Below, in pieces: positions 1 to 64,000 of a DNA stretch of 64,000 nucleotides. The first letter of the stretch is position 1. Every line of letters starts with the position of its first letter. The stretch covers positions 186,001 to 250,000 of the forward strand of contig CAKZYA010000058.1 of NCBI GenBank assembly GCA_937883755.1, read 5' to 3'. The position numbers and the translations under genes are program-made. A model generated the notes under the pieces. It was not told the origin of the DNA. It did no database searches and was given only the letters and a program-made list of their open reading frames with translations. This DNA is from an uncultured Flammeovirgaceae bacterium (GTDB lineage: Bacteria > Bacteroidota > Bacteroidia > Cytophagales > Cyclobacteriaceae).

Positions 1-674
1 TTTTTACGGCGACTTAAAATCTGAGCCACTCGCTCAATTTCTTTATCCCGGCCAACGATGGGGTCTAACTTGTCGTCTTCGGCCAATTTAGTTAGGTCGC
101 GTCCGAAATTATCCAGTACTGGGGTGCGGGATTTTTCAGAGCCTTTAGACTCACGGCTAGAGCCAGAACCACCGCCGCCAAATATTCTGCCAGAATCTTC
201 ATCAGCATCATCAGTATCGGGACCGGCTACCGGAGTATCGGATTGGTATTCTAATAGTTCTTTCACAACGTCGTAGTTAACATCAAACTTTTCCAGAATC
301 TGAGTAGCAATATTATCTTCATCGCGCAGGATGGAAAGGAGCAAATGCTCAGTTCCGATCAGTTGACTCTTGAAGATTTTTGCTTCCAGATAAGTAATTT
401 TTAGTACTTTCTCTGACTGTCGGGTCAGAGGAATGTTGGCCAGGTTTTTCACATTACCAGTAGCCGTTCCTTTTGTTGCCTGCTCTACAGCAGTACGTAG
501 TTCATCTAATGAAACACCTAGTTTCTTTAGCAAGCTTACCGCCACGCCTTCTCCCTCGCGAATCATTCCCAGTAGTAAGTGTTCAGTCCCTATATAATCG
601 TGACCCAGTCGGAGGGCTTCTTCCCGACTGAGCGAAATAACTTCCTTAACTCTATTTGAAAATTTAGCTTCCAT
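1..674 (-). CDS. clpC: ClpC-type AAA+ unfoldase, N-terminal part
   Basis: This is the start of a Clp-family ATPase that feeds proteins to the ClpP protease in the cytoplasm. About 224 codons are present; the rest lies beyond the left edge. Two Clp N-domain repeats are visible, each with a GTEHLLL motif (near residues 25 and 100). A glycine/serine-rich linker follows, then the start of the first ATPase domain with LDPIVGRDKEI. The ATG at 674 begins MEAKFS, the usual ClpC start. The D1 Walker motifs are outside the window, so ClpC rather than ClpB rests on the N-domain and linker. Confidence 0.93.
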   Translation of the reverse strand, partial: MEAKFSNRVKEVISLSREEALRLGHDYIGTEHLLLGMIREGEGVAVSLLKKLGVSLDELRTAVEQATKGTATGNVKNLANIPLTRQSEKVLKITYLEAKIFKSQLIGTEHLLLSILRDEDNIATQILEKFDVNYDVVKELLEYQSDTPVAGPDTDDADEDSGRIFGGGGSGSSRESKGSEKSRTPVLDNFGRDLTKLAEDDKLDPIVGRDKEIERVAQILSRRK

Positions 675-789
675 AAGCTGACTCTTTGGAATTAAATGGT
701 GAAATGAGTGTGTCCCTTCGTGCTAAAACCCCACAATAGCAAGATAGATATATATACTTAGAAAACAACAAGGGGGTCTAAGCATTTGT

Positions 790-1425
790 TCATCTTTCGT
801 TGGCTGATCGTAGAATAATATTTCCGGCTTGAGGACCTACACAAAATAACAAATCTATGATGCTTAAATTCGGTACAAAGTCTTTGCCAAATGCTTGTAT
901 GTACCTTATTGACTTAAATTGATCGTTTTCTGACAAGCGTTTCTTAGCTGATATTTTGCCCCGGTGGTCTGATACGTTCATTTCTGTGGCGTACGGCATT
1001 GAATCAGGCCATATGCTAACCGAAATGTCCCACATCAGCAATTCCAGACATTTTGTCAGTAGTGCTAGGTTGAGATCGATTAGGTAGTTGAAAGGTTGGT
1101 ATAAAATCGCCCGAATATCATCGGCAAAAAAAGCGAAAAACGGGGCTTTACCGTAGGCTGAGGCCAAACTACGCCAGTGGTTATTTTTCCATTGGCTTTC
1201 GTTGGCTATTCGTACCTCTCGGGTGGGCACTTTTCCGCTTCCTCTGTGTATAGGTACGCTAAGTGTCTGTATTTTGTTCGGCCCGAGAATATAGCATCGG
1301 TTTCGGTACGATTGCTTAACGTAGTTTTCAGCTACATCAAGCCATACCTGGTCGCCACGACTCAATAAAGCAAAGTACTCTACACAGGGCAGATAATGGC
1401 TTTCAATCAGTACAGAAGACTTCAA
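790..1425 (-). CDS. WbqC-family protein
   Basis: A 211-residue protein of the WbqC-like family, found in many Bacteroidota and in polysaccharide loci; its biochemical role is not established. The family signature is clear near the N-terminus: YLPCVEYFALL, then ENYVKQSYRNRCYIL, then a TLSVPI strand. The reading frame begins at a TTG codon; no in-frame ATG lies between it and the upstream stop, so the start is TTG or slightly uncertain. It is followed 26 bp upstream of its start by the tsaC stop, on the same strand, so co-transcription is possible. Confidence 0.75.
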   Translation of the reverse strand: MKSSVLIESHYLPCVEYFALLSRGDQVWLDVAENYVKQSYRNRCYILGPNKIQTLSVPIHRGSGKVPTREVRIANESQWKNNHWRSLASAYGKAPFFAFFADDIRAILYQPFNYLIDLNLALLTKCLELLMWDISVSIWPDSMPYATEMNVSDHRGKISAKKRLSENDQFKSIRYIQAFGKDFVPNLSIIDLLFCVGPQAGNIILRSANER

Positions 1426-1451
1426 TATGAGGGTAGTAGAGCCAACTCAGG

Positions 1452-2081
1452 TTAGGTGAGCATGACGGTATCGCCTAGACCTTGACGGATAATTTTTGGT
1501 TGTTCTTCAGTACAATCTACTACAGTAGAAGCTACATTGTTACCCATACCTCCGTCAATGATAATATCTACCTGATCAGCAAAACGCTCATAAATTAAAT
1601 CAGGGTCAGTCGCATAGGCGACAATTTCATCCTCATCATGCACAGATGTAGTAATGAGCGGGTTTCCCAATCGCTCCACTAGTTGCTGAGGAATGGCGTG
1701 TTCGCTTACTCGTACTCCAATGGTCTTTCTCTTGCTATCAATTTTCTTAGGAACGTATTTGCTAGAGGATAAGATAAAAGTGTAAGGTCCAGGGAGAGCC
1801 TTATTCATTAGTTTGAACATAGGTGTAGGGATATTCTTGGAGTACTCAGCTACCTGACTGATATTTTGGCAGAGAAAAGAAAACTGATTTTTTTGGGGAT
1901 CAACTCCTTTAATGTGGCACAGCCGTTCAATTGCTTCGGGGTTAAGCAGGTCGCAGCCAAGTGCGTAGATGGTATCAGTGGGGTAGATTATGACACCTCC
2001 CCGCTTGAGTACTTCCTGTACTTTGGTGAGCTTTTTATTTTCAGGATAAATAGGGTGAATTTTCAGAAATGATGCTTTCAT
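1452..2081 (-). CDS. tsaC: L-threonylcarbamoyladenylate synthase (TsaC/Sua5/YrdC)
   Basis: This enzyme makes threonylcarbamoyl-AMP from threonine, bicarbonate and ATP, the first step of the t6A37 modification of ANN-decoding tRNAs. The 209-residue protein covers a single YrdC domain: GGVIIYPTDTIYALGCD near residue 30, the KxR-type segment KRKTIGVRVSEH in the middle, and TTSVH near residue 145. It lacks the C-terminal Sua5 domain, so it is the short TsaC form. The ATG start at 2081 is well placed. Confidence 0.92.
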   Translation of the reverse strand: MKASFLKIHPIYPENKKLTKVQEVLKRGGVIIYPTDTIYALGCDLLNPEAIERLCHIKGVDPQKNQFSFLCQNISQVAEYSKNIPTPMFKLMNKALPGPYTFILSSSKYVPKKIDSKRKTIGVRVSEHAIPQQLVERLGNPLITTSVHDEDEIVAYATDPDLIYERFADQVDIIIDGGMGNNVASTVVDCTEEQPKIIRQGLGDTVMLT

Positions 2082-2219
2082 AAATGTAGGTGATCAGAAA
2101 AAAATGAATTTCAAGTGAAAACTTTTTTTACAGACTGTGATGTTACAAAAAAGTTAGTTTACACCACAAACGTAAGTACTAAATTCTCATCTTTACCGCG
2201 AAAAAACAATACATCATTT

Positions 2220-3254
2220 ATGAAGAGGCAAAAACTGCTTGCACTATTTATTATCATAGGCTCGATGATGTTAGTATCATTTTCGTTTTATGCCTACCAG
2301 GTTGTTTATACTCCCAACGTGCTGGTTGATGCAACCGACCGAATCGTTTTGATACCATCTGACGCTACATTTGATGAGGTACGAGATCGATTGTACGAAG
2401 AAGGCTATGTAAATGATTTGCTTTCATTCAGCATGCTAGCCAAATTGATGAAGTATGATCAGTATATGAAACCAGGTCGCTACCAGTTACAAGCTAATAT
2501 GTCGAATATTCAGGCCATTCGTTTACTGCGGTCGGGTCAGCAAGAACCAGTACATGTGACATTTAATAATGTACGCCTAAAGCCTGAACTAGCCGAACGC
2601 TTATGCGAAAATGTGGAAGCAGATGAGCATCAGTTGCTAGCACTGCTTAATGACGAGAACTTTGTGAAAAAATACGGTTTTACTACTGAGAATATTCTGA
2701 CAATGTTCCTCCCCAATACATATGAATTCTATTGGACAACTTCAGCTGAGGAGCTATTTGAACGGTTTTATCAGGAATACAAAGGTTTTTGGGGTGAACG
2801 TCGGGTGGCTCAGGCCGATTCATTGAATATGAATCCCAAAGAGGTGATCATACTCGCTTCTATTGTGGAGTCAGAGACTAATAAGCCTGATGAAGCTCCT
2901 AAAGTGGCAGGGCTTTATTTAAATCGTTTACAGCGCAATATTGCCCTTCAGGCTGACCCAACCTTAGTGTATGCTACCGGTGATTTTACAATTAAAAGAG
3001 TGCTAAATAAGCATAAAGAAATAGATTCGCCCTATAACACTTACAAATACATTGGGCTACCTCCCGGACCGATTCGTGTGCCATCAATCAATGCCATTGA
3101 TGCCGTGCTGAACTATGAAGATCATAATTATTTATATATGTGCGCCAAAGAGGATTTCTCGGGCTACCATAATTTTGCGACTAACCTTACTGCTCATCTG
3201 GCCAATGCCCGGCGTTATCAGCGGGCACTAAGCCAGGCAGGTATTTACAACTAG
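2220..3254 (+). CDS. mltG: endolytic murein transglycosylase MltG
   Basis: MltG cleaves nascent peptidoglycan strands at the inner membrane and is thought to set glycan chain length. The product is 344 residues from the ATG at 2220. An in-frame ATG at 2115 would add 35 residues, but the 2220 start places a membrane anchor (LLALFIIIGSMMLVSFSFY) right at the N-terminus as in the family. The YceG domain carries the catalytic-glutamate motif ASIVESET, then QADPTLVYA and GLPPGPIRVPS. It lies only 4 bp upstream of the thioesterase gene. Confidence 0.93.
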   Translation: MKRQKLLALFIIIGSMMLVSFSFYAYQVVYTPNVLVDATDRIVLIPSDATFDEVRDRLYEEGYVNDLLSFSMLAKLMKYDQYMKPGRYQLQANMSNIQAIRLLRSGQQEPVHVTFNNVRLKPELAERLCENVEADEHQLLALLNDENFVKKYGFTTENILTMFLPNTYEFYWTTSAEELFERFYQEYKGFWGERRVAQADSLNMNPKEVIILASIVESETNKPDEAPKVAGLYLNRLQRNIALQADPTLVYATGDFTIKRVLNKHKEIDSPYNTYKYIGLPPGPIRVPSINAIDAVLNYEDHNYLYMCAKEDFSGYHNFATNLTAHLANARRYQRALSQAGIYN

Positions 3255-3258
3255 TCTT

Positions 3259-3666
3259 ATGTACCAGCATACTACCCAAATTCGGGTTCGCTACGGAGAA
3301 ACCGACCAGATGGGATACGTCTACTACGGTAACTATTCGTCTTACTACGAAGTAGCGCGAGTAGAGGCATTGCGCCACTTGGGAATGAGTTATCGGGAGC
3401 TGGAAGACGTTGGTATTATGATGCCAGTATTGGAGAATCACTCCTGCTACCATCAGCCGGTCTACTACGATGATCTGTTGAGTATAAAAGTTACTTTGGC
3501 TCAGATGCCTTCGGTAAAAATTACGTTTGACTATGAATTTAGAACCAGCGAAGATAAGCTGGTACATTCGGGGAAAACGGTGCTAGCTTTTATGAGAGCT
3601 GATACTAAACGACCATGCCGCCCCCCACAAGCAATGATGGACTTACTAAAGCCGTATTTTACCTAA
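3259..3666 (+). CDS. YbgC/FadM-type acyl-CoA thioesterase
   Basis: A 135-residue single hotdog-fold protein of the 4-hydroxybenzoyl-CoA thioesterase class, which hydrolyses acyl-CoA thioesters in the cytoplasm. The N-terminal RVRYGETDQMGYVYYGNY is the family signature with the catalytic aspartate at D16. Length fits a complete domain. It starts 4 bp after mltG, so the two are probably co-transcribed. The acyl substrate cannot be read from sequence. Confidence 0.88.
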   Translation: MYQHTTQIRVRYGETDQMGYVYYGNYSSYYEVARVEALRHLGMSYRELEDVGIMMPVLENHSCYHQPVYYDDLLSIKVTLAQMPSVKITFDYEFRTSEDKLVHSGKTVLAFMRADTKRPCRPPQAMMDLLKPYFT

Positions 3667-3685
3667 AAATCTTCTGAATACTATA

Positions 3686-3716
3686 TTGTATCTTTCGGAT
3701 TGAACTGCTACATTTG
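3686..3716 (+). promoter_or_regulatory. Bacteroidota-type promoter of tRNA-Ser
   Basis: A -7 element TACATTTG (3709-3716) matches the Bacteroidota TAnnTTTG consensus, and TTG at 3686-3688 fits the -33 element with about 20 bp between them. The tRNA begins 16 bp further on. Position and spacing support it; transcription is inferred. Confidence 0.5.
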
Positions 3717-3732
3717 CAGTCCATTTTGACCA

Positions 3733-3817
3733 AGAGGGTTGGCGGAGTGGTCGAACGCGGCGGTCTTGAAAACCGTTGTACCGCGAGGTACCGGGGGTTC
3801 GAATCCCTCACCCTCTG
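3733..3817 (+). tRNA. tRNA-Ser (anticodon TGA)
   Basis: An 85-nt tRNA with a long variable arm. The acceptor strands AGAGGGT (3733-3739) and ACCCTCT (3810-3816) pair over 7 bp, G3817 is the discriminator, and CCA is not encoded. The anticodon loop CTTGAAA gives UGA, and the T-loop is TTCGAAT. The 3' end from 3804 is the left boundary of the genomic island to the right. The tRNA remains intact after the insertion. Confidence 0.95.
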
Positions 3818-3818
3818 C
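3798..3818 (+). repeat. attL-like direct repeat in tRNA-Ser 3' end
   Basis: The T-arm and acceptor 3' strand of tRNA-Ser recur at 25061-25081, with 15 identical bases (3804-3818 and 25067-25081) and 2 mismatches over 21 bases. This is the expected footprint of tyrosine-integrase insertion at a tRNA 3' end. A shorter, weaker copy is at 34776-34788. Confidence 0.8.
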
Positions 3819-3824
3819 TTTAAC

Positions 3825-3862
3825 ACCCGTTTCTACACATTAGAGCGGGTTTTTTCTTTTTT
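3825..3862 (+). terminator. Terminator after tRNA-Ser
   Basis: A hairpin with outer stem ACCCG/CGGGT and inner stem TCTA/TAGA around CACAT (3825-3850) is followed by a run of T residues. It would end the tRNA transcript. It lies on the island side of the junction. Confidence 0.7.
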
Positions 3863-4021
3863 GGGGTAACATTGTGGGGCAACAAATATCAATATCGAGC
3901 TTATACCTTATTGAATTTCAACTTTCTAAGTTCTTATCTAGAATTCACTTTCTGGCCTTTCTTTCGTATCATTACATGGTATCCGTTTTTAATTTCTAAA
4001 AAAGGTTAGCCCAATAATCAA

Positions 4022-6439
4022 TTGAGCCACATTGACAAAAAGAGTCTTTCAGAGAGAGACATCTGTACTAAGTTTATTACCCCTGCTATAGAACAGGCCG
4101 GATGGGATCGGCATACGCAGTTTTTAGAAGAAGTATCGTTTACCTCGGGAAGAATTTACGTAAAAGGCAAACTCACCGCTCGAGGAAAATCCAAACGAGC
4201 TGACTACATCCTTTACTACAAACCTAATATTCCTATTGCTATTGTTGAAGCTAAGGATAATAAGCACTCACTACGATCAGGTATGCAGCAGGCACTAGAG
4301 TATGCCGAAATGCTGGATATTCCCTGCGTGTTTAGTAGTAACGGAGATGGTTTTCTATTTCACAACCGAGCTTCTGCCGACGTGACAATTGAGCAAGAGC
4401 TTTCTTTAGATGATTTTCCTACCCCTGTCCAATTGTGGGAAGTGTACAAACAATACAAAGGAATTACGACGGAAGAACAAGAGCGTATTGCCCTTCAGGA
4501 TTACTATCTGGATGGCACTGATCGGAGGCCTCGCTACTACCAACAGATTGCTGTCAACCGTACGGTAGAAGCGATTGCCAAGGGGCATAACCGGGTACTG
4601 CTCGTCATGGCTACTGGTACCGGTAAGACCTACACGGCTTTTCAAATCGTCTACCGTCTGTGGAAAGCCGGAGTGAAGAAACGCATCTTATTTTTAGCCG
4701 ACCGCAATGCGCTTATTGACCAGACGCGACGCGGGGACTTCAAACACTTGCAAGATGTGATGACAGTAGTACAAAACCATACTGTAGACAAAAGCTACGA
4801 GGTATACTTAGCATTATATCAGGGGCTAACCGGTTCGGATGAAGCCCAAAATATTTACCGGCAGTTTAGTAAAGATTTTTTCGACCTGATCGTCGTGGAC
4901 GAGTGCCATCGAGGTAGTGCTAAAGCGGATAGCGCGTGGCGAGAAGTTTTGTCTTACTTTACTTCGGCATCTCAGCTGGGGCTCACCGCGACTCCCAAAG
5001 AGACGACGGATGCCAGCAATAGCGAATACTTTGGTGATCCTATTTACACTTACTCTCTACGACAAGGTATTCAGGACGGGTTCTTAGCACCCTACCGCGT
5101 CGTTCGCGTAGGATTGAATGTTGATCTGGAAGGTTGGCGTCCTGAGCGAAATAAGCGCGATAAGGGCGGGGTTTTAGTAGAAGATCGGATTTACAATACG
5201 AAGGACTACGACCGTAAGCTAGTGATCGATGAACGAACGGATGTAGTTGCTAGAAAGGTCTCTGAGTTTCTCAAAGGGTATGACCGCCACGCTAAGACGA
5301 TCATTTTCTGCCAGGATATAGACCATGCGGAGAGAATGCGCTCGGCGATTGTTCGCCACAATGCTGACCTAGCTGTTCAGAACTCCAAATACGTGATGCA
5401 GATCACCGGCGATAATCAGGAAGGAAAACGGGAACTGGATAACTTTATCAATCCTGAAGAAGCTTATCCGGTCATTGCGACGACCTCAGAATTGATGACG
5501 ACGGGCATCGACGCCCAGACCTGCAAAGTCATCGTGTTGGATAGTAATATCAACTCCATGACCAAATTCAAGCAGATCATAGGGCGAGGTACCCGGATCA
5601 ATGAGGAATACGGTAAGATGTACTTTACTATTCTGGATTTTCGTAATGTGACGAAGCTGTTTGCCGACCCTAATTTTGACGGTGATCCGATTCGGGTGAA
5701 ACCACTTGATGAAGAAACGGATTTAGGTACGCTGATTGATGAAGAAGAAAATGATGAGCAACCCCTGGTAGACGAAGAAACCGAAGAAGAAATTATCATA
5801 GAACCTCCTACAATTCGCTACCCAACGTTGCCCGGTACTTCGGGTGTACAAGAGCCGCGAGAAAAGGTTATTGTAAATGGAGTGGACGTTACTATTCTGG
5901 TTTCAAGGGAGATCCACTTTGATAAAGATGGTAAACCCATTACTACTAATCTGACCGACTATACCAGAGAACTAATTACCGGCCAATACGCTACGCTGGA
6001 TGATTTTATTAACCGTTGGAATCAGGCCGATCAGAAGCAGGCGATTATTGACGAACTGGAAAAGGAAGGAGTGTTGGTAGATGCTCTGCGCGAATCGGTT
6101 AACAATGAAGTAGATTTGTTTGATCTGATTTGCCACGTAGCTTATGATCAACCCCCGTTAAGTCGTAAAGAGCGGGCTATTAATGTCAAGAAACGAGATT
6201 ACTTCACTAAGTACGGTGAGCAGGCACGACGGGTATTAGAAGCTCTATTAGATAAATACGCTGACGAAGGTATTACCGACATAGAATCAATGGAGGTACT
6301 GAAAGTAAAGCCGATTGCCGATCATGGCACTTTGTTAGAAATTGTTAATTATTTTGGTGGTAAAAAGGAATACAAAGCAGCAGTTAAAGAATTAGAAAAC
6401 GAATTATATCAAACCGGGTCTCGAAAGACTGGAGCCTAA
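4022..6439 (+). CDS. hsdR: Type I restriction enzyme, R subunit
   Basis: The motor and nuclease subunit of a type I restriction-modification complex, which translocates and cleaves DNA lacking the host methylation. The 805-residue protein has an N-terminal PD-(D/E)xK nuclease (D61, E76-A-K78), then SF2 helicase motifs: Walker A ATGTGKT (197-203), DECH (293-296), LTATP (321-325) and QIIGRGTRI. A C-terminal HsdR domain that binds the methylase follows. The start is a TTG at 4022: an in-frame stop lies 12 bp upstream and the first internal ATG would delete the nuclease. It heads the hsd operon, 13 bp before the next gene. Confidence 0.95.
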   Translation: MSHIDKKSLSERDICTKFITPAIEQAGWDRHTQFLEEVSFTSGRIYVKGKLTARGKSKRADYILYYKPNIPIAIVEAKDNKHSLRSGMQQALEYAEMLDIPCVFSSNGDGFLFHNRASADVTIEQELSLDDFPTPVQLWEVYKQYKGITTEEQERIALQDYYLDGTDRRPRYYQQIAVNRTVEAIAKGHNRVLLVMATGTGKTYTAFQIVYRLWKAGVKKRILFLADRNALIDQTRRGDFKHLQDVMTVVQNHTVDKSYEVYLALYQGLTGSDEAQNIYRQFSKDFFDLIVVDECHRGSAKADSAWREVLSYFTSASQLGLTATPKETTDASNSEYFGDPIYTYSLRQGIQDGFLAPYRVVRVGLNVDLEGWRPERNKRDKGGVLVEDRIYNTKDYDRKLVIDERTDVVARKVSEFLKGYDRHAKTIIFCQDIDHAERMRSAIVRHNADLAVQNSKYVMQITGDNQEGKRELDNFINPEEAYPVIATTSELMTTGIDAQTCKVIVLDSNINSMTKFKQIIGRGTRINEEYGKMYFTILDFRNVTKLFADPNFDGDPIRVKPLDEETDLGTLIDEEENDEQPLVDEETEEEIIIEPPTIRYPTLPGTSGVQEPREKVIVNGVDVTILVSREIHFDKDGKPITTNLTDYTRELITGQYATLDDFINRWNQADQKQAIIDELEKEGVLVDALRESVNNEVDLFDLICHVAYDQPPLSRKERAINVKKRDYFTKYGEQARRVLEALLDKYADEGITDIESMEVLKVKPIADHGTLLEIVNYFGGKKEYKAAVKELENELYQTGSRKTGA

Positions 6440-6452
6440 AAACTACTTAACT

Positions 6453-7355
6453 ATGAAGATCTGGCGAATTAATCTTAAATCCGCTGCCAAAGCGGGGGTG
6501 AACCCTCGTGAATTTTGCCTTAACAATGGTATTGTTGGAGTGGGATGGCCTATAGAAACTGCCGAATCTGAAATTGACTGGCAAACATACGAGGAACAAG
6601 CCAAACTTACCTATCCTAACAGTCAAGGTTTTCAGCGGGCACTGAAAGCATTTTATCATAAAATGCAGATTGATGATTTAGTCTGGACACGGGATACCAA
6701 AGGAGAATACTATATAGGAAGAATTACTAGTGACTGGAGATACGATACGTCAAACGAATGTAGAAATGCGGATATTCACAATATCCGCTCGTGTGAATGG
6801 CACAAAGTAGGAACAGTGGAGAAAGTTCCGGGTAAAGTGGTAAGTAGTTTCATTCCAAGGGCAACAGTTCAGGCCGTCTCAAACACTACAGTTCTAAATT
6901 ACTCAAAGATTCAATACAATAAACTATCAGAAACACCTTATTACGCAGCAGAAAGTCAAAAAGTGCAAGATGTTTTTTCATTAATATCTGATGACGATTG
7001 TGAAGACTTAGTTGCTTTGTACTTACAATACAAACGAAACTATATGGTAGTACCTAGCACCTGCAAAAAGAGTACTGCTAATTATGAGTACGTGTTGGTA
7101 CATAAAGAAACTGGTAAGTCAGCAGTTGCTCAGGTTAAAAAGGGAAATACATCACTATATGCCTCGGATTTTAACGATGTGGATGCTAAAGTTTACCTTT
7201 TTACCACTGAAGGCAAATATGAAGGGAATTTTCAGGATAGTATTCATATACTCACTAAAGATGAGATAGAAGCTTTTGTATACGAACACCTTCCCATACT
7301 GCCTGAAAAAATTAGGGTGTGGGCTGAAATGACTCAGCAAGTATTCTTGGCCTAA
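6453..7355 (+). CDS. Putative EVE-like/Mrr-like restriction endonuclease
   Basis: A 300-residue protein embedded between hsdR and hsdM. The N-terminus (WRINLKS..., then NNGIVGVGWP near residue 25, then DLVWTRD and YYIGRI near residue 80) resembles PUA/EVE-type domains that read modified bases. The C-terminus looks like a Mrr/PD-(D/E)xK nuclease: E184 in the DCEDLVALYLQ helix and an AQVKKG strand with Q227-x-K229. The central acidic residue is unclear, perhaps E212, so activity is uncertain. Inference: a modification-dependent (type IV-like) nuclease that complements the type I system. Both domain calls are by eye. Confidence 0.5.
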   Translation: MKIWRINLKSAAKAGVNPREFCLNNGIVGVGWPIETAESEIDWQTYEEQAKLTYPNSQGFQRALKAFYHKMQIDDLVWTRDTKGEYYIGRITSDWRYDTSNECRNADIHNIRSCEWHKVGTVEKVPGKVVSSFIPRATVQAVSNTTVLNYSKIQYNKLSETPYYAAESQKVQDVFSLISDDDCEDLVALYLQYKRNYMVVPSTCKKSTANYEYVLVHKETGKSAVAQVKKGNTSLYASDFNDVDAKVYLFTTEGKYEGNFQDSIHILTKDEIEAFVYEHLPILPEKIRVWAEMTQQVFLA

Positions 7356-7412
7356 CTTCCTTTTTTGTATTTTGCCGATTCAATCTTTTTAGCAAAGCAA
7401 CAAACCCTATCT

Positions 7413-8951
7413 ATGAGCAACCTTTCGGGAATTGTGAAAAGCATTCGAGATATTATGCGGGAAGATCGCGGTGTTAGCGGCGATGGGCAGCGTATTGAGC
7501 AACTGGCCTGGATGCTGTTTCTCAAAATTATGGACGATAAGGATCAGGAACTGGAGGTGATGGACGATGACTATGTATCGCCCATTCCGGAGAAATTTCA
7601 GTGGCGCAACTGGGCGGCGAATGATGAAGGTATGACCGGCGAGGAATTGCAGAACTTTATCGACGCCCCCGACGGACTGTTTGATACGCTGAAGAATCTA
7701 CCGGCGGATAATCCTCGCTCGTATATGGTGCGGGAAGTGTTTGAGGGCAACAATAACTACATGAAAAGCGGGATCAACCTGCGCAAAGTGGTCAATAAGC
7801 TGAACGAGATTGATTTTAACGTAGCAACCGAACGGCATATGTTCGGGGACATTTACGAGTCTATTCTGAAGGAACTGCAAAGTGCCGGAGCCTACGGCGA
7901 GTTTTATACGCCGCGTGCCGTGACGCAGCTTATGACGGATATGATCAATCCTAAGCTGGGCGAGAAAGTACTTGATCCGGCCTGTGGTACCGGTGGTTTT
8001 CTAGCGGGAGTGGTAGAACATCTGAAGGATCAGGCTAATAGTGTAGAAGAGCGCAATAGCATTCAGGACAACGTACGCGGTTGGGAGTGGAAACCTCTGC
8101 CGTACGTATTGGCGACGACCAACCTGATATTGCACGACGTAGAGCTGCCTAACATTACCTACCGCGACGCCCTGGATAAACCACTGACTGAGTACCGCCG
8201 CAGCGAACGCGTCGACGTGATTCTGGCCAATCCACCCTTCGGCGGAACGGTGGCCAACAACAACGAAAACAACTTTCCGCAGAACTACCGCACCAAAGAA
8301 AGTGCCGACCTCTTTTTGGTGCTGATGATGCATATGCTCAAGGAGCACGGGCGCGCCGCGATTGTGTTACCTGATGGTTCGCTGACCGGCGAGGGGGTGA
8401 AGCAGCGCATTCGCGAAAAGTGGCTGACAGATTGTAATCTGCATACCATTATCCGCTTACCCAACTCGGTGTTTTCCCCCTACGCGACGGTGGCGACGAA
8501 CCTGCTATTCTTTGAGAAAGCCCCTTCAGTAGACCCGGCGGCGGCAACCGCGGTGGTTTCTCGTCAACCGAACGGAAAGTCTACGAATGGACAAACCGAC
8601 CTATTTGGAACTCAGGGAGCAACGCCTAATAACCAAAGCTTTGCGACGCAAACCATCTGGTACTACGAGCATACCCTGCCCGAAGGCCAAAAAAGCTACA
8701 GTAAAACCAAACCTATCCGCCGGGAAGAATTTAAGCCGATTGAAGATTGGTGGAATAACCGTCAGGAAAGCGAACGAGCCTGGAAGGTAGATATCCAGAC
8801 GATTGTAGATCGTGGCTATGACTTGGATATCAAGAATCCATATCGAGAAGAGGAAGAAGAATTTGTGAGTAGTACTGAGCTGATTCAAAAGCTAGCCGTT
8901 TCCTTCGACCGCAGTAAAGAATTATTAGATGCACTTAGAGAAGAAATTTAA
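7413..8951 (+). CDS. hsdM: Type I DNA methyltransferase, M subunit
   Basis: The adenine-N6 methyltransferase subunit, which with HsdS methylates the recognition site and with HsdR forms the restriction complex. The product is 512 residues from the ATG at 7413; an in-frame TTG at 7365 is less likely. An N-terminal helical HsdM domain is followed by SAM motif I DPACGTGG (188-195) and catalytic motif IV NPPF (273-276). A glutamine/asparagine-rich insert occurs near residue 400. The stop overlaps the hsdS start by one base (TAATG), a sign of translational coupling. Confidence 0.96.
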   Translation: MSNLSGIVKSIRDIMREDRGVSGDGQRIEQLAWMLFLKIMDDKDQELEVMDDDYVSPIPEKFQWRNWAANDEGMTGEELQNFIDAPDGLFDTLKNLPADNPRSYMVREVFEGNNNYMKSGINLRKVVNKLNEIDFNVATERHMFGDIYESILKELQSAGAYGEFYTPRAVTQLMTDMINPKLGEKVLDPACGTGGFLAGVVEHLKDQANSVEERNSIQDNVRGWEWKPLPYVLATTNLILHDVELPNITYRDALDKPLTEYRRSERVDVILANPPFGGTVANNNENNFPQNYRTKESADLFLVLMMHMLKEHGRAAIVLPDGSLTGEGVKQRIREKWLTDCNLHTIIRLPNSVFSPYATVATNLLFFEKAPSVDPAAATAVVSRQPNGKSTNGQTDLFGTQGATPNNQSFATQTIWYYEHTLPEGQKSYSKTKPIRREEFKPIEDWWNNRQESERAWKVDIQTIVDRGYDLDIKNPYREEEEEFVSSTELIQKLAVSFDRSKELLDALREEI

Positions 8952-10279
8952 TGGATTGGCCAACTAGACCTTTAAAAGAACTTTGTAGAATAGAGAAAGG
9001 AGCTATCGGAATTACCAAGGCGAAACCGGGACCATATCCTTTGGTGACTTTAGCCGAAGAACGAAAAGAACATAATGATTACCAATTTGATACAAAGGCG
9101 GTAATTATTCCTCTAGTTTCCTCTACAGGGCATGGGCATGCGAGCATAAAGCGAATCCATTACCAGGAAGGCAAGTTCACTGTCGGAACTATTCTTTGTG
9201 CGGTGGTCCCAAATAATGAATCTGAATTACACCCCTTATTCCTCTATCATTATTTGGATGTATTCAAAGAGCAGCTATTAGTACCTCTCATGAGAGGAAT
9301 GGCGAATGTTACGTTACCCATGAGAAGTTTGGGTGACTTGGAGATTCCTGTTCCGCCCATAGATGATCAATTAGTATGGATTGAGAAATTTAAGTCAGTT
9401 AATCATAAAGAGACAAAGCTTTTAAACGAACTAAGCCATCAACAAACCCTACTAAAGCAACTGCGCCAAGCCATATTGCAGGAAGCCGTACAAGGTAAAC
9501 TTACCGAACAGTGGCGGTCAGCCCATCCCGAGGTAGAACCAGCATCGGCACTGCTGGAACGAATCCAAGCCGAAAAAGCCCAGCTGGTGAAAGAAAAGAA
9601 GATCAAAAAATCCAGACCCCTTTCTCCAATCACTCCCGACGAAATCCCCTTTGACCTTCCCGAAGGTTGGGTTTGGTGTAGGCTGGGCGCAGCAGCATTT
9701 AATGTAGAATATGGTACTTCCCAGAAAGCAAGTCTAGATAGTAAAGGAGTGCCAGTCTTGCGAATGGGTAATTTATTGAATGGTAACATCGTATACGATA
9801 ATCTCAAATATGTTCAGAGCACAATAAAAGATCTACCGAGACTCTATCTCAATAAAGGAGACTTGTTGTTTAATAGAACTAATAGCTATGAACTAGTAGG
9901 AAAATCGGGTGTATTTACCCTAGATAAATCTCTTACTTTTGCTTCCTATTTGATAAGAGTAACGTTCGAGGGCAAGATAGTTTCTGAATACGTAAATGCG
10001 TGGATCAATTCTTTAGTATGCAGAGAGACTCAGTTAGAACCTGGGATTATTCAGCAAAACGGTCAGGCTAACTTCAATGGAACAAAATTGAAAAATATTT
10101 TACTTCCTCTTCCCTCGCTTTCAGAACAAAAAGCTATCGTAGAAAAAGTAGAAAGCTTATTAGCGAAAGTCAGTCAGTTGGAAGCGGAAGTGCAGCAGAA
10201 TCGGCAGTACGCAGAGCAGTTGCTGCAATCGGTGCTTCGGGAGGTGATGAATCCGGCAGCTAAAGAAACCACTGCTTAA
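8951..10279 (+). CDS. hsdS: Type I specificity subunit
   Basis: HsdS picks the bipartite target sequence for both methylation and cleavage. The 442-residue protein has the normal two-half layout: a first target-recognition domain (residues 1 to about 140), a coiled-coil spacer with LRQAILQEAVQGKLTEQW, a second recognition domain starting at LPEGWVWCRLG near 237, and a final coiled coil. Both halves look intact. No second hsdS or inverted repeat is nearby, so no shufflon is evident. It overlaps the next gene by one base. Confidence 0.93.
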   Translation: MDWPTRPLKELCRIEKGAIGITKAKPGPYPLVTLAEERKEHNDYQFDTKAVIIPLVSSTGHGHASIKRIHYQEGKFTVGTILCAVVPNNESELHPLFLYHYLDVFKEQLLVPLMRGMANVTLPMRSLGDLEIPVPPIDDQLVWIEKFKSVNHKETKLLNELSHQQTLLKQLRQAILQEAVQGKLTEQWRSAHPEVEPASALLERIQAEKAQLVKEKKIKKSRPLSPITPDEIPFDLPEGWVWCRLGAAAFNVEYGTSQKASLDSKGVPVLRMGNLLNGNIVYDNLKYVQSTIKDLPRLYLNKGDLLFNRTNSYELVGKSGVFTLDKSLTFASYLIRVTFEGKIVSEYVNAWINSLVCRETQLEPGIIQQNGQANFNGTKLKNILLPLPSLSEQKAIVEKVESLLAKVSQLEAEVQQNRQYAEQLLQSVLREVMNPAAKETTA

Positions 10280-11145
10280 TGCCCATTTCTACGGTTTATA
10301 CACAGTATTTCATTGAAGAGCTTGATACCGATGGGCACGCCCCCATGAAGTTCTACTGCGATGATGGCCGAGTGTACTACTGCAAGTACCGATTAAATCT
10401 CAAAAAAGAGATTGAATTAGACTTTCTCACTTACGAAGTAGTTGCCCACGAACTGCTTCAGTACCTCAATATTCCCACTCCACCAATTGCCTTCGTAAAT
10501 GTAACGGAAGGTTCTTTTGATCACAATGAACTACGGCGTAATAAATCGCACTGCGCGCCTGGTATCGTCTGTTTTGGCTCGCAGGAAGTAGTGTCTCGTA
10601 TCCTTTCACCCATTGAGAAAATTAGCAATAAATATGATTTCAATCAGTTGGCTAATCCCGCAGATTTACTCCGAATCGCTCTGTTTGATCAGTGGGTAGG
10701 AAACGCTGACCGGGGCAAACCTATTGATGAAGGATATAACTTTAATCTACTAATGGCTGATCTGGATAAAAAGCAACAATACGTAGCTTTTGACCATGCT
10801 TTTATCTTTGGAGGAGAGAACCAGCTACGTATATTCAACCCCCAATCTGTTGGCTTTCAAAAAGATAGCTTGCTAGGTTGTGAATATTTTTGGTCAGTTT
10901 TGCGTTATATACCTACCGAAAATTGTTTGAACGCGATTGAGCAATTTTTCGTACTTTTACAAACCGATGAATGGCACACGATCATATCCAATACTATCGC
11001 CGAATGCGCGACGACCTGGCCGCTTCCCCCGAATATGGAAGAGCGGATCATTAATTTTTTAAGCAGTCGCGCGGCGAACCGTCCTGACCGCCTGGATATG
11101 CTACAAGAGACCATTCAAAACCATTTATTGCAACACCGATCATGA
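10279..11145 (+). CDS. HipA-like kinase family protein
   Basis: A 288-residue protein of the shorter HipA_2-like kinase family, related to the HipA Ser/Thr kinases. The catalytic region reads DQWVGNADR (137-145) followed by asparagines at 154 and 156, with FDHA at 171-174 as the likely metal-binding motif. No HipB-type antitoxin gene is adjacent. Its start overlaps hsdS by one base and its end overlaps the next gene by four (ATGA), so it is translated with the restriction operon. Family members often sit beside a DUF3037-like protein, as here. Kinase activity and target are inferred. Confidence 0.72.
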   Translation: MPISTVYTQYFIEELDTDGHAPMKFYCDDGRVYYCKYRLNLKKEIELDFLTYEVVAHELLQYLNIPTPPIAFVNVTEGSFDHNELRRNKSHCAPGIVCFGSQEVVSRILSPIEKISNKYDFNQLANPADLLRIALFDQWVGNADRGKPIDEGYNFNLLMADLDKKQQYVAFDHAFIFGGENQLRIFNPQSVGFQKDSLLGCEYFWSVLRYIPTENCLNAIEQFFVLLQTDEWHTIISNTIAECATTWPLPPNMEERIINFLSSRAANRPDRLDMLQETIQNHLLQHRS

Positions 11146-12041
11146 AAGCCTACTTAGCACCAATATACTGTCAGACAAATTCCCTCAGTCAAGAAAAGCT
11201 GACGCTGGGTTTAATCCTTTTTGCGGTAGAATCTGCTATGGATTCAGCGGAAGGCCACCCACCCGTAATCTTTTTCAAACTGTCTGAGAAGAAGGCGCAA
11301 ATTGCTGAGAAGTTGACGGACGTATCCAAAAACTTCTTTACCACTACCGAGAAATACATTCAGAACGTAATTGAGGACTTAGAGAATCAGCCACCACTAT
11401 TTAGCAAGCTATCTAAGAAGGCATCACTAACAAATGAAAAAGCATATAAGTACCTTCAAAAGTATGCCCATGGCTTAGTGGAATTTGGTGAACTGAAGCC
11501 ATTTAGTGGTCAGATAAACGAAAAAGTGTTTGAGAAGCTCTTTGCTGATTTTACGGGAGATGAATCGGGGCTTATTCCCAAAAAACTGAAGAAAGAAAGC
11601 TTTTCGACCGTTTTGAAATCACACTTGAATACTCCTAAACTTCAGGAAAAAGCAGACATAGATTATAAGTTTACCCCAGATAAACTTCCCGGAATCTTGA
11701 AGCCTACCAAAGCCGAACTCATTACAGTAAATGGTCAGGTACAATCGCTTCATGGCTTAAACCTTGAGCATAAGAATGAGACGATTTCCAATCATCTCAA
11801 TGAGCTAGAAGTATATTACTACGCTCTAAAGGACTATGTAGTAGGTAAGTCTCAATTAGAAAAGCTTACCATAGCTTTTAATCCCCCAAAAACTCAGAGT
11901 GAACAAGAAAAACTATTCAATACTGCTCTTAAGCAGAAGGACTCACTGTTTGAGTTTTTACCCGTAGATGAGGTAGATGACTTCACTCAGTCAGTTTCTA
12001 CTGAAGATTACCGAAAGTTCACCGAGGTTTTTGGGGAATAA
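11142..12041 (+). CDS. DUF3037-like partner of HipA-like kinase
   Basis: A 299-residue soluble, lysine-rich protein. The N-terminal YCQTNSLSQEKLTLGLILFAVE recalls DUF3037 proteins, which commonly pair with HipA-like kinases. The rest is not recognised. The four-base overlap with the kinase gene argues for a functional pair, perhaps a regulator or substrate of the kinase. It is the last gene of the hsd operon; the next gene is convergent. The family assignment is tentative and rests on the N-terminus and gene context. Confidence 0.5.
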   Translation: MKAYLAPIYCQTNSLSQEKLTLGLILFAVESAMDSAEGHPPVIFFKLSEKKAQIAEKLTDVSKNFFTTTEKYIQNVIEDLENQPPLFSKLSKKASLTNEKAYKYLQKYAHGLVEFGELKPFSGQINEKVFEKLFADFTGDESGLIPKKLKKESFSTVLKSHLNTPKLQEKADIDYKFTPDKLPGILKPTKAELITVNGQVQSLHGLNLEHKNETISNHLNELEVYYYALKDYVVGKSQLEKLTIAFNPPKTQSEQEKLFNTALKQKDSLFEFLPVDEVDDFTQSVSTEDYRKFTEVFGE

Positions 12042-12103
12042 ACTATTTTAAGGGAAACAGAGAGTAATTAGCCCGCCCCAAGTAAATAGGCAGGTAGTTA
12101 TTT

Positions 12104-12763
12104 TCAGTTTCCCAACCCATCTTCGTTTTTCTTAGCACTACTGTCCTTACTACTATCGTTAGCTGTTTTACTACTATCGCAGGAGTATTCTTTTAAGCTT
12201 TTTAGCCGTAACTTATCCAACAAAGCAATAATATTTGCTACACTACTTGTATTAGAAGCACGAATACTCTCTCGCACAGAGACCGCTAGGCCAAGTATTG
12301 CAGTTACTTCCCCCACCCCAAAAGATTGGGCTTTAAAGGCGAGTGTATCGTCTGGATCAATAACCAGAGTGGCAGAATCTAATAGATCAACTAATCTCTC
12401 TAGTTCATCTATACTTTTTACATAAGGTTTTATTTGGCTATTTACATTTCGTTCGCCTCTGTAGTACTCATCTATTTGACTTACTAGCTTAGCTTTGTTC
12501 TTTACTGACACTCTCAAAACTAATTGGTCGATAATCTGATCTTGAGCATTTTTAAGTCCTAGATAAGCCGATATAAAATTAATATCAGAGTTTTTTGCTG
12601 CTTGGCAGTAACGGATGGTCATGATACTATCTACGGCTCCCCGTATGTAAGCAAGCTTACCGGCTAATCCATAACCGGAGTTCTTCTGAGCAAAAGCATT
12701 GTTCTGTCCGAAAAGAACACTTACTAAAACGATTATTATACATCTACTTATATGATAAATCAT
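12104..12763 (-). CDS. Exported protein of unknown function
   Basis: I do not recognise this 219-residue protein. It starts with a typical signal peptide (MIYHISRCIIIVLVSVLFG...NAFAQ), so it is probably periplasmic. The mature part is mostly helical in character, and the C-terminal 20 residues are rich in Ser, Lys and Asp. It lies 52 bp downstream of the lipoprotein gene on the same strand, with the kinase/regulator pair further upstream. This suggests one envelope-related unit, but no function can be assigned. Confidence 0.6.
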   Translation of the reverse strand: MIYHISRCIIIVLVSVLFGQNNAFAQKNSGYGLAGKLAYIRGAVDSIMTIRYCQAAKNSDINFISAYLGLKNAQDQIIDQLVLRVSVKNKAKLVSQIDEYYRGERNVNSQIKPYVKSIDELERLVDLLDSATLVIDPDDTLAFKAQSFGVGEVTAILGLAVSVRESIRASNTSSVANIIALLDKLRLKSLKEYSCDSSKTANDSSKDSSAKKNEDGLGN

Positions 12764-12815
12764 GTTATTATTAGGTTTCGATTATTAGACAATGTTTGTT
12801 GTGGATTGGGTATAG

Positions 12816-14162
12816 TCAAAATGGGTTCTCAATTTCAACTGCTAATCTTCTGAAAGTAACTTTCGGATCAAGCGATAATTTAGCTTTTATTCCTGAGTCT
12901 TCGTTTTTATCACTAAATAAAGCCACCTCTTTCCCATTAAAATAGGTGGCGTACAATTCGTAGTGTTTTAACTTATCAGACATAGTAACAAAGTGAGTCC
13001 CATAGGTCAATAAGCCTTCATTTTTGTTATCTGATTCAAAATTTAACATCCGGGACTCAGTAATATTTTCTAACCATTGATATTCAGCTTCTACGATAGC
13101 CGTCCTTCCACAGTCGTGACATTGATTGGCTGAATTGAAGCGTAACTTAGTATTCCGGTCATGGTATTGAGGGGGGTGTACCCAAGAGTGGGAACCATTA
13201 ACAGAAATGCGATGATTTCCTGTAAACCTCTGAGTTACTGGATCAGCTATAGTTACTTCAGTAGTGTATGTATTCCATCTTCCATATTTTCCAGTCGGCC
13301 CCATACCTCTAGTAAACGACTGCCATGCTCTCTGTTCAGACCATTTCTGCCCTTCATAAAATTCACGTAATTGATATCTGATAGGAAATTTTGGTAACAG
13401 TAGAACGTCGCTAGAATATTCATAGAAAGACTCTTCAGTATTATCATCAAAACATTGGATTACAATGCTCGTTCGGCCAATTTCACTCTCTGTGAATCTG
13501 TGATTCAATATCTTCACGGGAACTGAAAAACGGAGGATATTAGCTGCTTCTCCACCGAACACATTGTTCGCATCAACTTCTACACTATCAATGAGGATTT
13601 TATAAGTTCTACCTGGTTGAAACGCATTTCCCAATAATCGGAAGGAGTAGCTCCCTTCGTTTTGAAATTGAATACCGTACCCATCAATTCTCCTGATTAA
13701 ATAAAGATCCTTTTTTAACGGAAGTTGATTGATGATGTTTTGAACATCCAAGTACGCAAAGTCCTGGATTTCCAAAACCCCTCCCTGTACGTTATCAACT
13801 AAATCATTCAACACCGAAGCTGCGTCATCTAACTCTTTTGACACGAATTCCCGGTTTCTAGCTGTTTCCTGCTGAAGCTGGTATGCTAAAGATTGGGCTA
13901 ATAGGTCTAAGGTTCTAAGATTCTTTTCTAGTAAATAGTCAGCTTGTGTGCCTAAACGATCTAAGGAGAAACCAATTTTGTCCACGCTCTCAGTAATTTT
14001 ACCCCCAACAATCGCAGCAGATACTACTTGTCCGACGTCCGCATTAACGCCATTATTGGGGGCACATCCACTTTGCTGGATGAGTAAAAATACATAAAGG
14101 TAGCATCCAAGATAGGCACTAATTGAAACCAAAGTACCAACAACATTTTTTGACTTTTTCAT
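12816..14162 (-). CDS. Putative lipoprotein of unknown function
   Basis: A 448-residue protein with an N-terminal hydrophobic segment ending in IQQSGC, a plausible lipobox. Residues 50-125 look like a coiled coil (VDKIGFSLDRLGTQADYLLEK and following). The C-terminal half is beta-rich with aromatic residues and a CHDCG motif that could bind metal. No family was recognised. It is followed by an exported protein gene and preceded by the response regulator gene (gap 116 bp), all on the minus strand. It is probably island cargo acting at the envelope. Confidence 0.6.
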   Translation of the reverse strand: MKKSKNVVGTLVSISAYLGCYLYVFLLIQQSGCAPNNGVNADVGQVVSAAIVGGKITESVDKIGFSLDRLGTQADYLLEKNLRTLDLLAQSLAYQLQQETARNREFVSKELDDAASVLNDLVDNVQGGVLEIQDFAYLDVQNIINQLPLKKDLYLIRRIDGYGIQFQNEGSYSFRLLGNAFQPGRTYKILIDSVEVDANNVFGGEAANILRFSVPVKILNHRFTESEIGRTSIVIQCFDDNTEESFYEYSSDVLLLPKFPIRYQLREFYEGQKWSEQRAWQSFTRGMGPTGKYGRWNTYTTEVTIADPVTQRFTGNHRISVNGSHSWVHPPQYHDRNTKLRFNSANQCHDCGRTAIVEAEYQWLENITESRMLNFESDNKNEGLLTYGTHFVTMSDKLKHYELYATYFNGKEVALFSDKNEDSGIKAKLSLDPKVTFRRLAVEIENPF

Positions 14163-14278
14163 GATAATAAGAATTAAGTGATTAAATGAATTGATGATAT
14201 CTGAGCATAGCTAGCCCACTCAGATAGTATATGACTACTGACAATAGTTTAAAGTAAAGTGTACTCGTTATGGAAAAC

Positions 14279-14923
14279 CTAGTCTACCAACCCATGCTCA
14301 AATGCATATCGTACTAAACCCACCGTATTTTTGACATTCAGCTTGCTCAGTAAATTTTTGCGATGGGTGTCAACGGTGTGAGTACTAATGAATAGCTTCT
14401 CAGCAATTTCTTGAGTGGTATATTCCTGCACTAACAATTTTAGAATATCCTTCTCCCGAGCGGTAATTTCTGGTAGCTCTTTTTCCTGTTTCTGAGCAAT
14501 ACTTTCCATCATCTTAGCCATTACCTCTTTTCCGTAATATGTTCTACCCTGATCCAACGAATGTATGGCATTGAGTAACTCATCTCTTCCAGTGTTTTTT
14601 AGAATAAATCCATCCGCTCCAACCTCCAGCATTTGCCTAATAAATTCAGGTTTGTTGTACATAGTCAAAATGAGAACTTTGATATCAGGATGATGAACCT
14701 TTACATATTTGGTTACCTGAATGCCATCCATTATCGGCATATTGATATCGATAATTATTTGGTCAGGTTCATTCTGATTCAAAAGATCTAATAGATTCTT
14801 GCCATTGAGTGCTTCACCTATCACTTTTACTGATGAGTCCATTGCCAATAGTCCCACTAAGCCATCTACAACCATCTGGTGGTCATCAGCGATCATAATC
14901 TTTATCGGTTTATCAGTGCTCAT
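14279..14923 (-). CDS. NarL/FixJ-family response regulator
   Basis: A 214-residue two-component regulator. The receiver domain has ADDH acidic residues (12-15), the phospho-acceptor D59 in IIIDINMP, and a conserved lysine in LKNTG near 108. The LuxR-type HTH spans about 151-214 (ITAREKDILKLL...TVDTHRKNLLSKL). Its ATG overlaps the kinase stop by four bases, so the two form a coupled cognate pair. Targets are unknown; the lipoprotein genes just downstream are candidates by position. Confidence 0.92.
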   Translation of the reverse strand: MSTDKPIKIMIADDHQMVVDGLVGLLAMDSSVKVIGEALNGKNLLDLLNQNEPDQIIIDINMPIMDGIQVTKYVKVHHPDIKVLILTMYNKPEFIRQMLEVGADGFILKNTGRDELLNAIHSLDQGRTYYGKEVMAKMMESIAQKQEKELPEITAREKDILKLLVQEYTTQEIAEKLFISTHTVDTHRKNLLSKLNVKNTVGLVRYAFEHGLVD

Positions 14924-16857
14924 ACCGGTATTTCAATTATGTTAGTAGTACCATGACCTAGTACTGAGTCTGTATTCCAGCTACCTTCTAACGCGGCTAC
15001 TCTGGACTGAATATTCTTTAGCCCCATACCTTTATAGGTGTCATCTGCTCGGAAACCAATACCATTATCCTCTACCATCAACGTGAGAGTGCCATTATGA
15101 CGGGTTAACTGAATTACTATCTTGGAGGCTCTAGAATGTTTCAATACGTTGCTTACGAACTCCTGCACAATTCGATAGAGTTGTAACTCGATTTGGTTGT
15201 TCAGTCTATCATCTAGTTGATGGATAAAAATATTCATGGTGACCTGACCGGAACTTTCTACAGTATCTTTAAGATCGTTTAGAGCCGCAACCAACCCAAA
15301 TTTTGTAAGAACACCGGACAACATATTATGTGAAATCTCCCGTACTTCCGTCACGGCATCGTCTAATAGCTCGTTTGCTTTCTGATAAGCCGGAGAATCT
15401 TTAACTTGTTCTTGAACTGCACCGAAGTTAAGCTTAATGGCTGAAATCATACTACCTAGACGATCATGTAGGTCTTCAGCTATACGCTTTCGCTCAATTT
15501 CCTGTCCCTCAATCATTGAGTTGATAGATTTTATCTCCTGTTCGTTAAGTAATTGATCTATTCTCTTTTGATTGAGTTCCTCATTTTTGGCATTTATTAA
15601 CTTAAGTGATTTCTGTCTTTGGAATAGGTAGGCCGCTGTAACTAATGCAAGAAGGGTAAATAGAATTAAGACAATAAGAAGCGCATTTCGTCTTTTTGTC
15701 ATCTCTTCAATGACTCTAAAAAAATCTTTTACTATATGAAGATTGTCATCACTATTCGTGTAACTTAAATATTCTCTCTGATCTTCTAATCTAGTCATGT
15801 GTATTGAATCACTGATTATGGTTAGGGTATCAAGGTGTTGATAAGCGATGTCATACTGATCTACATTGAAATTAACAATAGCTAAATGGCGATGCAGTTT
15901 TTGTATAAGGTCATGGTATTTCAGCTCCGTTGAGAGGGATAAACTTTTATTAGCATACAGTACTGACTGTGAATAATCTTCTTGTAAATGACAAATGTTG
16001 CTGTATCTAAATAGAACCTCCGCTAACCCATGTAATTCTTTAAAATGACTGTAAGATTTTACCTTAATATACTCTCGTAAGCTCTCTAGGTAATAAGACT
16101 GAGCAGAGTCATATTGATCTAGTTTTTCATGGTACAACCCCATATTGCTTAGGTACTGTGCAAATAGTATAGGGGTAGAACTAGATTCAATTAATCTGTA
16201 AGCTTCAGCAAAATGAGATTTACTCTCGTCAAACGAGGCCATTTGCAAATAGCATAAACCTATTTTCAATCTTAATAATGCCAATTCGTGCCTGTCAGTT
16301 AAAATCTCAATGGCATATAGATAGTACCCTAAAGCCCTTTCATAATCTCGATCTATCAAATATATTTCATCTGTAGATATGTTGAACCAGAGAATATCTA
16401 ATTCTGATTTGTTTGACAAATCATTTCTAATCAAAAAAGCGTAGAAATATGAATCCATCGCTATTTGAAAATGACCATTGTTAAGATAAGCAAAACCCAA
16501 GCTCTCATGTGTAGTAGCCATCATAATACTATCTCCTAGCCTAGAAGATATATCTAAAACCTGACGATGCAACGAAATAGCAGATTTATACTCACCGATT
16601 TTGTTATAGAGGTTACCGAGAATTTGTTTGTAATGCAACATCAAATGTCTATCGTATTTTTTAGTACTAACTCGCAGTTCTTGTTTGTAATATGCTATTG
16701 TGTCTTCAATGTTTTGGTAGTCTACTACATAGAGACTATCTAAATGAATTCTTATGCTATCAACATTTACTATTGGCTGAGCTTTTATAGTGCAGTAATC
16801 TACTAACACGATTAAGTAAATAATAAGTAGAATTCTACAGAACAATATCACTTTCAT
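14920..16857 (-). CDS. TPR-containing sensor histidine kinase (HisKA_3)
   Basis: A 645-residue membrane kinase. A signal peptide or N-terminal anchor is followed by about seven TPR-like helical repeats (residues 70-360), a transmembrane segment (392-411), a coiled linker and a HisKA_3 dimerisation domain with H464 in AEDLHDRLG. The ATPase domain has DNGIGF and GMGLKNIQSR. The TPR region would face the periplasm and sense an unknown signal. It pairs with the response regulator at 14279-14923. This architecture is common in Bacteroidota. Confidence 0.9.
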   Translation of the reverse strand: MKVILFCRILLIIYLIVLVDYCTIKAQPIVNVDSIRIHLDSLYVVDYQNIEDTIAYYKQELRVSTKKYDRHLMLHYKQILGNLYNKIGEYKSAISLHRQVLDISSRLGDSIMMATTHESLGFAYLNNGHFQIAMDSYFYAFLIRNDLSNKSELDILWFNISTDEIYLIDRDYERALGYYLYAIEILTDRHELALLRLKIGLCYLQMASFDESKSHFAEAYRLIESSSTPILFAQYLSNMGLYHEKLDQYDSAQSYYLESLREYIKVKSYSHFKELHGLAEVLFRYSNICHLQEDYSQSVLYANKSLSLSTELKYHDLIQKLHRHLAIVNFNVDQYDIAYQHLDTLTIISDSIHMTRLEDQREYLSYTNSDDNLHIVKDFFRVIEEMTKRRNALLIVLILFTLLALVTAAYLFQRQKSLKLINAKNEELNQKRIDQLLNEQEIKSINSMIEGQEIERKRIAEDLHDRLGSMISAIKLNFGAVQEQVKDSPAYQKANELLDDAVTEVREISHNMLSGVLTKFGLVAALNDLKDTVESSGQVTMNIFIHQLDDRLNNQIELQLYRIVQEFVSNVLKHSRASKIVIQLTRHNGTLTLMVEDNGIGFRADDTYKGMGLKNIQSRVAALEGSWNTDSVLGHGTTNIIEIPV

Positions 16858-16962
16858 TAGAGTAGCTTATAACCAGATGCATAGCTAATACAATCTGTCA
16901 GAAATAGTTGATTACGGATATTAAGATCATACCTAATATTCAAGATAAATCATCATTAAATG

Positions 16963-17136
16963 GAAGTGATTTAAACTTTTAAGAAAAGTTATGCGCTAAG
17001 GTTCTGATTTTCAATTCATTAAAATAAATAATTTGCTCAGATTTTTAGTGCAAATTATATTGTGCTTTGTATCACTTAAACTTACTGAGTGTGAAGCTAT
17101 TCTTATGAATCTAATACCAAAAGTTTAAATCACTTC
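16963..17136. mobile_element. MITE-like element, copy 1
   Basis: A 174-bp non-coding element with perfect 18-bp terminal inverted repeats (16963-16980 and 17119-17136; GAAGTGATTTAAACTTTT). It is flanked by a 3-bp duplication, ATG at 16960-16962 and 17137-17139. It is about 85% similar to the copy at 24139-24311. No transposase frame is present, so it would be moved in trans by an IS with matching ends, possibly IS5-type given the 3-bp duplication (inference). It is intergenic here. Confidence 0.85.
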
Positions 17137-17139
17137 ATG

Positions 17140-17429
17140 GACTAGTTTGGTTAATACAAATTTTTACAAAAAAATTAAGATACACAACGCTACAAATAGC
17201 CATTTTGGCTATCCCTAAATTTGGGGATATTTCCTCGGGAAGTCTAAAATTAGCAGACCTCAAAATGCTAATTCTATCTCACTCAAATGAGATAAAAGTT
17301 GGAGGTATGTTATTAGCGTATACGGCCGTTAAGTGCATACTGATAGTTTATTGTTAAGATACATATAACGCTATATGAAACTGATAGTATAATTAGTTAT
17401 ATTTACCTTATGACTAAAAACAACTAATT
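17140..17429. other. Palindrome-rich region before serine recombinase
   Basis: Non-coding. Three short palindromes are packed together: ATAGCC/GGCTAT (17196-17212), ATCCC/GGGAT (17211-17228) and TATCTCA/TGAGATA (17275-17294). They lie upstream of the serine recombinase gene and could be recombinase or regulator binding sites. No gene is seen. Confidence 0.5.
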
Positions 17430-18059
17430 ATGCACTATGGATATATCCGTGTAAGCACCTCGGAACAGACGGTAGAATCGCAGAAGAACCTGATTTCCCG
17501 CTACTGCGTAGATCATAAGATTGGCATTGACGAATGGATTGCTTTGGAAATGTCTTCGCGCAAAGACCTACGGCAGCGTAAGATTCAACCCCTACTGGAT
17601 AGGCTCACCCCGGATGATACGGTGATTGTATCCGAACTCTCCCGGCTAGGCCGCTCTATCAAAGAAGTGCTCTTCATCATTGAACAGATGGTAGAGCAAA
17701 AGCGAGCCCGTCTTATCTTGATCAAGCAGAATATCGTTCTTGACCCCCATAACCGTAAGGATGTTACCAACAAAGTACTAATCACCATCTTTTCTATGAT
17801 GGCTGAGCTGGAGCGCGACTTTATCTCCGAACGAACCAAAGAAGGCTTAAAAGCCCGCAAAGCTAAGGGGATTACACTTGGTAAGCCTAAAGGTACCATT
17901 CAAGCTTCAATGTACGATCAAGACCGCGATAAGATTATGCACCTGCACCAAATGGGGGTACCCTTGCAAACTATTATCAAAACCCATCTAGGCTACGGCA
18001 AGTATCTCTCGCTAAAAAACTATATTGAGAAGCGGAAGACTACCGTAGCCTTGAGTTAG
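17430..18059 (+). CDS. Serine recombinase (resolvase/invertase family)
   Basis: A 209-residue small serine recombinase. The catalytic serine is S9 in YGYIRVSTSEQ; SELSRLGRS and the MMAELERDFISERTKEGL helix are conserved, and a C-terminal HTH-like region follows KGITLGKPKGT. The length matches Pin/Hin-type enzymes. It would act at short palindromic sites, possibly those just upstream. It converges with the coiled-coil HTH protein gene, with 7 bp between them. No invertible segment with inverted repeats was identified. Confidence 0.9.
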   Translation: MHYGYIRVSTSEQTVESQKNLISRYCVDHKIGIDEWIALEMSSRKDLRQRKIQPLLDRLTPDDTVIVSELSRLGRSIKEVLFIIEQMVEQKRARLILIKQNIVLDPHNRKDVTNKVLITIFSMMAELERDFISERTKEGLKARKAKGITLGKPKGTIQASMYDQDRDKIMHLHQMGVPLQTIIKTHLGYGKYLSLKNYIEKRKTTVALS

Positions 18060-18066
18060 CCCAATG

Positions 18067-18990
18067 TTACATTGCTGATTGGTCTAGCGCATAGGACTGC
18101 CGAGCCGCTTCCAGTATGGCCTGTTGCTCATCATTGAATTCCAGATGAGTTGTCGTGTGCCAGAAGCTTTGTTCAATACGCTCCAAAGCATCTTCCAGCA
18201 TATCAATCAGTAGCGAAGAAGTCTGCCCTGCTAACCAGTCCTCATACTCTACTTCTTGTTCTTCCGCCCGTAAGATGATCTCTTCGTTTACGTCTTCCCA
18301 TCGCTCCAGCCAATCAGCCAATTGCTCTTGGTTAAGCGGGGTGCTTTCGGTGGCTTCAGTAAATTGGTTGAGAAGTTTCTGGAAACGTCGCAGTAGGGCT
18401 TGATTCATTTGTTGTTCCTCTTTGGCCTGCTGCAACAGTTGTTGCTGCTCAGCCTTTGACTTCCGCTTAAGACGAGTTTCTTCCAAAGCGAGTTTGCGTT
18501 CTTCTTGAGCTAATCGCTGCGCTTCCAACTCTTGTCGTCGGCCTTGCTGCCGGAGTTGCTCCATTTCCCGTTCGTGCTCCAGTTGAAGCCGGAGTTTTTC
18601 CACCTCGGCATTCACCGGCGAGGCTGCGGCAGCGGGGGGCGGCGGGGTCTCAAAACCCTTATCCGCTGTCTCAAACGAGGATTGAGACACTTTTGAGACA
18701 TTCTCATAACCAGTCTGAGACACTGTCTCAATCTCATCGTCTTCTGTCTCAAAATTATCATAGTCATCACTTTCTGACTCATTATCTTCGATATCATAGT
18801 TCTGAGCATTTAAATATAGCCTTCTATCATATTGCACTTCTGTCTCATCAGTCTCATTATCCGTATCAAAATCTGAAATAATCCGATACACGCTAGCCCT
18901 GCTGATATTAGTTTCAGCTACTATTTCGGAAACGCTCCGCCCCTCTTGATAAAGTTCGGTAACCCAAAGTTTCTTTTCATCAGATAACAT
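18067..18990 (-). CDS. HTH protein with acidic region and coiled coil
   Basis: A 307-residue protein with no recognised full-length family. Residues 1-45 form a Hin-type helix-turn-helix (EGRSVSEIVAETNISRASVYRII). An acidic, serine-rich stretch follows (50-115), then a proline/alanine linker, then a long Glu/Arg/Gln coiled coil (about 130-215) and an acidic helical C-terminus. It looks like a DNA-binding scaffold or regulator. Its gene is convergent with the serine recombinase, suggesting a paired role in the mobility module. Confidence 0.65.
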   Translation of the reverse strand: MLSDEKKLWVTELYQEGRSVSEIVAETNISRASVYRIISDFDTDNETDETEVQYDRRLYLNAQNYDIEDNESESDDYDNFETEDDEIETVSQTGYENVSKVSQSSFETADKGFETPPPPAAAASPVNAEVEKLRLQLEHEREMEQLRQQGRRQELEAQRLAQEERKLALEETRLKRKSKAEQQQLLQQAKEEQQMNQALLRRFQKLLNQFTEATESTPLNQEQLADWLERWEDVNEEIILRAEEQEVEYEDWLAGQTSSLLIDMLEDALERIEQSFWHTTTHLEFNDEQQAILEAARQSYALDQSAM

Positions 18991-19092
18991 TGAATGTAAG
19001 AATTTAAGTGGTACAAATTGAGATTCTCATTATCGAGAATCTCGTTCTAAGTGAATTTAAAAGTGGTGCTTTTTAAGCTGTGGTTAGTTCTA

Positions 19093-20355
19093 CTAATCTA
19101 GATTATCCAGGTATTCTTTAAGCTTATGAAGTCTATCCAAGTACGGAAGGCAAATTTCTAAACCTCTGTATTGTTCTATTAATGCGAGGTGATTATCTAT
19201 GAACTGTTTTGGGGTTAAAATAATCAGGTGACTTTCCAGCCTTATTGGTGAGTTAGGTATCAAACAGCTCTTAAAAAATGATTTTAAACTTCTGATTATT
19301 TGACCCTGATTTACCCCTTTGTTTAAGATAGAAATGCTATGTTCTTCTTCATGAATGGCCGCTTCACTGTTTTTTTCTATTGGCACTTCCTCTTTTTTCC
19401 AGACGTTATCTTCATTTTCAACATGTGAAATATAAGTTTTTATTCTCCTTCTATCAGGATAATTATGCTGTAAGGCTTGATTATTTCTACTAAGTGATAT
19501 CGGTGTTAGTTGACCATACTGTAATCCTTTGGCTATTGTTTTATAAGCATTCTTGTGGTCACGAACATTTCTCTTATTGTCAATTGCATTTCGTAATGCT
19601 AATTCAGCTTCTTCATAATCAACCTCCCCACCGGCTACATATCCACCCAGTAATCTAGATGCATTTAGTAGTACACTGTGTTTTTCACCGTCTTGAGCTT
19701 CTTCTATCATTTTCAGTGCGGTTGAGATAGGATTGTAAGTCTCATAGTTCTGATATTTCTCACTTCTACTATTATATTTTCTACTTATCCTTCGTTGAGG
19801 TACATGATACTTACGCAAAGGTATAGCGTCTAAATTCCAATATGCTTCAGTGTCATATGAATAATAACGTAAACGGCTTACGTCCGAACAGGCTTTATCT
19901 ATGAATATTCCGTAACATTCAAATGATTTGTGCAGATAATTAAAGTGTTGTTTGTGCTTGTCAGGATGTGCGATTCGTATTAGCATCCAATATCCTTTAC
20001 CAGAAACTGAAATTCCACAATAAGCTACTTCTGGAAGCTTTTTAAATTCTTCTTTTAGGTTATCGAAGTTGGATAGATGCTTGTTTTCAGCAAAATCTAT
20101 ATCCACAGCTATAAAACCACTGTGCCGAACTAATGAAGATGCTTTTCGCTGAGAAAAGACGCCACTAGGCGTAATACATGGTAGTATTTTTTTTGCCTCT
20201 TTGCGTTTCTGGTCGCCCTCTACATTTCGTATTTTGTCTACTTGAGTTTTAAACTCACTTGTAGTTAACCACTCAGCTAGAGTTATTTGATCTGCTGGAT
20301 TATTGCAGAAGCAGTTCTCGAAGAGGCTGACCGAAACATCAAAAATATTGTTCAT
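19093..20355 (-). CDS. BT4734/VirE N-terminal domain protein
   Basis: A 420-residue protein with the BT4734-like (VirE N-terminal) domain at about residues 30-185: SGFIAVDIDFAE, then GKGYWMLIRI, then DVSRLRYYSYD. The fold is primase-like, and such proteins accompany DUF3987 helicase-like proteins in Bacteroidota islands. A helical region follows (EEAELALRNAI), and the C-terminal 120 residues are not recognised. A role in element replication is inferred from family and from the DUF3987 gene just upstream (gap 93 bp). Confidence 0.72.
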   Translation of the reverse strand: MNNIFDVSVSLFENCFCNNPADQITLAEWLTTSEFKTQVDKIRNVEGDQKRKEAKKILPCITPSGVFSQRKASSLVRHSGFIAVDIDFAENKHLSNFDNLKEEFKKLPEVAYCGISVSGKGYWMLIRIAHPDKHKQHFNYLHKSFECYGIFIDKACSDVSRLRYYSYDTEAYWNLDAIPLRKYHVPQRRISRKYNSRSEKYQNYETYNPISTALKMIEEAQDGEKHSVLLNASRLLGGYVAGGEVDYEEAELALRNAIDNKRNVRDHKNAYKTIAKGLQYGQLTPISLSRNNQALQHNYPDRRRIKTYISHVENEDNVWKKEEVPIEKNSEAAIHEEEHSISILNKGVNQGQIIRSLKSFFKSCLIPNSPIRLESHLIILTPKQFIDNHLALIEQYRGLEICLPYLDRLHKLKEYLDNLD

Positions 20356-20448
20356 CGCATCAGTATAATTATGTAAGAATACTTATTAGTAATTGACAAA
20401 ATTGACATATATCATTAAAGTCAATTTTGTCAACTGAATATTCAGGTA

Positions 20449-22041
20449 CTAGCTTAAAAAAAGCTGAGGGTTGATATGATATTCAAAGCTAGGATTGCGT
20501 CCACTTGAGGCAGTCCGTTCGGGTTCGTATTCGTACAACCAGTTTAACTCACAAAGTTTGTCTAGTGCTGCCTGAATAGTATTTTTGTCCTGCTGTAGCA
20601 TGCTGTAATTTTTTCGTACCACATCCCGTAGCTTAAAGGGATTGGGTAGGTCTTGTTTTAAAATTTTTCGGCTTAATACGGTGGTGGCTTGTTGACCTTG
20701 CCCGAGACCCTCATAAATCCTCGTAGCGTGACTTTCTAGATATTCACACCATTCTTTCGCCATATAAAAGGCACTTGGACTTACTGGCCCAGAAGCCTCA
20801 CTTTCGGCAATATCTATGATATGAAAAATTAGAGCAAGACTAGGCAAAAGGCTTCGGTATTTGCCGAAATGTTCTTGTTGGATAGGACTCAAATCTGGAC
20901 TCTCAAGTTTAATCTCTAACGCTTCAGCCCAATCAAGATAGCTCGATTGAATATTTTTATCAAACCTGAAGTATGGCGTACTTTCGTACTGATCAGTTAC
21001 CGCCCCTAATCTTCCATAGTCAGCTTCAGCAATTTTTTGATAAAGCTTAAAAGCATCTTCTTTTGCCTGTTTATTTACCTCTTTGTCCATTCTTCCCGTC
21101 CTGCGAAAATAATCCGGATAGATTAGTAATTGAAGCCTTTGAATTAATCCATCGTTGTTTCCTTTGATTGCACTAAAAAATAACTTGGCTAGTTTATCAG
21201 GTTGAATTGTTCCAAAAAGAGATAAACAGAAACTTTTCACAAATAGAGAACCACCGCTGACCCGATCTCTTCTGTAATCGCTATTACCATTCCAACCAGT
21301 CAGGTAGGCGGCTCTATCTTCTTCGCGCCCTGACTTGTCAAAGCTACGTAATAGGCCATCCAACTCATCACGAATAACAATGAAGCCCTGAGGGTTTTCC
21401 TTAGCTATCATGATGATCTTCTCCATCGTTGAATCCATTATAATAAACCTTTTTTCAGTAGGCTCTTCTGGTTCTTCTTCATGTAGCTGTTCTAATTTAC
21501 ATCGATATGCAATTTTATTAATCTTACCTTTTTTAAGCTCAGTGTCTACCTTCTTACAACTGTCTTCGTAGATTGTTTTTTCTATTGAATAGTCCTGTTG
21601 TTTTTTTTTGTAGCTTTCCCTTTCTATGGTTTCAAGCCGTACAAGTGGATTTAAAGCAACTTTCATTGCTGGGCTTTTTAACCTAGATGGTGCGGCGACA
21701 ATGCCTCCGTAGAGGTTTGGTATGATCGAGAAGTTATCGCGTTGCTTCGGGCGTATCTCACAGCGAGTACCAATTAATGATCCAATAGCAACTATGGCTG
21801 GAACTGCAATAAAGTCTAGTGGTACTTCCATCCGTTTTGCCTCGTCTGAAACCCATTCTCGTAGAGGTATTGGAATCATCTCTAAAGTCATAGGTAGAAC
21901 CTCAGGTAGAGAATTGACTTTTAGTTCTGGTCTGTTATTACGAAAATGTTCTTCAACTTCTTCTGGAATAGAAGGACTGTGGTTATTTAGACTAGTCCCA
22001 TTAGGAATAAATCCAAAGGTTTTTTGTAAATTGTCAAACAT
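20449..22041 (-). CDS. DUF3987 (YfjI-type) replication-associated protein
   Basis: A 530-residue DUF3987 protein. The N-terminal region has PLDFIAVPAIVAIGSLIGTRCEI followed by a GGIVAAPSRLKSP loop in the place of a Walker A motif; the centre has FIVIRDELDGLLRSFDK and SLFGTIQPDKL. Family members resemble ATPases of mobile elements and often follow a primase-like gene. The Walker A here is not canonical (PSRLKSP rather than GxxxxGKS/T), which is usual for the family. Probably part of the replication module. Confidence 0.75.
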   Translation of the reverse strand: MFDNLQKTFGFIPNGTSLNNHSPSIPEEVEEHFRNNRPELKVNSLPEVLPMTLEMIPIPLREWVSDEAKRMEVPLDFIAVPAIVAIGSLIGTRCEIRPKQRDNFSIIPNLYGGIVAAPSRLKSPAMKVALNPLVRLETIERESYKKKQQDYSIEKTIYEDSCKKVDTELKKGKINKIAYRCKLEQLHEEEPEEPTEKRFIIMDSTMEKIIMIAKENPQGFIVIRDELDGLLRSFDKSGREEDRAAYLTGWNGNSDYRRDRVSGGSLFVKSFCLSLFGTIQPDKLAKLFFSAIKGNNDGLIQRLQLLIYPDYFRRTGRMDKEVNKQAKEDAFKLYQKIAEADYGRLGAVTDQYESTPYFRFDKNIQSSYLDWAEALEIKLESPDLSPIQQEHFGKYRSLLPSLALIFHIIDIAESEASGPVSPSAFYMAKEWCEYLESHATRIYEGLGQGQQATTVLSRKILKQDLPNPFKLRDVVRKNYSMLQQDKNTIQAALDKLCELNWLYEYEPERTASSGRNPSFEYHINPQLFLS

Positions 22042-22068
22042 AAAATGATCTTATTTTAGAATGTAACC

Positions 22069-22101
22069 GCGAATAAGCTTTGCCCAGCTTATTCGCTTTT
22101 T
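22069..22101 (+). terminator. Strong hairpin with T-run
   Basis: A perfect 11-bp stem GCGAATAAGCT/AGCTTATTCGC with a 7-base loop, followed by six T residues on the plus strand. Both neighbouring genes are on the minus strand, so it would stop antisense transcripts or act as a structured site between them. Confidence 0.5.
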
Positions 22102-22168
22102 TATGCATGCTAGTGTCGTGAACTCTTCTGTTTTTTCAGAATGCTGTATTTGAAAAACGAGATATTAA

Positions 22169-22471
22169 TTATACTGATCCATTCGGAGTATTATCATTAA
22201 GATACCGCTCAATAGAAGCTTTTTCAATCAGCGTCTTTCGTCCAGATTTAGCATAACTAAGATTTCCTTCCCGCATGAGTTTGTGAACATGCCCCTTACT
22301 GCACTGAAGTTTTTTCTGTGCTTGAGAAATTGTGCAGTGTGTGTTTTCGTCAGAGTCGTATAATTTTTCACTAAGAACCCCTTGGTAATCTTCCAATGCG
22401 TTGAATATGCAATCGTAAATCATTGCCTTTAATTCTGACTCATCCATACGTGTTATAATTTCTCTTTGCAT
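22169..22471 (-). CDS. Excisionase-like helix-turn-helix protein
   Basis: A 100-residue small DNA-binding protein. The C-terminal half is a MerR/excisionase-type HTH_17: CTISQAQKKLQCSKGHVHKLMREG, then LSYAKSGRKTLIEKASIERYL. Proteins of this type in Bacteroidota islands act as excisionase or as repressor of the module. It sits between the integrase side and the replication genes, and an array of 10-bp repeats lies upstream of it. Confidence 0.8.
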   Translation of the reverse strand: MQREIITRMDESELKAMIYDCIFNALEDYQGVLSEKLYDSDENTHCTISQAQKKLQCSKGHVHKLMREGNLSYAKSGRKTLIEKASIERYLNDNTPNGSV

Positions 22472-22601
22472 CTGAGTAAATTGTGTTGATTATCACAAAT
22501 CACAGAAGAAAAATCCTACATTCCATTACAAATAGCGACATGTCATAAAGTCGCTATGAAAAGGGGGAATAATGCATTTAGAGGTGAGTAAGGGATATGT
22601 T

Positions 22602-22653
22602 TTCGCAGCGAAATTGTAGGAGACTGTAGTAAAATGTAGGGGTCTCCTGCGAA
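22602..22653. repeat. Phased 10-bp repeats inside nested palindrome
   Basis: Three adjacent 10-bp units beginning TGTAG (22615-22624, 22625-22634, 22635-22644) lie inside an inverted-repeat frame: TTCGCAG (22602-22608) with CTGCGAA (22647-22653), and GGAGAC (22619-22624) with GTCTCC (22642-22647). A fourth, inverted copy (CCTACA) is near 22516. They are upstream of the HTH gene and look like an operator or replication-origin iterons. Confidence 0.5.
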
Positions 22654-22669
22654 ATAAGAATATGTATAA

Positions 22670-23482
22670 TCACGATTTCATATGTTCTGAAAAATATTTC
22701 AACGCCTTTCTCATGATCTCATCTGATCTTTTTGAGTCAGTATGATTTCTAGTTGGCTCGGGATCGTTAATATATTGCTGAAAAAGCAGCATTCTTTTTC
22801 CTTTCTTAAGATTTTGATTAAATAATCCTCGCTCAACAGCAGCTAGTACAAACCCCCGAATTGTACCTTTATCCGCAATACATCTTCCTTTTTCATCTTG
22901 TAAATTAAAATGTCTAATAGCTTGATCTACGAGAGTCTTATTCTCACCGCTAATAAAGAGTTGCTCGATAATTTCCAACTTATTTTCTGAATTTTCTTCT
23001 TTAAAACTTCCCAGACCTCTATTTTTTAAGAAATTTAATGGCGTCCAAGTATTATCTTCATTTTCAGGCGAGTAAATATCTAAATTAACATCATGTGCTT
23101 TCGCAAGTGTTTTTATAAACCATTGCAGGGGTTGTAATGACTCATGAATAATGACTGCGGTACCGGCTGGATAATGCCTAGTTTCATCATTAGTTAAGTG
23201 AATAGATATTTCTGCTTTAGAGTCGTGGTCTATACTTCTAAAAGTATCATTTAAAAATGACTGAATGAGACCTAAGAAAGCAGGGGCGATTTCAGGGTTT
23301 TTACCTAGTTGATTTGCTAAATCCTCCTTTAGCTCTTCTGACTTTACTGAGACACTATTCTGAAGCTCCGCGTCTTTATTCATAATTGGAAAAGCAGTGC
23401 CTGACGTGGTGATTCTGCTAACTCTATAATTATAGTAAATCCAGTAGCAATCCTTCAGCTCTTTGAATATTGTTAAATTCAT
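22670..23482 (-). CDS. Island protein of unknown function
   Basis: I do not recognise this 270-residue soluble protein. No membrane segment or clear catalytic motif is visible. It has a central mixed alpha/beta part with HYPAGTAVIIHESLQPL and a helical C-terminus. An alternative ATG at codon 34 (MNKDAELQ) would give 237 residues. It lies between the integrase and the HTH gene on the same strand, with a 21-bp gap to the integrase, so it may be co-expressed and work in integration or its control. Confidence 0.55.
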   Translation of the reverse strand: MNLTIFKELKDCYWIYYNYRVSRITTSGTAFPIMNKDAELQNSVSVKSEELKEDLANQLGKNPEIAPAFLGLIQSFLNDTFRSIDHDSKAEISIHLTNDETRHYPAGTAVIIHESLQPLQWFIKTLAKAHDVNLDIYSPENEDNTWTPLNFLKNRGLGSFKEENSENKLEIIEQLFISGENKTLVDQAIRHFNLQDEKGRCIADKGTIRGFVLAAVERGLFNQNLKKGKRMLLFQQYINDPEPTRNHTDSKRSDEIMRKALKYFSEHMKS

Positions 23483-23503
23483 TGTTTCTAAAATATAGTC
23501 ACG

Positions 23504-24894
23504 TTAGCCTACTAAAGCCTTCCTAACAAGAGCCATTTGGGATACCTTTGGAATATTGACGTATTTTGAAAAACTCCGATAGTCTTTATGACCGGTAAAT
23601 TGCATTACTACCTCAGCAGGAACACCTTTTAATAGTAAATTCGTGGCAAATGTACGTCGGCCAGTATGGGTGGTAATGAGTTGAAATTTTGGAAAAGTAT
23701 GAGTGGTTTTTGCTTTCCCCTTATATTTGTTTACTTCGAATGGTTCATTTATCCCTACTTGTCTACATAGTTCTTTCACATACAGATTCATTTTTTGATT
23801 TGTGATAGGATGAATTTCCTTTGACAATAGTTGACTTGTAATCTCATTTGCTTCGCTTGTTAGAGGAATATCTACAAACTCACCTGTTTTTTCTTGACGA
23901 ATGTGAATTAAAGGATTGCCCTCATGGTCTTTCTTTAAGTGCTCAGATTTAATCCGACTGTAATCTGAATAGCGTAAACCGGTCAAGCAGGATAATAGGA
24001 ATAGTTGTCTGACATTATAGAGATAGCCTTTTGCTTCATAATTCCGGAGGTTGTTAAGATCTGCGTCTGACATTACTACTTTAATATCATCAGGTTGTTG
24101 AATGGGTGTAAAATGTTTGTAATCAGTATTATCAGTAAAAAGTGATTTAAACTTTTTAGAGAATATTTATGCTAAAGCTTTGATTTTCAATTCATTAAAA
24201 CGAATAATTTGCTCAGCTTTTGATACAATTTATGCTATACTTTGTATCACTTAAACTTACTGAGTATGAAGCTATTCCTATGAATCTAATACCAAAAGTT
24301 TAAATCACTTCTAAGTTTAAATTTCACACACCAATTCAAAAAAGATTTGAAATTATCTATGTACTTAGCAGTAGTCTGAGTATTTATATTTGCGTACTCA
24401 TAAAACCAGGATTGAAGGGAATTCAAGCAGCGGGAATCAATTTCATCTAGATGAAAGGGCTGATTTTGATGTTTTTCAAATGATCGTAAGTGGTTTTCTA
24501 AAGCATTGTACTTTACAAAACTCCTTTTCGCAAAATGATTTTTCTTAGCGGTCAAATATTTTCTCCAACTATCCCAGAAATTGTTCTTAGCCTTTGGTAT
24601 TTTTCTAGGAAGTAACTTAGCCTTTAAATAATTACTATCTGGTTTGATGCCCTGGGATAACGCATTTAAATATACATCTAAAGCCTTCTTCTTATATGCC
24701 CTTAAATATCTATTGAGTAATATCGCATTTGGATTGGCTGATAGCACGGTTTGAGTTCTTTTACTCCAATGTTTTGGGTTAATTGATACACGAGTATACA
24801 GTTTAATGTAAACATTCTTGCCATCTCGGATAACGCATACAACTCTAGTTGAAGTTGCTGAAGGTCTTTTTAAGATTAGGATCGAAGTAGCCAT
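23504..24894 (-). pseudogene. Tyrosine integrase split by MITE insertion
   Basis: Two frames of one integrase: an N-terminal arm/core-binding part (24894 to about 24315) and a catalytic part (to 23504). The catalytic set is present: R in TGLRYSD, HTGRR, GHKDYRS and the nucleophile Y in FSKYVN. The break is the 173-bp element at 24139-24311. Deleting it plus one TAA target copy (176 bp) joins KFKL to TDNTDY in frame and gives a 404-residue protein, the normal size. The ATG at 24894 begins MATSILIL. The catalytic fragment has its own ATG at 24073, but without the core-binding domain activity is unlikely. Confidence 0.88.
24139..24311. mobile_element. MITE-like element, copy 2, inside integrase
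   Basis: A 173-bp element similar to 16963-17136 with the same terminal inverted repeats (17 of 18 bases; the first base is A rather than G). It is flanked by a 3-bp duplication TAA at 24136-24138 and 24312-24314. It has no coding capacity. Its insertion interrupts the integrase after codon KFKL and adds a stop (TAG) a few codons into the element. Confidence 0.88.
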
Positions 24895-25060
24895 AATGAT
24901 GAGTTTCACTAAAGTTAGCAAAAACTATAATGGGGTAACACTTGGGGTAACAAAAAAATACACTTCAGTGAATAATGATGAATCTCTACACACTAAAAAA
25001 CAGGGAATTTGGTCAATCAAGGGACATGCGAATACATCATAGTGCACTGGAATGCATAAG

Positions 25061-25081
25061 TTCAAGTCCCTCACCCTCTGC
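25061..25081 (+). repeat. attR-like copy of tRNA-Ser 3' end
   Basis: TTCAAGTCCC followed by TCACCCTCTGC matches the T-loop to acceptor end of tRNA-Ser at 3798-3818 with two mismatches. TTCAAGT is still a valid T-loop, so this is probably the original tRNA 3' end displaced by the island. It lies 167 bp from the integrase start. Confidence 0.8.
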
Positions 25082-25190
25082 ATCTTACATTCATCCAACA
25101 CTAAAACCCCTTAAATTTCAGGATTTGAGGGGTTTTACTTTTTTAGGATAACCATATTATTCATGGATTCTCGTAACTTATGAGCCCCAT
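25069..25190 (+). repeat. tRNA-Ser flank duplicate, copy 1
   Basis: The sequence from CCTCACCCTCTGC through a terminator hairpin to about 25190 is repeated at 34776-34897, nearly identical for about 94 bases and then diverging. It marks the junction between the two accreted segments. Confidence 0.75.
25103..25147 (+). terminator. Terminator in tRNA-Ser flank, copy 1
   Basis: The stem AAAACCCCT...AAAT pairs with ATTT...AGGGGTTTT (25103-25136), followed by a T-rich stretch. The identical structure recurs at 34810-34843. It was probably the native terminator of tRNA-Ser. Confidence 0.7.
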
Positions 25191-25225
25191 TTCTTGATTT
25201 CTTAGTAGGGCACCGAATAAGCTAA

Positions 25226-25500
25226 AAGCGATGGAAACGGGCTTACAAAGAAAAAGATGAAGAAGGATTAATCAACAGCAAGCCTTGTCCTGAAAACCCC
25301 AAGCTCAGAACGCTGCTTCCCATAGAGGAGATAATTATCCACTTACGGAAGACCTATCATTTAGGGCAAAAGCGGATCATTCAGTCCGCCAATGCGGTGG
25401 CATTGCGAAGATTTGGGAATTAGGCATGTGTATATCCGGCCTCGCAGTCCGAACCTCAATGGGAAGGTAGTCGCAGTGGAACTGAGCGATATCATGTTAC
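25226..25500 (+). pseudogene. IS481-like transposase remnant
   Basis: A degraded transposase. The first frame reads KRWKRAYKEKDEEGL...PIEEIIIHLRKTYHLGQKRI and stops at 25421. A different frame then gives VYIRPRSPNLNGKV, the signature C-terminal motif of IS481-type transposases. The catalytic core between them is missing. The rest of the interval 25191-25650 holds no gene I can support. Confidence 0.6.
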
Positions 25501-25650
25501 TGATAGTGAAAGAAAAATGTTATTTTCGTTCGTTTATCCTAGTTTTGATTGACACAACTATAGATTAATCATTGCTCTCATCTAAGTGTTGTCAATAGTT
25601 TGTTGAGTAATAGCTTATCTTACTGAGTATTCAAATATGAACATAAAGTA

Positions 25651-27378
25651 ATGCTGGATATTGTTTATGAGTTTTTGTTTTGGGTATTTTTTATCGGCAT
25701 AAATGCTATAGCATACAGCATTGTATATATCCTTCATAGAGACGAAAAAGCATCCTTCTGGCCATATATTTCAACATGGAAGTTGCAACAGAAACTCGGA
25801 CTAGTAGCAAGTGAGAATTTGGATCCTTTCCGATATTGTGTTGAACTATCGGTACTCTTGCTTGTATGTCGCGTTTGGTTTCATCCAATGCTAGCTTCTG
25901 TGGCGACAATCTTATATGTATTTCTACTAGTCTTTAATCTTTATCAGTATGCCATACGGAAAGTCTACTATACAGATCCCTTTCTGTTTAATGATCTTAA
26001 GCTTATCAAAAACGCTTTTGTCATCGTTTGGTCTGAGAGTAAATCAAGATTGATCATAGCGATACCTAGTATACTGGTCATTACGGTAGGCATTTACCAG
26101 TTTTTTCAATGGTTTTTTACTTTTTTTAATGATTTAGGCACCTCTGATGTGTTTTATGTGATTTCTAGTCTATGGCTAGTTATGGTGGTTTACAGTATTT
26201 ATAAGTTCAAAGGACTTTATAAAGAATACCCAAAAGATATCTTTTTGAGATACCATTACATCTTAGTTGAGTCTTTTATGAACCTCAAAAGGAGTTGGGA
26301 GCACTATCAGATGAGTAAGTTAAAAGTGGGTCAGAAATACCAGGATAGCCGGGCTGGCATCACCATAGAACCCATTCATCAACTACCGAACCTGTATTTT
26401 TTGCTTGTAGAGTCATATGGCTCCTACTTCTATAAAAACAATAGCGGAAAAGAGGTTTCATTTGAAACGTTGAGGAATTTTGAAAAAGATTTGGTTGAGA
26501 ATGGCTATAAATGTGTTTCTGCCTTTTCTGAATCTACCACCATTGGTGGTCAATCATGGCTCACCTATACTTCTATGCTATTCGGATACAGGATCGATAA
26601 TAATACGCTCTTCGAGAATCATTTGAATGACGAGAACTTTCGCAAAAGCAAAGGTTTGTTACAGTTTTTGCAATCATTAGGCTACCACAATTACAACCTA
26701 AATCCTATTACTCCCATTGTCGGGCTGCATGTGCCCTACGATGAAATGCGTTCCTTGTACGCAATAGATACCTGGTTCTTGGCAGATGACATTGATTATT
26801 CAGGTGACCAATATGGGTTTGGACAGTGTGCACCTGACCAATATAGCTTAAATAAAGCAATGGAGATGATCCAACGCGACGAACAATCACCCTATACCTT
26901 GTTTTACTTAACCAAAAACTCACACACACCATTTATCGCTCCTCCTGTTGTGGATAATTGGAAAGACTTGAATAAATCAGGGGAAAAACAACGGCACATT
27001 CATGAAGGGTTTTTTAAAAACCCAAGCCCCGAAGATTATCAGAATGCCATCAAGTATGAATTTGATATAATACGTCAGTTTATAAAGGACTATGGTAAAC
27101 AAGAAGATATCTTCATTGTGATGGGAGACCATCAGCCACCGATCTTAGCAAATAAGGAGCAGCATGGATTAACTACCCCGGTTCATATTATCAGTCAAAA
27201 TGATGAGTTCCTATCCGAGTTCCATAAATATGGCTTTACTAAAGACCTTATAGAGGCTAAAGACCCAACAATTAAACATGAGGCATTTTATTCTATATTT
27301 CTAAATGCTTTTGCGAATCAATTCTCCGGCAACCCTAAAAATATACCTGAATATGAGCCCGAAGGAATTAAACTCTGA
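25651..27378 (+). CDS. LTA-synthase-like membrane phosphatase-superfamily enzyme
   Basis: A 575-residue protein with about five N-terminal transmembrane segments (residues 5-190) and a periplasmic alkaline-phosphatase/sulfatase domain. Motifs include LLVESYGS (251-258), the nucleophile region SESTTIGG (293-300) and GDHQPP near residue 500. The family includes lipoteichoic acid synthases and phosphoethanolamine or phosphoglycerol transferases. Next to a CDP-alcohol phosphotransferase and a flippase, a role in adding a phospho-alcohol group to an envelope glycan or lipid is a reasonable inference. It overlaps the next gene by 26 bp. Confidence 0.78.
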   Translation: MLDIVYEFLFWVFFIGINAIAYSIVYILHRDEKASFWPYISTWKLQQKLGLVASENLDPFRYCVELSVLLLVCRVWFHPMLASVATILYVFLLVFNLYQYAIRKVYYTDPFLFNDLKLIKNAFVIVWSESKSRLIIAIPSILVITVGIYQFFQWFFTFFNDLGTSDVFYVISSLWLVMVVYSIYKFKGLYKEYPKDIFLRYHYILVESFMNLKRSWEHYQMSKLKVGQKYQDSRAGITIEPIHQLPNLYFLLVESYGSYFYKNNSGKEVSFETLRNFEKDLVENGYKCVSAFSESTTIGGQSWLTYTSMLFGYRIDNNTLFENHLNDENFRKSKGLLQFLQSLGYHNYNLNPITPIVGLHVPYDEMRSLYAIDTWFLADDIDYSGDQYGFGQCAPDQYSLNKAMEMIQRDEQSPYTLFYLTKNSHTPFIAPPVVDNWKDLNKSGEKQRHIHEGFFKNPSPEDYQNAIKYEFDIIRQFIKDYGKQEDIFIVMGDHQPPILANKEQHGLTTPVHIISQNDEFLSEFHKYGFTKDLIEAKDPTIKHEAFYSIFLNAFANQFSGNPKNIPEYEPEGIKL

Positions 27379-28060
27379 TCGGCTGTACAAAAATTGGTTG
27401 TTGCTTCACTCTATCCTCAATGTGTTGGGCGTAGGATACGCTGTCTGGCAAGGAAGTATTTTGCTCTGGCTTGCCCTCAACATCTGTTCGTTTTCTTATT
27501 TTATTTCACAAATGAGAATATACCTTATTAATTTCCCGGCTTTTATAGGGTATGCCAGTTGGGTGACCATTTTTCGGCTTTTACTACTTTTTGTGTTAGG
27601 GTTTTTGCTGGAAGTGCTGAACAGTTACGTGCTCTTTTCTTTGTTTGCATTTGCTATTGCCTTAGATGGACTAGATGGTTATCTGGCCAGAAAATTCAAG
27701 CATCACTCTGATTTTGGGGCGAGAATCGATATGGAAACCGATGCATTCTTGGTCATGTTGCTTACGCTTTATCATGTGCAGGAGCAGACAATCCCGCAGT
27801 GGATTCTTCTCCCTGCTTTGATGCGATTTCTTGTAGGGATCTTAACCTACTTTGCCATGACCAAAGAGAGCCCCTCGAGAATGTTTAGGAACACCATTGC
27901 CGAGGTCACCACGAGGATGTTTAGGGCAACTATTGCCGTGGTGTTTTTTGTAAGTCTTCTGTTTGCATTTGTGCTACCCGATGATTGGCCCCACTATCTG
28001 ACTAGTATAGCTGGGGGATTGATATTGCTATCGTTCGGATTAGAAATAATTGGACAATAA
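27353..28060 (+). CDS. CDP-alcohol phosphatidyltransferase family protein
   Basis: A 235-residue integral membrane enzyme that transfers a phospho-alcohol from a CDP-alcohol. The family motif is complete at the start of the active region: DGLDGYLARKF, then FGARIDMETD, matching DGx2ARx8Gx3Dx3D. Six hydrophobic segments fit the fold. The ATG at 27353 is preferred over an earlier frame start because it removes most of the overlap with the upstream gene. The acceptor is unknown. Confidence 0.82.
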   Translation: MSPKELNSDRLYKNWLLLHSILNVLGVGYAVWQGSILLWLALNICSFSYFISQMRIYLINFPAFIGYASWVTIFRLLLLFVLGFLLEVLNSYVLFSLFAFAIALDGLDGYLARKFKHHSDFGARIDMETDAFLVMLLTLYHVQEQTIPQWILLPALMRFLVGILTYFAMTKESPSRMFRNTIAEVTTRMFRATIAVVFFVSLLFAFVLPDDWPHYLTSIAGGLILLSFGLEIIGQ

Positions 28061-28175
28061 CGATTAATTGAACCAGCTCACATCTTAAAAGAAAAATTTA
28101 AGAGACACCTACATGATCAAGCTTCACTTCTATGATAAAACGATCTTTTAGACCCGCATCATAATATCCCGCGTT

Positions 28176-29621
28176 TTGAGTTTGTTCAAGTCAAAATACC
28201 TGAAAGCTTCTACTTTGTACGTGGTATTAAGCGTCCTTCCAATGGCTATTAATGTTTTTCTGTTGCCATTGTATCTCCGATATATCACGGCTGAAGAATA
28301 TGGATATTTAGCACTTGTCAATCTATTTGGAACCTTGTTTGGTGCTTTTGCCATTGCCCAGCTAAATATCGCCGGAGGTGTACAGTACTTTGCGAAGGAT
28401 GTAGATAAGTCGAGCTTTCGTGTAGCCACTGTTTCCGGAGGGATTCTCCTTTTGCTGGTGACCTTCTGTAGCTTCTTTACGATCGGTCCTCTCTTTTTTG
28501 GAGCATTGCAAAGCAAGGTGGCTTTTTATCCGCTCGGTGTCTGTGTGCTTTTGAATACCTTCTTAGGAAGTGTCCAAACCCTTATAAGTGTATTCCTAAA
28601 AAATGAATATCAGATTGGTGTTTTAGCCCGGTACTCTATCGGACTCTTAGTAAGCTCTGTGGGTCTACAAGTGTTATTAATCACTCAGTTCAACCAAGGT
28701 ATCCATGGGATTGTGTATGGTGATCTCATCGCCAAGTCCTTGTTCACTACGATCATGGTCTTCCATTTTAGGCAGTGGATATTCGGTACCAGAGCCAATC
28801 ATATCCTGCAAAAGAAAACAAGAAGATACTTCGTTGATGCACTCAAATATAGCTTACCGTTTGTACCTACTGTTTTGTTGCATCAGGCTCAACGATTTGG
28901 TGATCGTTTGGTATTGGAAAGGTATGTTTCTTTGGAGGAGATAGGACAGTACGCACTACTGATCACACTCCTGGGTGTTCCGGCTATGCTCGTCAATGCG
29001 CTCATAGGAGCGATCAGACCGAGGGTGTTGGAGTTGATGGGAGAGAGTAAGGCAGGTGTTATAAAGGATGTAGAATATCTCTACTTTATTCTGATTAGCA
29101 TGGTCTACTTAATGGCGATCTTATTGGGCACGAATCTAGGGTTATTGACCAGTCACCCTAAATATATTCAAGTAGGTAACTATATGTATATGGGAGTGCT
29201 TGCCTCCCTGCCCGGTTCACTGCTTTACTTTCATCATCTGCGATTAATGTATGCGGAAAAAACCAAGCTTATACTCATCTATACTTTTCAGTCTACGCTT
29301 ATCCAATTGGTGATCCTCACTCTTCTGGTTGATACTATGGGTATTCTTGCTGCGGTGATTGCACTGGGAGTTGGTAGTCTTTATAATTATGTGGTGACAC
29401 TCAAAGCTTCAAAGGGTCTTAATTCTTCATACTTACGTTCCGGGCCATTTCGCATCTTATTGCTAATGCTTTTTCTGACCTTTTTCGGAGCTCTTTTTCA
29501 ATATTTGGGTGAGTTGTCGGTCTGGTTATCTATATTGATTTTGGTGACTGGGGCTTTTGGATTAATCTGGTTTTTAGGTAAAAACCGCTCAGCCTTTAAA
29601 TCACTACAGCATGCTTTCTAA
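28176..29621 (+). CDS. Wzx-like polysaccharide flippase
   Basis: A 481-residue MOP-superfamily exporter with about 12 to 14 transmembrane segments, the type that flips lipid-linked glycan units across the inner membrane. The N-terminus has the family pattern (LPMAINVFLLPLYLRYITAEEYG). No ATG precedes this pattern after the in-frame stop at 28149, so a TTG (28176 or 28182) is the likely start. Its end overlaps the glycosyltransferase gene by 11 bp. Confidence 0.82.
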   Translation: MSLFKSKYLKASTLYVVLSVLPMAINVFLLPLYLRYITAEEYGYLALVNLFGTLFGAFAIAQLNIAGGVQYFAKDVDKSSFRVATVSGGILLLLVTFCSFFTIGPLFFGALQSKVAFYPLGVCVLLNTFLGSVQTLISVFLKNEYQIGVLARYSIGLLVSSVGLQVLLITQFNQGIHGIVYGDLIAKSLFTTIMVFHFRQWIFGTRANHILQKKTRRYFVDALKYSLPFVPTVLLHQAQRFGDRLVLERYVSLEEIGQYALLITLLGVPAMLVNALIGAIRPRVLELMGESKAGVIKDVEYLYFILISMVYLMAILLGTNLGLLTSHPKYIQVGNYMYMGVLASLPGSLLYFHHLRLMYAEKTKLILIYTFQSTLIQLVILTLLVDTMGILAAVIALGVGSLYNYVVTLKASKGLNSSYLRSGPFRILLLMLFLTFFGALFQYLGELSVWLSILILVTGAFGLIWFLGKNRSAFKSLQHAF

Positions 29622-30564
29622 AAGTGCACTCATCTTACCCTATTATGGGTCCTACCCGATATGGATGAATGCATTCCTTCGATCTTGCGCGTACAATCCT
29701 TCCTTGACCTGGCTAATCTTCTCGGATCTGGAGAAACCCATGTACCAGCCCGATAATGTTCAATTTTTCCACCTGGAAAAGGAAGGATTGTCTGAGTTGA
29801 TTAAGCAAAAAACCGGGATACACCATGCATTAGAAAATCCCCATAAGCTATGCGATTTTAAGCCGTTGTATGGACACATATTCGAGGATTATCTTGTCGA
29901 TTATCAATTTTGGGGACATTGTGATATGGACGTTATTTGGGGAGATATGGATCACTTTCTGTTCAAGATGGGCTTTGAGCAATTTGATCTCGTTTCCTCA
30001 AGGCCACATGCCATCAGTGGCCATTTTACGCTATATAGAAATATGGAAGCACTAAAGGTATTTTATCAATCAGTTCCACAATATCACAAAGCTTTTATCA
30101 AACCTAATTACCAGGGATTTGATGAGGGTTTTTATTCCTACCATATATTTAATGAAGTAAAAAGTGGACGATTGAATATAAAGCCCTATTGGGAAAAACG
30201 GAATTGTATCGATAGAGGTGAATTACATAGACATCCTGGTATCTGGATTTGGGAGAAGGGTAAAATACATAATCGCTGGGGACTTAAGGGAAATTACCTA
30301 CACCTCATTGATTGGAAAAGGACACTAAGGGAGGTCAACCTGGCTAACCCTGAGCAGCTGAACAGGTTTAGTATATCCGCTTTCGGCCTATGGAAAGGAA
30401 GGATTCCATGGCAATATCAACGCAGGTTGTTTTTTCAATGGGGCTTCCGAAAGAAGTATCAGCATTGGAAGAATCGCTTAAAGACTTTCGTGAAGCATCA
30501 ACTACTGCATACTAAGAATGAAATAGAGGCGAATGTACCTGAGGGATATAAAACATTGAATTGA
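29611..30564 (+). CDS. DUF6625-type glycosyltransferase
   Basis: A 317-residue protein matching the DUF6625 family of capsular and O-antigen loci. It has SALILPYYGSYPIWM at the start, HKLCDFKPLYGHIF near residue 90 and a DxD-type motif in WGHCDMDVIWGD near 110. A GT-A-like sugar transferase is the likely role. It overlaps the flippase gene and is followed 6 bp later by the FkbM gene, so it sits inside the glycan operon. Donor and acceptor sugars are unknown. Confidence 0.75.
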   Translation: MLSKSALILPYYGSYPIWMNAFLRSCAYNPSLTWLIFSDLEKPMYQPDNVQFFHLEKEGLSELIKQKTGIHHALENPHKLCDFKPLYGHIFEDYLVDYQFWGHCDMDVIWGDMDHFLFKMGFEQFDLVSSRPHAISGHFTLYRNMEALKVFYQSVPQYHKAFIKPNYQGFDEGFYSYHIFNEVKSGRLNIKPYWEKRNCIDRGELHRHPGIWIWEKGKIHNRWGLKGNYLHLIDWKRTLREVNLANPEQLNRFSISAFGLWKGRIPWQYQRRLFFQWGFRKKYQHWKNRLKTFVKHQLLHTKNEIEANVPEGYKTLN

Positions 30565-30570
30565 ATTCTT

Positions 30571-31347
30571 ATGATCAAGCGGTTTAAAAAGATAATCAAA
30601 TCTCTACCTGTCATAGGCCCTATTGTTTCATGGTGGATAAATAGGAAGAACAAATACAAAAATGCTACTTATTGGATAGAAAAGTATCTCTCAGATGGTC
30701 GGAGTTATATTATTCAAATTGGTGCCAATGATGGTGTGAGTGGTGATCCTTTATTTGATATGGCACAAAAGCATGAAAATTGGAAACTACTACTTGTGGA
30801 ACCCGTACTGCATCTATTTGATCAGTTGAAAAATAATTATGGTAATACTGTACGTGTTACTTATGTAAATGCTGCTATCAATGAAGACGGTGGCTCACAA
30901 TCATTCTACGTAATTGACCAAAAAGCTTATCAGGAGATACCAAACTTATCCAGAGATTATGAACAGATTGGGTCTTTTGACAAACAGCATCTTATCAGTC
31001 TTGGGGGTGAAAGATTACGTAAATTCATCGCCCCTATTGAAGTGCAAAGTTATTCTTTAATTCAACTTCTGGATTTATACGAAATTAACCATTTTGATGC
31101 GTTGCTATTAGATGCAGAAGGATACGATTGGTTAATTCTAAAACAACTTGATTTAGAAAAGCATCGCCCTAAGATTATATTTTTTGAGCAGACTCACCTT
31201 AATAGTAAAGACGTTCAAGACTTTTGGAATATATTCTCAGAAAAATACGCTATCTACCGGTTCACCATTAATTTTTTGTGTATCAGTAAAGACGTCTTAT
31301 TGCCGGGAGACCTTAGAAAACTTAGCAGTAAAGCTCTTCGATTATAG
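30571..31347 (+). CDS. FkbM-family methyltransferase
   Basis: A 258-residue SAM-dependent methyltransferase of the FkbM type. It shows IIQIGANDGVSGD (SAM motif I), LLLVEPV, and the DALLLDAEGYDWLILKQL segment typical of the family. These enzymes often O-methylate sugars in surface glycans. It is the last plus-strand gene of the glycan operon. The next three genes run convergent to it, with 7 bp between stops. Confidence 0.82.
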   Translation: MIKRFKKIIKSLPVIGPIVSWWINRKNKYKNATYWIEKYLSDGRSYIIQIGANDGVSGDPLFDMAQKHENWKLLLVEPVLHLFDQLKNNYGNTVRVTYVNAAINEDGGSQSFYVIDQKAYQEIPNLSRDYEQIGSFDKQHLISLGGERLRKFIAPIEVQSYSLIQLLDLYEINHFDALLLDAEGYDWLILKQLDLEKHRPKIIFFEQTHLNSKDVQDFWNIFSEKYAIYRFTINFLCISKDVLLPGDLRKLSSKALRL

Positions 31348-31354
31348 TTTTTCC

Positions 31355-32167
31355 TTAGCTTCGCTCAATCAGGTAAGAACAGTATTTGACTCCATTTGAG
31401 AGATAGAGATACTCAAGGAGCAAGGCCCCGTAGTACGTCTTAAAATTTCGGGCCATCCTCTGAGAGCCAAGAGCGAAGACTTCAGCCAACCTTAGTGTAG
31501 TAAGTAGCACCTTCAAACGGTTTTTGCTTTTTAATGGCACATAAGAGGTTAAATCCATTTTTTGAAAGGGGATAGCCCGCTCTAGTAAATGGCTTTCTAA
31601 TGATTCATAAGCAATAAATCCCGGTGCGTCCCAAGCCTCTTTATGCTTTTGAATATCTTTTTTTGTTCCTTCTTCAACGATAAAATCATCCACAATCACC
31701 AGTTGACCGCCAGGGTTTAGCAAATCGTGAAGCTCGAAAACCACCCCAATTGGATCCTCACAGTGTCTAAGCGACTCAATAGCTACGATGAGATCGAACT
31801 TACCCAAATCATCAATGGAATGGGTAAAATCTCTTTGGAAAAACTGCAGCTGATTTTGAAGCTCATTTGCCTCTGCATACTGATTAGCAAAGGTGATCTC
31901 TTTACTGCTAATTGATAGTCCTACGCCCGTACTCCCGTGCTTTTCATGCAGTTGAAAAAGAGTGTTTCCAGTACCACACCCGGCATCTAGTATCCGTGTA
32001 GATGCTGTGATATTTAGCTGCGGAGCAAGCCAATCCAACAGCCTCTTACCTTCTATAGATACACCCTTGTGAATTGGATAAGGTGCTTTCCTATTCTTTG
32101 ATTCAAAAGAAAAGAGTGCATCATAAATAGACTGCAGCTTGGGGCGCTGATGAGTAATCTCAGTCAT
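31355..32167 (-). CDS. Class I SAM-dependent methyltransferase
   Basis: A 270-residue methyltransferase with RILDAGCGTGNT (motif I), VGLSISSKEI, FDLIVAIESLRHCEDP and NPGGQLVIVDD. The open frame extends to 32401, but that extension runs over the next gene. The ATG at 32167 leaves one base between the two genes, so it was chosen. The layout resembles UbiE/cyclopropane-type small-molecule methylases; the substrate is unknown. Confidence 0.75.
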   Translation of the reverse strand: MTEITHQRPKLQSIYDALFSFESKNRKAPYPIHKGVSIEGKRLLDWLAPQLNITASTRILDAGCGTGNTLFQLHEKHGSTGVGLSISSKEITFANQYAEANELQNQLQFFQRDFTHSIDDLGKFDLIVAIESLRHCEDPIGVVFELHDLLNPGGQLVIVDDFIVEEGTKKDIQKHKEAWDAPGFIAYESLESHLLERAIPFQKMDLTSYVPLKSKNRLKVLLTTLRLAEVFALGSQRMARNFKTYYGALLLEYLYLSNGVKYCSYLIERS

Positions 32168-32168
32168 C

Positions 32169-32867
32169 TTATTCAGCTTTTTCCAAAACGAAAATGTACT
32201 CATACGCCCATCTGAGTGGCAAGAAAAATCTTCGCTCTTTACTGTAATCGATATTAAATGGCCATATGAAACTGATTGATCGATAGAATGGCCAGTGGTC
32301 TCGATAGACTTTTCGGGTTTTGAGTCCGCAAGACTCAAACAGAGCCGTCCATTGCTCCAAATTAAGTGCATCCTGGTGCCCTTTCTTATTGTCCAAACCA
32401 AGTGGCTTCAGGAAAAACCGCCAGATAAAGTGCTCCGAATTTCTAACCATGAAGCAATACTTCGCATCCTTTGTCCCCACCCGAACTTGTTCTTGTAACG
32501 CTTTTGGTCGGTTTAACATCCTTTCTAAGGATCCAAGGCAAGTGATATGATCAAACGACTCATCTTCAAAAGGCAAGGCTTCCGCATTCCCTACCTGTAA
32601 GTTACCGTCAGGACAATACAATTTACCTTGTCTAACGGCCTCATCAGACAAGTCTACGCCATAACTCTCCAAGCCTCGCTTTGTCATTGATCTCATCATA
32701 AGACCTAAGCCACATGCAACATCCAGGTGCTTCTCACCAGGTTGTACTTGTAGAAGTGTCGGGAATAGTTCGTATGCGTTTTGTGACCGTAGGTATTTGA
32801 ATTTCTTTTTTTTGTAGATTTCGTCAAACCACGATTTGACAGAGGCCTGTTCTGCTAGTACATCCAT
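32169..32867 (-). CDS. Class I SAM-dependent methyltransferase
   Basis: A 232-residue methyltransferase. EKHLDVACGLGLMM is motif I, followed by YGVDLSDEAVRQG, NAEALPFEDESFDHITCLGSLE and a C-terminal region similar to glycan-locus methylases. The start overlaps the upstream gene end by 13 bp, and the downstream methyltransferase begins one base after the stop. The three genes form a tight minus-strand operon. Confidence 0.78.
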   Translation of the reverse strand: MDVLAEQASVKSWFDEIYKKKKFKYLRSQNAYELFPTLLQVQPGEKHLDVACGLGLMMRSMTKRGLESYGVDLSDEAVRQGKLYCPDGNLQVGNAEALPFEDESFDHITCLGSLERMLNRPKALQEQVRVGTKDAKYCFMVRNSEHFIWRFFLKPLGLDNKKGHQDALNLEQWTALFESCGLKTRKVYRDHWPFYRSISFIWPFNIDYSKERRFFLPLRWAYEYIFVLEKAE

Positions 32868-33439
32868 AAATATCGAGGGGTTTTTTGCATGTAATCGACA
32901 TAAGGAGCACCATATCGATCGATTAAATACTGTTCTTCTATTTTGATTTTCTTGTTAATGTTCCAAATGGTAAAAATAAGTCCCAAAATCAAATACCATT
33001 GCTCAGTGCATAATATGAGACCTAGTAATGTAAAGTGCATACCGAGTGCAATAGGGTTTCTGCTCCATCTGAAAATGTCTTGTTTCACAACCGTTGCTAA
33101 TCTACTTCTTAGCACTACAGCGCCTCTAAGGGTGATAAATCTTCCAAACAAAGCCAATAATACCCCTAAGACAAATGTCCAACTCGTGTGTAGGGCAAGT
33201 TTTAATTCTGTAGAAAAACTAACAATGGCATAAACTGCAGGTGCCAGATATAGTATCAGATTAATTAAGAAGAGAAGGAGCGATGCCAGTCTGTAGAGTG
33301 AACTATTGTCAGACGCTTTGCTCAAAAGTGAGGAAGTTGATGCCTCACTAGGTATGGGAATGATCACAAAATCGATCACGAAAGAAACGTAGATGACCAG
33401 TATAAAGACTGCACTATACATCTGCAAATACCTTGGCAT
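32855..33439 (-). CDS. Isoprenylcysteine/phospholipid methyltransferase-like membrane protein
   Basis: A 194-residue protein with about five transmembrane segments. The C-terminus has the ICMT/PEMT pattern: RWSRNPIALGMHFTLLG and KIEEQYLIDRYGAPYVDYMQKTPRYL. Such enzymes methylate lipids or lipid-linked substrates at the membrane. It is the first gene of the minus-strand methyltransferase operon. The substrate is unknown. Confidence 0.75.
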   Translation of the reverse strand: MPRYLQMYSAVFILVIYVSFVIDFVIIPIPSEASTSSLLSKASDNSSLYRLASLLLFLINLILYLAPAVYAIVSFSTELKLALHTSWTFVLGVLLALFGRFITLRGAVVLRSRLATVVKQDIFRWSRNPIALGMHFTLLGLILCTEQWYLILGLIFTIWNINKKIKIEEQYLIDRYGAPYVDYMQKTPRYLWMY

Positions 33440-33600
33440 ATTGGGTATAGGTCTTTTCCCACAAAAACTGTTGAACAGTTGTTGGATCCGCTGAAAATGG
33501 GCTGTCCATCAGCTTGTAAAATGCATTTCTTATAGCTTCTGGATCTTTCATGGATACAAGTCGCCTATTTTGATTGTTTATCAACTCATCCAATTGCTTT
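33414..33600 (-). pseudogene. C-terminal remnant of a GT4-type glycosyltransferase
   Basis: An open stretch of about 62 codons with no plausible start. It reads like the end of a family-4 glycosyltransferase: DPEAIRNAFYKLMDS, then QQFLWEKTYTQYAKVF. Its 5' side runs into the end of ribA in another frame, so the body of the gene was lost, probably by deletion. It overlaps the start of the ICMT-like gene by 26 bp. Confidence 0.55.
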
Positions 33601-34179
33601 GAGATTTAATAAATGTCCCATTCGCTGCTTTTTCGTCAGTAAATACCCAAGGTTGTCACTTTGAGGAGCGATCTCAATAGATACGCGCTCCACTACTTCT
33701 ATATCTGTATCAGCGAAGGCACTAATTTTCTCAGGATTGTTGGTAAGTAGTCTGATGCGATTAATTCCCATATCTTCTAAAATTTCTACTGCTGGCGTAT
33801 ATTCTCGAGAATCCTCATGAAAACCCAGTTCCAAGTTAGCGTCTTTAGTATCAAATCCTTCATTTTGTAAGTTGTATGCCTTCAGTTTATTGATAAGTCC
33901 AATACCCCTACCTTCCTGCCTAAGGTAGATGATGACTCCACCATGCTGCTGCACCCATTTCATTGAATAATCTAATTGCTCTCCGCAATCACACTTAGAA
34001 GAACCAAACACGTCTCCGGTCATACATTCTGAATGAATCCGTACATACACGGGTTTTGATACATCCAGACGATCTGTGTGAAGCACGAGATTGGGAAGAT
34101 CATCTACCTGATACTTGTAGGCTATTACCTGAAAGGTTCCATATTTGGTAGGTAAGGTTGATTCAATTAGAGGATTCAT
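33586..34179 (-). CDS. ribA: GTP cyclohydrolase II
   Basis: Converts GTP to the first pyrimidine intermediate of riboflavin synthesis. The 197-residue protein is a stand-alone RibA with zinc cysteines C52, C63 and C65 in ECMTGDVFGSSKCDC and the active-site LRQEGRGIGL; LLTNNPEK follows. It lacks the RibB domain of fused RibBA enzymes. It sits in an accreted segment beside a broken glycosyltransferase, so it may be an extra copy, perhaps serving a nucleotide-derived pathway rather than housekeeping flavin supply (inference). Confidence 0.92.
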   Translation of the reverse strand: MNPLIESTLPTKYGTFQVIAYKYQVDDLPNLVLHTDRLDVSKPVYVRIHSECMTGDVFGSSKCDCGEQLDYSMKWVQQHGGVIIYLRQEGRGIGLINKLKAYNLQNEGFDTKDANLELGFHEDSREYTPAVEILEDMGINRIRLLTNNPEKISAFADTDIEVVERVSIEIAPQSDNLGYLLTKKQRMGHLLNLKAIG

Positions 34180-34775
34180 GATTTCTTTATATACGTGATC
34201 TTGTATCTTCTAATATAAGGATTATTAGTCTAGACGCTTGGTGGGTGTACGACATTTGTGCAATAGTCAGTTAGGATGACCGATAATGAATACACTTGTC
34301 ATAGGCTGTCAAATTTGCGGGCTTTACAGATGGTATGATTTTGTACATTTTTGAGAAGCTCGCTTTGGTAAAGTTTTTTGCTGATTTACTGCTCATATTT
34401 CTTTTACGTCTGCTCTTGTTTTTTGTGAAGGGTACCTGGAAAGGGAAAAATATGTTTTTCAATTGCTCATATTTCAAGCGACCATCTTAACAGCTTTTTT
34501 CTTAAGTCGGATAGGATAATACAGTTTTGCCTACGCAGTCCGGAACGTTTCAGATATTGTCTAAATAAAAGGTAGAACAGAGGTTAAAATACCCGGTTAC
34601 AACGATTCTGAGGACGATCCAAAAAGTTTTGCAAAGCTGTTTTTGTTAAGTAAAATGAGTGAGTAAAAATTCTAAAGTAAGATATCAAAATATTCGGTTT
34701 CCTATTCGGCGCCCGAGCCTACGTGCCATATTACAAATAACTGAAAATCAATAATTTATATCTAAAATTATAGAG
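34180..34775. other. Gene-free AT-rich interval upstream of ribA
   Basis: About 600 bp with only short open frames and no recognisable protein similarity, RNA gene or strong repeat. It should hold the ribA promoter at its left end. It ends at the third tRNA-flank repeat. Confidence 0.5.
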
Positions 34776-34897
34776 CCTCACTCTCTGCATCTTACATTCA
34801 TTCAACACCAAAACCCCTTAAATTGTAGGATTTGAGGGGTTTTACTTTTTTAGGATAACCATATTATTCTTGAACGCCTATAACTTATGATCCCCAT
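34776..34897 (+). repeat. tRNA-Ser flank duplicate, copy 2
   Basis: Matches 25069-25190 with about 13 differences in 122 bases, most of them in the last 28. The first 13 bases (CCTCACTCTCTGC) are one mismatch from the tRNA-Ser end. It marks the right boundary of the second segment. Confidence 0.75.
34810..34853 (+). terminator. Terminator in tRNA-Ser flank, copy 2
   Basis: Same AAAACCCC...GGGGTTTT hairpin as at 25103-25136, followed by TTACTTTTTT. No gene on the plus strand now reads into it, which fits a displaced tRNA terminator. Confidence 0.65.
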
Positions 34898-35076
34898 TCG
34901 GTACTTAATGAAAAAATGAGATTGAGCAGAAGTCCACAGAGCTCTTAAATAAAGCTAATGGATTTCATATGTTTCTGAGCCTTGATCGGGAGGCTAGGCA
35001 ACGGAATTTTCGTGTTGAGCAAATCTATCGGTGCAGAGATTATGAATGAGGAACTCTTGACGTACCAAGAGCGCAC
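34898..35076. other. Intergenic, with a 45-codon open stretch
   Basis: No clear gene. An open frame (34912-35049, plus) ends in a charged helix-like segment with REARQRNFRVEQIYR and lacks an early start codon. It may be the tail of a lost gene, but no family was recognised. Confidence 0.3.
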
Positions 35077-35847
35077 TCAGATTGATTGGGTCAGTAAGCT
35101 GAGTAATTGTTCTTTACGGCTGCGGGCTACACTCACTTGAGACTGATCGCTCATGACTACGGCTCCGCCATCGCCTCTCAGGTACTTACGAACATGTCGA
35201 AGGTTAACCAAATGAGAGTGGTGTACCCGAAAGAAGGAGTAGGCTTTGAGCATTTCCTCTACTTCTTTGAGCGTGCGCGAAATGGTTATTTTTCGTTCGT
35301 CTACCAGCAGAATATCCGAATAATTACTGTCCGATTGGCAGCGAATAATGTCTTGGATAGCCACTACCTCTAACCCTTCCTGGGTAGAAAAAGTAATTCG
35401 CTCGTCTTCAAGGTGCTGGCTTTGTAAAAATTGCTTAAGTGCTTGATATTGCTGTTTGTGAATAGGGTTGCGCTCTACTTTTTGTACGGCGGTAATCAGC
35501 TCATCTTTGTCGATAGGTTTAAGCAGGTAGTCGACGGCATTCACCTTGAACGCCTTGACGGCATACTCATCGTAGGCAGTAGTAAAAATGAGTTGAAAAT
35601 CGATGGGGGCTAGTGCTCCTAACATCTCAAAAGCATTCGTATGGGGCATTTCAATATCTACGAAAGCAATGTCTGGCTTTTGTTTACTCAGGGCAGTTAG
35701 TGCTTCTTGAGCAGAGCGATAGCGACCGATTACTTTCACCGAAGGGCAGTAGCGCGTCAGCTGCCACTGAAGGGTTTCCAGGCAGTGCAATTCATCGTCT
35801 ACCAAAATAGCCGTAAGCGGATTGGATTTTATAATGGAGTTGGGCAT
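35077..35847 (-). CDS. LytTR-family response regulator
   Basis: A 256-residue regulator: receiver domain with VDDE and phospho-acceptor D64 in IAFVDIEMP, then a C-terminal LytTR DNA-binding domain (ISRTLKEVEEML, FFRVHHSHLVNL). The ATG at 35847 is preferred to the TTG at 35862, which would overlap the kinase gene. It lies 4 bp after the kinase gene and is its likely partner. LytTR proteins bind direct repeats; targets are unknown. Confidence 0.92.
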   Translation of the reverse strand: MPNSIIKSNPLTAILVDDELHCLETLQWQLTRYCPSVKVIGRYRSAQEALTALSKQKPDIAFVDIEMPHTNAFEMLGALAPIDFQLIFTTAYDEYAVKAFKVNAVDYLLKPIDKDELITAVQKVERNPIHKQQYQALKQFLQSQHLEDERITFSTQEGLEVVAIQDIIRCQSDSNYSDILLVDERKITISRTLKEVEEMLKAYSFFRVHHSHLVNLRHVRKYLRGDGGAVVMSDQSQVSVARSRKEQLLSLLTQSI

Positions 35848-35851
35848 AGGC

Positions 35852-37924
35852 TTAGTGGGCAATGGGGATTTCTACTATAACTCGGGTTCCAGCGGCTAAA
35901 TTATCCGTATCGACTAAATCTATCAGTTGAATATCAGCTTTTTGACCCAAAAGCTTAGCTAAAGCCTTAATGCGATCCGCCGCAATTTTGCTGCCCATCG
36001 ATTTCTTTTTTGTGGCCGTTCTGCTTGGTAGCTGTTCTGCGTGACGATGCTCGGCGTGACGACGCCCGGATAGTGGCCTTCCTACTCCGTTATCTTCAAT
36101 CACAACTTTCAGTTTGCTCCCGTTTTCTTGTTTATGTATCGTGACGCTCAAATGACCGTCGTCCTGCGGTTTGTGTAACAGTCCGTGCCAGATCGCATTC
36201 TCGACGTAAGGTTGTAAAATCATAGGGGGGACGCTGACAAATCTTGAATCAATAGAATCATCTACGCTGATCTCGTACGTGAATTTATGCTCAAATCGTA
36301 GACTTTCCATCTCGATGTAGAGGCGCAGGGCAGTTAGCTCGTCTGACAAAGGAATTGTCTGAAGATCAGAGTTTTGTAAAATCATTCTGATTAGGTGAGA
36401 AAACTTGGTGAGATAGTCTGATGCTTTTTCCGTTTGCTTTTTAAGCACAAACCAGTTGATAGAATTCAGACTGTTAAATAAGAAGTGAGGATTCATCTGA
36501 GAGCGCAGAGCAGTCATTTTCAAAGCCGCTGTTCGGCGGGCAAAGTCCTGCTCTACTTTCTTTTCGCGGGCGCGGGTTAGGTAGCCCAGGGTGATGGCGA
36601 ATAATAGCACCTGGCCTAGTATTCCAACTTCTACAAAGTAAGCAGGACCGCCCAGCGCGGCGTACACATTCGTAATAAAGCGGTTCTGCCAGGAAATAGA
36701 AAAAGCGTAGGCGAAGTACAAGATCATCATCACCAAAATGAAGCTATTGGCAGCTACGTAATACTTGATGACTTTCGTGCGATACGTCAGTACCAATTTT
36801 ATATTTAGGATAATAATGCCGATAAACTCTATCAGAGACAGCACGCGAAAAGCATCTGGAAAAACCGCTAGGGCATTAACTAAGCTTCCCGCAGCTTCTA
36901 GGTGACGACTAAGCGTGTATACTCCGAGCCAACTGCCAAAGAATATCAGATTTGCTATGATAAAACTACGTAGGACAGCATCGGCTATTAGGTCTTCGGC
37001 AAATAGGGAAATGATCTTTCGGGAGAATTGAAAAAAGCTGGTATAACTCAGGCCAACTGCTATCAGGAATACATAATCTTGAACGTACACATAACCAGGG
37101 AATATCTGAAGCAGTAGAAATTCTTTATCGAGTAAATAGAGCGTGATGGACGCCAGAAAAATACAGTACCACAGTAGTGGCCGAGAGGGGGAGATAACGT
37201 ACTGTATTAGATGAAAAAAGAAAACAAACCAGAGCGCCCCCTGCACAAACCCCGTGAGCAAAGTATGCTGATGAGCACTTTTCTCAATCGTAGATACTGA
37301 AATGGCTCGGAAGAGCATTTGCGTATTCTTTCCGTAGATATTGGGGCCGTAAGGACTGTGGGTTTTCACGTAGACCGTCGTGGTACTTCGTGGCGGGAAG
37401 CGTAAGCGGAAAGTGTTTACGTAGGTAGACCTCCAGACGCTAGTTACGTCTCGCTCATCCAAGGGTAAGGCATTACCTGCCTGACGGACTTCCACTAACT
37501 TTCCGTCTAGCATAAGGTAAAGCTCAGAGTATTGATGGTAGCCCGTGGTCAGTATCGTTGACTGAGCTTGAGAACTCTCGTTGATAATGTCCGACCGGAA
37601 CCAATGGCAGTAGTGACCTTGATAAGTACTGTAGTTACCAGGAAATGGTACGAAGCGACTTTTGAGAGATAAAACTTGATCCAACGTCATGGTACAGCCT
37701 GTGTCGGTAAGGTAAGTAATAGGTTGTATGACCAAAGAGTTACTTTTTGCCGATACACTGTCAGTAACACTGAGCTTTGTTGCTGGTTTTTGGTGAATAA
37801 GTGCTGATGATTTAGTGTCAGGCGTTGCAGTACTAAGCATCGCAATATCAGGTATCGCTATACCGAACATTGCTGCGCTGCATGCCAAAAGTGACGATAT
37901 GAGCTGGGTCGTAAACCATTTCAT
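35852..37924 (-). CDS. 7TMR-DISM sensor histidine kinase (LytS-like)
   Basis: A 690-residue kinase. A signal peptide precedes a periplasmic DISMED2 sensory domain (about 65-200), seven transmembrane segments (about 222-450), and a His_kinase domain with H480 in QMNPHFLFNSLN. The ATPase domain has ENAIWHGL and EDNGVGRPLSG. Two in-frame 15-bp repeat tracts lie in it: residues 18-37 (pentads AMFGI, AIPDI, AMLST, ATPDT) and a two-unit tract (36039-36068, RHAEH/RHAEQ) in the ATPase lid region. It pairs with the LytTR gene downstream. Confidence 0.92.
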   Translation of the reverse strand: MKWFTTQLISSLLACSAAMFGIAIPDIAMLSTATPDTKSSALIHQKPATKLSVTDSVSAKSNSLVIQPITYLTDTGCTMTLDQVLSLKSRFVPFPGNYSTYQGHYCHWFRSDIINESSQAQSTILTTGYHQYSELYLMLDGKLVEVRQAGNALPLDERDVTSVWRSTYVNTFRLRFPPRSTTTVYVKTHSPYGPNIYGKNTQMLFRAISVSTIEKSAHQHTLLTGFVQGALWFVFFFHLIQYVISPSRPLLWYCIFLASITLYLLDKEFLLLQIFPGYVYVQDYVFLIAVGLSYTSFFQFSRKIISLFAEDLIADAVLRSFIIANLIFFGSWLGVYTLSRHLEAAGSLVNALAVFPDAFRVLSLIEFIGIIILNIKLVLTYRTKVIKYYVAANSFILVMMILYFAYAFSISWQNRFITNVYAALGGPAYFVEVGILGQVLLFAITLGYLTRAREKKVEQDFARRTAALKMTALRSQMNPHFLFNSLNSINWFVLKKQTEKASDYLTKFSHLIRMILQNSDLQTIPLSDELTALRLYIEMESLRFEHKFTYEISVDDSIDSRFVSVPPMILQPYVENAIWHGLLHKPQDDGHLSVTIHKQENGSKLKVVIEDNGVGRPLSGRRHAEHRHAEQLPSRTATKKKSMGSKIAADRIKALAKLLGQKADIQLIDLVDTDNLAAGTRVIVEIPIAH

Positions 37925-38257
37925 GTACTAAAGATAGGGGTGAAAGCTTGATTTTACCTACGAATGAGCCGATCCCTTGATCTAGTATCCAAAATGTCAC
38001 TTCTAATGAGTAATTAACGTAAGATATTTTCCCGAGACAGGTTTAGAGCGAATAATTAGCTGGTACGAAAAATTTTTGATGCTCGCAAGTTGCTCATCAG
38101 AATATACCACTGACTCATTCAGCGAATACACTGGCTCTTTTTACAGTCTTTCTTATCCCGCTCGTACGAAAGAACGATGAGCCTACATGCTGATGTAGGA
38201 TAAATTTGTCCGACATTGAGTAAGTACTATCTTTAGTAAGTTATTCAGTCAGTAATT
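37925..38257. other. Divergent promoter region
   Basis: A 333-bp gap between the divergent kinase and Rrf2 genes. The 12-mer CTATCTTTAGTA occurs near both ends, pointing toward each gene: minus strand at 37926-37937, plus strand at 38228-38239. No gene is seen. It probably holds both promoters. Confidence 0.5.
38205..38235 (+). promoter_or_regulatory. Bacteroidota-type promoter of the Rrf2 gene
   Basis: TTTG at 38205-38208 and TATCTTTA at 38228-38235 fit the -33/-7 consensus (TTTG, TAnnTTTG) with a 19-bp spacer and one mismatch. The Rrf2 ATG follows 22 bp later. Confidence 0.45.
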
Positions 38258-38692
38258 ATGTTTTCAAAAGCCTGTGAATACGGCATTCGGGCTACGGTGT
38301 ACGTAGCGCAACAATCTCGGCAAGGTCATCGGGTGAGCTTAAAGCAAATTGCTTATGAAGTTGATTCGCCCGTAGCGTTTACTGCTAAAATCCTGCAACA
38401 ACTGACCAAACACGAAATTATTCGTTCGGTGATGGGGGTGAATGGTGGATTTGAGATGCACGAGGTGCAACGTGGTCAAACAAGGCTTAGTCAAATAGTG
38501 GAAGCGATAGATGGGCCGGATATTTACCGACGCTGTGCGCTCGGGCTACCCGGATGCAATGCGCTAAAACCCTGTCCGGTCCATAATAAGTTTGCCACCA
38601 TTCGGAATGATCTGAAGAATATGTTGGAAAGCACCTGCATATCCGAGCTAGCGGACGGAGTTGATACGGGGCTGGCTTTCTTGAAAAGATAG
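38258..38692 (+). CDS. Rrf2-family transcriptional regulator, cysteine-containing
   Basis: A 144-residue winged-helix Rrf2 protein (CEYGIRATVYVAQ, then SLKQIAYEVDSPVAFTAKILQQL). Three cysteines, C93, C100 and C106, in CALGLPGC and KPCPVH, match the positions of the Fe-S cluster ligands in IscR/NsrR-type members. It may therefore sense iron-sulfur status, NO or redox state (inference). It is divergent from the LytS-like kinase gene. A 9-bp repeat (AGTAATATA, three times) lies just after it at 38700-38726. Confidence 0.85.
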   Translation: MFSKACEYGIRATVYVAQQSRQGHRVSLKQIAYEVDSPVAFTAKILQQLTKHEIIRSVMGVNGGFEMHEVQRGQTRLSQIVEAIDGPDIYRRCALGLPGCNALKPCPVHNKFATIRNDLKNMLESTCISELADGVDTGLAFLKR

Positions 38693-38699
38693 TTAAGAG

Positions 38700-38726
38700 G
38701 AAGTAATATAAGTAATATAAGTAATA
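38700..38726 (+). repeat. 9-bp tandem repeat
   Basis: Three copies of AGTAATATA-type units directly before the ATG of the lipoprotein gene, where the ribosome binding site would be. Copy-number change could alter spacing and expression of that gene. Confidence 0.6.
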
Positions 38727-39673
38727 TGAAGAAGTTAACGGTTTATCTTGTGATAAGCGTGGTGCTCTTGGTAGCTGCGTCTTGTAAAGAGCAGCAGGAG
38801 CCACTGGAAACGAGTGATCCAAACCAGTGCCCGGCGGGTCGCTTCACGACGGAAGCAACTCCAGCCTCCGGTATACGTACTTTTGTAGCCGAACCTCAGG
38901 AGAATGCGATACTGTGCCATTGGTATATTAACGATACCCTAGTAGGAAGCTCAGACAACCGAACATTTGCGTATGACTTTTGGACTGTATTAGACGGAAG
39001 CGTACCGGGGGGAGCGGGTGAATACGAAATTTGTTTGCGAACACTCACTCCGGATTGTCCAGAAGGCACCACACCATTTTGCGAAACAGTAACAGTAGCT
39101 TCACCCAATGTTTGCCCTGAGGTGAGTCTTACGGCACAAAAAAACCAGCCTACTATCTTTACCTTGACTTCCAGCTTAGACGCCAAAGATGCGCTTTATT
39201 ATTGGTATATCGATAGCGTAGCGGTAGATACAACTACGCTGAGCCAGTGGGCGTATGACTTTACCCTCGGTTCCGGAAAACCCACCCAAAGCGGGCCAGG
39301 CAATTACGAAGTCTGTCTGGAAGTAGTTATCCCCGAGTGCCCGGAAGGTACTGAGTTTGCGTGCGAACTTCTAGAAATAGCCGCAGCAGCCAACTGCCCC
39401 TCAGCCAATTTTACTACGGAACAGAATTCCTCCGATCGATTTACATTTACTGCTGATTTTGAAGAACGTGCACTCTATTACTGGTATATCAACGGAATAC
39501 TGGCCGGAGATACCGGAAGTAGCTCCTTTTCCTACGACTTTCTGATTGACCCAGATGCCGCCACAGGAGGAGGTCCTGGTGACTATGATATTTGTTTGAG
39601 AGTAGTCACTCCGGATTGTCACCAAGGCAGCGAGCTCTTTTGCGAGAAAATTACTGTGGAATCAACTAGCTAA
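38726..39673 (+). CDS. Lipoprotein with three repeated cysteine domains
   Basis: A 315-residue lipoprotein (lipobox VAASC, C20). The mature part is three tandem domains of about 95 residues beginning near C35, C130 and C224. Each has a WYI strand, a glycine-rich GxYxICL motif and cysteines in a C...C-x7-C-x7-C pattern (for example C103, C111, C119). No family is recognised; an immunoglobulin/PKD-like surface fold is possible. The gene starts in a 9-bp tandem repeat. Confidence 0.65.
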   Translation: MKKLTVYLVISVVLLVAASCKEQQEPLETSDPNQCPAGRFTTEATPASGIRTFVAEPQENAILCHWYINDTLVGSSDNRTFAYDFWTVLDGSVPGGAGEYEICLRTLTPDCPEGTTPFCETVTVASPNVCPEVSLTAQKNQPTIFTLTSSLDAKDALYYWYIDSVAVDTTTLSQWAYDFTLGSGKPTQSGPGNYEVCLEVVIPECPEGTEFACELLEIAAAANCPSANFTTEQNSSDRFTFTADFEERALYYWYINGILAGDTGSSSFSYDFLIDPDAATGGGPGDYDICLRVVTPDCHQGSELFCEKITVESTS

Positions 39674-39746
39674 CATCATTAACCTTTCCCTTTTAGGAGG
39701 GATATATAGCAAAACACAACCCAATTTTCACCCAAAATCTGCAATC

Positions 39747-40208
39747 ATGAAAACCTTATCATTATTAATCGTACTAACCGCCCTTTTTGCCTGTGATCCG
39801 GAAGATGTTGACCCGAACAATCCTAATAATGCGGTAGATAGAATTGCCGGATCAGCTTTTCATATCTTCACGAGTTCTAGCCCCTGGTCCGAAAATAGCC
39901 ACTCATCCTATCATAAGGTCGACTTTTGCCCAAACGGACACTTCATGCGCTTCTTCGAGACTTCACTAATCGTTGAGGGTGGGCCAACAAATTATAATGG
40001 TGAGCGAGTCACCGGAGTGTATGCCGCCAGTAATGGCCTGACGAGTGGCACCTGGGGTATCACTGAGGTCAACGGTCAGTCTATGCTGATTCTCCAGTTC
40101 GATGAAGGGTATACCTGGGAGTATGAACTGGAAAAAATTCTGGAAGGCGGCTGGAAAGTAGGGAGAACCCGCTTTGCCATGGACTGGGATAAGGGAGTGT
40201 GTCGTTAA
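39747..40208 (+). CDS. Small lipoprotein of unknown function
   Basis: A 153-residue protein with a lipoprotein signal (LTALFAC, C16). The mature part has an aspartate/asparagine-rich linker, then a beta-rich domain with WGITEVNGQSMLILQF and WEYELE resembling lipocalin-like lipoproteins of Bacteroidota. It follows the triplicated lipoprotein gene by 73 bp on the same strand. Function unknown. Confidence 0.65.
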   Translation: MKTLSLLIVLTALFACDPEDVDPNNPNNAVDRIAGSAFHIFTSSSPWSENSHSSYHKVDFCPNGHFMRFFETSLIVEGGPTNYNGERVTGVYAASNGLTSGTWGITEVNGQSMLILQFDEGYTWEYELEKILEGGWKVGRTRFAMDWDKGVCR

Positions 40209-40298
40209 AATAACCGACAGCCTCATTCTTATCTTAAAACCTGCACCCAATCATGCTCTTAGAGTTCAATTGTCCTAATCACTAAGTTTCATTGTATC

Positions 40299-41120
40299 AT
40301 GCAAAAGTTATCAGTGAACCAATGTACCGAGCGGCATACTCAAATTCAAAAAATGACGGACACGCTCGCTCCGTTACAGCATCGGTTGATCAATCATCCG
40401 GTCTACCAAATGATGAAGACCACTGTTGACCTTCACCTATTTATGGAGTTTCAGGTGTATACCGTTTGGAGTTCGCTGGCTTTGACAACCTGCCTTCAAC
40501 AAAAACTGAATCGGTTAGCACCACCAATTATGCCAGATGATGCTTCCGTATTGGTGAATAAGAGGCTGGGCGAAGACGATAAGAGCCCCATTAGGTTGCG
40601 ACCAATGGCGCAGTATTTCAAGCAGTATTATCGTGCTATGCAAGCTGCGGGCACCGATACAGCACCCCTGGATCATTTTCTTTTGTTGACTCAACAAGGG
40701 CGCTCTCCGGTAGAGGCCTTCCATGAAATAGATTTACCTGTGGAAATTAGTCAATTTTTAGAAGTTGTTTCTCGGCTAATCAACCGAGATAAATCTCACG
40801 AAATGGCGGCGATCTTATACTGGGGACACGAAAATCTGATTCCTGATACCCTCATCTCATTGGTTCATGAAGTTAGTGGCCGAGATGCTGACTCTTGGAA
40901 AAGTTTTATGGACTACTTAGCATGTCAAAAAACGGTAAATAAAAATTTCCCGGATCTTTTATTCATCACGGAAAATCTCTGTGGTGATGACACCCAGAAG
41001 TGGCATGACTGCCGCCAGGTGGTAGAGGAAACATTACAGGCTAGATTGATTCTTTGGGATACCGTAGTAGAAGCTATTGAGCTGCGAATCTACCTCAGCG
41101 AGTTCAAGTATTTTATGTAG
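40299..41120 (+). CDS. DUF3050 protein (heme-oxygenase-like fold)
   Basis: A 273-residue soluble helical protein matching DUF3050: LINHPVYQMMKTTVDLHLFMEFQVYTVW near the start, LLLTQQGR mid-protein, and YWGHENLIPD. The family is related to heme-oxygenase-like proteins, some of which are metal-dependent oxidases; activity here is unknown. The conserved histidine and glutamate positions (HLFMEFQV, WGHEN) are kept. Confidence 0.75.
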   Translation: MQKLSVNQCTERHTQIQKMTDTLAPLQHRLINHPVYQMMKTTVDLHLFMEFQVYTVWSSLALTTCLQQKLNRLAPPIMPDDASVLVNKRLGEDDKSPIRLRPMAQYFKQYYRAMQAAGTDTAPLDHFLLLTQQGRSPVEAFHEIDLPVEISQFLEVVSRLINRDKSHEMAAILYWGHENLIPDTLISLVHEVSGRDADSWKSFMDYLACQKTVNKNFPDLLFITENLCGDDTQKWHDCRQVVEETLQARLILWDTVVEAIELRIYLSEFKYFM

Positions 41121-41200
41121 AACAATTATTTATGGTGGCAATCATAAGTACTTAATCTCATAATTGTTTGGGTTGGGACTTGACATGAAACGAAGGTAAA

Positions 41201-42340
41201 ATGGAACGAGCTATCATGATTTTGGGAGGATACGGAGGAGTAGGGAAATCTATATCTCGTAATCTGTTAAAGTACACAAATTGTGCTTTGCTGATAGCAG
41301 GAAGGGATACAAAAAAAGCGAAAGCTTTCGCTGCTGAACTGAAGCAGCAGTTTCCATCTCGGGACATCCAAGCCTGCTATGCCGATGCCAGTGAAAAAGC
41401 TAGTTTAATCACTACTTTTCAGTCTGTCGACCTAGTAATCATTACTGCAACTATTCCTAATTTAATGGAGGATGTTGCGAAAGCGGCATTACAAACCGAC
41501 ACCGATATTATTGATATCCTGGTGAGGGGTGATGTGGTAGGTAAGCTAAGCAAACACCGCGAGGCGATTGTCAGTAGTGGCAGGCGGTTTATTACCCAGG
41601 CTGGTTTTCATCCGGGACTGGCTACTCCTCTTGTTCGCCTAGCTGAGCCATACTTTGATGATTACCAAACGGCTAACGTAGTGATAGCAATGGATGCTAT
41701 TTTTGAGAATCCAACTGCCATCCACGAAATCATGTATGAATTGGTTCACCAAGATGCTCAAATTCTTGAAGATGGAAGGTGGAGAAAAGCTACCTATCAT
41801 GATGCCTTAACTGTACAGTTTTCCAAAAATTTTGGAGCTAAAAAGTGTTTTCCACTACAAATACGGGAGATATACGGGTTGGAGGAAGAATTCGGGCTAC
41901 GCCAAGCGGGAGTATATGCTTCTGGATTCAGCCCGTTTATCGATAATTTCGTTTTTCCGCTGGCTATGCTGATCGGTTTCGTCAGTAAAAGGGCGAGTCA
42001 ACGAATAGCTAGTAAGCTGCTGCACATGAGTACCAAAGATTATCGTAAAAACCGTCCGAAAGTTGAGTTTAGGTTAGACGCAGAAGGTACCAAAAATGGC
42101 AAGAAAAGAACAGTTACGCTAACTGTGGTCTCCGACGATGCATTTAATCTTACCTCCCTCGTTGTTCTGGCTGGACTGAATCAGTACTTCAATGGTGTTT
42201 TGGTTGAGCCGGGTCTTTATCTAATGGGGCAGGTAGTAGACGAAACGAAATTATTCGCTGATTTAAGACGAATAGGGATTCAGGTCGAGGAGGCGACTTC
42301 ACAAGCTGGAGCTGAACTTGTGAAACAGTGGGAAGATTGA
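41201..42340 (+). CDS. Saccharopine dehydrogenase-family oxidoreductase
   Basis: A 379-residue NAD(P)-dependent protein. The Rossmann motif MILGGYGGVGKSISRNL is at the very start, followed by LLIAGRD, DLVIITA and GFHPGLATPLVRLA, as in saccharopine dehydrogenase-like reductases. The C-terminal domain is that of the uncharacterised subgroup, so the substrate cannot be given. It is followed closely by a lipoprotein gene on the same strand. Confidence 0.82.
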   Translation: MERAIMILGGYGGVGKSISRNLLKYTNCALLIAGRDTKKAKAFAAELKQQFPSRDIQACYADASEKASLITTFQSVDLVIITATIPNLMEDVAKAALQTDTDIIDILVRGDVVGKLSKHREAIVSSGRRFITQAGFHPGLATPLVRLAEPYFDDYQTANVVIAMDAIFENPTAIHEIMYELVHQDAQILEDGRWRKATYHDALTVQFSKNFGAKKCFPLQIREIYGLEEEFGLRQAGVYASGFSPFIDNFVFPLAMLIGFVSKRASQRIASKLLHMSTKDYRKNRPKVEFRLDAEGTKNGKKRTVTLTVVSDDAFNLTSLVVLAGLNQYFNGVLVEPGLYLMGQVVDETKLFADLRRIGIQVEEATSQAGAELVKQWED

Positions 42341-42375
42341 TTAAGTGTGAGGACTGGATTCAATAACATGACCGC

Positions 42376-43305
42376 ATGAAAATAAAACTCTTATTTGTAT
42401 TGCTAGTGAGCCTGCTATGCAGTGGGTGCGCTACGTTGCTTAACCGACCAATCACTAATATTGCTCTGCATACCTCAGAGCCAACAGCCATCATTTACCA
42501 ATCGGATACGCTTTACACCGATCACCGTAACCGATGTGCCATCTTGGTTGACCGAAGCCCGGAACCGGTAGTGTTGTCAGTAAAGCAGGATAGCCTTTAT
42601 CAATCCATTAACATCCCTTCTAAGAACGCTCTTGCCTATTACTTGAACATCTTTTATAGTGGAGGATTAGGTATGCTGGTAGACAATGACCGACCCGAAC
42701 GTTACGCCTACCCTCGTCGAATTTACCTCGACCTTGCCAAGACACCGCCGACTTATAATCGGTACGGCAACCCACGCTACGTACGGGTATCCATTCCCTA
42801 CGTTAATCATTTCAGACTCACCCCCGCTAACGAGTCCGATAAAATCAACACGGGCTTTTGGGGAATCAGCTTGGGCTTAGATCAATATCACTCACCACAG
42901 CAATATCTCAACCTTACGGTAGGTGCAGTAACCGATTTTGATGCGCCCATTTTGATGCCCTACGAAAGGGTAGGCGAGGAAGAATCTATGTTTTCGGTTT
43001 ACTTTAACTTAGCGAACAATCATCGGATCAGTCGCTTCCATCTAGGCTACGGACTTTCTTATGCGATCAACACCTGGCAACTACGCTACCATGACCGTTT
43101 TAACGCACCGCCACCTACCCGTGAACCGGTCACCAAAACCAGTCATGCACTGGGTGCGGTAGTGCCCGCTTACGTGCAGCTCGGTGAACAGTTCATGATT
43201 GGAGTCGTGTATCGCCCCACTTTTCTAAGATTCAATACAAACCCAACGCTAGTGTACGAGCACTTAATAAGTTTAGACTTTGTGTGGCGGGTACAGCTCA
43301 ACTAG
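42376..43305 (+). CDS. Lipoprotein of unknown function
   Basis: A 309-residue lipoprotein (LLCSGC lipobox). The N-terminal half is beta-rich, with PRRIYLDL near residue 120. The second half (NTGFWGISLGLDQY, HLGYGLSYAIN, ending in aromatic FVWRVQLN) looks like beta-strands of a small outer-membrane or surface barrel. It is not otherwise recognised. Confidence 0.6.
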   Translation: MKIKLLFVLLVSLLCSGCATLLNRPITNIALHTSEPTAIIYQSDTLYTDHRNRCAILVDRSPEPVVLSVKQDSLYQSINIPSKNALAYYLNIFYSGGLGMLVDNDRPERYAYPRRIYLDLAKTPPTYNRYGNPRYVRVSIPYVNHFRLTPANESDKINTGFWGISLGLDQYHSPQQYLNLTVGAVTDFDAPILMPYERVGEEESMFSVYFNLANNHRISRFHLGYGLSYAINTWQLRYHDRFNAPPPTREPVTKTSHALGAVVPAYVQLGEQFMIGVVYRPTFLRFNTNPTLVYEHLISLDFVWRVQLN

Positions 43306-43412
43306 GCCATTGCGTTTGTGAAAACTAGTGTAAATTTCATCTCCAGCAAGTATTTTCACGTACAACCATTTAGAGGATAAACAGATAAAAGTCTACTAGT
43401 AAGATTTATGAT

Positions 43413-44393
43413 ATGAACCCACTTGTATTAATCGCCCCACTGGCAATAGGAGTAGCTGGTACTCTAGACTACCGACGCTTCGTGAAACAACGGAAAGCGG
43501 TTTTCAACTCCTTTTCAGAAGCGGATACGAAGTACGGAAAAGTGAAATACGTAGATATTGGCCCTAAAGATGGACCAGTGATTCTCTTCTCTACCGGTGG
43601 GGGAGCGGGAATAGATTTGGTAGAGATGTTTGATTGGTTAGTCAATGCCGGATACCGAATGATTGCAGTAAATCGTCCTGGTTATTATGATTTGCCTGTC
43701 GATGCGGTAGACTCTATAGAGGGACACGCGGCGATCTACCACGAAGTGATAACGTACTTAGGAGTTAAGGAGGTGAATGTATTCGGGGTGTCTATGGGTG
43801 GATTATCGTCACTTTACTACGCTCAGTCGTACCCCACCAAATCTATGGTACTGTGGTGTCCGGTTACTGGAGAATATCATCCCAACCAAGAAGCCGTAAA
43901 CTCGCCGCTGGGTAAATTGATTATGTCCGACAAAGCCAAAGATATGATTTCCTGGCTCACGACCCGTTCGGTGAATCTGTTCCCGAAGGCCATAGTGGCG
44001 AGTCTTCTCAATGCGGAAGCCAAGCTGGACAAAAGAGAAATTGAGGAGATCGCTAAGTCAGTGGTGCAAGATGATGATGAAAAGCGTCGCTTGATTCAGT
44101 TTGTACATTCGTTGGCTCCTATGAGCCAGATTTATCCGGGAATGATGGATGAACTAGAAAAGGCCGCGCAAGAACACCACTTTGACTGGAGCAAAATCGA
44201 TATTCCAGTGCTGGCCTACGCTTCTCCGGTCGATAAAGACGTGTCCCAAGATCATTTTGATCGTTTAAGTACTAACCTCGTGAATGGCGAGGTTAGGTTT
44301 GTCCGAGCGGGAGGGCACTTTGTGTGGTGGGGGTCGGAGGGGGAAGAAGTTCGGGAAGAGACGCTAAATTTTTTTGATCGGGTAAATAAGTGA
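43413..44393 (+). CDS. Alpha/beta hydrolase
   Basis: A 326-residue hydrolase. A short hydrophobic N-terminus may anchor it. The nucleophile elbow is FGVSMGGLSS near residue 130, the oxyanion region is FSTGGGAG, and the C-terminal histidine lies in RAGGHFVWWG. The substrate is unknown. It is followed by a GNAT gene 28 bp later, part of a run of small-molecule enzymes on the plus strand. Confidence 0.82.
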   Translation: MNPLVLIAPLAIGVAGTLDYRRFVKQRKAVFNSFSEADTKYGKVKYVDIGPKDGPVILFSTGGGAGIDLVEMFDWLVNAGYRMIAVNRPGYYDLPVDAVDSIEGHAAIYHEVITYLGVKEVNVFGVSMGGLSSLYYAQSYPTKSMVLWCPVTGEYHPNQEAVNSPLGKLIMSDKAKDMISWLTTRSVNLFPKAIVASLLNAEAKLDKREIEEIAKSVVQDDDEKRRLIQFVHSLAPMSQIYPGMMDELEKAAQEHHFDWSKIDIPVLAYASPVDKDVSQDHFDRLSTNLVNGEVRFVRAGGHFVWWGSEGEEVREETLNFFDRVNK

Positions 44394-44421
44394 CCCAGCT
44401 CAGGTAGTTATTATTTAAGCT

Positions 44422-44931
44422 ATGAAATCGAAAAGTAATTTAAAGATGGTGACGATACGAAAACTACGCGATGGCGAACAGGAATTTCTGGCCGAGATGC
44501 TCTACGAAGCCCTATTTGTTCCGGAAGGCCATGATAAGTTCCCCCAAGAAATTCTTCAAGACCCGGCATTAGCCAAGTACATTGACGATTGGGGTAACAA
44601 TGCGTTAGACATTGCTTTGGTCGCTGAAGAAGACGGCAAGTTGATTGGAGCTATTTGGGGGCGAAAGTTTACCCAAGACAATCCTGCTTTTGGATTTATC
44701 GACGAGGAAACACCCGAACTGAGTATGGCTTTGAAAGAGGAACGAAGGGGCGAAGGTATCGGTACTAGGCTAATCCGGGAGATCGGCAAAGCCTACCAAA
44801 AATTGGGCGTCAAGGCACTATCGCTTAGTGTTGATAAGAAAAACCGAGCGTATGAGCTTTATAAAAAAATGGGTTGCGAGATTGTTATCGAGACCGACAC
44901 CTCAGTGGTGATGAAAAAAGAACTAGATTAA
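44422..44931 (+). CDS. GNAT-family N-acetyltransferase
   Basis: A 169-residue acetyl-CoA-dependent acetyltransferase. The core is ELSMALKEERRGEGIGTRLIREIGKAY (motif A, acetyl-CoA loop RRGEGIG), followed by LSLSVDKKNRAYELYKKMGCEI (motif B). The substrate is unknown. An in-frame ATG at codon 9 is an alternative start. Confidence 0.85.
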   Translation: MKSKSNLKMVTIRKLRDGEQEFLAEMLYEALFVPEGHDKFPQEILQDPALAKYIDDWGNNALDIALVAEEDGKLIGAIWGRKFTQDNPAFGFIDEETPELSMALKEERRGEGIGTRLIREIGKAYQKLGVKALSLSVDKKNRAYELYKKMGCEIVIETDTSVVMKKELD

Positions 44932-44972
44932 CCCAGCAATGGGGCTGAAGTACTACCCACACATTGATGTAG

Positions 44973-45809
44973 ATGCTTACCGAAGATACCGCAAAAATGA
45001 ATGAGAAGTACGTTACCTCAGCCAGAGGAAAAACGCATTATTGGATCAAAAGAAATGAGACCAATCCTTCCACTGACTGTGTAGTTTTCAGTCATGGGCT
45101 TACGGCGGATCATACCTTATTTGACCAGCAGATTGACTTTTGGAGTACCGCCTATACCATTATTACTTGGGATATGCCGCTGCACGGTAAGTCAAGACCT
45201 TACGAGAACTTCACCTTGGGTCACGCTGCTGCCGAGCTAAAAGTAATATTAGCCGCTGAAAAAATTGAGAAGTGCATCTTAATCGGCCAGTCAGCGGGTG
45301 GCTACGTGAGTCAGGTATTCATTCGGGAGTATCCTAAAATGGTCAGTGCATTTATTGGTATTGGTACTACTCCTCTGGGGGCGAAAAATTACAAAAAGTC
45401 AGACCTCTTCTGGCTCAAGCACTTTAGCACGATTGCCAGATGGTACCCCTACCGTTGGTACTGCCGAGCCGCGGCCAAAGTTGCCACGCACACCGAAGCC
45501 GCCCGGCAAAATTTTTACCAAGCCCTTGTCAAACTGGGAAAAGCAGCCATGTTGAAAGCAACCAAACAGGTTTATTCCGATTTCCTACGGATTCAAACGG
45601 ATACTGAGTTTAGCTGTCCGGTTCTGCTGGTCATCGGTGAACATGACACCACGGGACTAGTGCGGGCATATAACCAGCAGTGGGCAGAAAGGAGTGGATT
45701 CCCGCTCGTGGAGATCACCGAAGCCGCCCACAATGCGAACTTTGACAATTCCGAAGATTTCAATCAGGTGGTAAAAGACTTTTTAGGTAGACGTTTGACT
45801 TTAGCCTAG
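44973..45809 (+). CDS. Alpha/beta hydrolase
   Basis: A 278-residue hydrolase with VVFSHGLTADHTLF, the nucleophile motif GQSAGGYVSQ near residue 110, the acid in VLLVIGEHD and the final histidine in ITEAAHNANFDN. It resembles 2-hydroxymuconate or peptidase-type small hydrolases. An in-frame ATG at 44997 is an equally good start. It lies 7 bp before the next membrane protein gene. Confidence 0.83.
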   Translation: MLTEDTAKMNEKYVTSARGKTHYWIKRNETNPSTDCVVFSHGLTADHTLFDQQIDFWSTAYTIITWDMPLHGKSRPYENFTLGHAAAELKVILAAEKIEKCILIGQSAGGYVSQVFIREYPKMVSAFIGIGTTPLGAKNYKKSDLFWLKHFSTIARWYPYRWYCRAAAKVATHTEAARQNFYQALVKLGKAAMLKATKQVYSDFLRIQTDTEFSCPVLLVIGEHDTTGLVRAYNQQWAERSGFPLVEITEAAHNANFDNSEDFNQVVKDFLGRRLTLA

Positions 45810-45816
45810 CATTACC

Positions 45817-46167
45817 ATGGAAAAATCTATTCAGTTAGCGGGACTCATTGGTCCTGTACTCATCGCCCTTTCCATCTCCGAGGCGTTGAACCTTCACATA
45901 TGGGCTAAGGTGCCTCCTACGGTTACCTACTTAAATGGCCTGCTTTTGTTTATTGCTGGACTCGCCGTAATGCGGGCTCATAACTACTGGGTAGCCAATT
46001 GGTCAGTATTAATTACCCTGATTGCTTGGCTTACTCTGCTCGCTGGGTTGTATCGGATGTTTGCGCCCGAGGCTCAACAGCTTGACAAAAGCCCGGCTAC
46101 CTACGGTGTAATCGGATTGCTACTGCTGATAGGCATTGTATTAAGTATCAAAGGATATTTTAGCTGA
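45817..46167 (+). CDS. Small membrane protein
   Basis: A 116-residue protein with four hydrophobic segments. It is not assigned to a family, although the pattern (LNGLLLFIAGLAVMRAHNYW) is shared by many small uncharacterised membrane proteins. It is probably co-transcribed with the hydrolase 7 bp upstream. Confidence 0.6.
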   Translation: MEKSIQLAGLIGPVLIALSISEALNLHIWAKVPPTVTYLNGLLLFIAGLAVMRAHNYWVANWSVLITLIAWLTLLAGLYRMFAPEAQQLDKSPATYGVIGLLLLIGIVLSIKGYFS

Positions 46168-46216
46168 GAAAAGAAGAGTTTCTGTAAAATGGATAAATAG
46201 TAGAAAGAACAAAAAT

Positions 46217-46606
46217 ATGTTTAAAATCATCGGTTACTTACTGGTAGTTGTGCACCTGTTTTTAGGAGTATGGGCCACCGGGGGGTTCATTGAGATGGTA
46301 CTGAAGAACGTTCCCTGGAAGCCCTTTACGAATCCTGAATTTCCGGATTGGCTGTTGTTCATCCATTGGGGTTCGGTTTTATTCGCCGCTGTCGGTTTTT
46401 TGTCCGGCTATTTTACTAGGTGGGATAAAACCCCACAATTAATGACGGTAGCTTACGGAATTATGGCGTTAGTTTGCGTGATAGAGACTTTTGGCTATAT
46501 GACTAGTGAGACTAAGTATCTGGCGATGGGAGCCGAGTATGTCGCGTACCTACTTATTCTGATACTCCTTTTCACCCCTCGTTTTGCCGCTTCTCATTTC
46601 AGATAA
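46217..46606 (+). CDS. Small four-helix membrane protein
   Basis: A 129-residue integral membrane protein with four hydrophobic segments and a short loop (NVPWKPFTNPEFPDW). No family is recognised with confidence. The gene lies 15 bp upstream of a Crp-type regulator, probably in the same transcript. Confidence 0.6.
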   Translation: MFKIIGYLLVVVHLFLGVWATGGFIEMVLKNVPWKPFTNPEFPDWLLFIHWGSVLFAAVGFLSGYFTRWDKTPQLMTVAYGIMALVCVIETFGYMTSETKYLAMGAEYVAYLLILILLFTPRFAASHFR

Positions 46607-46621
46607 GCTTGACTAGAAGAG

Positions 46622-47191
46622 ATGATTGAGCATTTTAAGAAATTTATCTCGGATTATACCGATACTTCGGATGGCTTGCTCGAGGAAATTTTCCGCGTAA
46701 CCAAACCCAAACGAGCTAAGCGAGGTGAGTATCTCTTGCGAGCGGGTGAAACCTGCCGCCAATTTGCGCTAATAACCTCTGGCTGCACCCGCCTATTTTA
46801 CATTCCAGTTGAGAAAGAGGTAACCGTATGGTTTGGCTTTCCTGATAATGTGGGATCTGAAATTCAGAGTTTTATATCTGGTGAACCTTCTAAATTTTAC
46901 GTAGAGGCTATTGAAGACACTCAGTATCTCTCAATTTCTAAAGTAGCCTTTGAACGGTTATTATCGGAGTCACCGGAGTGGCAGATTGTGGTTCGGAAAA
47001 TATGGGAAGAAACTATTGTCAATATTATTGACCGCCTCACTGCGTTTCAGTTCCAAACCGCTGAGCAACGTTACCTGGAGCTAATTCAAGATCCAGATTA
47101 TTTACAAATGATTCCTCAGAAATATTTGGCCTCTTATCTAGGAATTACCCCTACTTCCTTAAGTCGGCTCAGAAAAAAAATTTCGCTTTAA
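46622..47191 (+). CDS. Crp/Fnr-family cyclic-nucleotide-binding regulator
   Basis: A 189-residue protein with an N-terminal cNMP-binding beta-roll (KRGEYLLRAGETCRQFALITSGCTRLFY) and a C-terminal HTH (ASYLGITPTSLSRLRKKI). This is the common Bacteroidota short Crp type. The arginine/glutamate of a canonical cAMP pocket are not evident, so the effector is uncertain. It probably controls nearby genes. Confidence 0.85.
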   Translation: MIEHFKKFISDYTDTSDGLLEEIFRVTKPKRAKRGEYLLRAGETCRQFALITSGCTRLFYIPVEKEVTVWFGFPDNVGSEIQSFISGEPSKFYVEAIEDTQYLSISKVAFERLLSESPEWQIVVRKIWEETIVNIIDRLTAFQFQTAEQRYLELIQDPDYLQMIPQKYLASYLGITPTSLSRLRKKISL

Positions 47192-47273
47192 GCCATTCTT
47201 GCCATTTGGCAACTTCTGAGTGCTAGTGAAATGCTTGCTTTGTGATGTAAGTGAAACCTAAATCAATTGAATC

Positions 47274-47771
47274 ATGAAAAAGCGAGCATTTCACGTATTA
47301 TTTACAGTAGTATTCACGTCGTCAGTACTGATGTTGGTAGTAGGTTCTTGCACCGATGAAGATGATGATCCCTCTGCTGACCGAGAAGCCAGAAATCGAG
47401 AAGTTGTTACCCGCTTGATTAACGAGGGGTTAAATAACAAAAACTCGGATATCGCTCTTGAGTTAGCGGCACCAAACTTTGTCGATGGAGACGCCTTCCC
47501 AGATCAGCCGGCGGGTTCAGAGGGTCTAAGGTTCCATTTTGATGTAATCAATAATGCCATTCCTGATCTGCAAGTAACCTTTTCCTTGGTAGTAGAAGGA
47601 AATACGGTAGTAGAAGAATGGACGGGTACGGGTAATCTGGTGATTGATTTTGCAACGAGTGATCGTTTGCCATCTCCCATACCCATTACGCAAAACGGCA
47701 TCACCGTATTTGAACTAAACGATGAAGGACTGATCACCGAAAGAAGAACTTTTCAACGAGGAGAGCAATAA
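47274..47771 (+). CDS. SnoaL/NTF2-like lipoprotein
   Basis: A 165-residue lipoprotein (lipobox LVVGSC) with a SnoaL-like fold: NREVVTRLINEGLNNKNSDIALELAAPNFVDGD at the start, then FHFDVINNAIPDLQVTFSLVVEGNTVVEEWTGTG, typical of ester-cyclase-like polyketide cyclases. Enzyme activity is not certain; many such proteins are of unknown role. It is followed by a gene-poor interval. Confidence 0.75.
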   Translation: MKKRAFHVLFTVVFTSSVLMLVVGSCTDEDDDPSADREARNREVVTRLINEGLNNKNSDIALELAAPNFVDGDAFPDQPAGSEGLRFHFDVINNAIPDLQVTFSLVVEGNTVVEEWTGTGNLVIDFATSDRLPSPIPITQNGITVFELNDEGLITERRTFQRGEQ

Positions 47772-47938
47772 TCTTAGAAGCTGTCAAGTTCTGGTAACAT
47801 ATCGAGAAATTGATTCCCGTGCAAAGGAAAAGCAAGAAGGAGCATTTCCTTTAGAGTGCTACTAGGCTGTTTGCTTCAAATTATTGCTTACTTCACTGTA
47901 CCTATTGAGGGAAAACTCATAACCGTCGTGATTCGTTC

Positions 47939-48150
47939 TTAGTAGAGAGAACCGTTGAATATATTAACCAGAATCTAGCGAATAGAATTGATTTTCAACA
48001 ACTGGTGCAATCGTTTAATCTGAGTTACAGTCGGTATCGCGGCGTATGGAGTGGTTCAAACGCCTTCTTAGAAACACCGAGATGGATATTAAAGAAACGA
48101 CCTACAAATTCAGCTTCCAGTCTCCTCCGTATTTTATATTCATCTACCAT
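47939..48150 (+). pseudogene. AraC-type regulator remnant
   Basis: The two helix-turn-helix motifs of an AraC protein survive in different frames. The first reads ERTVEYINQNLANRIDFQQLVQSFNLSYSRYR, split here as TVEYINQNLAN then IDFQQLVQSFNL. The second, from about 48046, reads KRLLRNTEMDIKETTY and then FQSPPYF. A frameshift and loss of the N-terminus make it non-functional. The rest of 47772-48280 has only a weak hairpin (47823-47852) and a terminator. Confidence 0.6.
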
Positions 48151-48156
48151 TATAAT

Positions 48157-48187
48157 CCCTCAAATTTTACGATTTGAGGGGTTTTTA
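48157..48187 (+). terminator. Terminator after the AraC remnant
   Basis: A perfect 9-bp stem CCCTCAAAT/ATTTGAGGG with a 6-base loop, followed by GTTTTT. It probably ended the original AraC-type transcript. Confidence 0.75.
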
Positions 48188-48280
48188 TTTCTGAACTCTT
48201 CATATCACTCAATATTTTTGCGGTGCTTGGTATCTAGACAACATTAGAACTTCTAAAGTACAGTCTATTTAAAAAACAAA

Positions 48281-49159
48281 TTAGACTGTTACTTCTTTAG
48301 CATTTTTATTCTGTTGCCAAAAGAAATCAGCTAACCGATGACGGCCATGGCGAGGAGCTACATTATCTTGTCCCATCATCGTCAGGAAAAACTCAATAGG
48401 GCCGTAGGTTTTGGAGGAGGTGAAGGTTCTTAGTAGTATGATGGTAACTTTTCTTACCCAGTCAGGAATGTGTGTAATATTTACTGGCTTGGATTGGGTT
48501 GTCAGTGCCAGTGCACCAATCTCATTTTGAGTGAGTATATCTGGGCCACCCACACTGATTTCTGGTTGATTGGTTTCAATGGCTTGCAAGCAGACCTTGG
48601 CTAAGTCTTCTCCGTGAATGGGGTTTAGTTTGAACTCACCGTTGCCAAACAGATATACCCGACCGCCCCGAGCCATATCCAGAAAGTCTTGCATATCGGA
48701 AAAGAAGCCGTTAGGGCGTAGGACGGTATATTCCAAGCCTGAGGCTTGAAGGACATCAACGAATTTCTCCTTGGCTTCCATAATCTTCAAATGCCGGAAC
48801 TGCTGACCGTTGACTGCCGAAACGTAGATAAACTTGCGTACTCCAGCGTTTAGGGCTTCATTCAGCAGGTTTACATTGGCCTGATAGTCTACATCCATAT
48901 AAGTGAGTCCATCCTTCTGCCGGGTAATGCCTACAGTAGAGATTACCGTATCTACGCCCTCAAACACGCCGGTCAGCGTATCAGGATCAGTGACTTGTAC
49001 TTCGGCGAGCTGCGATTCGGACAGGCCTAATGCTTTCAGCTTATTGATGTTTCGGGCGAGGGCTACGAAGTTGTACTGATTGAACTGTAACTGTTGTACA
49101 ATGTGACGGCCTAGGTAGCCAGTAGCTCCGGCTAGTGCGATTTTATTATTCGTTTTCAT
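48281..49159 (-). CDS. NmrA-like NAD(P)-binding reductase
   Basis: A 292-residue atypical short-chain dehydrogenase: ALAGATGYLGRHIVQQL at the start (GxxGxxG), DTVISTVGI, and VRKFIYVSAVNG. The protein lacks the full YxxxK of classical SDRs, as in NmrA-type sensors or reductases. The ATG at 49159 was chosen because an earlier frame start would overlap the next gene. It is just downstream of a serine hydrolase gene. Confidence 0.8.
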   Translation of the reverse strand: MKTNNKIALAGATGYLGRHIVQQLQFNQYNFVALARNINKLKALGLSESQLAEVQVTDPDTLTGVFEGVDTVISTVGITRQKDGLTYMDVDYQANVNLLNEALNAGVRKFIYVSAVNGQQFRHLKIMEAKEKFVDVLQASGLEYTVLRPNGFFSDMQDFLDMARGGRVYLFGNGEFKLNPIHGEDLAKVCLQAIETNQPEISVGGPDILTQNEIGALALTTQSKPVNITHIPDWVRKVTIILLRTFTSSKTYGPIEFFLTMMGQDNVAPRHGRHRLADFFWQQNKNAKEVTV

Positions 49160-49166
49160 AGGATTA

Positions 49167-50327
49167 TTATTTGTTTTGTTGGTTGTAATTATCAAGGCTA
49201 GATAGTATCGTAATCAGAAATTCTATGTGACCTTTCTTGAAATTCGTTTGGTTGAATGAGCCAGTTAGGTAAGTGTCTAATTCGGGGCAGTAATACATAA
49301 AAGAGCTTGTTGAACCGGAGTGACCGATCAGGGTTAGTTCAGGCAGGCTAGGGGATAGTTCCGATAACTCCCATTTACGTAATCCATAGCCGTAGTAGGT
49401 TCCCTGACTCTCACCCGTCCACTGCTGCATTTTCTGGTAAGTAGCTGGCTGTACTAGTTTCCCCTCCCGAAGTGCTTTTATAAAGCGGTACAAATCTTCG
49501 GAGGTACTTAATAGACCGCCCCCAGCCCAGTCAGCGCTTAAACTCTTCAGCCCGCTAATCTCATAGGTTTCAGCGTATAGTTCAGCCATCGGGTGGTTGG
49601 GAGTGATTATCGGTTCAGAGCGGAGATGCATACTAGTTAGATCCATATCTAGCGGTTGAAAGATGCATTCGGCGAATACTTGGTGCAACGGCTTGCCTTC
49701 CAGTTGCTCGATGATCAGCCCTAGTAAGATGTATTCGGTATCGGTGTAGTGATAGTCGGTGCCGGGTTCGAACCTTGCCTGAAAATGCTGTTTGGTAAAC
49801 TCGATTAGTTCTCCCGGCTCCCAGTAGTGCTCCGGTTGGGAGAAAAGTAGGCTCATCATGTTTTCGCCCGATGTGGGTTGATCTTCAAAGTAATCGGGCA
49901 GGCCCGAACGGTGCTTGAGCAGATGACTAATGGTGATCTGATTGCCGTAATCCGTTCCATCAATTACGTGCAAACCTTGTATAGTCTCTGCCGGAAGGTA
50001 GTCAGCCGCTGGGTCTTTAAAATCCAACTTTCCTTCATCAGCCAGCATCGCAATGGTGGTTGCGGTAAAAGTTTTACCCAAACTGGCAGTATGGAAAGGC
50101 GTTCGAGCAGTCACGGCCTCACCATCAGCGAATTGCCCACCTATCCACTGCTCATGAATACCTAGTTGATCGGAATGTACTAAGAAGAATCCACTGTGAA
50201 TGTCTTCTTGCTCCAGTACTTTATCAAACTGTTTCTTCAGTTTACTTATCGGCTGGGCATAGCTTATTTGAGAAAGAAACGCTGGCATAAAGGGTAAAAT
50301 AATTAAGAAGTTCACTAGTGAGTTCAT
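49167..50327 (-). CDS. Serine hydrolase of the class C beta-lactamase fold
   Basis: A 386-residue exported enzyme. A signal peptide ends near residue 24 (ISYAQ). The catalytic SLGK (S82-x-x-K85) and the third-box IGHSGSTSS are present; the tyrosine motif is likely in DYHYTDTEY. These proteins are mostly peptidases or esterases rather than true beta-lactamases. It lies 4 bp after the S41 peptidase gene, in a minus-strand operon of exported proteins. Confidence 0.85.
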   Translation of the reverse strand: MNSLVNFLIILPFMPAFLSQISYAQPISKLKKQFDKVLEQEDIHSGFFLVHSDQLGIHEQWIGGQFADGEAVTARTPFHTASLGKTFTATTIAMLADEGKLDFKDPAADYLPAETIQGLHVIDGTDYGNQITISHLLKHRSGLPDYFEDQPTSGENMMSLLFSQPEHYWEPGELIEFTKQHFQARFEPGTDYHYTDTEYILLGLIIEQLEGKPLHQVFAECIFQPLDMDLTSMHLRSEPIITPNHPMAELYAETYEISGLKSLSADWAGGGLLSTSEDLYRFIKALREGKLVQPATYQKMQQWTGESQGTYYGYGLRKWELSELSPSLPELTLIGHSGSTSSFMYYCPELDTYLTGSFNQTNFKKGHIEFLITILSSLDNYNQQNK

Positions 50328-50331
50328 CTTT

Positions 50332-51378
50332 CTATTTGGTTTCAGCTATTAAATAATTTAAAGCTTCTTCTAGCACCCGGTCACGCCCAGCGGCAATGTC
50401 GCCGGCTTGGTTACGTACCCAGTGTTCGGGTGGGATACCTTGTCCTTCGTAGCTGCTGCCGTCCGGGTTAGTGATTAATTGAATGCTGTATTCATAACGC
50501 CAACCATTGGGAAGAAAGCGAGTAGGGCTTACCAGCGACAGAGCTCCGGCAGTCGTATCACCTAAGTGGGTCACGTAGGAAAAAGAACGTAAATTTAAGG
50601 CGAAAATCTCTCCCTCGCTAGCAGTAATGGCATCCGTTAGTAGTACCACCGGAGCCTGAAAGTTTTGCGTAACCGGAGCGTGGCTACGATACGCTACCGC
50701 TTCGGTCAATTGCTGATGAGCTGGACCACTACGAAACTGGGAATTATACAGATGGTGTTCGCCATCCGAAAAATAGGCAGCGTACTGAGCGGCTAGCCCA
50801 TCATAGCCACCAATGCAGTGACGTACATCTACAACCAAGGCTTGGTCAGCCTCTATATTGGATAAAGCGTTTAGGGCTTGAGCCATCACTTCGGGGTTTT
50901 CATCCAGTAAGGCCGCCAGGTAGATATACCCGATGTTGGTATCGGCTATTCGTCCGTAGAGAAGGTAGTTGTTCACCGCTCCGATGTCTTCCAGGTAGGT
51001 AGAAGCCGTTAGCTCGAGATCAAACTCGGTCTGAGCCTCTTCCACTCGGTCAAGACCTGAAGCAAAGACTCGCTCATTATCTTCATCAAATAGCTTCACG
51101 TGTTCGTCATCCAGTTCTTCTAGCATCTTGGTGAGAACCACCCAAAGCTCATCTGCTGAGCTTTGAGTGGTAATTTTAGGTCGATATACCTGGTAGAGGC
51201 TATCCCAATCTTTAGCTTGGAGAGCGAATCCACTGTAGTGTTCGTCCAGATCATTCCAGACGATATCAAAAATCTCAGTAGCATTATTAGTGGGTTCTTC
51301 CCGTAGCCAGGATTCTTCGCAGCTAACTAGGCTGATCGAAAAAGCAATAATCGTGATAATTGGAAGTAGGGTTTTCAC
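50332..51378 (-). CDS. S41-family peptidase, lipoprotein
   Basis: A 348-residue lipoprotein (ISLVSC lipobox) with a tail-specific protease (S41) domain: LVVDVRHCIGGYDG, then VVLLTDAITASEGEIFA with the catalytic serine in TASEGE, and GDTTAG. No PDZ domain is obvious. The start is a GTG at 51378; it lies 4 bp after the barrel protein gene, suggesting coupling. It is probably a cell-envelope processing or scavenging protease. Confidence 0.85.
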   Translation of the reverse strand: MKTLLPIITIIAFSISLVSCEESWLREEPTNNATEIFDIVWNDLDEHYSGFALQAKDWDSLYQVYRPKITTQSSADELWVVLTKMLEELDDEHVKLFDEDNERVFASGLDRVEEAQTEFDLELTASTYLEDIGAVNNYLLYGRIADTNIGYIYLAALLDENPEVMAQALNALSNIEADQALVVDVRHCIGGYDGLAAQYAAYFSDGEHHLYNSQFRSGPAHQQLTEAVAYRSHAPVTQNFQAPVVLLTDAITASEGEIFALNLRSFSYVTHLGDTTAGALSLVSPTRFLPNGWRYEYSIQLITNPDGSSYEGQGIPPEHWVRNQAGDIAAGRDRVLEEALNYLIAETK

Positions 51379-51382
51379 GGTA

Positions 51383-52153
51383 TCAGAATTTGAAGTTTAC
51401 ACCAATCTGAACGTTGTGAACCGAAGAAGACAGACGCTGACTTGTCTCTAAATCTTGGTAAGCGAAGTGGTACTGAGCGGCTAAACCTATCCATCGTCGG
51501 AGTTCGTACTCGGCTTGTACTCGCACTTCTGGAGCCACGTAGTTGTCCAGACTTTGCCAATCACCATCGTTCATACGAAACAGCAGGTCACTGGCTTCGG
51601 TAGCGTCGGTTATGCTAGAATGAGGCGGGCGGGAAGTATACATCAGCACAGGCAGGCTTACTTGTCCAGTTAAATTCCATCGGTCTAGCTGATACTTGGC
51701 TCGTCCCGTAACCGAAAGACCGTTCGTACTCAGGTAGGTATAGTCTGAACTTAGGTTATTTCCGTCTTCTAACGTAGTCACTTGCGAGCCAATGCTGTAC
51801 TCAGGGCCGAGGTGAAATTGCCAACGAGTAGTTTCACGAAGTTTCCACAGCCAAGCAGATTGCAGTTCAAAACCGATCATTTCGCTTTCTAGTTGGTCGC
51901 CAGTTTTAGGAGTGAGCTTAGCAGCGATACTTTGGGTTTCCAGTACGAAGATATGACCCCGCTGGGTGGATCGTTCCCAGCCGAATTGCCAAAGTGCGCT
52001 GCTCACATCGTAGCTGAGAGGTGAATAAAACTGATCTTCCCACTGCCCACCACCAAAACCAGCCATCAGCGTAATTTGGTTACGGGGTTGATCGGTTTGC
52101 GCTTGAACATTCAGGGCAAAGAGGGCAAGAATGATAATTATTAGAGCTTTCAT
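51383..52153 (-). CDS. Outer-membrane beta-barrel protein
   Basis: A 256-residue protein with a signal peptide (LFALNVQAQ) and alternating aromatic strands typical of an outer-membrane barrel, ending VHNVQIGVNFKF with a terminal phenylalanine. The exact family is not recognised. It is the first gene of the operon with the S41 peptidase and serine hydrolase, divergent from nothing and downstream of the TolB-AraC regulator. Confidence 0.7.
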   Translation of the reverse strand: MKALIIIILALFALNVQAQTDQPRNQITLMAGFGGGQWEDQFYSPLSYDVSSALWQFGWERSTQRGHIFVLETQSIAAKLTPKTGDQLESEMIGFELQSAWLWKLRETTRWQFHLGPEYSIGSQVTTLEDGNNLSSDYTYLSTNGLSVTGRAKYQLDRWNLTGQVSLPVLMYTSRPPHSSITDATEASDLLFRMNDGDWQSLDNYVAPEVRVQAEYELRRWIGLAAQYHFAYQDLETSQRLSSSVHNVQIGVNFKF

Positions 52154-52347
52154 TTTTTTGATTGGTTAAATGTGGATGTTTGGGTTAAAATTTCTCATCG
52201 CTCTTCAGCAGGCTCATCCGGATCGGCTGCTTTCATTAGGATGATGAGACAAAGGTGCGGGATGACGAAAGGATAATCGTTCCGGATTATGATTTCGGAC
52301 GAATGGATGAGATTTCGGACTTTTTCAGCTACTTCAATCAACGACTA

Positions 52348-54114
52348 CTAATGCTCAGAGCGCTTTTGCTTCAGCCATTGGCGGGGTGTAGTTCCGGTAG
52401 ATTGTTTGAAGAAGTGGTTAAACACCGATTTGGAATTGAAACCACTCTCGTAGGCAATACCCAGCAACGTGAGATGCTGATAATCTGGACTTAGGGCTTT
52501 CGTTTTGAAGGCTTCTAAGCGATAACCATTCACGTACTCATTGAAATTCTTACCTACATACTCATTTAATAGCCAGGATAGCTTATTGGAGTGTAAATCA
52601 ATATGATCAGCCAGCTTTTTGAGCGATAGATTAGCATCTAGATATAGCGCTCCTTCCTCCATGGCCTGGTCTAATTTTTCCCGGTAATTGTCGCGCTTGC
52701 TAGCCTCCACCTTTGACGTATCAGTTACTGGTACAGGAAGTGCTGAAGTTAATGACAGTTTTCCGTAGAAGTCTTGAACCAGTTGCTGAAAATCAGGTCG
52801 CTTTCTGAGAGGTTGGAGGAAGGGGTCTACGTTAAAGTTGACATAGGGGCCTTTTCGATCCCTGATTCCTTGTTTGAGATTTTGCATCGCTTGCTCTTCC
52901 TGACCACTGTAAATATATGAGTATAGTTCCCAGGGATAATACAGCGGTAGGTTTTTGTCGGTTTCGTAGTGCCATTTCTGCGTTCCGTAATGGAAGCAGT
53001 CGTACAGAGTCCGAACATGGTGAGCGATAGGTATATCCGGATGTGCTTCCAGCAGATTATCTAGCGATTGCTTATCTTTTAGTAAGACGTAAGAGCCTAT
53101 CCTGACCGGAAAAGTTAATTTCCATTGAGGATCAATCTCAAGAATCTTGTACATGTAAGCCACAGCTTCAGCGTATTGACCGCTATAATAAAAAATGTTT
53201 CCTTTTGTAAAGAGGTGAGTAGCTGCTAGTGGGTTAAGCGCCAGTGCCTTTTCGGCGTGCATCAGTGCCAAATCAAATTCTCCTGCTGCCGTATATAATT
53301 CTGCTATACCAACGTGGGCGTCGGTGTATGCCGGGTTTAACTCCAATGCCCGGGAATAATGCTCGTGTCCTTTCTCAAAATTCCAGAAGTTCCAGAACTC
53401 TACCGAAGCTAAGGTATAATGTCCTTCCGGCAGGTCAGGTTGGTAGCGCATTCCTTTCTCTAAATGTTCCCCTGCCATTTGTATAGCCAGCGTTGGTTCG
53501 GTAAACGCCCAGGTAGCCATAATTCCGTAAGATTGCACCAGTCCAAAGTAAGCTAAAGCATAAGTCGGGTCTAAATCTACGCTTCTTTTGAAACAGTCGA
53601 CAGATTTATGGAGATCGTCATTATTCCATTTTAGTTGGTGATATCGTCCTTTCAGGTACGAACTGTAAGCTTCAACGCTAGTCGTTGGCGGTTCTACCAG
53701 GTGCTCCTGTAGTTCAAAGTGCCCGAAGTTCTCTCGTATTTGGTCAGCAATCAGCAGACTAATGTCATCTTGCAACGTGAAAATATCGGCCAGTTCGCGG
53801 TCGAAGTTGCGCGACCACAGATGAAAACCATCGCTAGCCTGAATGAGTTGAGCGGTAATTCTGACCCGGTTACCCGCTTTGCGGACACTACCTTCCAAAA
53901 TATTGGCTACACCCAGAACTCGGGCTATCTCCCGGATGTCTTGATCTTTTCCTTTGAATGCAAACGAAGAAGTACGAGCGGTCACTTTCAGGCTTTCCAC
54001 TTTGGTGAGCGCATTGATAATTTCTTCGGTCATTCCATCGCTGAAGTACTCATTTTCAGGATCAGTACTTAGGTTGACAAAGGGTAGTACGGCAATAGAT
54101 TTGGGCTGAACCAC
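52348..54114 (-). CDS. TolB-like/TPR/AraC transcriptional regulator
   Basis: A 588-residue one-component regulator. The N-terminal domain (KSIAVLPFVNLSTDPENEYFSDGMTEEI) is TolB/FlgO-like as in adenylate-cyclase-type TPR proteins; TPR repeats fill about 150-400; the C-terminal 100 residues are an AraC HTH (LSLKKLADHIDLHSNKLSWLLN, GIAYESGFNSKSVFNHFFK). The start is GTG at 54114; an in-frame stop lies close upstream. A paralogue lies at 63237-64000. It probably controls the neighbouring barrel/peptidase operon. Confidence 0.85.
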   Translation of the reverse strand: MVQPKSIAVLPFVNLSTDPENEYFSDGMTEEIINALTKVESLKVTARTSSFAFKGKDQDIREIARVLGVANILEGSVRKAGNRVRITAQLIQASDGFHLWSRNFDRELADIFTLQDDISLLIADQIRENFGHFELQEHLVEPPTTSVEAYSSYLKGRYHQLKWNNDDLHKSVDCFKRSVDLDPTYALAYFGLVQSYGIMATWAFTEPTLAIQMAGEHLEKGMRYQPDLPEGHYTLASVEFWNFWNFEKGHEHYSRALELNPAYTDAHVGIAELYTAAGEFDLALMHAEKALALNPLAATHLFTKGNIFYYSGQYAEAVAYMYKILEIDPQWKLTFPVRIGSYVLLKDKQSLDNLLEAHPDIPIAHHVRTLYDCFHYGTQKWHYETDKNLPLYYPWELYSYIYSGQEEQAMQNLKQGIRDRKGPYVNFNVDPFLQPLRKRPDFQQLVQDFYGKLSLTSALPVPVTDTSKVEASKRDNYREKLDQAMEEGALYLDANLSLKKLADHIDLHSNKLSWLLNEYVGKNFNEYVNGYRLEAFKTKALSPDYQHLTLLGIAYESGFNSKSVFNHFFKQSTGTTPRQWLKQKRSEH

Positions 54115-54391
54115 AAGTTGTGTATTGAGATTGCAGTACTAAGATAAATAACAAAAGGTAAAAATGAGTGGGCGGATAGCGATGAACAGGGGTTTTTCAT
54201 AAAAAACATGTGATACCAAAAATGTCTACTATTGCCTGTTTATCTTTATTTGGGAGACCCCGTCGCACCACAATAGCTGAATTTTCAGGCTAATGCCCCA
54301 GTATCTCCTTCCCCTAAATGAATATGTATGAAAAGGCTGTGCAGTCTGAGGTGAATTATTTAATTGCTAATTTTAGACTAATCTCTTACTG

Positions 54392-55123
54392 CTAAACGAT
54401 CAAACCCCTTATATTATCTAGGTACGACCTACTAACTTTTACCTGGTCGCCGTTAATCATGACGATTTCGTATCCTGATGGGTACTTGTATACTTCTCTG
54501 ACCCTGTTTACATTGATTATGGCTGACCTATGGACTTTGGTAAATAACTGAGGGTTTATTTTCTTCTCTAACTGAGAGATTCCGTATTTGCTGAGGTAAT
54601 AGCGATCCTTGAGAATCAATTTGGCATAATCACCGCTTGCCTCAATCCAAATGATATCAGTAGTCTGAATGCTGATTAACTTATTTTTTGTTGAGACGAG
54701 CACATTTTCCAGATACGTTTCCTTCTCATTGAGTGAACTCACTAACTCTTGAATTCGGGAAATATAATCCACTGAGGTGGTGGTTGCTTTCTGCATAGCA
54801 TCGGCAAATCGCGTACGGGTATAGGGTTTTAGCAGATAATCGAGGGCATGTACTTCAAATGCTTGTAGTGCGTATTGGTCGTAGGCAGTAGCAAAGATAA
54901 TATTGGGCATCTCCTCTAAATGCTGAAGCACTTCAAAGCCAGATAATCCCGGCATCTGAATATCCATAAAAACCAAATCAGGACGGAAGGTATTGATAGC
55001 CTTGACCGCATCTACTCCATTATTGCATTCTTCAATGAGAACAAACTCTTCGTATTCTTGAAGGTATTCTTTCACTAAAGAACGAGCTGGGGCTTCGTCG
55101 TCTACAATAATCACTTTTTTCAT
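54392..55123 (-). CDS. LytTR-family response regulator
   Basis: A 243-residue regulator: receiver domain with VDDE and D54 in VFMDIQMP, then a LytTR domain (LISIQTTDIIWIEASGDYAKLI, LFTKVHRSAIINVNRV). Its ATG overlaps the kinase stop by four bases, so it is the cognate partner of the LytS-like kinase upstream. It is the second LytTR system in the window. Confidence 0.93.
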   Translation of the reverse strand: MKKVIIVDDEAPARSLVKEYLQEYEEFVLIEECNNGVDAVKAINTFRPDLVFMDIQMPGLSGFEVLQHLEEMPNIIFATAYDQYALQAFEVHALDYLLKPYTRTRFADAMQKATTTSVDYISRIQELVSSLNEKETYLENVLVSTKNKLISIQTTDIIWIEASGDYAKLILKDRYYLSKYGISQLEKKINPQLFTKVHRSAIINVNRVREVYKYPSGYEIVMINGDQVKVSRSYLDNIRGLIV

Positions 55124-56166
55124 GATTGTTTTATTATTGGTATCGAAAACCTAACTTCTAAGCCACGGGGTTCTTTACTGATAAGTTGCAAGCCTGAATC
55201 GTACATTTTTACGAGCCGTTCGTGGGAATTGGATAATCCAATTCCTTTTTTAAGAGCACTTTCTTTAGAACCATTCTGAAGACCTACTCCAGTATCAGTA
55301 ATTGAAATATTGAGCTGATTAGCTGTCGTTTGTATTGATAGTGTAATTTTGCCACCATCAATTAAGGGACTGATACCATGTTTTATGGAGTTTTCTACTA
55401 GAGGCTGAATCAGGATAGGAGGAATTGCATGCTGTAAAGTTTCGTCGTTTATCTCAAGATGATACTGGAGGCGTTCACCAAAGCGTTCCTTTTCCAGATC
55501 CAGGTATTTTGTTACAAAATCTAATTCTTCTTTTACAGTTACGAGTTCCTCTTTTGATGCTTTAAGCTGATACCTGAACAAGTCTGACAGCTTAGCCACC
55601 ATGTTTCTGGTTTTCTCAGCCTTTGCGGGTATAGCAGCATTGATTGTATTGAACACATTGTAAAGAAAGTGAGGGTTGAGCTGGGCTTTTAGCGCGGTTA
55701 ATTCACTTTGCAACGCCAGTTCACGAAGCTCTAAAGCAAAAAGCTCTTGTCGTTTATGCTTTGTGTAATAATCGTACAAATGAAAGCCAATAAATTGAAC
55801 GACATAAAATAGGGCAGTATGGTACACATCCCAAGCGATCTTTACCCCCTGAAGGCGGATGAAACCAAAGTAATCGCACACTGCATAATAAACTATTATC
55901 CATGAAAAACAGAAGATCGGAAGTGCTACGAGATGGGCAATAATTTTCACCCACAGAGGGCGATTATCCAGATATCGAAAAAAAAGCCACCAAATAGGCA
56001 ACGAAAGAAGTGCTTTGAACAAGTGGTTTAGCATAACTACCCGATATACCCGAACGATACCCGTGTCTATAGACAAGACAAGATAGTAGTTGATCATCAT
56101 GAATACATAGAATGATACAATGAGTGCTATCTCGGATGATTTTATTTTGGAGTGTAAAGGGTGCAT
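55120..56166 (-). CDS. LytS-like sensor histidine kinase
   Basis: A 348-residue kinase with four transmembrane segments (about 12-132) and a His_kinase domain with H166 in QLNPHFLYNVFN. The ATPase part has ENSIKHGI and DTGVGLQNG. The ATG at 56166 is preferred to a GTG at 56271, which would add a hydrophilic 35-residue lead. It couples to the LytTR regulator downstream. Confidence 0.9.
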   Translation of the reverse strand: MHPLHSKIKSSEIALIVSFYVFMMINYYLVLSIDTGIVRVYRVVMLNHLFKALLSLPIWWLFFRYLDNRPLWVKIIAHLVALPIFCFSWIIVYYAVCDYFGFIRLQGVKIAWDVYHTALFYVVQFIGFHLYDYYTKHKRQELFALELRELALQSELTALKAQLNPHFLYNVFNTINAAIPAKAEKTRNMVAKLSDLFRYQLKASKEELVTVKEELDFVTKYLDLEKERFGERLQYHLEINDETLQHAIPPILIQPLVENSIKHGISPLIDGGKITLSIQTTANQLNISITDTGVGLQNGSKESALKKGIGLSNSHERLVKMYDSGLQLISKEPRGLEVRFSIPIIKQS

Positions 56167-56362
56167 ACAAAAGCCAAAGATTTTAGTAAACCAATATTGA
56201 AGAAAGTTACGACGAGACGCAAGTGAAAATCGCTCAACTGCAATATAAGCCGACGAATTACCTGCGGTCACTTCATCAGATTATATAGTTATCCGTCGGA
56301 TATCAGTTTTAGGCGCGATTCGGGCTAACTAGTTTTGGGGCACCACTTAAAAAGTAAACCCC

Positions 56363-56830
56363 ATGAAAACTATGAATCACCCAACTATTAAAGCAGCCTT
56401 GCCCCACCACCAAAAAAAGCTCGGCTTCAATCTACCCCCAACATTGAAAGAAGGACTGAAGCTAGTGTTAGTAGTAGCTACTAGTATTATCGTATTGGCC
56501 GTAATGATAACGCAACTAGGGTACGACAGTAGCATTACCCTAGGAGCTCGTTATCAACAGCTACTAGAGACAGAACTGGCTACTCAGCCTCTGGGTAGCT
56601 CCGAAGAAGCTATACTAGAAACTAATCCGGTGCTGGCAGAACTTAGCCAACTGCTATATCAGCGGAAGGTGCTACAGTTTGCAATGAACGACCTAACCCG
56701 CAGTCCTGCTCCGATGCAAATTCAGGGGATAGAGTACAAAAGAAAACGATACCAGCAGCAAATTCAACGAATAGAACAGCGAATTAGCTATCTGCTTGAG
56801 CAGCAAGAGGCTACCTACGCAAAGAGGTAG
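56363..56830 (+). CDS. Single-pass membrane protein, unknown
   Basis: A 155-residue protein with one transmembrane segment (about 31-52: LKLVLVVATSIIVLAVMIT) and a C-terminal coiled coil rich in Gln/Arg (KRYQQQIQRIEQRISYLLEQQ). No family recognised. It is divergent from the LytS-like kinase gene and may act near it at the membrane. Confidence 0.6.
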   Translation: MKTMNHPTIKAALPHHQKKLGFNLPPTLKEGLKLVLVVATSIIVLAVMITQLGYDSSITLGARYQQLLETELATQPLGSSEEAILETNPVLAELSQLLYQRKVLQFAMNDLTRSPAPMQIQGIEYKRKRYQQQIQRIEQRISYLLEQQEATYAKR

Positions 56831-56921
56831 GGTAAGCGGTGACTTATTTATAAAGAAGGTAGGAATCATAATTCACAGCTTAAGGGCGAACTGATTTAAG
56901 CTTTTACTTAATAAATCTATC

Positions 56922-57152
56922 ATGCGATTAATAATATTCAAGAGTCATTCTTCAGGAAAAAGACGACTAAAAGTTGTCAATTGTATCGCTATTTTAGTCA
57001 CTGGGGTTTTGCTCTTAGGTAGTTGTGCTACCGAACGTGCCGTACGACTAAGGGATAAAAGCATCAAGAAGTGGGAGGCTGATCAACAGGAACTAGAACC
57101 AATGGCGGTTTTTATAAATAGCCATTTCAGTCAATTCGTACTAGAAAATTGA
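56922..57152 (+). CDS. Small lipoprotein
   Basis: A 76-residue protein. Its lipobox is LLGSC (C34-C35 region), followed by a short charged helix. It resembles small Bacteroidota lipoproteins; function unknown. It follows the membrane protein gene by about 90 bp on the same strand. Confidence 0.55.
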   Translation: MRLIIFKSHSSGKRRLKVVNCIAILVTGVLLLGSCATERAVRLRDKSIKKWEADQQELEPMAVFINSHFSQFVLEN

Positions 57153-57177
57153 ACAGATTAACTTTCTATGAAGAGAG

Positions 57178-57798
57178 TTAACTCAGTAAGGAATTTAGGT
57201 CTAGTCCAGTGAGCTTATCCACGTGCTGGCTGATCTTTTCAATATCCCAATCCCACCAGCGGATATTGAGAAGCTTCTCAATAGTGGCATCGTCAAAACG
57301 CTTTTTAATCAGCTGGGCGGGGTTGCCACCTACGATGGTATACGGATCTACATCTTTGGTAACAGTGGCGTTAGTTGCAATGATTGCCCCATCGCCTACC
57401 TGCACTCCGGGCATGATGGTAACATTATGCCCAATCCACACATCGTTTCCGATTACGGTATCGGTCTTCACTGGATAGCCTTTGCCCTCCATTGCGTGTT
57501 CCCAACCCGAAAATATGGCGAAGGGGTAGGTAGATATTGCCTGCGACAGATGGTTAGCTCCGTTCATGATGAAGGTTGCCCCGGAGGCGATCATACAGAA
57601 CTTACCGATAATGAGCTTGTCCCCCACAAAATCAAAGTGATACTTTACATTCTTCTCAAAATCATGAACATCCTCAAAGTCATCGTAGTACGTGTAGTCG
57701 CCTACAATGATATTGGGGTTCTGAATGATGTTTTTCAGAAAGCACAGACGATCGTAATGCTTCAGTGGGAAGGTTTGATCCTTGTCGGGGTAAGCCAT
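57178..57798 (-). CDS. Vat/CatB-like xenobiotic acetyltransferase
   Basis: A 206-residue left-handed beta-helix acetyltransferase. It follows the Vat (streptogramin A) acetyltransferase pattern through the chain: VGDYTYYDD, GKFCMIASGATFIMNGANH (catalytic histidine), FSGWEHAM, GNDVWIGHNVTIMPGVQVGDGAIIA and VGGNPAQLIKKRF. The ATG at 57798 is chosen over an upstream TTG. Whether it acts on a drug, a sugar or another acceptor cannot be told from sequence. Confidence 0.82.
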   Translation of the reverse strand: MAYPDKDQTFPLKHYDRLCFLKNIIQNPNIIVGDYTYYDDFEDVHDFEKNVKYHFDFVGDKLIIGKFCMIASGATFIMNGANHLSQAISTYPFAIFSGWEHAMEGKGYPVKTDTVIGNDVWIGHNVTIMPGVQVGDGAIIATNATVTKDVDPYTIVGGNPAQLIKKRFDDATIEKLLNIRWWDWDIEKISQHVDKLTGLDLNSLLS

Positions 57799-57887
57799 AG
57801 CGCACACAGGTTTAGACAAACCTAAGAATAGCTATTTTTTCTTCTGAAGAAAAACTTGTGGTATTAAAAACAGGAATCTAGAACAGC

Positions 57888-58322
57888 CTACACAGGCTGA
57901 GATTTGGTACTATTAGGTAGCACTTTCCAACGCCAATAAATAGCGGTTACTACGACAAATTCGGCAGCAATCAGCCAGAAGCTGGGATCGGTAAAAAACG
58001 AAAAATGGTTACCGCCTTCAGGAATGATAAATAGGGGTACAGTAATGAGCGCGTCCAGTACAATAGCTACCAGAACCATAATTACCCCTAGTTTAAAGCC
58101 ATTCGTTTGGTACCCGGTACGGCGATACCCGGTATGGCGATACCCGGTACGGTAATAAAAATAAGCACCCACAATGACCGCCGGAACGACGGCAAGCGGG
58201 AATACTATATTTATATACCGTTCAGAATTCTCGATAAAAGGGAGTAAGTAAGGAGCACTATACGCAAAAACACCTAATACCCAGGTGACTATTCCGGAAA
58301 CAATGGCTCGCTTGGTATTCAT
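57888..58322 (-). CDS. DUF5367-like membrane protein
   Basis: A 144-residue protein with four hydrophobic segments. The family call (DUF5367) is from overall pattern and is moderate. The loop after the second segment contains three in-frame 15-bp repeats (58111-58155) encoding RTGYR/HTGYR/RTGYQ-type pentads. It lies next to an NmrA-like gene on the same strand. Confidence 0.55.
   Translation of the reverse strand: MNTKRAIVSGIVTWVLGVFAYSAPYLLPFIENSERYINIVFPLAVVPAVIVGAYFYYRTGYRHTGYRRTGYQTNGFKLGVIMVLVAIVLDALITVPLFIIPEGGNHFSFFTDPSFWLIAAEFVVVTAIYWRWKVLPNSTKSQPV
58111..58155 (+). repeat. 15-bp in-frame repeat, three units
   Basis: Three adjacent units differing by one to two bases: TACCCGGTACGGCGA, TACCCGGTATGGCGA, TACCCGGTACGGTAA. 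The overlap of units creates palindromic cores such as GGTAT-GGCG-ATACC (58131-58144). Confidence 0.85.
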
Positions 58323-58354
58323 GTTAGTAGAATTTTTTGGTTGAAAAGAAAGTG

Positions 58355-58383
58355 AGAGGCTACCCGGTGAATAGGCAGCCTCT
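58355..58383 (-). terminator. Hairpin after the NmrA-like gene
   Basis: AGAGGCT/AGCCTCT with a 15-base loop just downstream of the 58392 stop on the minus strand, followed by CTTTCTTTTC. A weak terminator. Confidence 0.5.
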
Positions 58384-58391
58384 AGTGAAGA

Positions 58392-59237
58392 TTAGACAAA
58401 AGTGGATACCTGGGGTTGCCACACTCCTGTGGCCGCCGTTTCCGATGCGTACTGAGCGAAGCTCTTGGGCTTTCTTCCCAGCACCTGCTCAATATCGTGA
58501 GTCACATTATGGATGTCAGGATTACCGAGTACTTCGGTAAACAAATAATTGATCAACCAAATGTAATCTTTCGGTAGATTATATTCTTCTAACATCTGAT
58601 CATAGTCCTTCTGCGAGATAGGAGTAAACTGAATATTTCTACCCGTAACCCGAGCGATCTCATCAATCACTTCAGGAAAGGTCAGCAATTCGGGGCCAGT
58701 CAATTCATAAATCTGTCCGTTATGCTGGTCATTAGTTAGTGACTCTACCACTACATCAGCAATATCATCGGTATCCACGTAGGGTATTTTAGCTTCGGCT
58801 TGGGGTAAGGCTACATGACCCGCCAAAATAGGTTCTAAGAAGAAGTTCTCACTAAAATTCTGGTTGAACCAACTGGCTCGTACAATCGTGTAATCCAAGG
58901 CTGAATTTATGACGATCTGCTCGCATAGTTCGGCTTCTCGTTCGCCTTTTCCCGAAAGTAGCACCATCTTCTTGACGTTGCTTTGCTGAGCCTGTCGTAC
59001 CAAGGCCTCAATAGCATCCCGGGCTCCGGGAAAGGCCAGGTCGGGTTGGAAGGTGACGTATACTTTGTCCATACCTTCCAGGGCGGCTGGCCAAGTACTG
59101 GGATTATGCCAGTCAAAAGCGGGGCTGGCACTGCGAGAGCCGATTCTAACGTTTTGCCCCAATGCTTGTAATTGCTGGGCTACTTTGCGGCCGGTTTTTC
59201 CCGTGCCGCCGATAACTAAGATGTTTTCCATTTTCAT
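58392..59237 (-). CDS. NmrA-like NAD(P)-binding protein
   Basis: A 281-residue atypical short-chain dehydrogenase: ILVIGGTGKTGRKVAQQL at the start, NVRIGSRSASPAFDW (NADP-type arginine loop), VKKMVLLSGKGE and YTIVRASWFNQNFSE. It resembles NmrA and azoreductase-like family members. The substrate is unknown. Confidence 0.82.
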   Translation of the reverse strand: MKMENILVIGGTGKTGRKVAQQLQALGQNVRIGSRSASPAFDWHNPSTWPAALEGMDKVYVTFQPDLAFPGARDAIEALVRQAQQSNVKKMVLLSGKGEREAELCEQIVINSALDYTIVRASWFNQNFSENFFLEPILAGHVALPQAEAKIPYVDTDDIADVVVESLTNDQHNGQIYELTGPELLTFPEVIDEIARVTGRNIQFTPISQKDYDQMLEEYNLPKDYIWLINYLFTEVLGNPDIHNVTHDIEQVLGRKPKSFAQYASETAATGVWQPQVSTFV

Positions 59238-59315
59238 AATATAATGTATTTAAGAGTGAATAAATATGTGTGAGACTTACTGATTTCACGCTTTTAAGCC
59301 GCGTGTTAGCAGATA

Positions 59316-59810
59316 TTATTTCATGTATAGAAGCCCGGTTAGTAAAAGGGCAAATGAGGTGAAGGAAGCAATGGTGCGCTGTATATGCCAGCGGTTCCAG
59401 GGGGCTTCAAATTTAGTTCTCAATGCCTTAAGCTCAGTGGCTGAAAGGGATTCTAATACTGTTTTGTCTAGTACTTCATTAAGTGGCACATTTCGGAAGA
59501 CCGTTATCAACCCTACTCCTACAAAAAAGAGGATCGCTGCAACCAGAAATAGCCAAAATGTGCTGGGTTGGGCATTTCTATGTAGAAAAGCATTAAGAAA
59601 TAGTAGTAGTACTGGGCCGAAAAAGACGATTAGAAAGCTCCGATTGATAATGGCTCGATTCATGGCCTGAAATGATTGTAAATAGCTTAGGTTATCTAGT
59701 CGGCCAATGCCCGGGGTGACGGCATTAGACCAGGTGAAGCATAGTCCGGCAGTGAGACCAGTGAACAAAATGCCTAAAATTAGTACCGTTGTTTTCAGTG
59801 TTAGTTCCAT
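59316..59810 (-). CDS. DUF1772 membrane protein
   Basis: A 164-residue membrane protein with four segments and the family's NVPLNEVLD loop and PWNRWHIQRTI near the C-terminus. DUF1772 includes anthrone-oxygenase-like proteins; most members are uncharacterised. It starts 3 bp after the cytochrome c gene end, so they share a transcript. Confidence 0.8.
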   Translation of the reverse strand: MELTLKTTVLILGILFTGLTAGLCFTWSNAVTPGIGRLDNLSYLQSFQAMNRAIINRSFLIVFFGPVLLLFLNAFLHRNAQPSTFWLFLVAAILFFVGVGLITVFRNVPLNEVLDKTVLESLSATELKALRTKFEAPWNRWHIQRTIASFTSFALLLTGLLYMK

Positions 59811-59812
59811 CG

Positions 59813-60145
59813 TTATTGGGGGTTAGTGGAGGTGATCCAGGTTAATAATATTTGATATTCTTCCGCAGTGAGTTTGATTTTTCTTCCCCTCGGCATTCTC
59901 TTTTTAATGAAGACCTGCCGATGAATCTTGGGAGCGAAGCCGTCCATATTTTCTCGGGTAAAGACCTTGCACGGATTTTGCCTTACGTGACAGACGTTGC
60001 ACTTGGTTTGGAGTACTTCCAAGGCTCTAGCGCTTGTATCATCGTGTATTGCCCGTGGCAGAGTTGCCTGAACTTCTTCAGTAGTTGGAGTTTCGTTGAG
60101 GGATAAAAATCCTATGGTGATGAAAAGTGTAATAAATATTGTCAT
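59813..60145 (-). CDS. Small monohaem cytochrome c
   Basis: A 110-residue exported protein with one CxxCH haem site (CNVCH near residue 50) and a methionine (MPRGRKIKL) that can serve as sixth ligand. It matches small haem-binding proteins encoded with DUF1772 proteins and AraC regulators. Probable redox carrier in the periplasm. Confidence 0.8.
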   Translation of the reverse strand: MTIFITLFITIGFLSLNETPTTEEVQATLPRAIHDDTSARALEVLQTKCNVCHVRQNPCKVFTRENMDGFAPKIHRQVFIKKRMPRGRKIKLTAEEYQILLTWITSTNPQ

Positions 60146-60258
60146 AGCTCACAGATGATTAATGGTTGCTTGATGATACAAACCTAGCTGTAAGCCAAGC
60201 CAAAAACTTGACACTATCAGCCAAGTATTTGACACTTTACGCCAAAATGGATTTTTGA

Positions 60259-61245
60259 CTAGTTTTTTCGGAAAATAATAGGGGATTGACCGGTCCATCG
60301 CTTGAAAGCCCGGTTGAAGGCACTCTGTTCAGAGAAGCCGGTCTGGAAGGCGATCTCGCCGATGGAGTAAGTCGATTCTTGAAGAAGGCTCATAGAGATT
60401 TCCCGCTGGGTATTGCTAACTAGTTCTCGGAAGCTGAATCCGCTCTCGGATAATCTTCGGGTGAGGGTGCGGCTACTCATACCAATATGTTCGCCTACCT
60501 GATGAATACTGGGAATCCCACTGGGCAGAGCATCTACGATCAAAGCCTTAATATCTGTCACTAGTTTGTTACCGTTCACTTCTATTCCACTGGCTTCCTC
60601 CTCAATACGCTCGTTCAGAAAGGCGTTGATACTTAAGTCGGCTTTAGCGGTACGCGTATTAAGATCGACCGTTTTAAAGGCGATGTAGTTGTGAGGACGG
60701 CTAAAGTGAACCGGACACTGGAAACGACTTTCGTACACGCTCATATCGCTGTGAAAAGGATGGCAGAAACAGACCTCTACCGGAAAGAAATCTTTCTCAG
60801 TAATTAATTGTAATACGGTTACGGTAGCCGAAAAAGTAGCTTCGTTCGATAGGGCTACTCCCTTTCGGTAAGCATCCCGGTGCAGATAAATTTTGGTGAC
60901 ATCATCCTCATCCTGAACTTTGAAGACGTACGTATCAGTCAGTAGCATGAAGTAGCGTACACTACGATCAAACAGATCCCGAGCTTGGGAGCATGTTTTC
61001 CACGAAAGTCCCAGTACTCCGTAATCATCCATTTCCATCGCTTGCCCTACCCTCAGTGCGTAGCCCGGTGGTAAGGCTTGATCAACGATTTCGTGAAGAG
61101 CAAAGAATGAATCGGCCGGTACTACCTGGGGGCCCTTGGATGGGCTATTGATTGGCGAGATCGGTGGAATAGCTTCAGGATCTAATCCCTCACGGATTGC
61201 GTGATTAGCAACTTTTTTGTACAGACTAACCGAGATGTAATTCAT
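60259..61245 (-). CDS. AraC-family transcriptional regulator
   Basis: A 328-residue regulator with an N-terminal Arabinose_bd-type domain (QALPPGYALRVGQAMEMDDYGVLGLSWKTC) and a C-terminal HTH (SIHQVGEHIGMSSRTLTRRL, IGEIAFQTGFSEQSAFNRAFKRW). It is the OruR/ArgR-like AraC subtype. It lies 113 bp upstream of the cytochrome c/DUF1772 genes on the same strand and may regulate them. Confidence 0.9.
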   Translation of the reverse strand: MNYISVSLYKKVANHAIREGLDPEAIPPISPINSPSKGPQVVPADSFFALHEIVDQALPPGYALRVGQAMEMDDYGVLGLSWKTCSQARDLFDRSVRYFMLLTDTYVFKVQDEDDVTKIYLHRDAYRKGVALSNEATFSATVTVLQLITEKDFFPVEVCFCHPFHSDMSVYESRFQCPVHFSRPHNYIAFKTVDLNTRTAKADLSINAFLNERIEEEASGIEVNGNKLVTDIKALIVDALPSGIPSIHQVGEHIGMSSRTLTRRLSESGFSFRELVSNTQREISMSLLQESTYSIGEIAFQTGFSEQSAFNRAFKRWTGQSPIIFRKN

Positions 61246-61306
61246 ACTTTCACACCATCGCTCAACAAAACAATGCCCCGAATATAGTAAGACTTCTAAA
61301 ATTGGA

Positions 61307-61340
61307 AAAGGAGATAGCCGTTACAAGCGCTATCTCCTTT
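61307..61340 (-). terminator. Strong hairpin between membrane protein and AraC genes
   Basis: A perfect 12-bp stem AAAGGAGATAGC/GCTATCTCCTTT with a 10-base loop. Read on the minus strand it is followed by a T-rich stretch and lies just after the 61374 stop, so it probably ends that transcript. Confidence 0.65.
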
Positions 61341-61373
61341 CGCCCCAGACGGGCAATTCTCTATAAAATCTGG

Positions 61374-61952
61374 CTAGGCGAACTGCTTTTTGGCCACTTC
61401 CTTTGGGTTAGTGTGATGCCAGCGAACGGCAAAGGCCAGCGGCAGCTTCAGCAAAAACATAGTGAGCAGCAGCTCTAGTATCGCATTGGTTTCCGGTAGG
61501 AAAACCTGTAAGGCAACAATGCCGCCCACCGCTAGCAGTGAGCCTACGGTGGCCTGTTGTGATGTATCTTTGATAATATTGACTACGAGTGAGGTAGCAA
61601 TCACGTAGCCGGAAACGATGGCAATCGTCATCCCGAATTCGGGAAAAAGAATGCTCATGAATAGCGGTTGCAAAAAGTGCAGGCTGATAAACCACAACCT
61701 TCTTTTATTACTTTGCGCGTAATAGTCACTGGTTCCGTAGCTAAAGTTAGCAATGATACCACCTGCCAAGTCATAGGTGAGGGCAATAAGCGTCCAGCGT
61801 TGCCAATCGGCAAAATCAAATCCATCGGTTAGCGTAAGTATGGCCAGGGTGGTGGCTAAAGCAATGAAGTGGGTAAGAGCCAGGTCAAACCAATTGCTAC
61901 GTTCGCCGTGGATTTCGTGTAAAAAGCCGGGAATGATTATCGGGTTTTTCAT
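61374..61952 (-). CDS. Multi-pass membrane protein, unknown
   Basis: A 192-residue protein with about five or six hydrophobic segments and a conserved-looking loop (YGTSDYYAQSNKRRLWFISLH). No family recognised. It is followed by a strong hairpin and then the AraC gene. Confidence 0.6.
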   Translation of the reverse strand: MKNPIIIPGFLHEIHGERSNWFDLALTHFIALATTLAILTLTDGFDFADWQRWTLIALTYDLAGGIIANFSYGTSDYYAQSNKRRLWFISLHFLQPLFMSILFPEFGMTIAIVSGYVIATSLVVNIIKDTSQQATVGSLLAVGGIVALQVFLPETNAILELLLTMFLLKLPLAFAVRWHHTNPKEVAKKQFA

Positions 61953-62087
61953 CTTTGTTGGGTTTTAAAAAGTTAAACAACGAAACAAAGATGCCGAAAC
62001 CTTCAGGTCGGATCGTCCCTAGTTATAAAAGTGAACCTACTATGAGATTCCGGACATTTTAGCACGATAAGAAAGCTATAATCTGCG

Positions 62088-63185
62088 CTATTGTTCAACT
62101 GCGTAGAGGCCAGTAGACTTGGATTTTCCCTTGAGCGTAAAGTCTCCTAGTGCTTGTACTTCAAAAGCGTTCTGATCTTCCAGATTCTTATATATCTCGC
62201 TAGAGATGATCAGGTCTTTGCTGTACTTTTTACACAGGCTTTGCAGTCGGGCTGCGGTGTTTAGTACATCGCCAGTGAAAACAATCTCGCGCTTCAGTGC
62301 ACCTACTTCACCGGTAGTAACCTCGCCTACGTGCAGGCCCGCTTTAAAGTCTGGCAATGCTCCGAATTTGGTTAAAAAATCATTCCGGCGGCGTTCCAGA
62401 CTCTGTTTAATACCGAGAAAACAATTGATACAATTGTTTTCCCGAAAGCCCTGTCGGGCCTTCCAGGTAATCACTACCTCGTCTCCTATGTACTGATATA
62501 CTTCCCCCTGGCTGTTGATAATGGCATCCGACATCAGATCGTAGTACGCTCTCAATAGCTCAAAGTACCGAACGTGCCCTAACTGCTCGGCAATGGCGGT
62601 AGAGTCTTTCATATCCAGAAACATGAAAATACGTTCTTCCACCGTAGGTGTATGGTACCTTCCGGTAACTAAGTTACGTAGTACATTATAGCCCAAGTTC
62701 TCGCTTACCGTCGCATAAAACACACTTAACAGGAGGGAAAAAGCCAGTTGAACCAAGGTGTTAACGAACGTAGCGCTGATGAAAAATCGACCCATCTTCT
62801 GCCATACTTCGAGATCATAAATTGGGGTGCGGGCCTCAATGCTAGCGGCAATGGGGTAGGCTACGGAGATAATCAGCAGCGTAAAGAGTAGATAAATCGC
62901 AAATTTGTATACGATCTTCTTCGTCAGCGACAAGTGACTGAAGCGCTTTTCCAGTACCACCATTTCAAAAGTACCGACCATTAATCCTACAATAGCGACA
63001 GCCACGCTAGCGAATATGAATACCGGAAGGGTGAGAGTAATATCGGTATCGGGGTTAATATTTTGACTACGGGTCAACGTTAAATCGCTGATCAGAAACA
63101 CCCAGGACATCACGAGCCAAATAACTCCGAAGGGAATGATTCTGGCAATGTTTCTTTTAGATTTGGGAGTGAGACGAAGAGGCAT
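62088..63185 (-). CDS. Membrane-bound class III nucleotide cyclase
   Basis: A 365-residue protein with four transmembrane segments (about 15-155) and a C-terminal class III cyclase domain. Metal-binding aspartates are seen in MFLDMKDST and YQYIGDEVVI; the transition-state region is VFTGDVLNTAARLQS. The product (cAMP or cGMP) is not certain. A Cys-rich CINC segment precedes a linker. It may supply the signal for the Crp-type regulators. Confidence 0.85.
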   Translation of the reverse strand: MPLRLTPKSKRNIARIIPFGVIWLVMSWVFLISDLTLTRSQNINPDTDITLTLPVFIFASVAVAIVGLMVGTFEMVVLEKRFSHLSLTKKIVYKFAIYLLFTLLIISVAYPIAASIEARTPIYDLEVWQKMGRFFISATFVNTLVQLAFSLLLSVFYATVSENLGYNVLRNLVTGRYHTPTVEERIFMFLDMKDSTAIAEQLGHVRYFELLRAYYDLMSDAIINSQGEVYQYIGDEVVITWKARQGFRENNCINCFLGIKQSLERRRNDFLTKFGALPDFKAGLHVGEVTTGEVGALKREIVFTGDVLNTAARLQSLCKKYSKDLIISSEIYKNLEDQNAFEVQALGDFTLKGKSKSTGLYAVEQ

Positions 63186-63236
63186 ACTTAGGTTTGCGTA
63201 AAACCAACCCCTAATTTAATAATCCCACACGATTCT

Positions 63237-64000
63237 CTATATTTCTTTTTTGTGGGACTTGATCCAGGCTTTGGGCGTAGTGCCGGTAGATTGTTTGAAA
63301 AATTTATTAAACACCGACTTGGAATTGAAGCCGCTTTCGTAGGCGATGCCCAATAGGCTAAGGTGCTGGCTGGCAGGGTCTAATGCGCGAGCCTGAAAAG
63401 CCTGAACTCGATATTCATTGATGAAATCATTGAAGCTTTTTCCAATTTTGTCATTCAATAGCCAAGAAAGTTTATTAGGATGTAGTGCAATAGCATCCGC
63501 GAGTGATCTAAGTGTGAGACTAGAATTTAAATAGAGTTGTTCTTCGCTCATTACCTCTTTCAATGCATCAGTAAATGCAGTGATCTCTTTAGCCGTCAGT
63601 TTAGATTGCGTGGCTGCCTCGTCTTTTACTACAATATTGGTATCTGACTGGATGGAAAAGGTGGAATTACATAGTGCCTTATATTCTGTATTTCCTTTCA
63701 GGGCCTGTAGCAGAGGATCGTGCATAAAGTTGATATACTGCCCTAAACGCTGGTCTATTCCATTTCTGAGGGCAACCACTGATTCTTGCGTATCACCTAA
63801 GTAGAGTGGAATGTATACATCCCAGGGTAAGTATCCCGTATGATCGCGAAGAAAGTCAGTTGCCTGAGCTTCTCTCCCTTCATTGCGGACTTCAAAGAGC
63901 AGCACAAAGTCTGATTTATTGTCAATATCTGGGTGTCGATCCAGTATGTCGTAAAGGGCGTCTTTATCATTTATGAGGATAGTACAACAGGCTTTCACCT
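63237..64000 (-). CDS. TolB/TPR/AraC regulator, C-terminal part
   Basis: The C-terminal end of a paralogue of the 52348-54114 regulator; it runs off the right edge. The TPR-like part (YDILDRHPDIDN, LPWDVYIPLYLG) is followed by an AraC HTH nearly identical to the other copy (LSLLGIAYESGFNSKSVFNKFFKQSTGTTP). It is probably a second member of the same regulator family. The N-terminal sensor domain is outside the window. Confidence 0.85.
   Translation of the reverse strand, partial: VKACCTILINDKDALYDILDRHPDIDNKSDFVLLFEVRNEGREAQATDFLRDHTGYLPWDVYIPLYLGDTQESVVALRNGIDQRLGQYINFMHDPLLQALKGNTEYKALCNSTFSIQSDTNIVVKDEAATQSKLTAKEITAFTDALKEVMSEEQLYLNSSLTLRSLADAIALHPNKLSWLLNDKIGKSFNDFINEYRVQAFQARALDPASQHLSLLGIAYESGFNSKSVFNKFFKQSTGTTPKAWIKSHKKEI

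Follow-up and report, generated by a model that had tools for sequence, protein, structure and literature searches.

A putative IS5-type MITE splits the integrase gene of a tRNA-Ser island in an uncultured member of the Cyclobacteriaceae

In a stretch of 64,000 nucleotides from an uncultured Flammeovirgaceae bacterium (hereafter the window), the tyrosine-recombinase integrase gene of a tRNA-Ser island is found as two reading frames separated by 173 bp of unrelated DNA. What is this intervening sequence, how could it have come there, and can the island still leave the chromosome by its own enzyme? The reading that we put forward, and consider very probable as a whole, is that an IS5-type MITE mobilised in trans has split the integrase gene, and that the tRNA-Ser island should not excise by itself. 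The interrupted gene and the inserted element are organized as follows.

24315..24894, minus strand: N-terminal part of the integrase, with arm-type DNA-binding and SAM-like core-binding domains
24312..24314, no strand: target duplication TAA, right copy
24294..24311, minus strand: right terminal inverted repeat
24139..24311, no strand: 173-bp non-coding putative MITE, found in 13 identical copies genome-wide
24139..24156, plus strand: left terminal inverted repeat of 18 bp, with a mismatch at the outermost base
24136..24138, no strand: target duplication TAA, left copy
23504..24138, minus strand: C-terminal part of the integrase, with the catalytic domain (Phage_integrase) and catalytic motifs

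The N-terminal frame (24286-24921) matches the arm and SAM-like domains and the C-terminal frame (23504-24073) the Phage_integrase domain of Pfam, the families represented across the two halves being PF17293, PF13102 and PF00589. An alignment with homologues contains the motifs TGLRYSD, EKT, HTGRR, GHKDY and KYVNI, which we take to be the R-K-H-R-H-Y catalytic motifs of tyrosine recombinases. Domains and motifs thus bear out the full catalytic set that a first-pass annotation of this DNA had reported. The same annotation had proposed that removal of the element with one TAA joins the frames into a 404-residue recombinase, and its arithmetic was right: with these bases set aside, the only stop is found at the end of the frame, which comprises 413 codons from a TTG or 404 from an ATG. 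With the element in place, the integrase frame meets a stop about ten codons beyond the junction, within the inserted DNA, and the arm and core-binding domains are therefore separated from the catalytic domain. No significant match to either half was found among solved structures.

Homologues of the C-terminal part were detected in 79 of the 116 genomes of the family. For the comparison across the junction, 25 of 30 loci were used, leaving out the own locus, two loci with internal stops, one short and one apparent duplicate. The C-terminal part matches all 25 homologous frames and the N-terminal part 23 of them. The four closest homologues (54%, 49%, 48% and 40% identity over 412, 412, 411 and 404 columns, respectively) are single open frames of 414-482 codons that align with the joined integrase from one end to the other, with no break at the junction; in the two closest, the two matches are separated by a single residue, which corresponds to the split codon. 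The first-pass annotation had named this comparison as the one that could overturn its reading; since the closest homologues are continuous across the junction, with nothing that corresponds to the 173 bp, the reading stands. The same alignments bear on the idea that both open frames serve in their present form, as a split or truncated recombinase that has taken on another function. The C-terminal frame does contain an internal ATG at 24073 together with the catalytic domain, and its N-terminal counterpart runs open up to the stop inside the element, but frames remain open after any recent insertion and the closest homologues are all single frames, so that we regard such a use as highly improbable.

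We then turned to the inserted sequence. Its perfect inverted repeat is 17 bp long (24140-24156 and 24294-24310); the outermost base, read inwards, is an A on the left and a G on the right, which gives 18 bp with one mismatch. The element has a G+C content of 25% and contains no ORF of 60 aa or more. A search of the genome (7.6 Mb in 75 contigs) identified 15 copies: 13 show 100% identity along the full 173 bp, one 87% and one, on contig C57, 76%. The 87% copy is located in the same island:

16963..17136, no strand: older copy of the same MITE family, flanked by ATG on both sides

Each of the 13 identical copies has flanks of its own, and the sites are thus unrelated. An exact 3-bp duplication was found at 11 of these 13 copies, in eight different sequences (AAT, GCT, TAA, ATA, ATT, GAT, TAT and CAT); one of the 15 copies (L015) was skipped in this count for its inexact ends. 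Since the duplicated 3-mers are varied, the family duplicates 3 bp of its target without TAA specificity, and targeting restricted to TAA or TNA is ruled out. The TAA duplication noted in the first-pass annotation is present on both sides here, but it does not extend to the family, in which any 3 bp may be duplicated. As for the two remaining identical copies, one (C34:53538) has a 4-bp match instead, and the other (C63:76-248), near a contig start and without duplication, possibly reflects recombination between copies or a misjoin. At three other identical copies, an open frame continues in phase from one flank to the other, over 233, 297 and 440 codons, figures that have no formal control beside them.

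The terminal repeat, with up to two mismatches, occurs at 63 places in the genome, compared with 2 for a control read backwards. A lone sequence of this type is present in the window at 56889-56905 (two mismatches), with no partner found within the window. Among 38 other genomes, similarity to the element at the DNA level was detected only in G002, of the same genus (66% over 162 bases), and as a 31-base match to the end in G031; a 176-bp element with similar ends was located through these ends in G003, also of the same genus. The plasmid sequences searched with the 173-bp element gave no match.

The insertion had been described as recent, and we call it recent as well, because the duplication is exact, 13 copies are identical, and both integrase halves are open and align to homologues throughout. 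The identical copies and the exact duplication support a recent burst, with the caveat that short-read assemblers can homogenise copies by writing one consensus into collapsed repeats. Carried further, this caveat would make the identity of the 13 copies, or even the insertion itself, an assembly artefact. Contigs of this assembly break about 55 bp inside a related insertion sequence (IS), so longer repeats were collapsed and a 173-bp repeat could have received a single consensus; the C63 copy, near a contig start and lacking a duplication, would also fit. Each copy nevertheless has its own flanks, 11 of the 13 have their own duplication, the two diverged copies were resolved as different, and both flanks at the integrase match one homologous gene. 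We therefore give hardly any credence to an artefact. The exact 3-bp duplication and the exact phase could also be taken as signs of a reversible switch, in which precise loss of the MITE at a useful frequency restores the integrase and the island is locked only temporarily. Precise loss would indeed suffice to restore the frame, but such features are common to any recent insertion with a target duplication, and the assembly contains the filled site only. In the literature, the term "precise excision" does not appear in the available text of PMC6382973, and what the corresponding text of PMC10969869 says of excision concerns transposition in general. A switch thus seems very unlikely, and the split by a recent insertion is the reading that we follow below.

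The copies of the MITE account for only some of the terminal repeats in the genome, and many of the others lie about 50 bp from contig ends. Twenty such contig ends fall into two patterns, ten with the same repeat and ten with one base different, while further contig ends bear other variants of it. Such a picture would be expected of a short-read assembly in which some ten copies of an IS of about 1 kb have collapsed. Under this assumption, the 3-mers outside the left IS ends should recur outside the right ends, and 8 of 10 do; random 3-mers of the window gave a mean of 1.5, with none of 5,000 draws reaching 8, and the pairing fell to 2 with 4-mers and to 1 with 3-mers shifted outwards. The full-length IS is absent from this assembly, in which its ends only are found.

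A candidate for the whole element was found in G003, where a 953-bp element with matching ends encodes an IS5-type protein. This protein passes the cut-off of Pfam DUF4096 (41.8 bits, cut-off 34.3) and falls below those of DDE_Tnp_1 (20.5, cut-off 23) and of the NCBIfam IS5 model (71 bits, cut-off 110); the 953-bp copy has no target duplication and its reading frame looks damaged. A similar IS5-type protein is encoded in G022, of the same family, by a 917-bp element with both ends and an AAT duplication. The own genome contains two matches to the G003 protein, both partial and at contig ends: the match on C9 (62% over about 74 residues) lies beside a differing end, GAAGCGATTTAAAGTTTT, and that on C16 has no such terminal repeat nearby. 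With the G003 protein as the query, 5 of 12 genomes (G003 included) gave matches and 7 gave none. Terminal repeats of this type, with at most one mismatch, adjoin the matches in G003, G022, Aquimarina (G136) and Galbibacter (G139), and none lies near the match in Confluentibacter (G138).

Target duplications of 3 bp are made by IS5 subgroups including IS1031 and ISL2. The 173-bp element and the IS have little in common beyond their terminal repeats. Based on its copy number, the ends that it has in common with an IS5-type insertion sequence and its 3-bp duplications, the 173-bp element is best read as an IS5-type MITE, and we infer that an active IS5-type transposase in this genome may move it in trans. 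The coordinates and terminal inverted repeats given in the first-pass annotation are confirmed, and its reading of the element as a MITE is supported by the 15 copies, the 3-bp duplications and the IS5-type ends.

The same ends are also associated with a second group of elements. We scanned one genome per species for paired ends of the same kind enclosing, outer bases included, elements of 151-181 bp. The scan returned 64 stretches (L150-L213) from Kordia, Aquimarina, Flavobacterium, Flavivirga, Galbibacter, Saprospiraceae, Cyclobacteriaceae and others, organisms that presumably all belong to the Bacteroidota. A G is present at both ends in 63 of the 64, the 3-bp duplication is exact in 54, and 51 are 160 or 161 bp long. 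These imperfect palindromes of about 160 bp have internal sequence in common, which folds as one long hairpin (-53 kcal/mol with a z of -8 in one example). Sixty-two of the 64 are clear of any ORF of 100 codons, and 51 have an ORF on either side; the two ORFs are convergent in 18 of these 51, compared with 64 of 316 neighbouring ORF pairs at the same loci. All seven genomes without a match to the G003 protein carry elements of this group.

The structure counts exclude the ends and cover 43 of the 64 elements; the 21 others, largely further copies from genomes already represented plus two elements with large inserts, were removed by hand. Over 30 pairs, 94.4% of cells are paired, compared with 78.4% in shuffled alignments, and 22 pairs show double changes, compared with 14.1. 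The covariation score is 0.451, against 0.162 for shuffled alignments and 0.113 for the best slid version; the comparison with slid versions favours the structure, which was built on this very alignment. In 41 of the 43 elements, one strand forms the stronger hairpin. The excess of G-U over A-C, 124 to 78 in a strand-symmetric structure, was rejected as proof of selection at the RNA level and is only suggestive, because RNAalifold favours G-U by design. Matched changes could alternatively arise by repair of one arm off the other at imperfect palindromes, and template switching of this kind is mentioned in the part of PMC4060949 available to us. Rfam searches of four loci gave no match on the elements and one sub-threshold match away from them.

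A covariance model of the group gave between 6 and 149 matches per genome in 15 chosen genomes, with up to 150 candidates scored and rough E-values. When the filters were tightened, with an E-value of 1e-8 and 50 candidates scored, 8 of the 59 genomes of the order gave matches, the own genome being one of them. Here the model identified ten places (L247, L262 and L266-L273), none of which is a copy of the 173-bp element. These ten palindromes are 160-174 bp long and have a similar apical hairpin; nine begin with GAGYRYGTTTR, and eight have exact TNA duplications. The 173-bp element carries the terminal repeats of the group but differs from it in length, and the clear match between them is limited to the ends. 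The model gives it 30 and 23 bits on the two strands, compared with 138-171 for the best-listed members, low scores that we ascribe, with no separate control, to the ends. We suggest, very tentatively, that the ends could belong to an undescribed class of IS5-mobilised elements, widespread in Bacteroidota and consisting mainly of a mobile structured RNA of about 160 bp, the 173-bp element being a branch with the ends and without the core. It is doubtful, though conceivable, that the near-constant length, the compensatory changes along the stem and the conserved apical hairpin are best explained by selection for structure on one strand, i.e., as RNA. A structured RNA element present in up to more than 100 copies per genome would follow from the same speculative reading.

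The literature covered on MITEs and palindromes of Bacteroidota, with few subscription papers in it, gave no description of the 160-bp group, and none of these elements is described in the available portions of PMC4596501, PMC9769881, PMC10969869, PMC6382973, PMC3733652, PMC12542641 and PMC4060949; a 2024 paper on conserved prokaryotic MITEs is cited in PMC12542641. According to the accessible parts of these sources, the closest parallels are the following. MITEAba12 of Acinetobacter is likewise short and non-coding, with the ends of a co-resident IS (ISAba12), target duplications, near-constant length and gene inactivation by insertion, but it makes 9-bp duplications, is mostly 113 bp long and has other terminal repeats; its movement was seen in laboratory isolates, whereas that of the 173-bp element is only inferred (PMC6382973). 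MITECca01 of Cardinium, a Bacteroidota endosymbiont, has also spread, often disrupting other mobile elements, but its parent is ISCca4 of the IS982 family, its length is about 240 bp and it was reported from one strain (PMC9769881). BrickBuilt and other Porphyromonas MITEs are Bacteroidota elements with ends resembling those of IS5-family elements and differ by terminal repeats of the type GAGACC... and others, and by internal tandem repeats (PMC4596501). The 160-bp group itself resembles ERIC, RUP and the Rickettsia palindromic elements, scattered multicopy sequences that are palindromic or structured and are named in PMC10969869 and PMC3733652. These, however, come from other phyla, whereas the 160-bp group has IS5-type-like ends and 3-bp duplications.

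The consequences of the insertion depend on the island in which the integrase gene is located. The features of this island, in their order in the window, are the following.

3733..3818, plus strand: tRNA-Ser(tga), integration site of the island
3797..3818, plus strand: att repeat in the 3' end of the tRNA gene, left boundary of the island
4022..10279, plus strand: type I restriction-modification cargo (hsdR, hsdM and hsdS); a PDC-S02-like gene separates hsdR from hsdM
17430..18059, plus strand: protein with a serine resolvase N-terminal domain, within the island
19093..20355, minus strand: protein with a BT4734-like N-terminal domain, primase-like, with a weak match, below cut-off, to a primase-polymerase model
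20449..22041, minus strand: DUF3987 protein of the mobile module
22169..22471, minus strand: HTH_17 protein encoded close to the integrase, where an excisionase might be expected (putative role)
25060..25081, plus strand: second att repeat, right island boundary, with the native downstream flank from 25082

The att repeat, 22 bp with two mismatches (20/22 identical), links the 3' end of tRNA-Ser with 25060-25081. The window after 25081 matches the sequence located right after tRNA-Ser in G003 (98 of 110 bases) and, to a lesser degree, that in G001; the stretch that follows the tRNA in the window itself is a poor match to theirs. The sequence beyond 25081 is therefore the native flank, and the island extends from 3797 to 25081, about 21.3 kb. 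Other cargo comprises a HipA-like gene, a LuxR-type response regulator, a sensor kinase and the resolvase-domain protein. The gene between hsdR and hsdM (6453-7355) matches PDC-S02, a candidate defence family of PADLOC, with an E-value of 6e-115. A hexapeptide-repeat transferase gene at 57178-57819 lies outside the island.

The region beyond the native tRNA flank contains an unmatched segment, 25192-25508, up to the start of similarity to G002, possibly the remains of another insertion. An empty site was sought through the gene at 25651 and this approach was abandoned: similarity to G002 starts at 25508, with no tRNA within the 9.7 kb examined. It was the tRNA gene that led to the native site. 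In two genomes of the same genus (L232 and L233), a different tyrosine recombinase, open over 426 codons in one and apparently interrupted in the other, is found about 200-300 bp after the same tRNA-Ser, which suggests that this tRNA gene is a recurrent integration site. The regions of the three nearest integrase homologues revealed no sister island: besides the integrase, they contain only isolated weak matches (DUF3987 in one, HTH_17 in one and a short hsdM match in one).

The most probable course of events would start with the IS5-type transposase of the co-resident multicopy IS moving the MITE in trans. The MITE would have entered the integrase gene between the regions encoding the core-binding and catalytic domains, duplicating TAA, and translation from the integrase start would then end about ten codons past the junction, cutting the arm and core-binding domains from the catalytic domain. 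Because these domains are separated, the 21.3-kb island should be unable to excise by its own enzyme. The loss of its own integrase is a fair prediction from the sequence; the protein is presumably inactive and the island would be fixed in place. Could another integrase of this genome rescue it? Three further matches to the C-terminal part were found in the own genome, and since the listed one shares 34% identity over 86 residues, they seem unlikely to help in trans.

Inactivation of one element's mobility gene by another mobile element is a known kind of event, of which this is an ordinary further instance. The case is nonetheless complete, in that the element, its copies, the probable source of the transposase, the duplication, the intact homologues, the island ends and the native site are all visible. 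Compared with the first-pass annotation, our analysis adds a putative partner of the IS5 type, the variety of target sequences, precise boundaries for the island and a wider set of elements with the same ends. For the host, the insertion means that a restriction-modification island is probably frozen in its chromosome. Beyond it, the same ends mark a widespread element of Bacteroidota with a conserved hairpin, which provides a lead for testing its function and its mobilisation.
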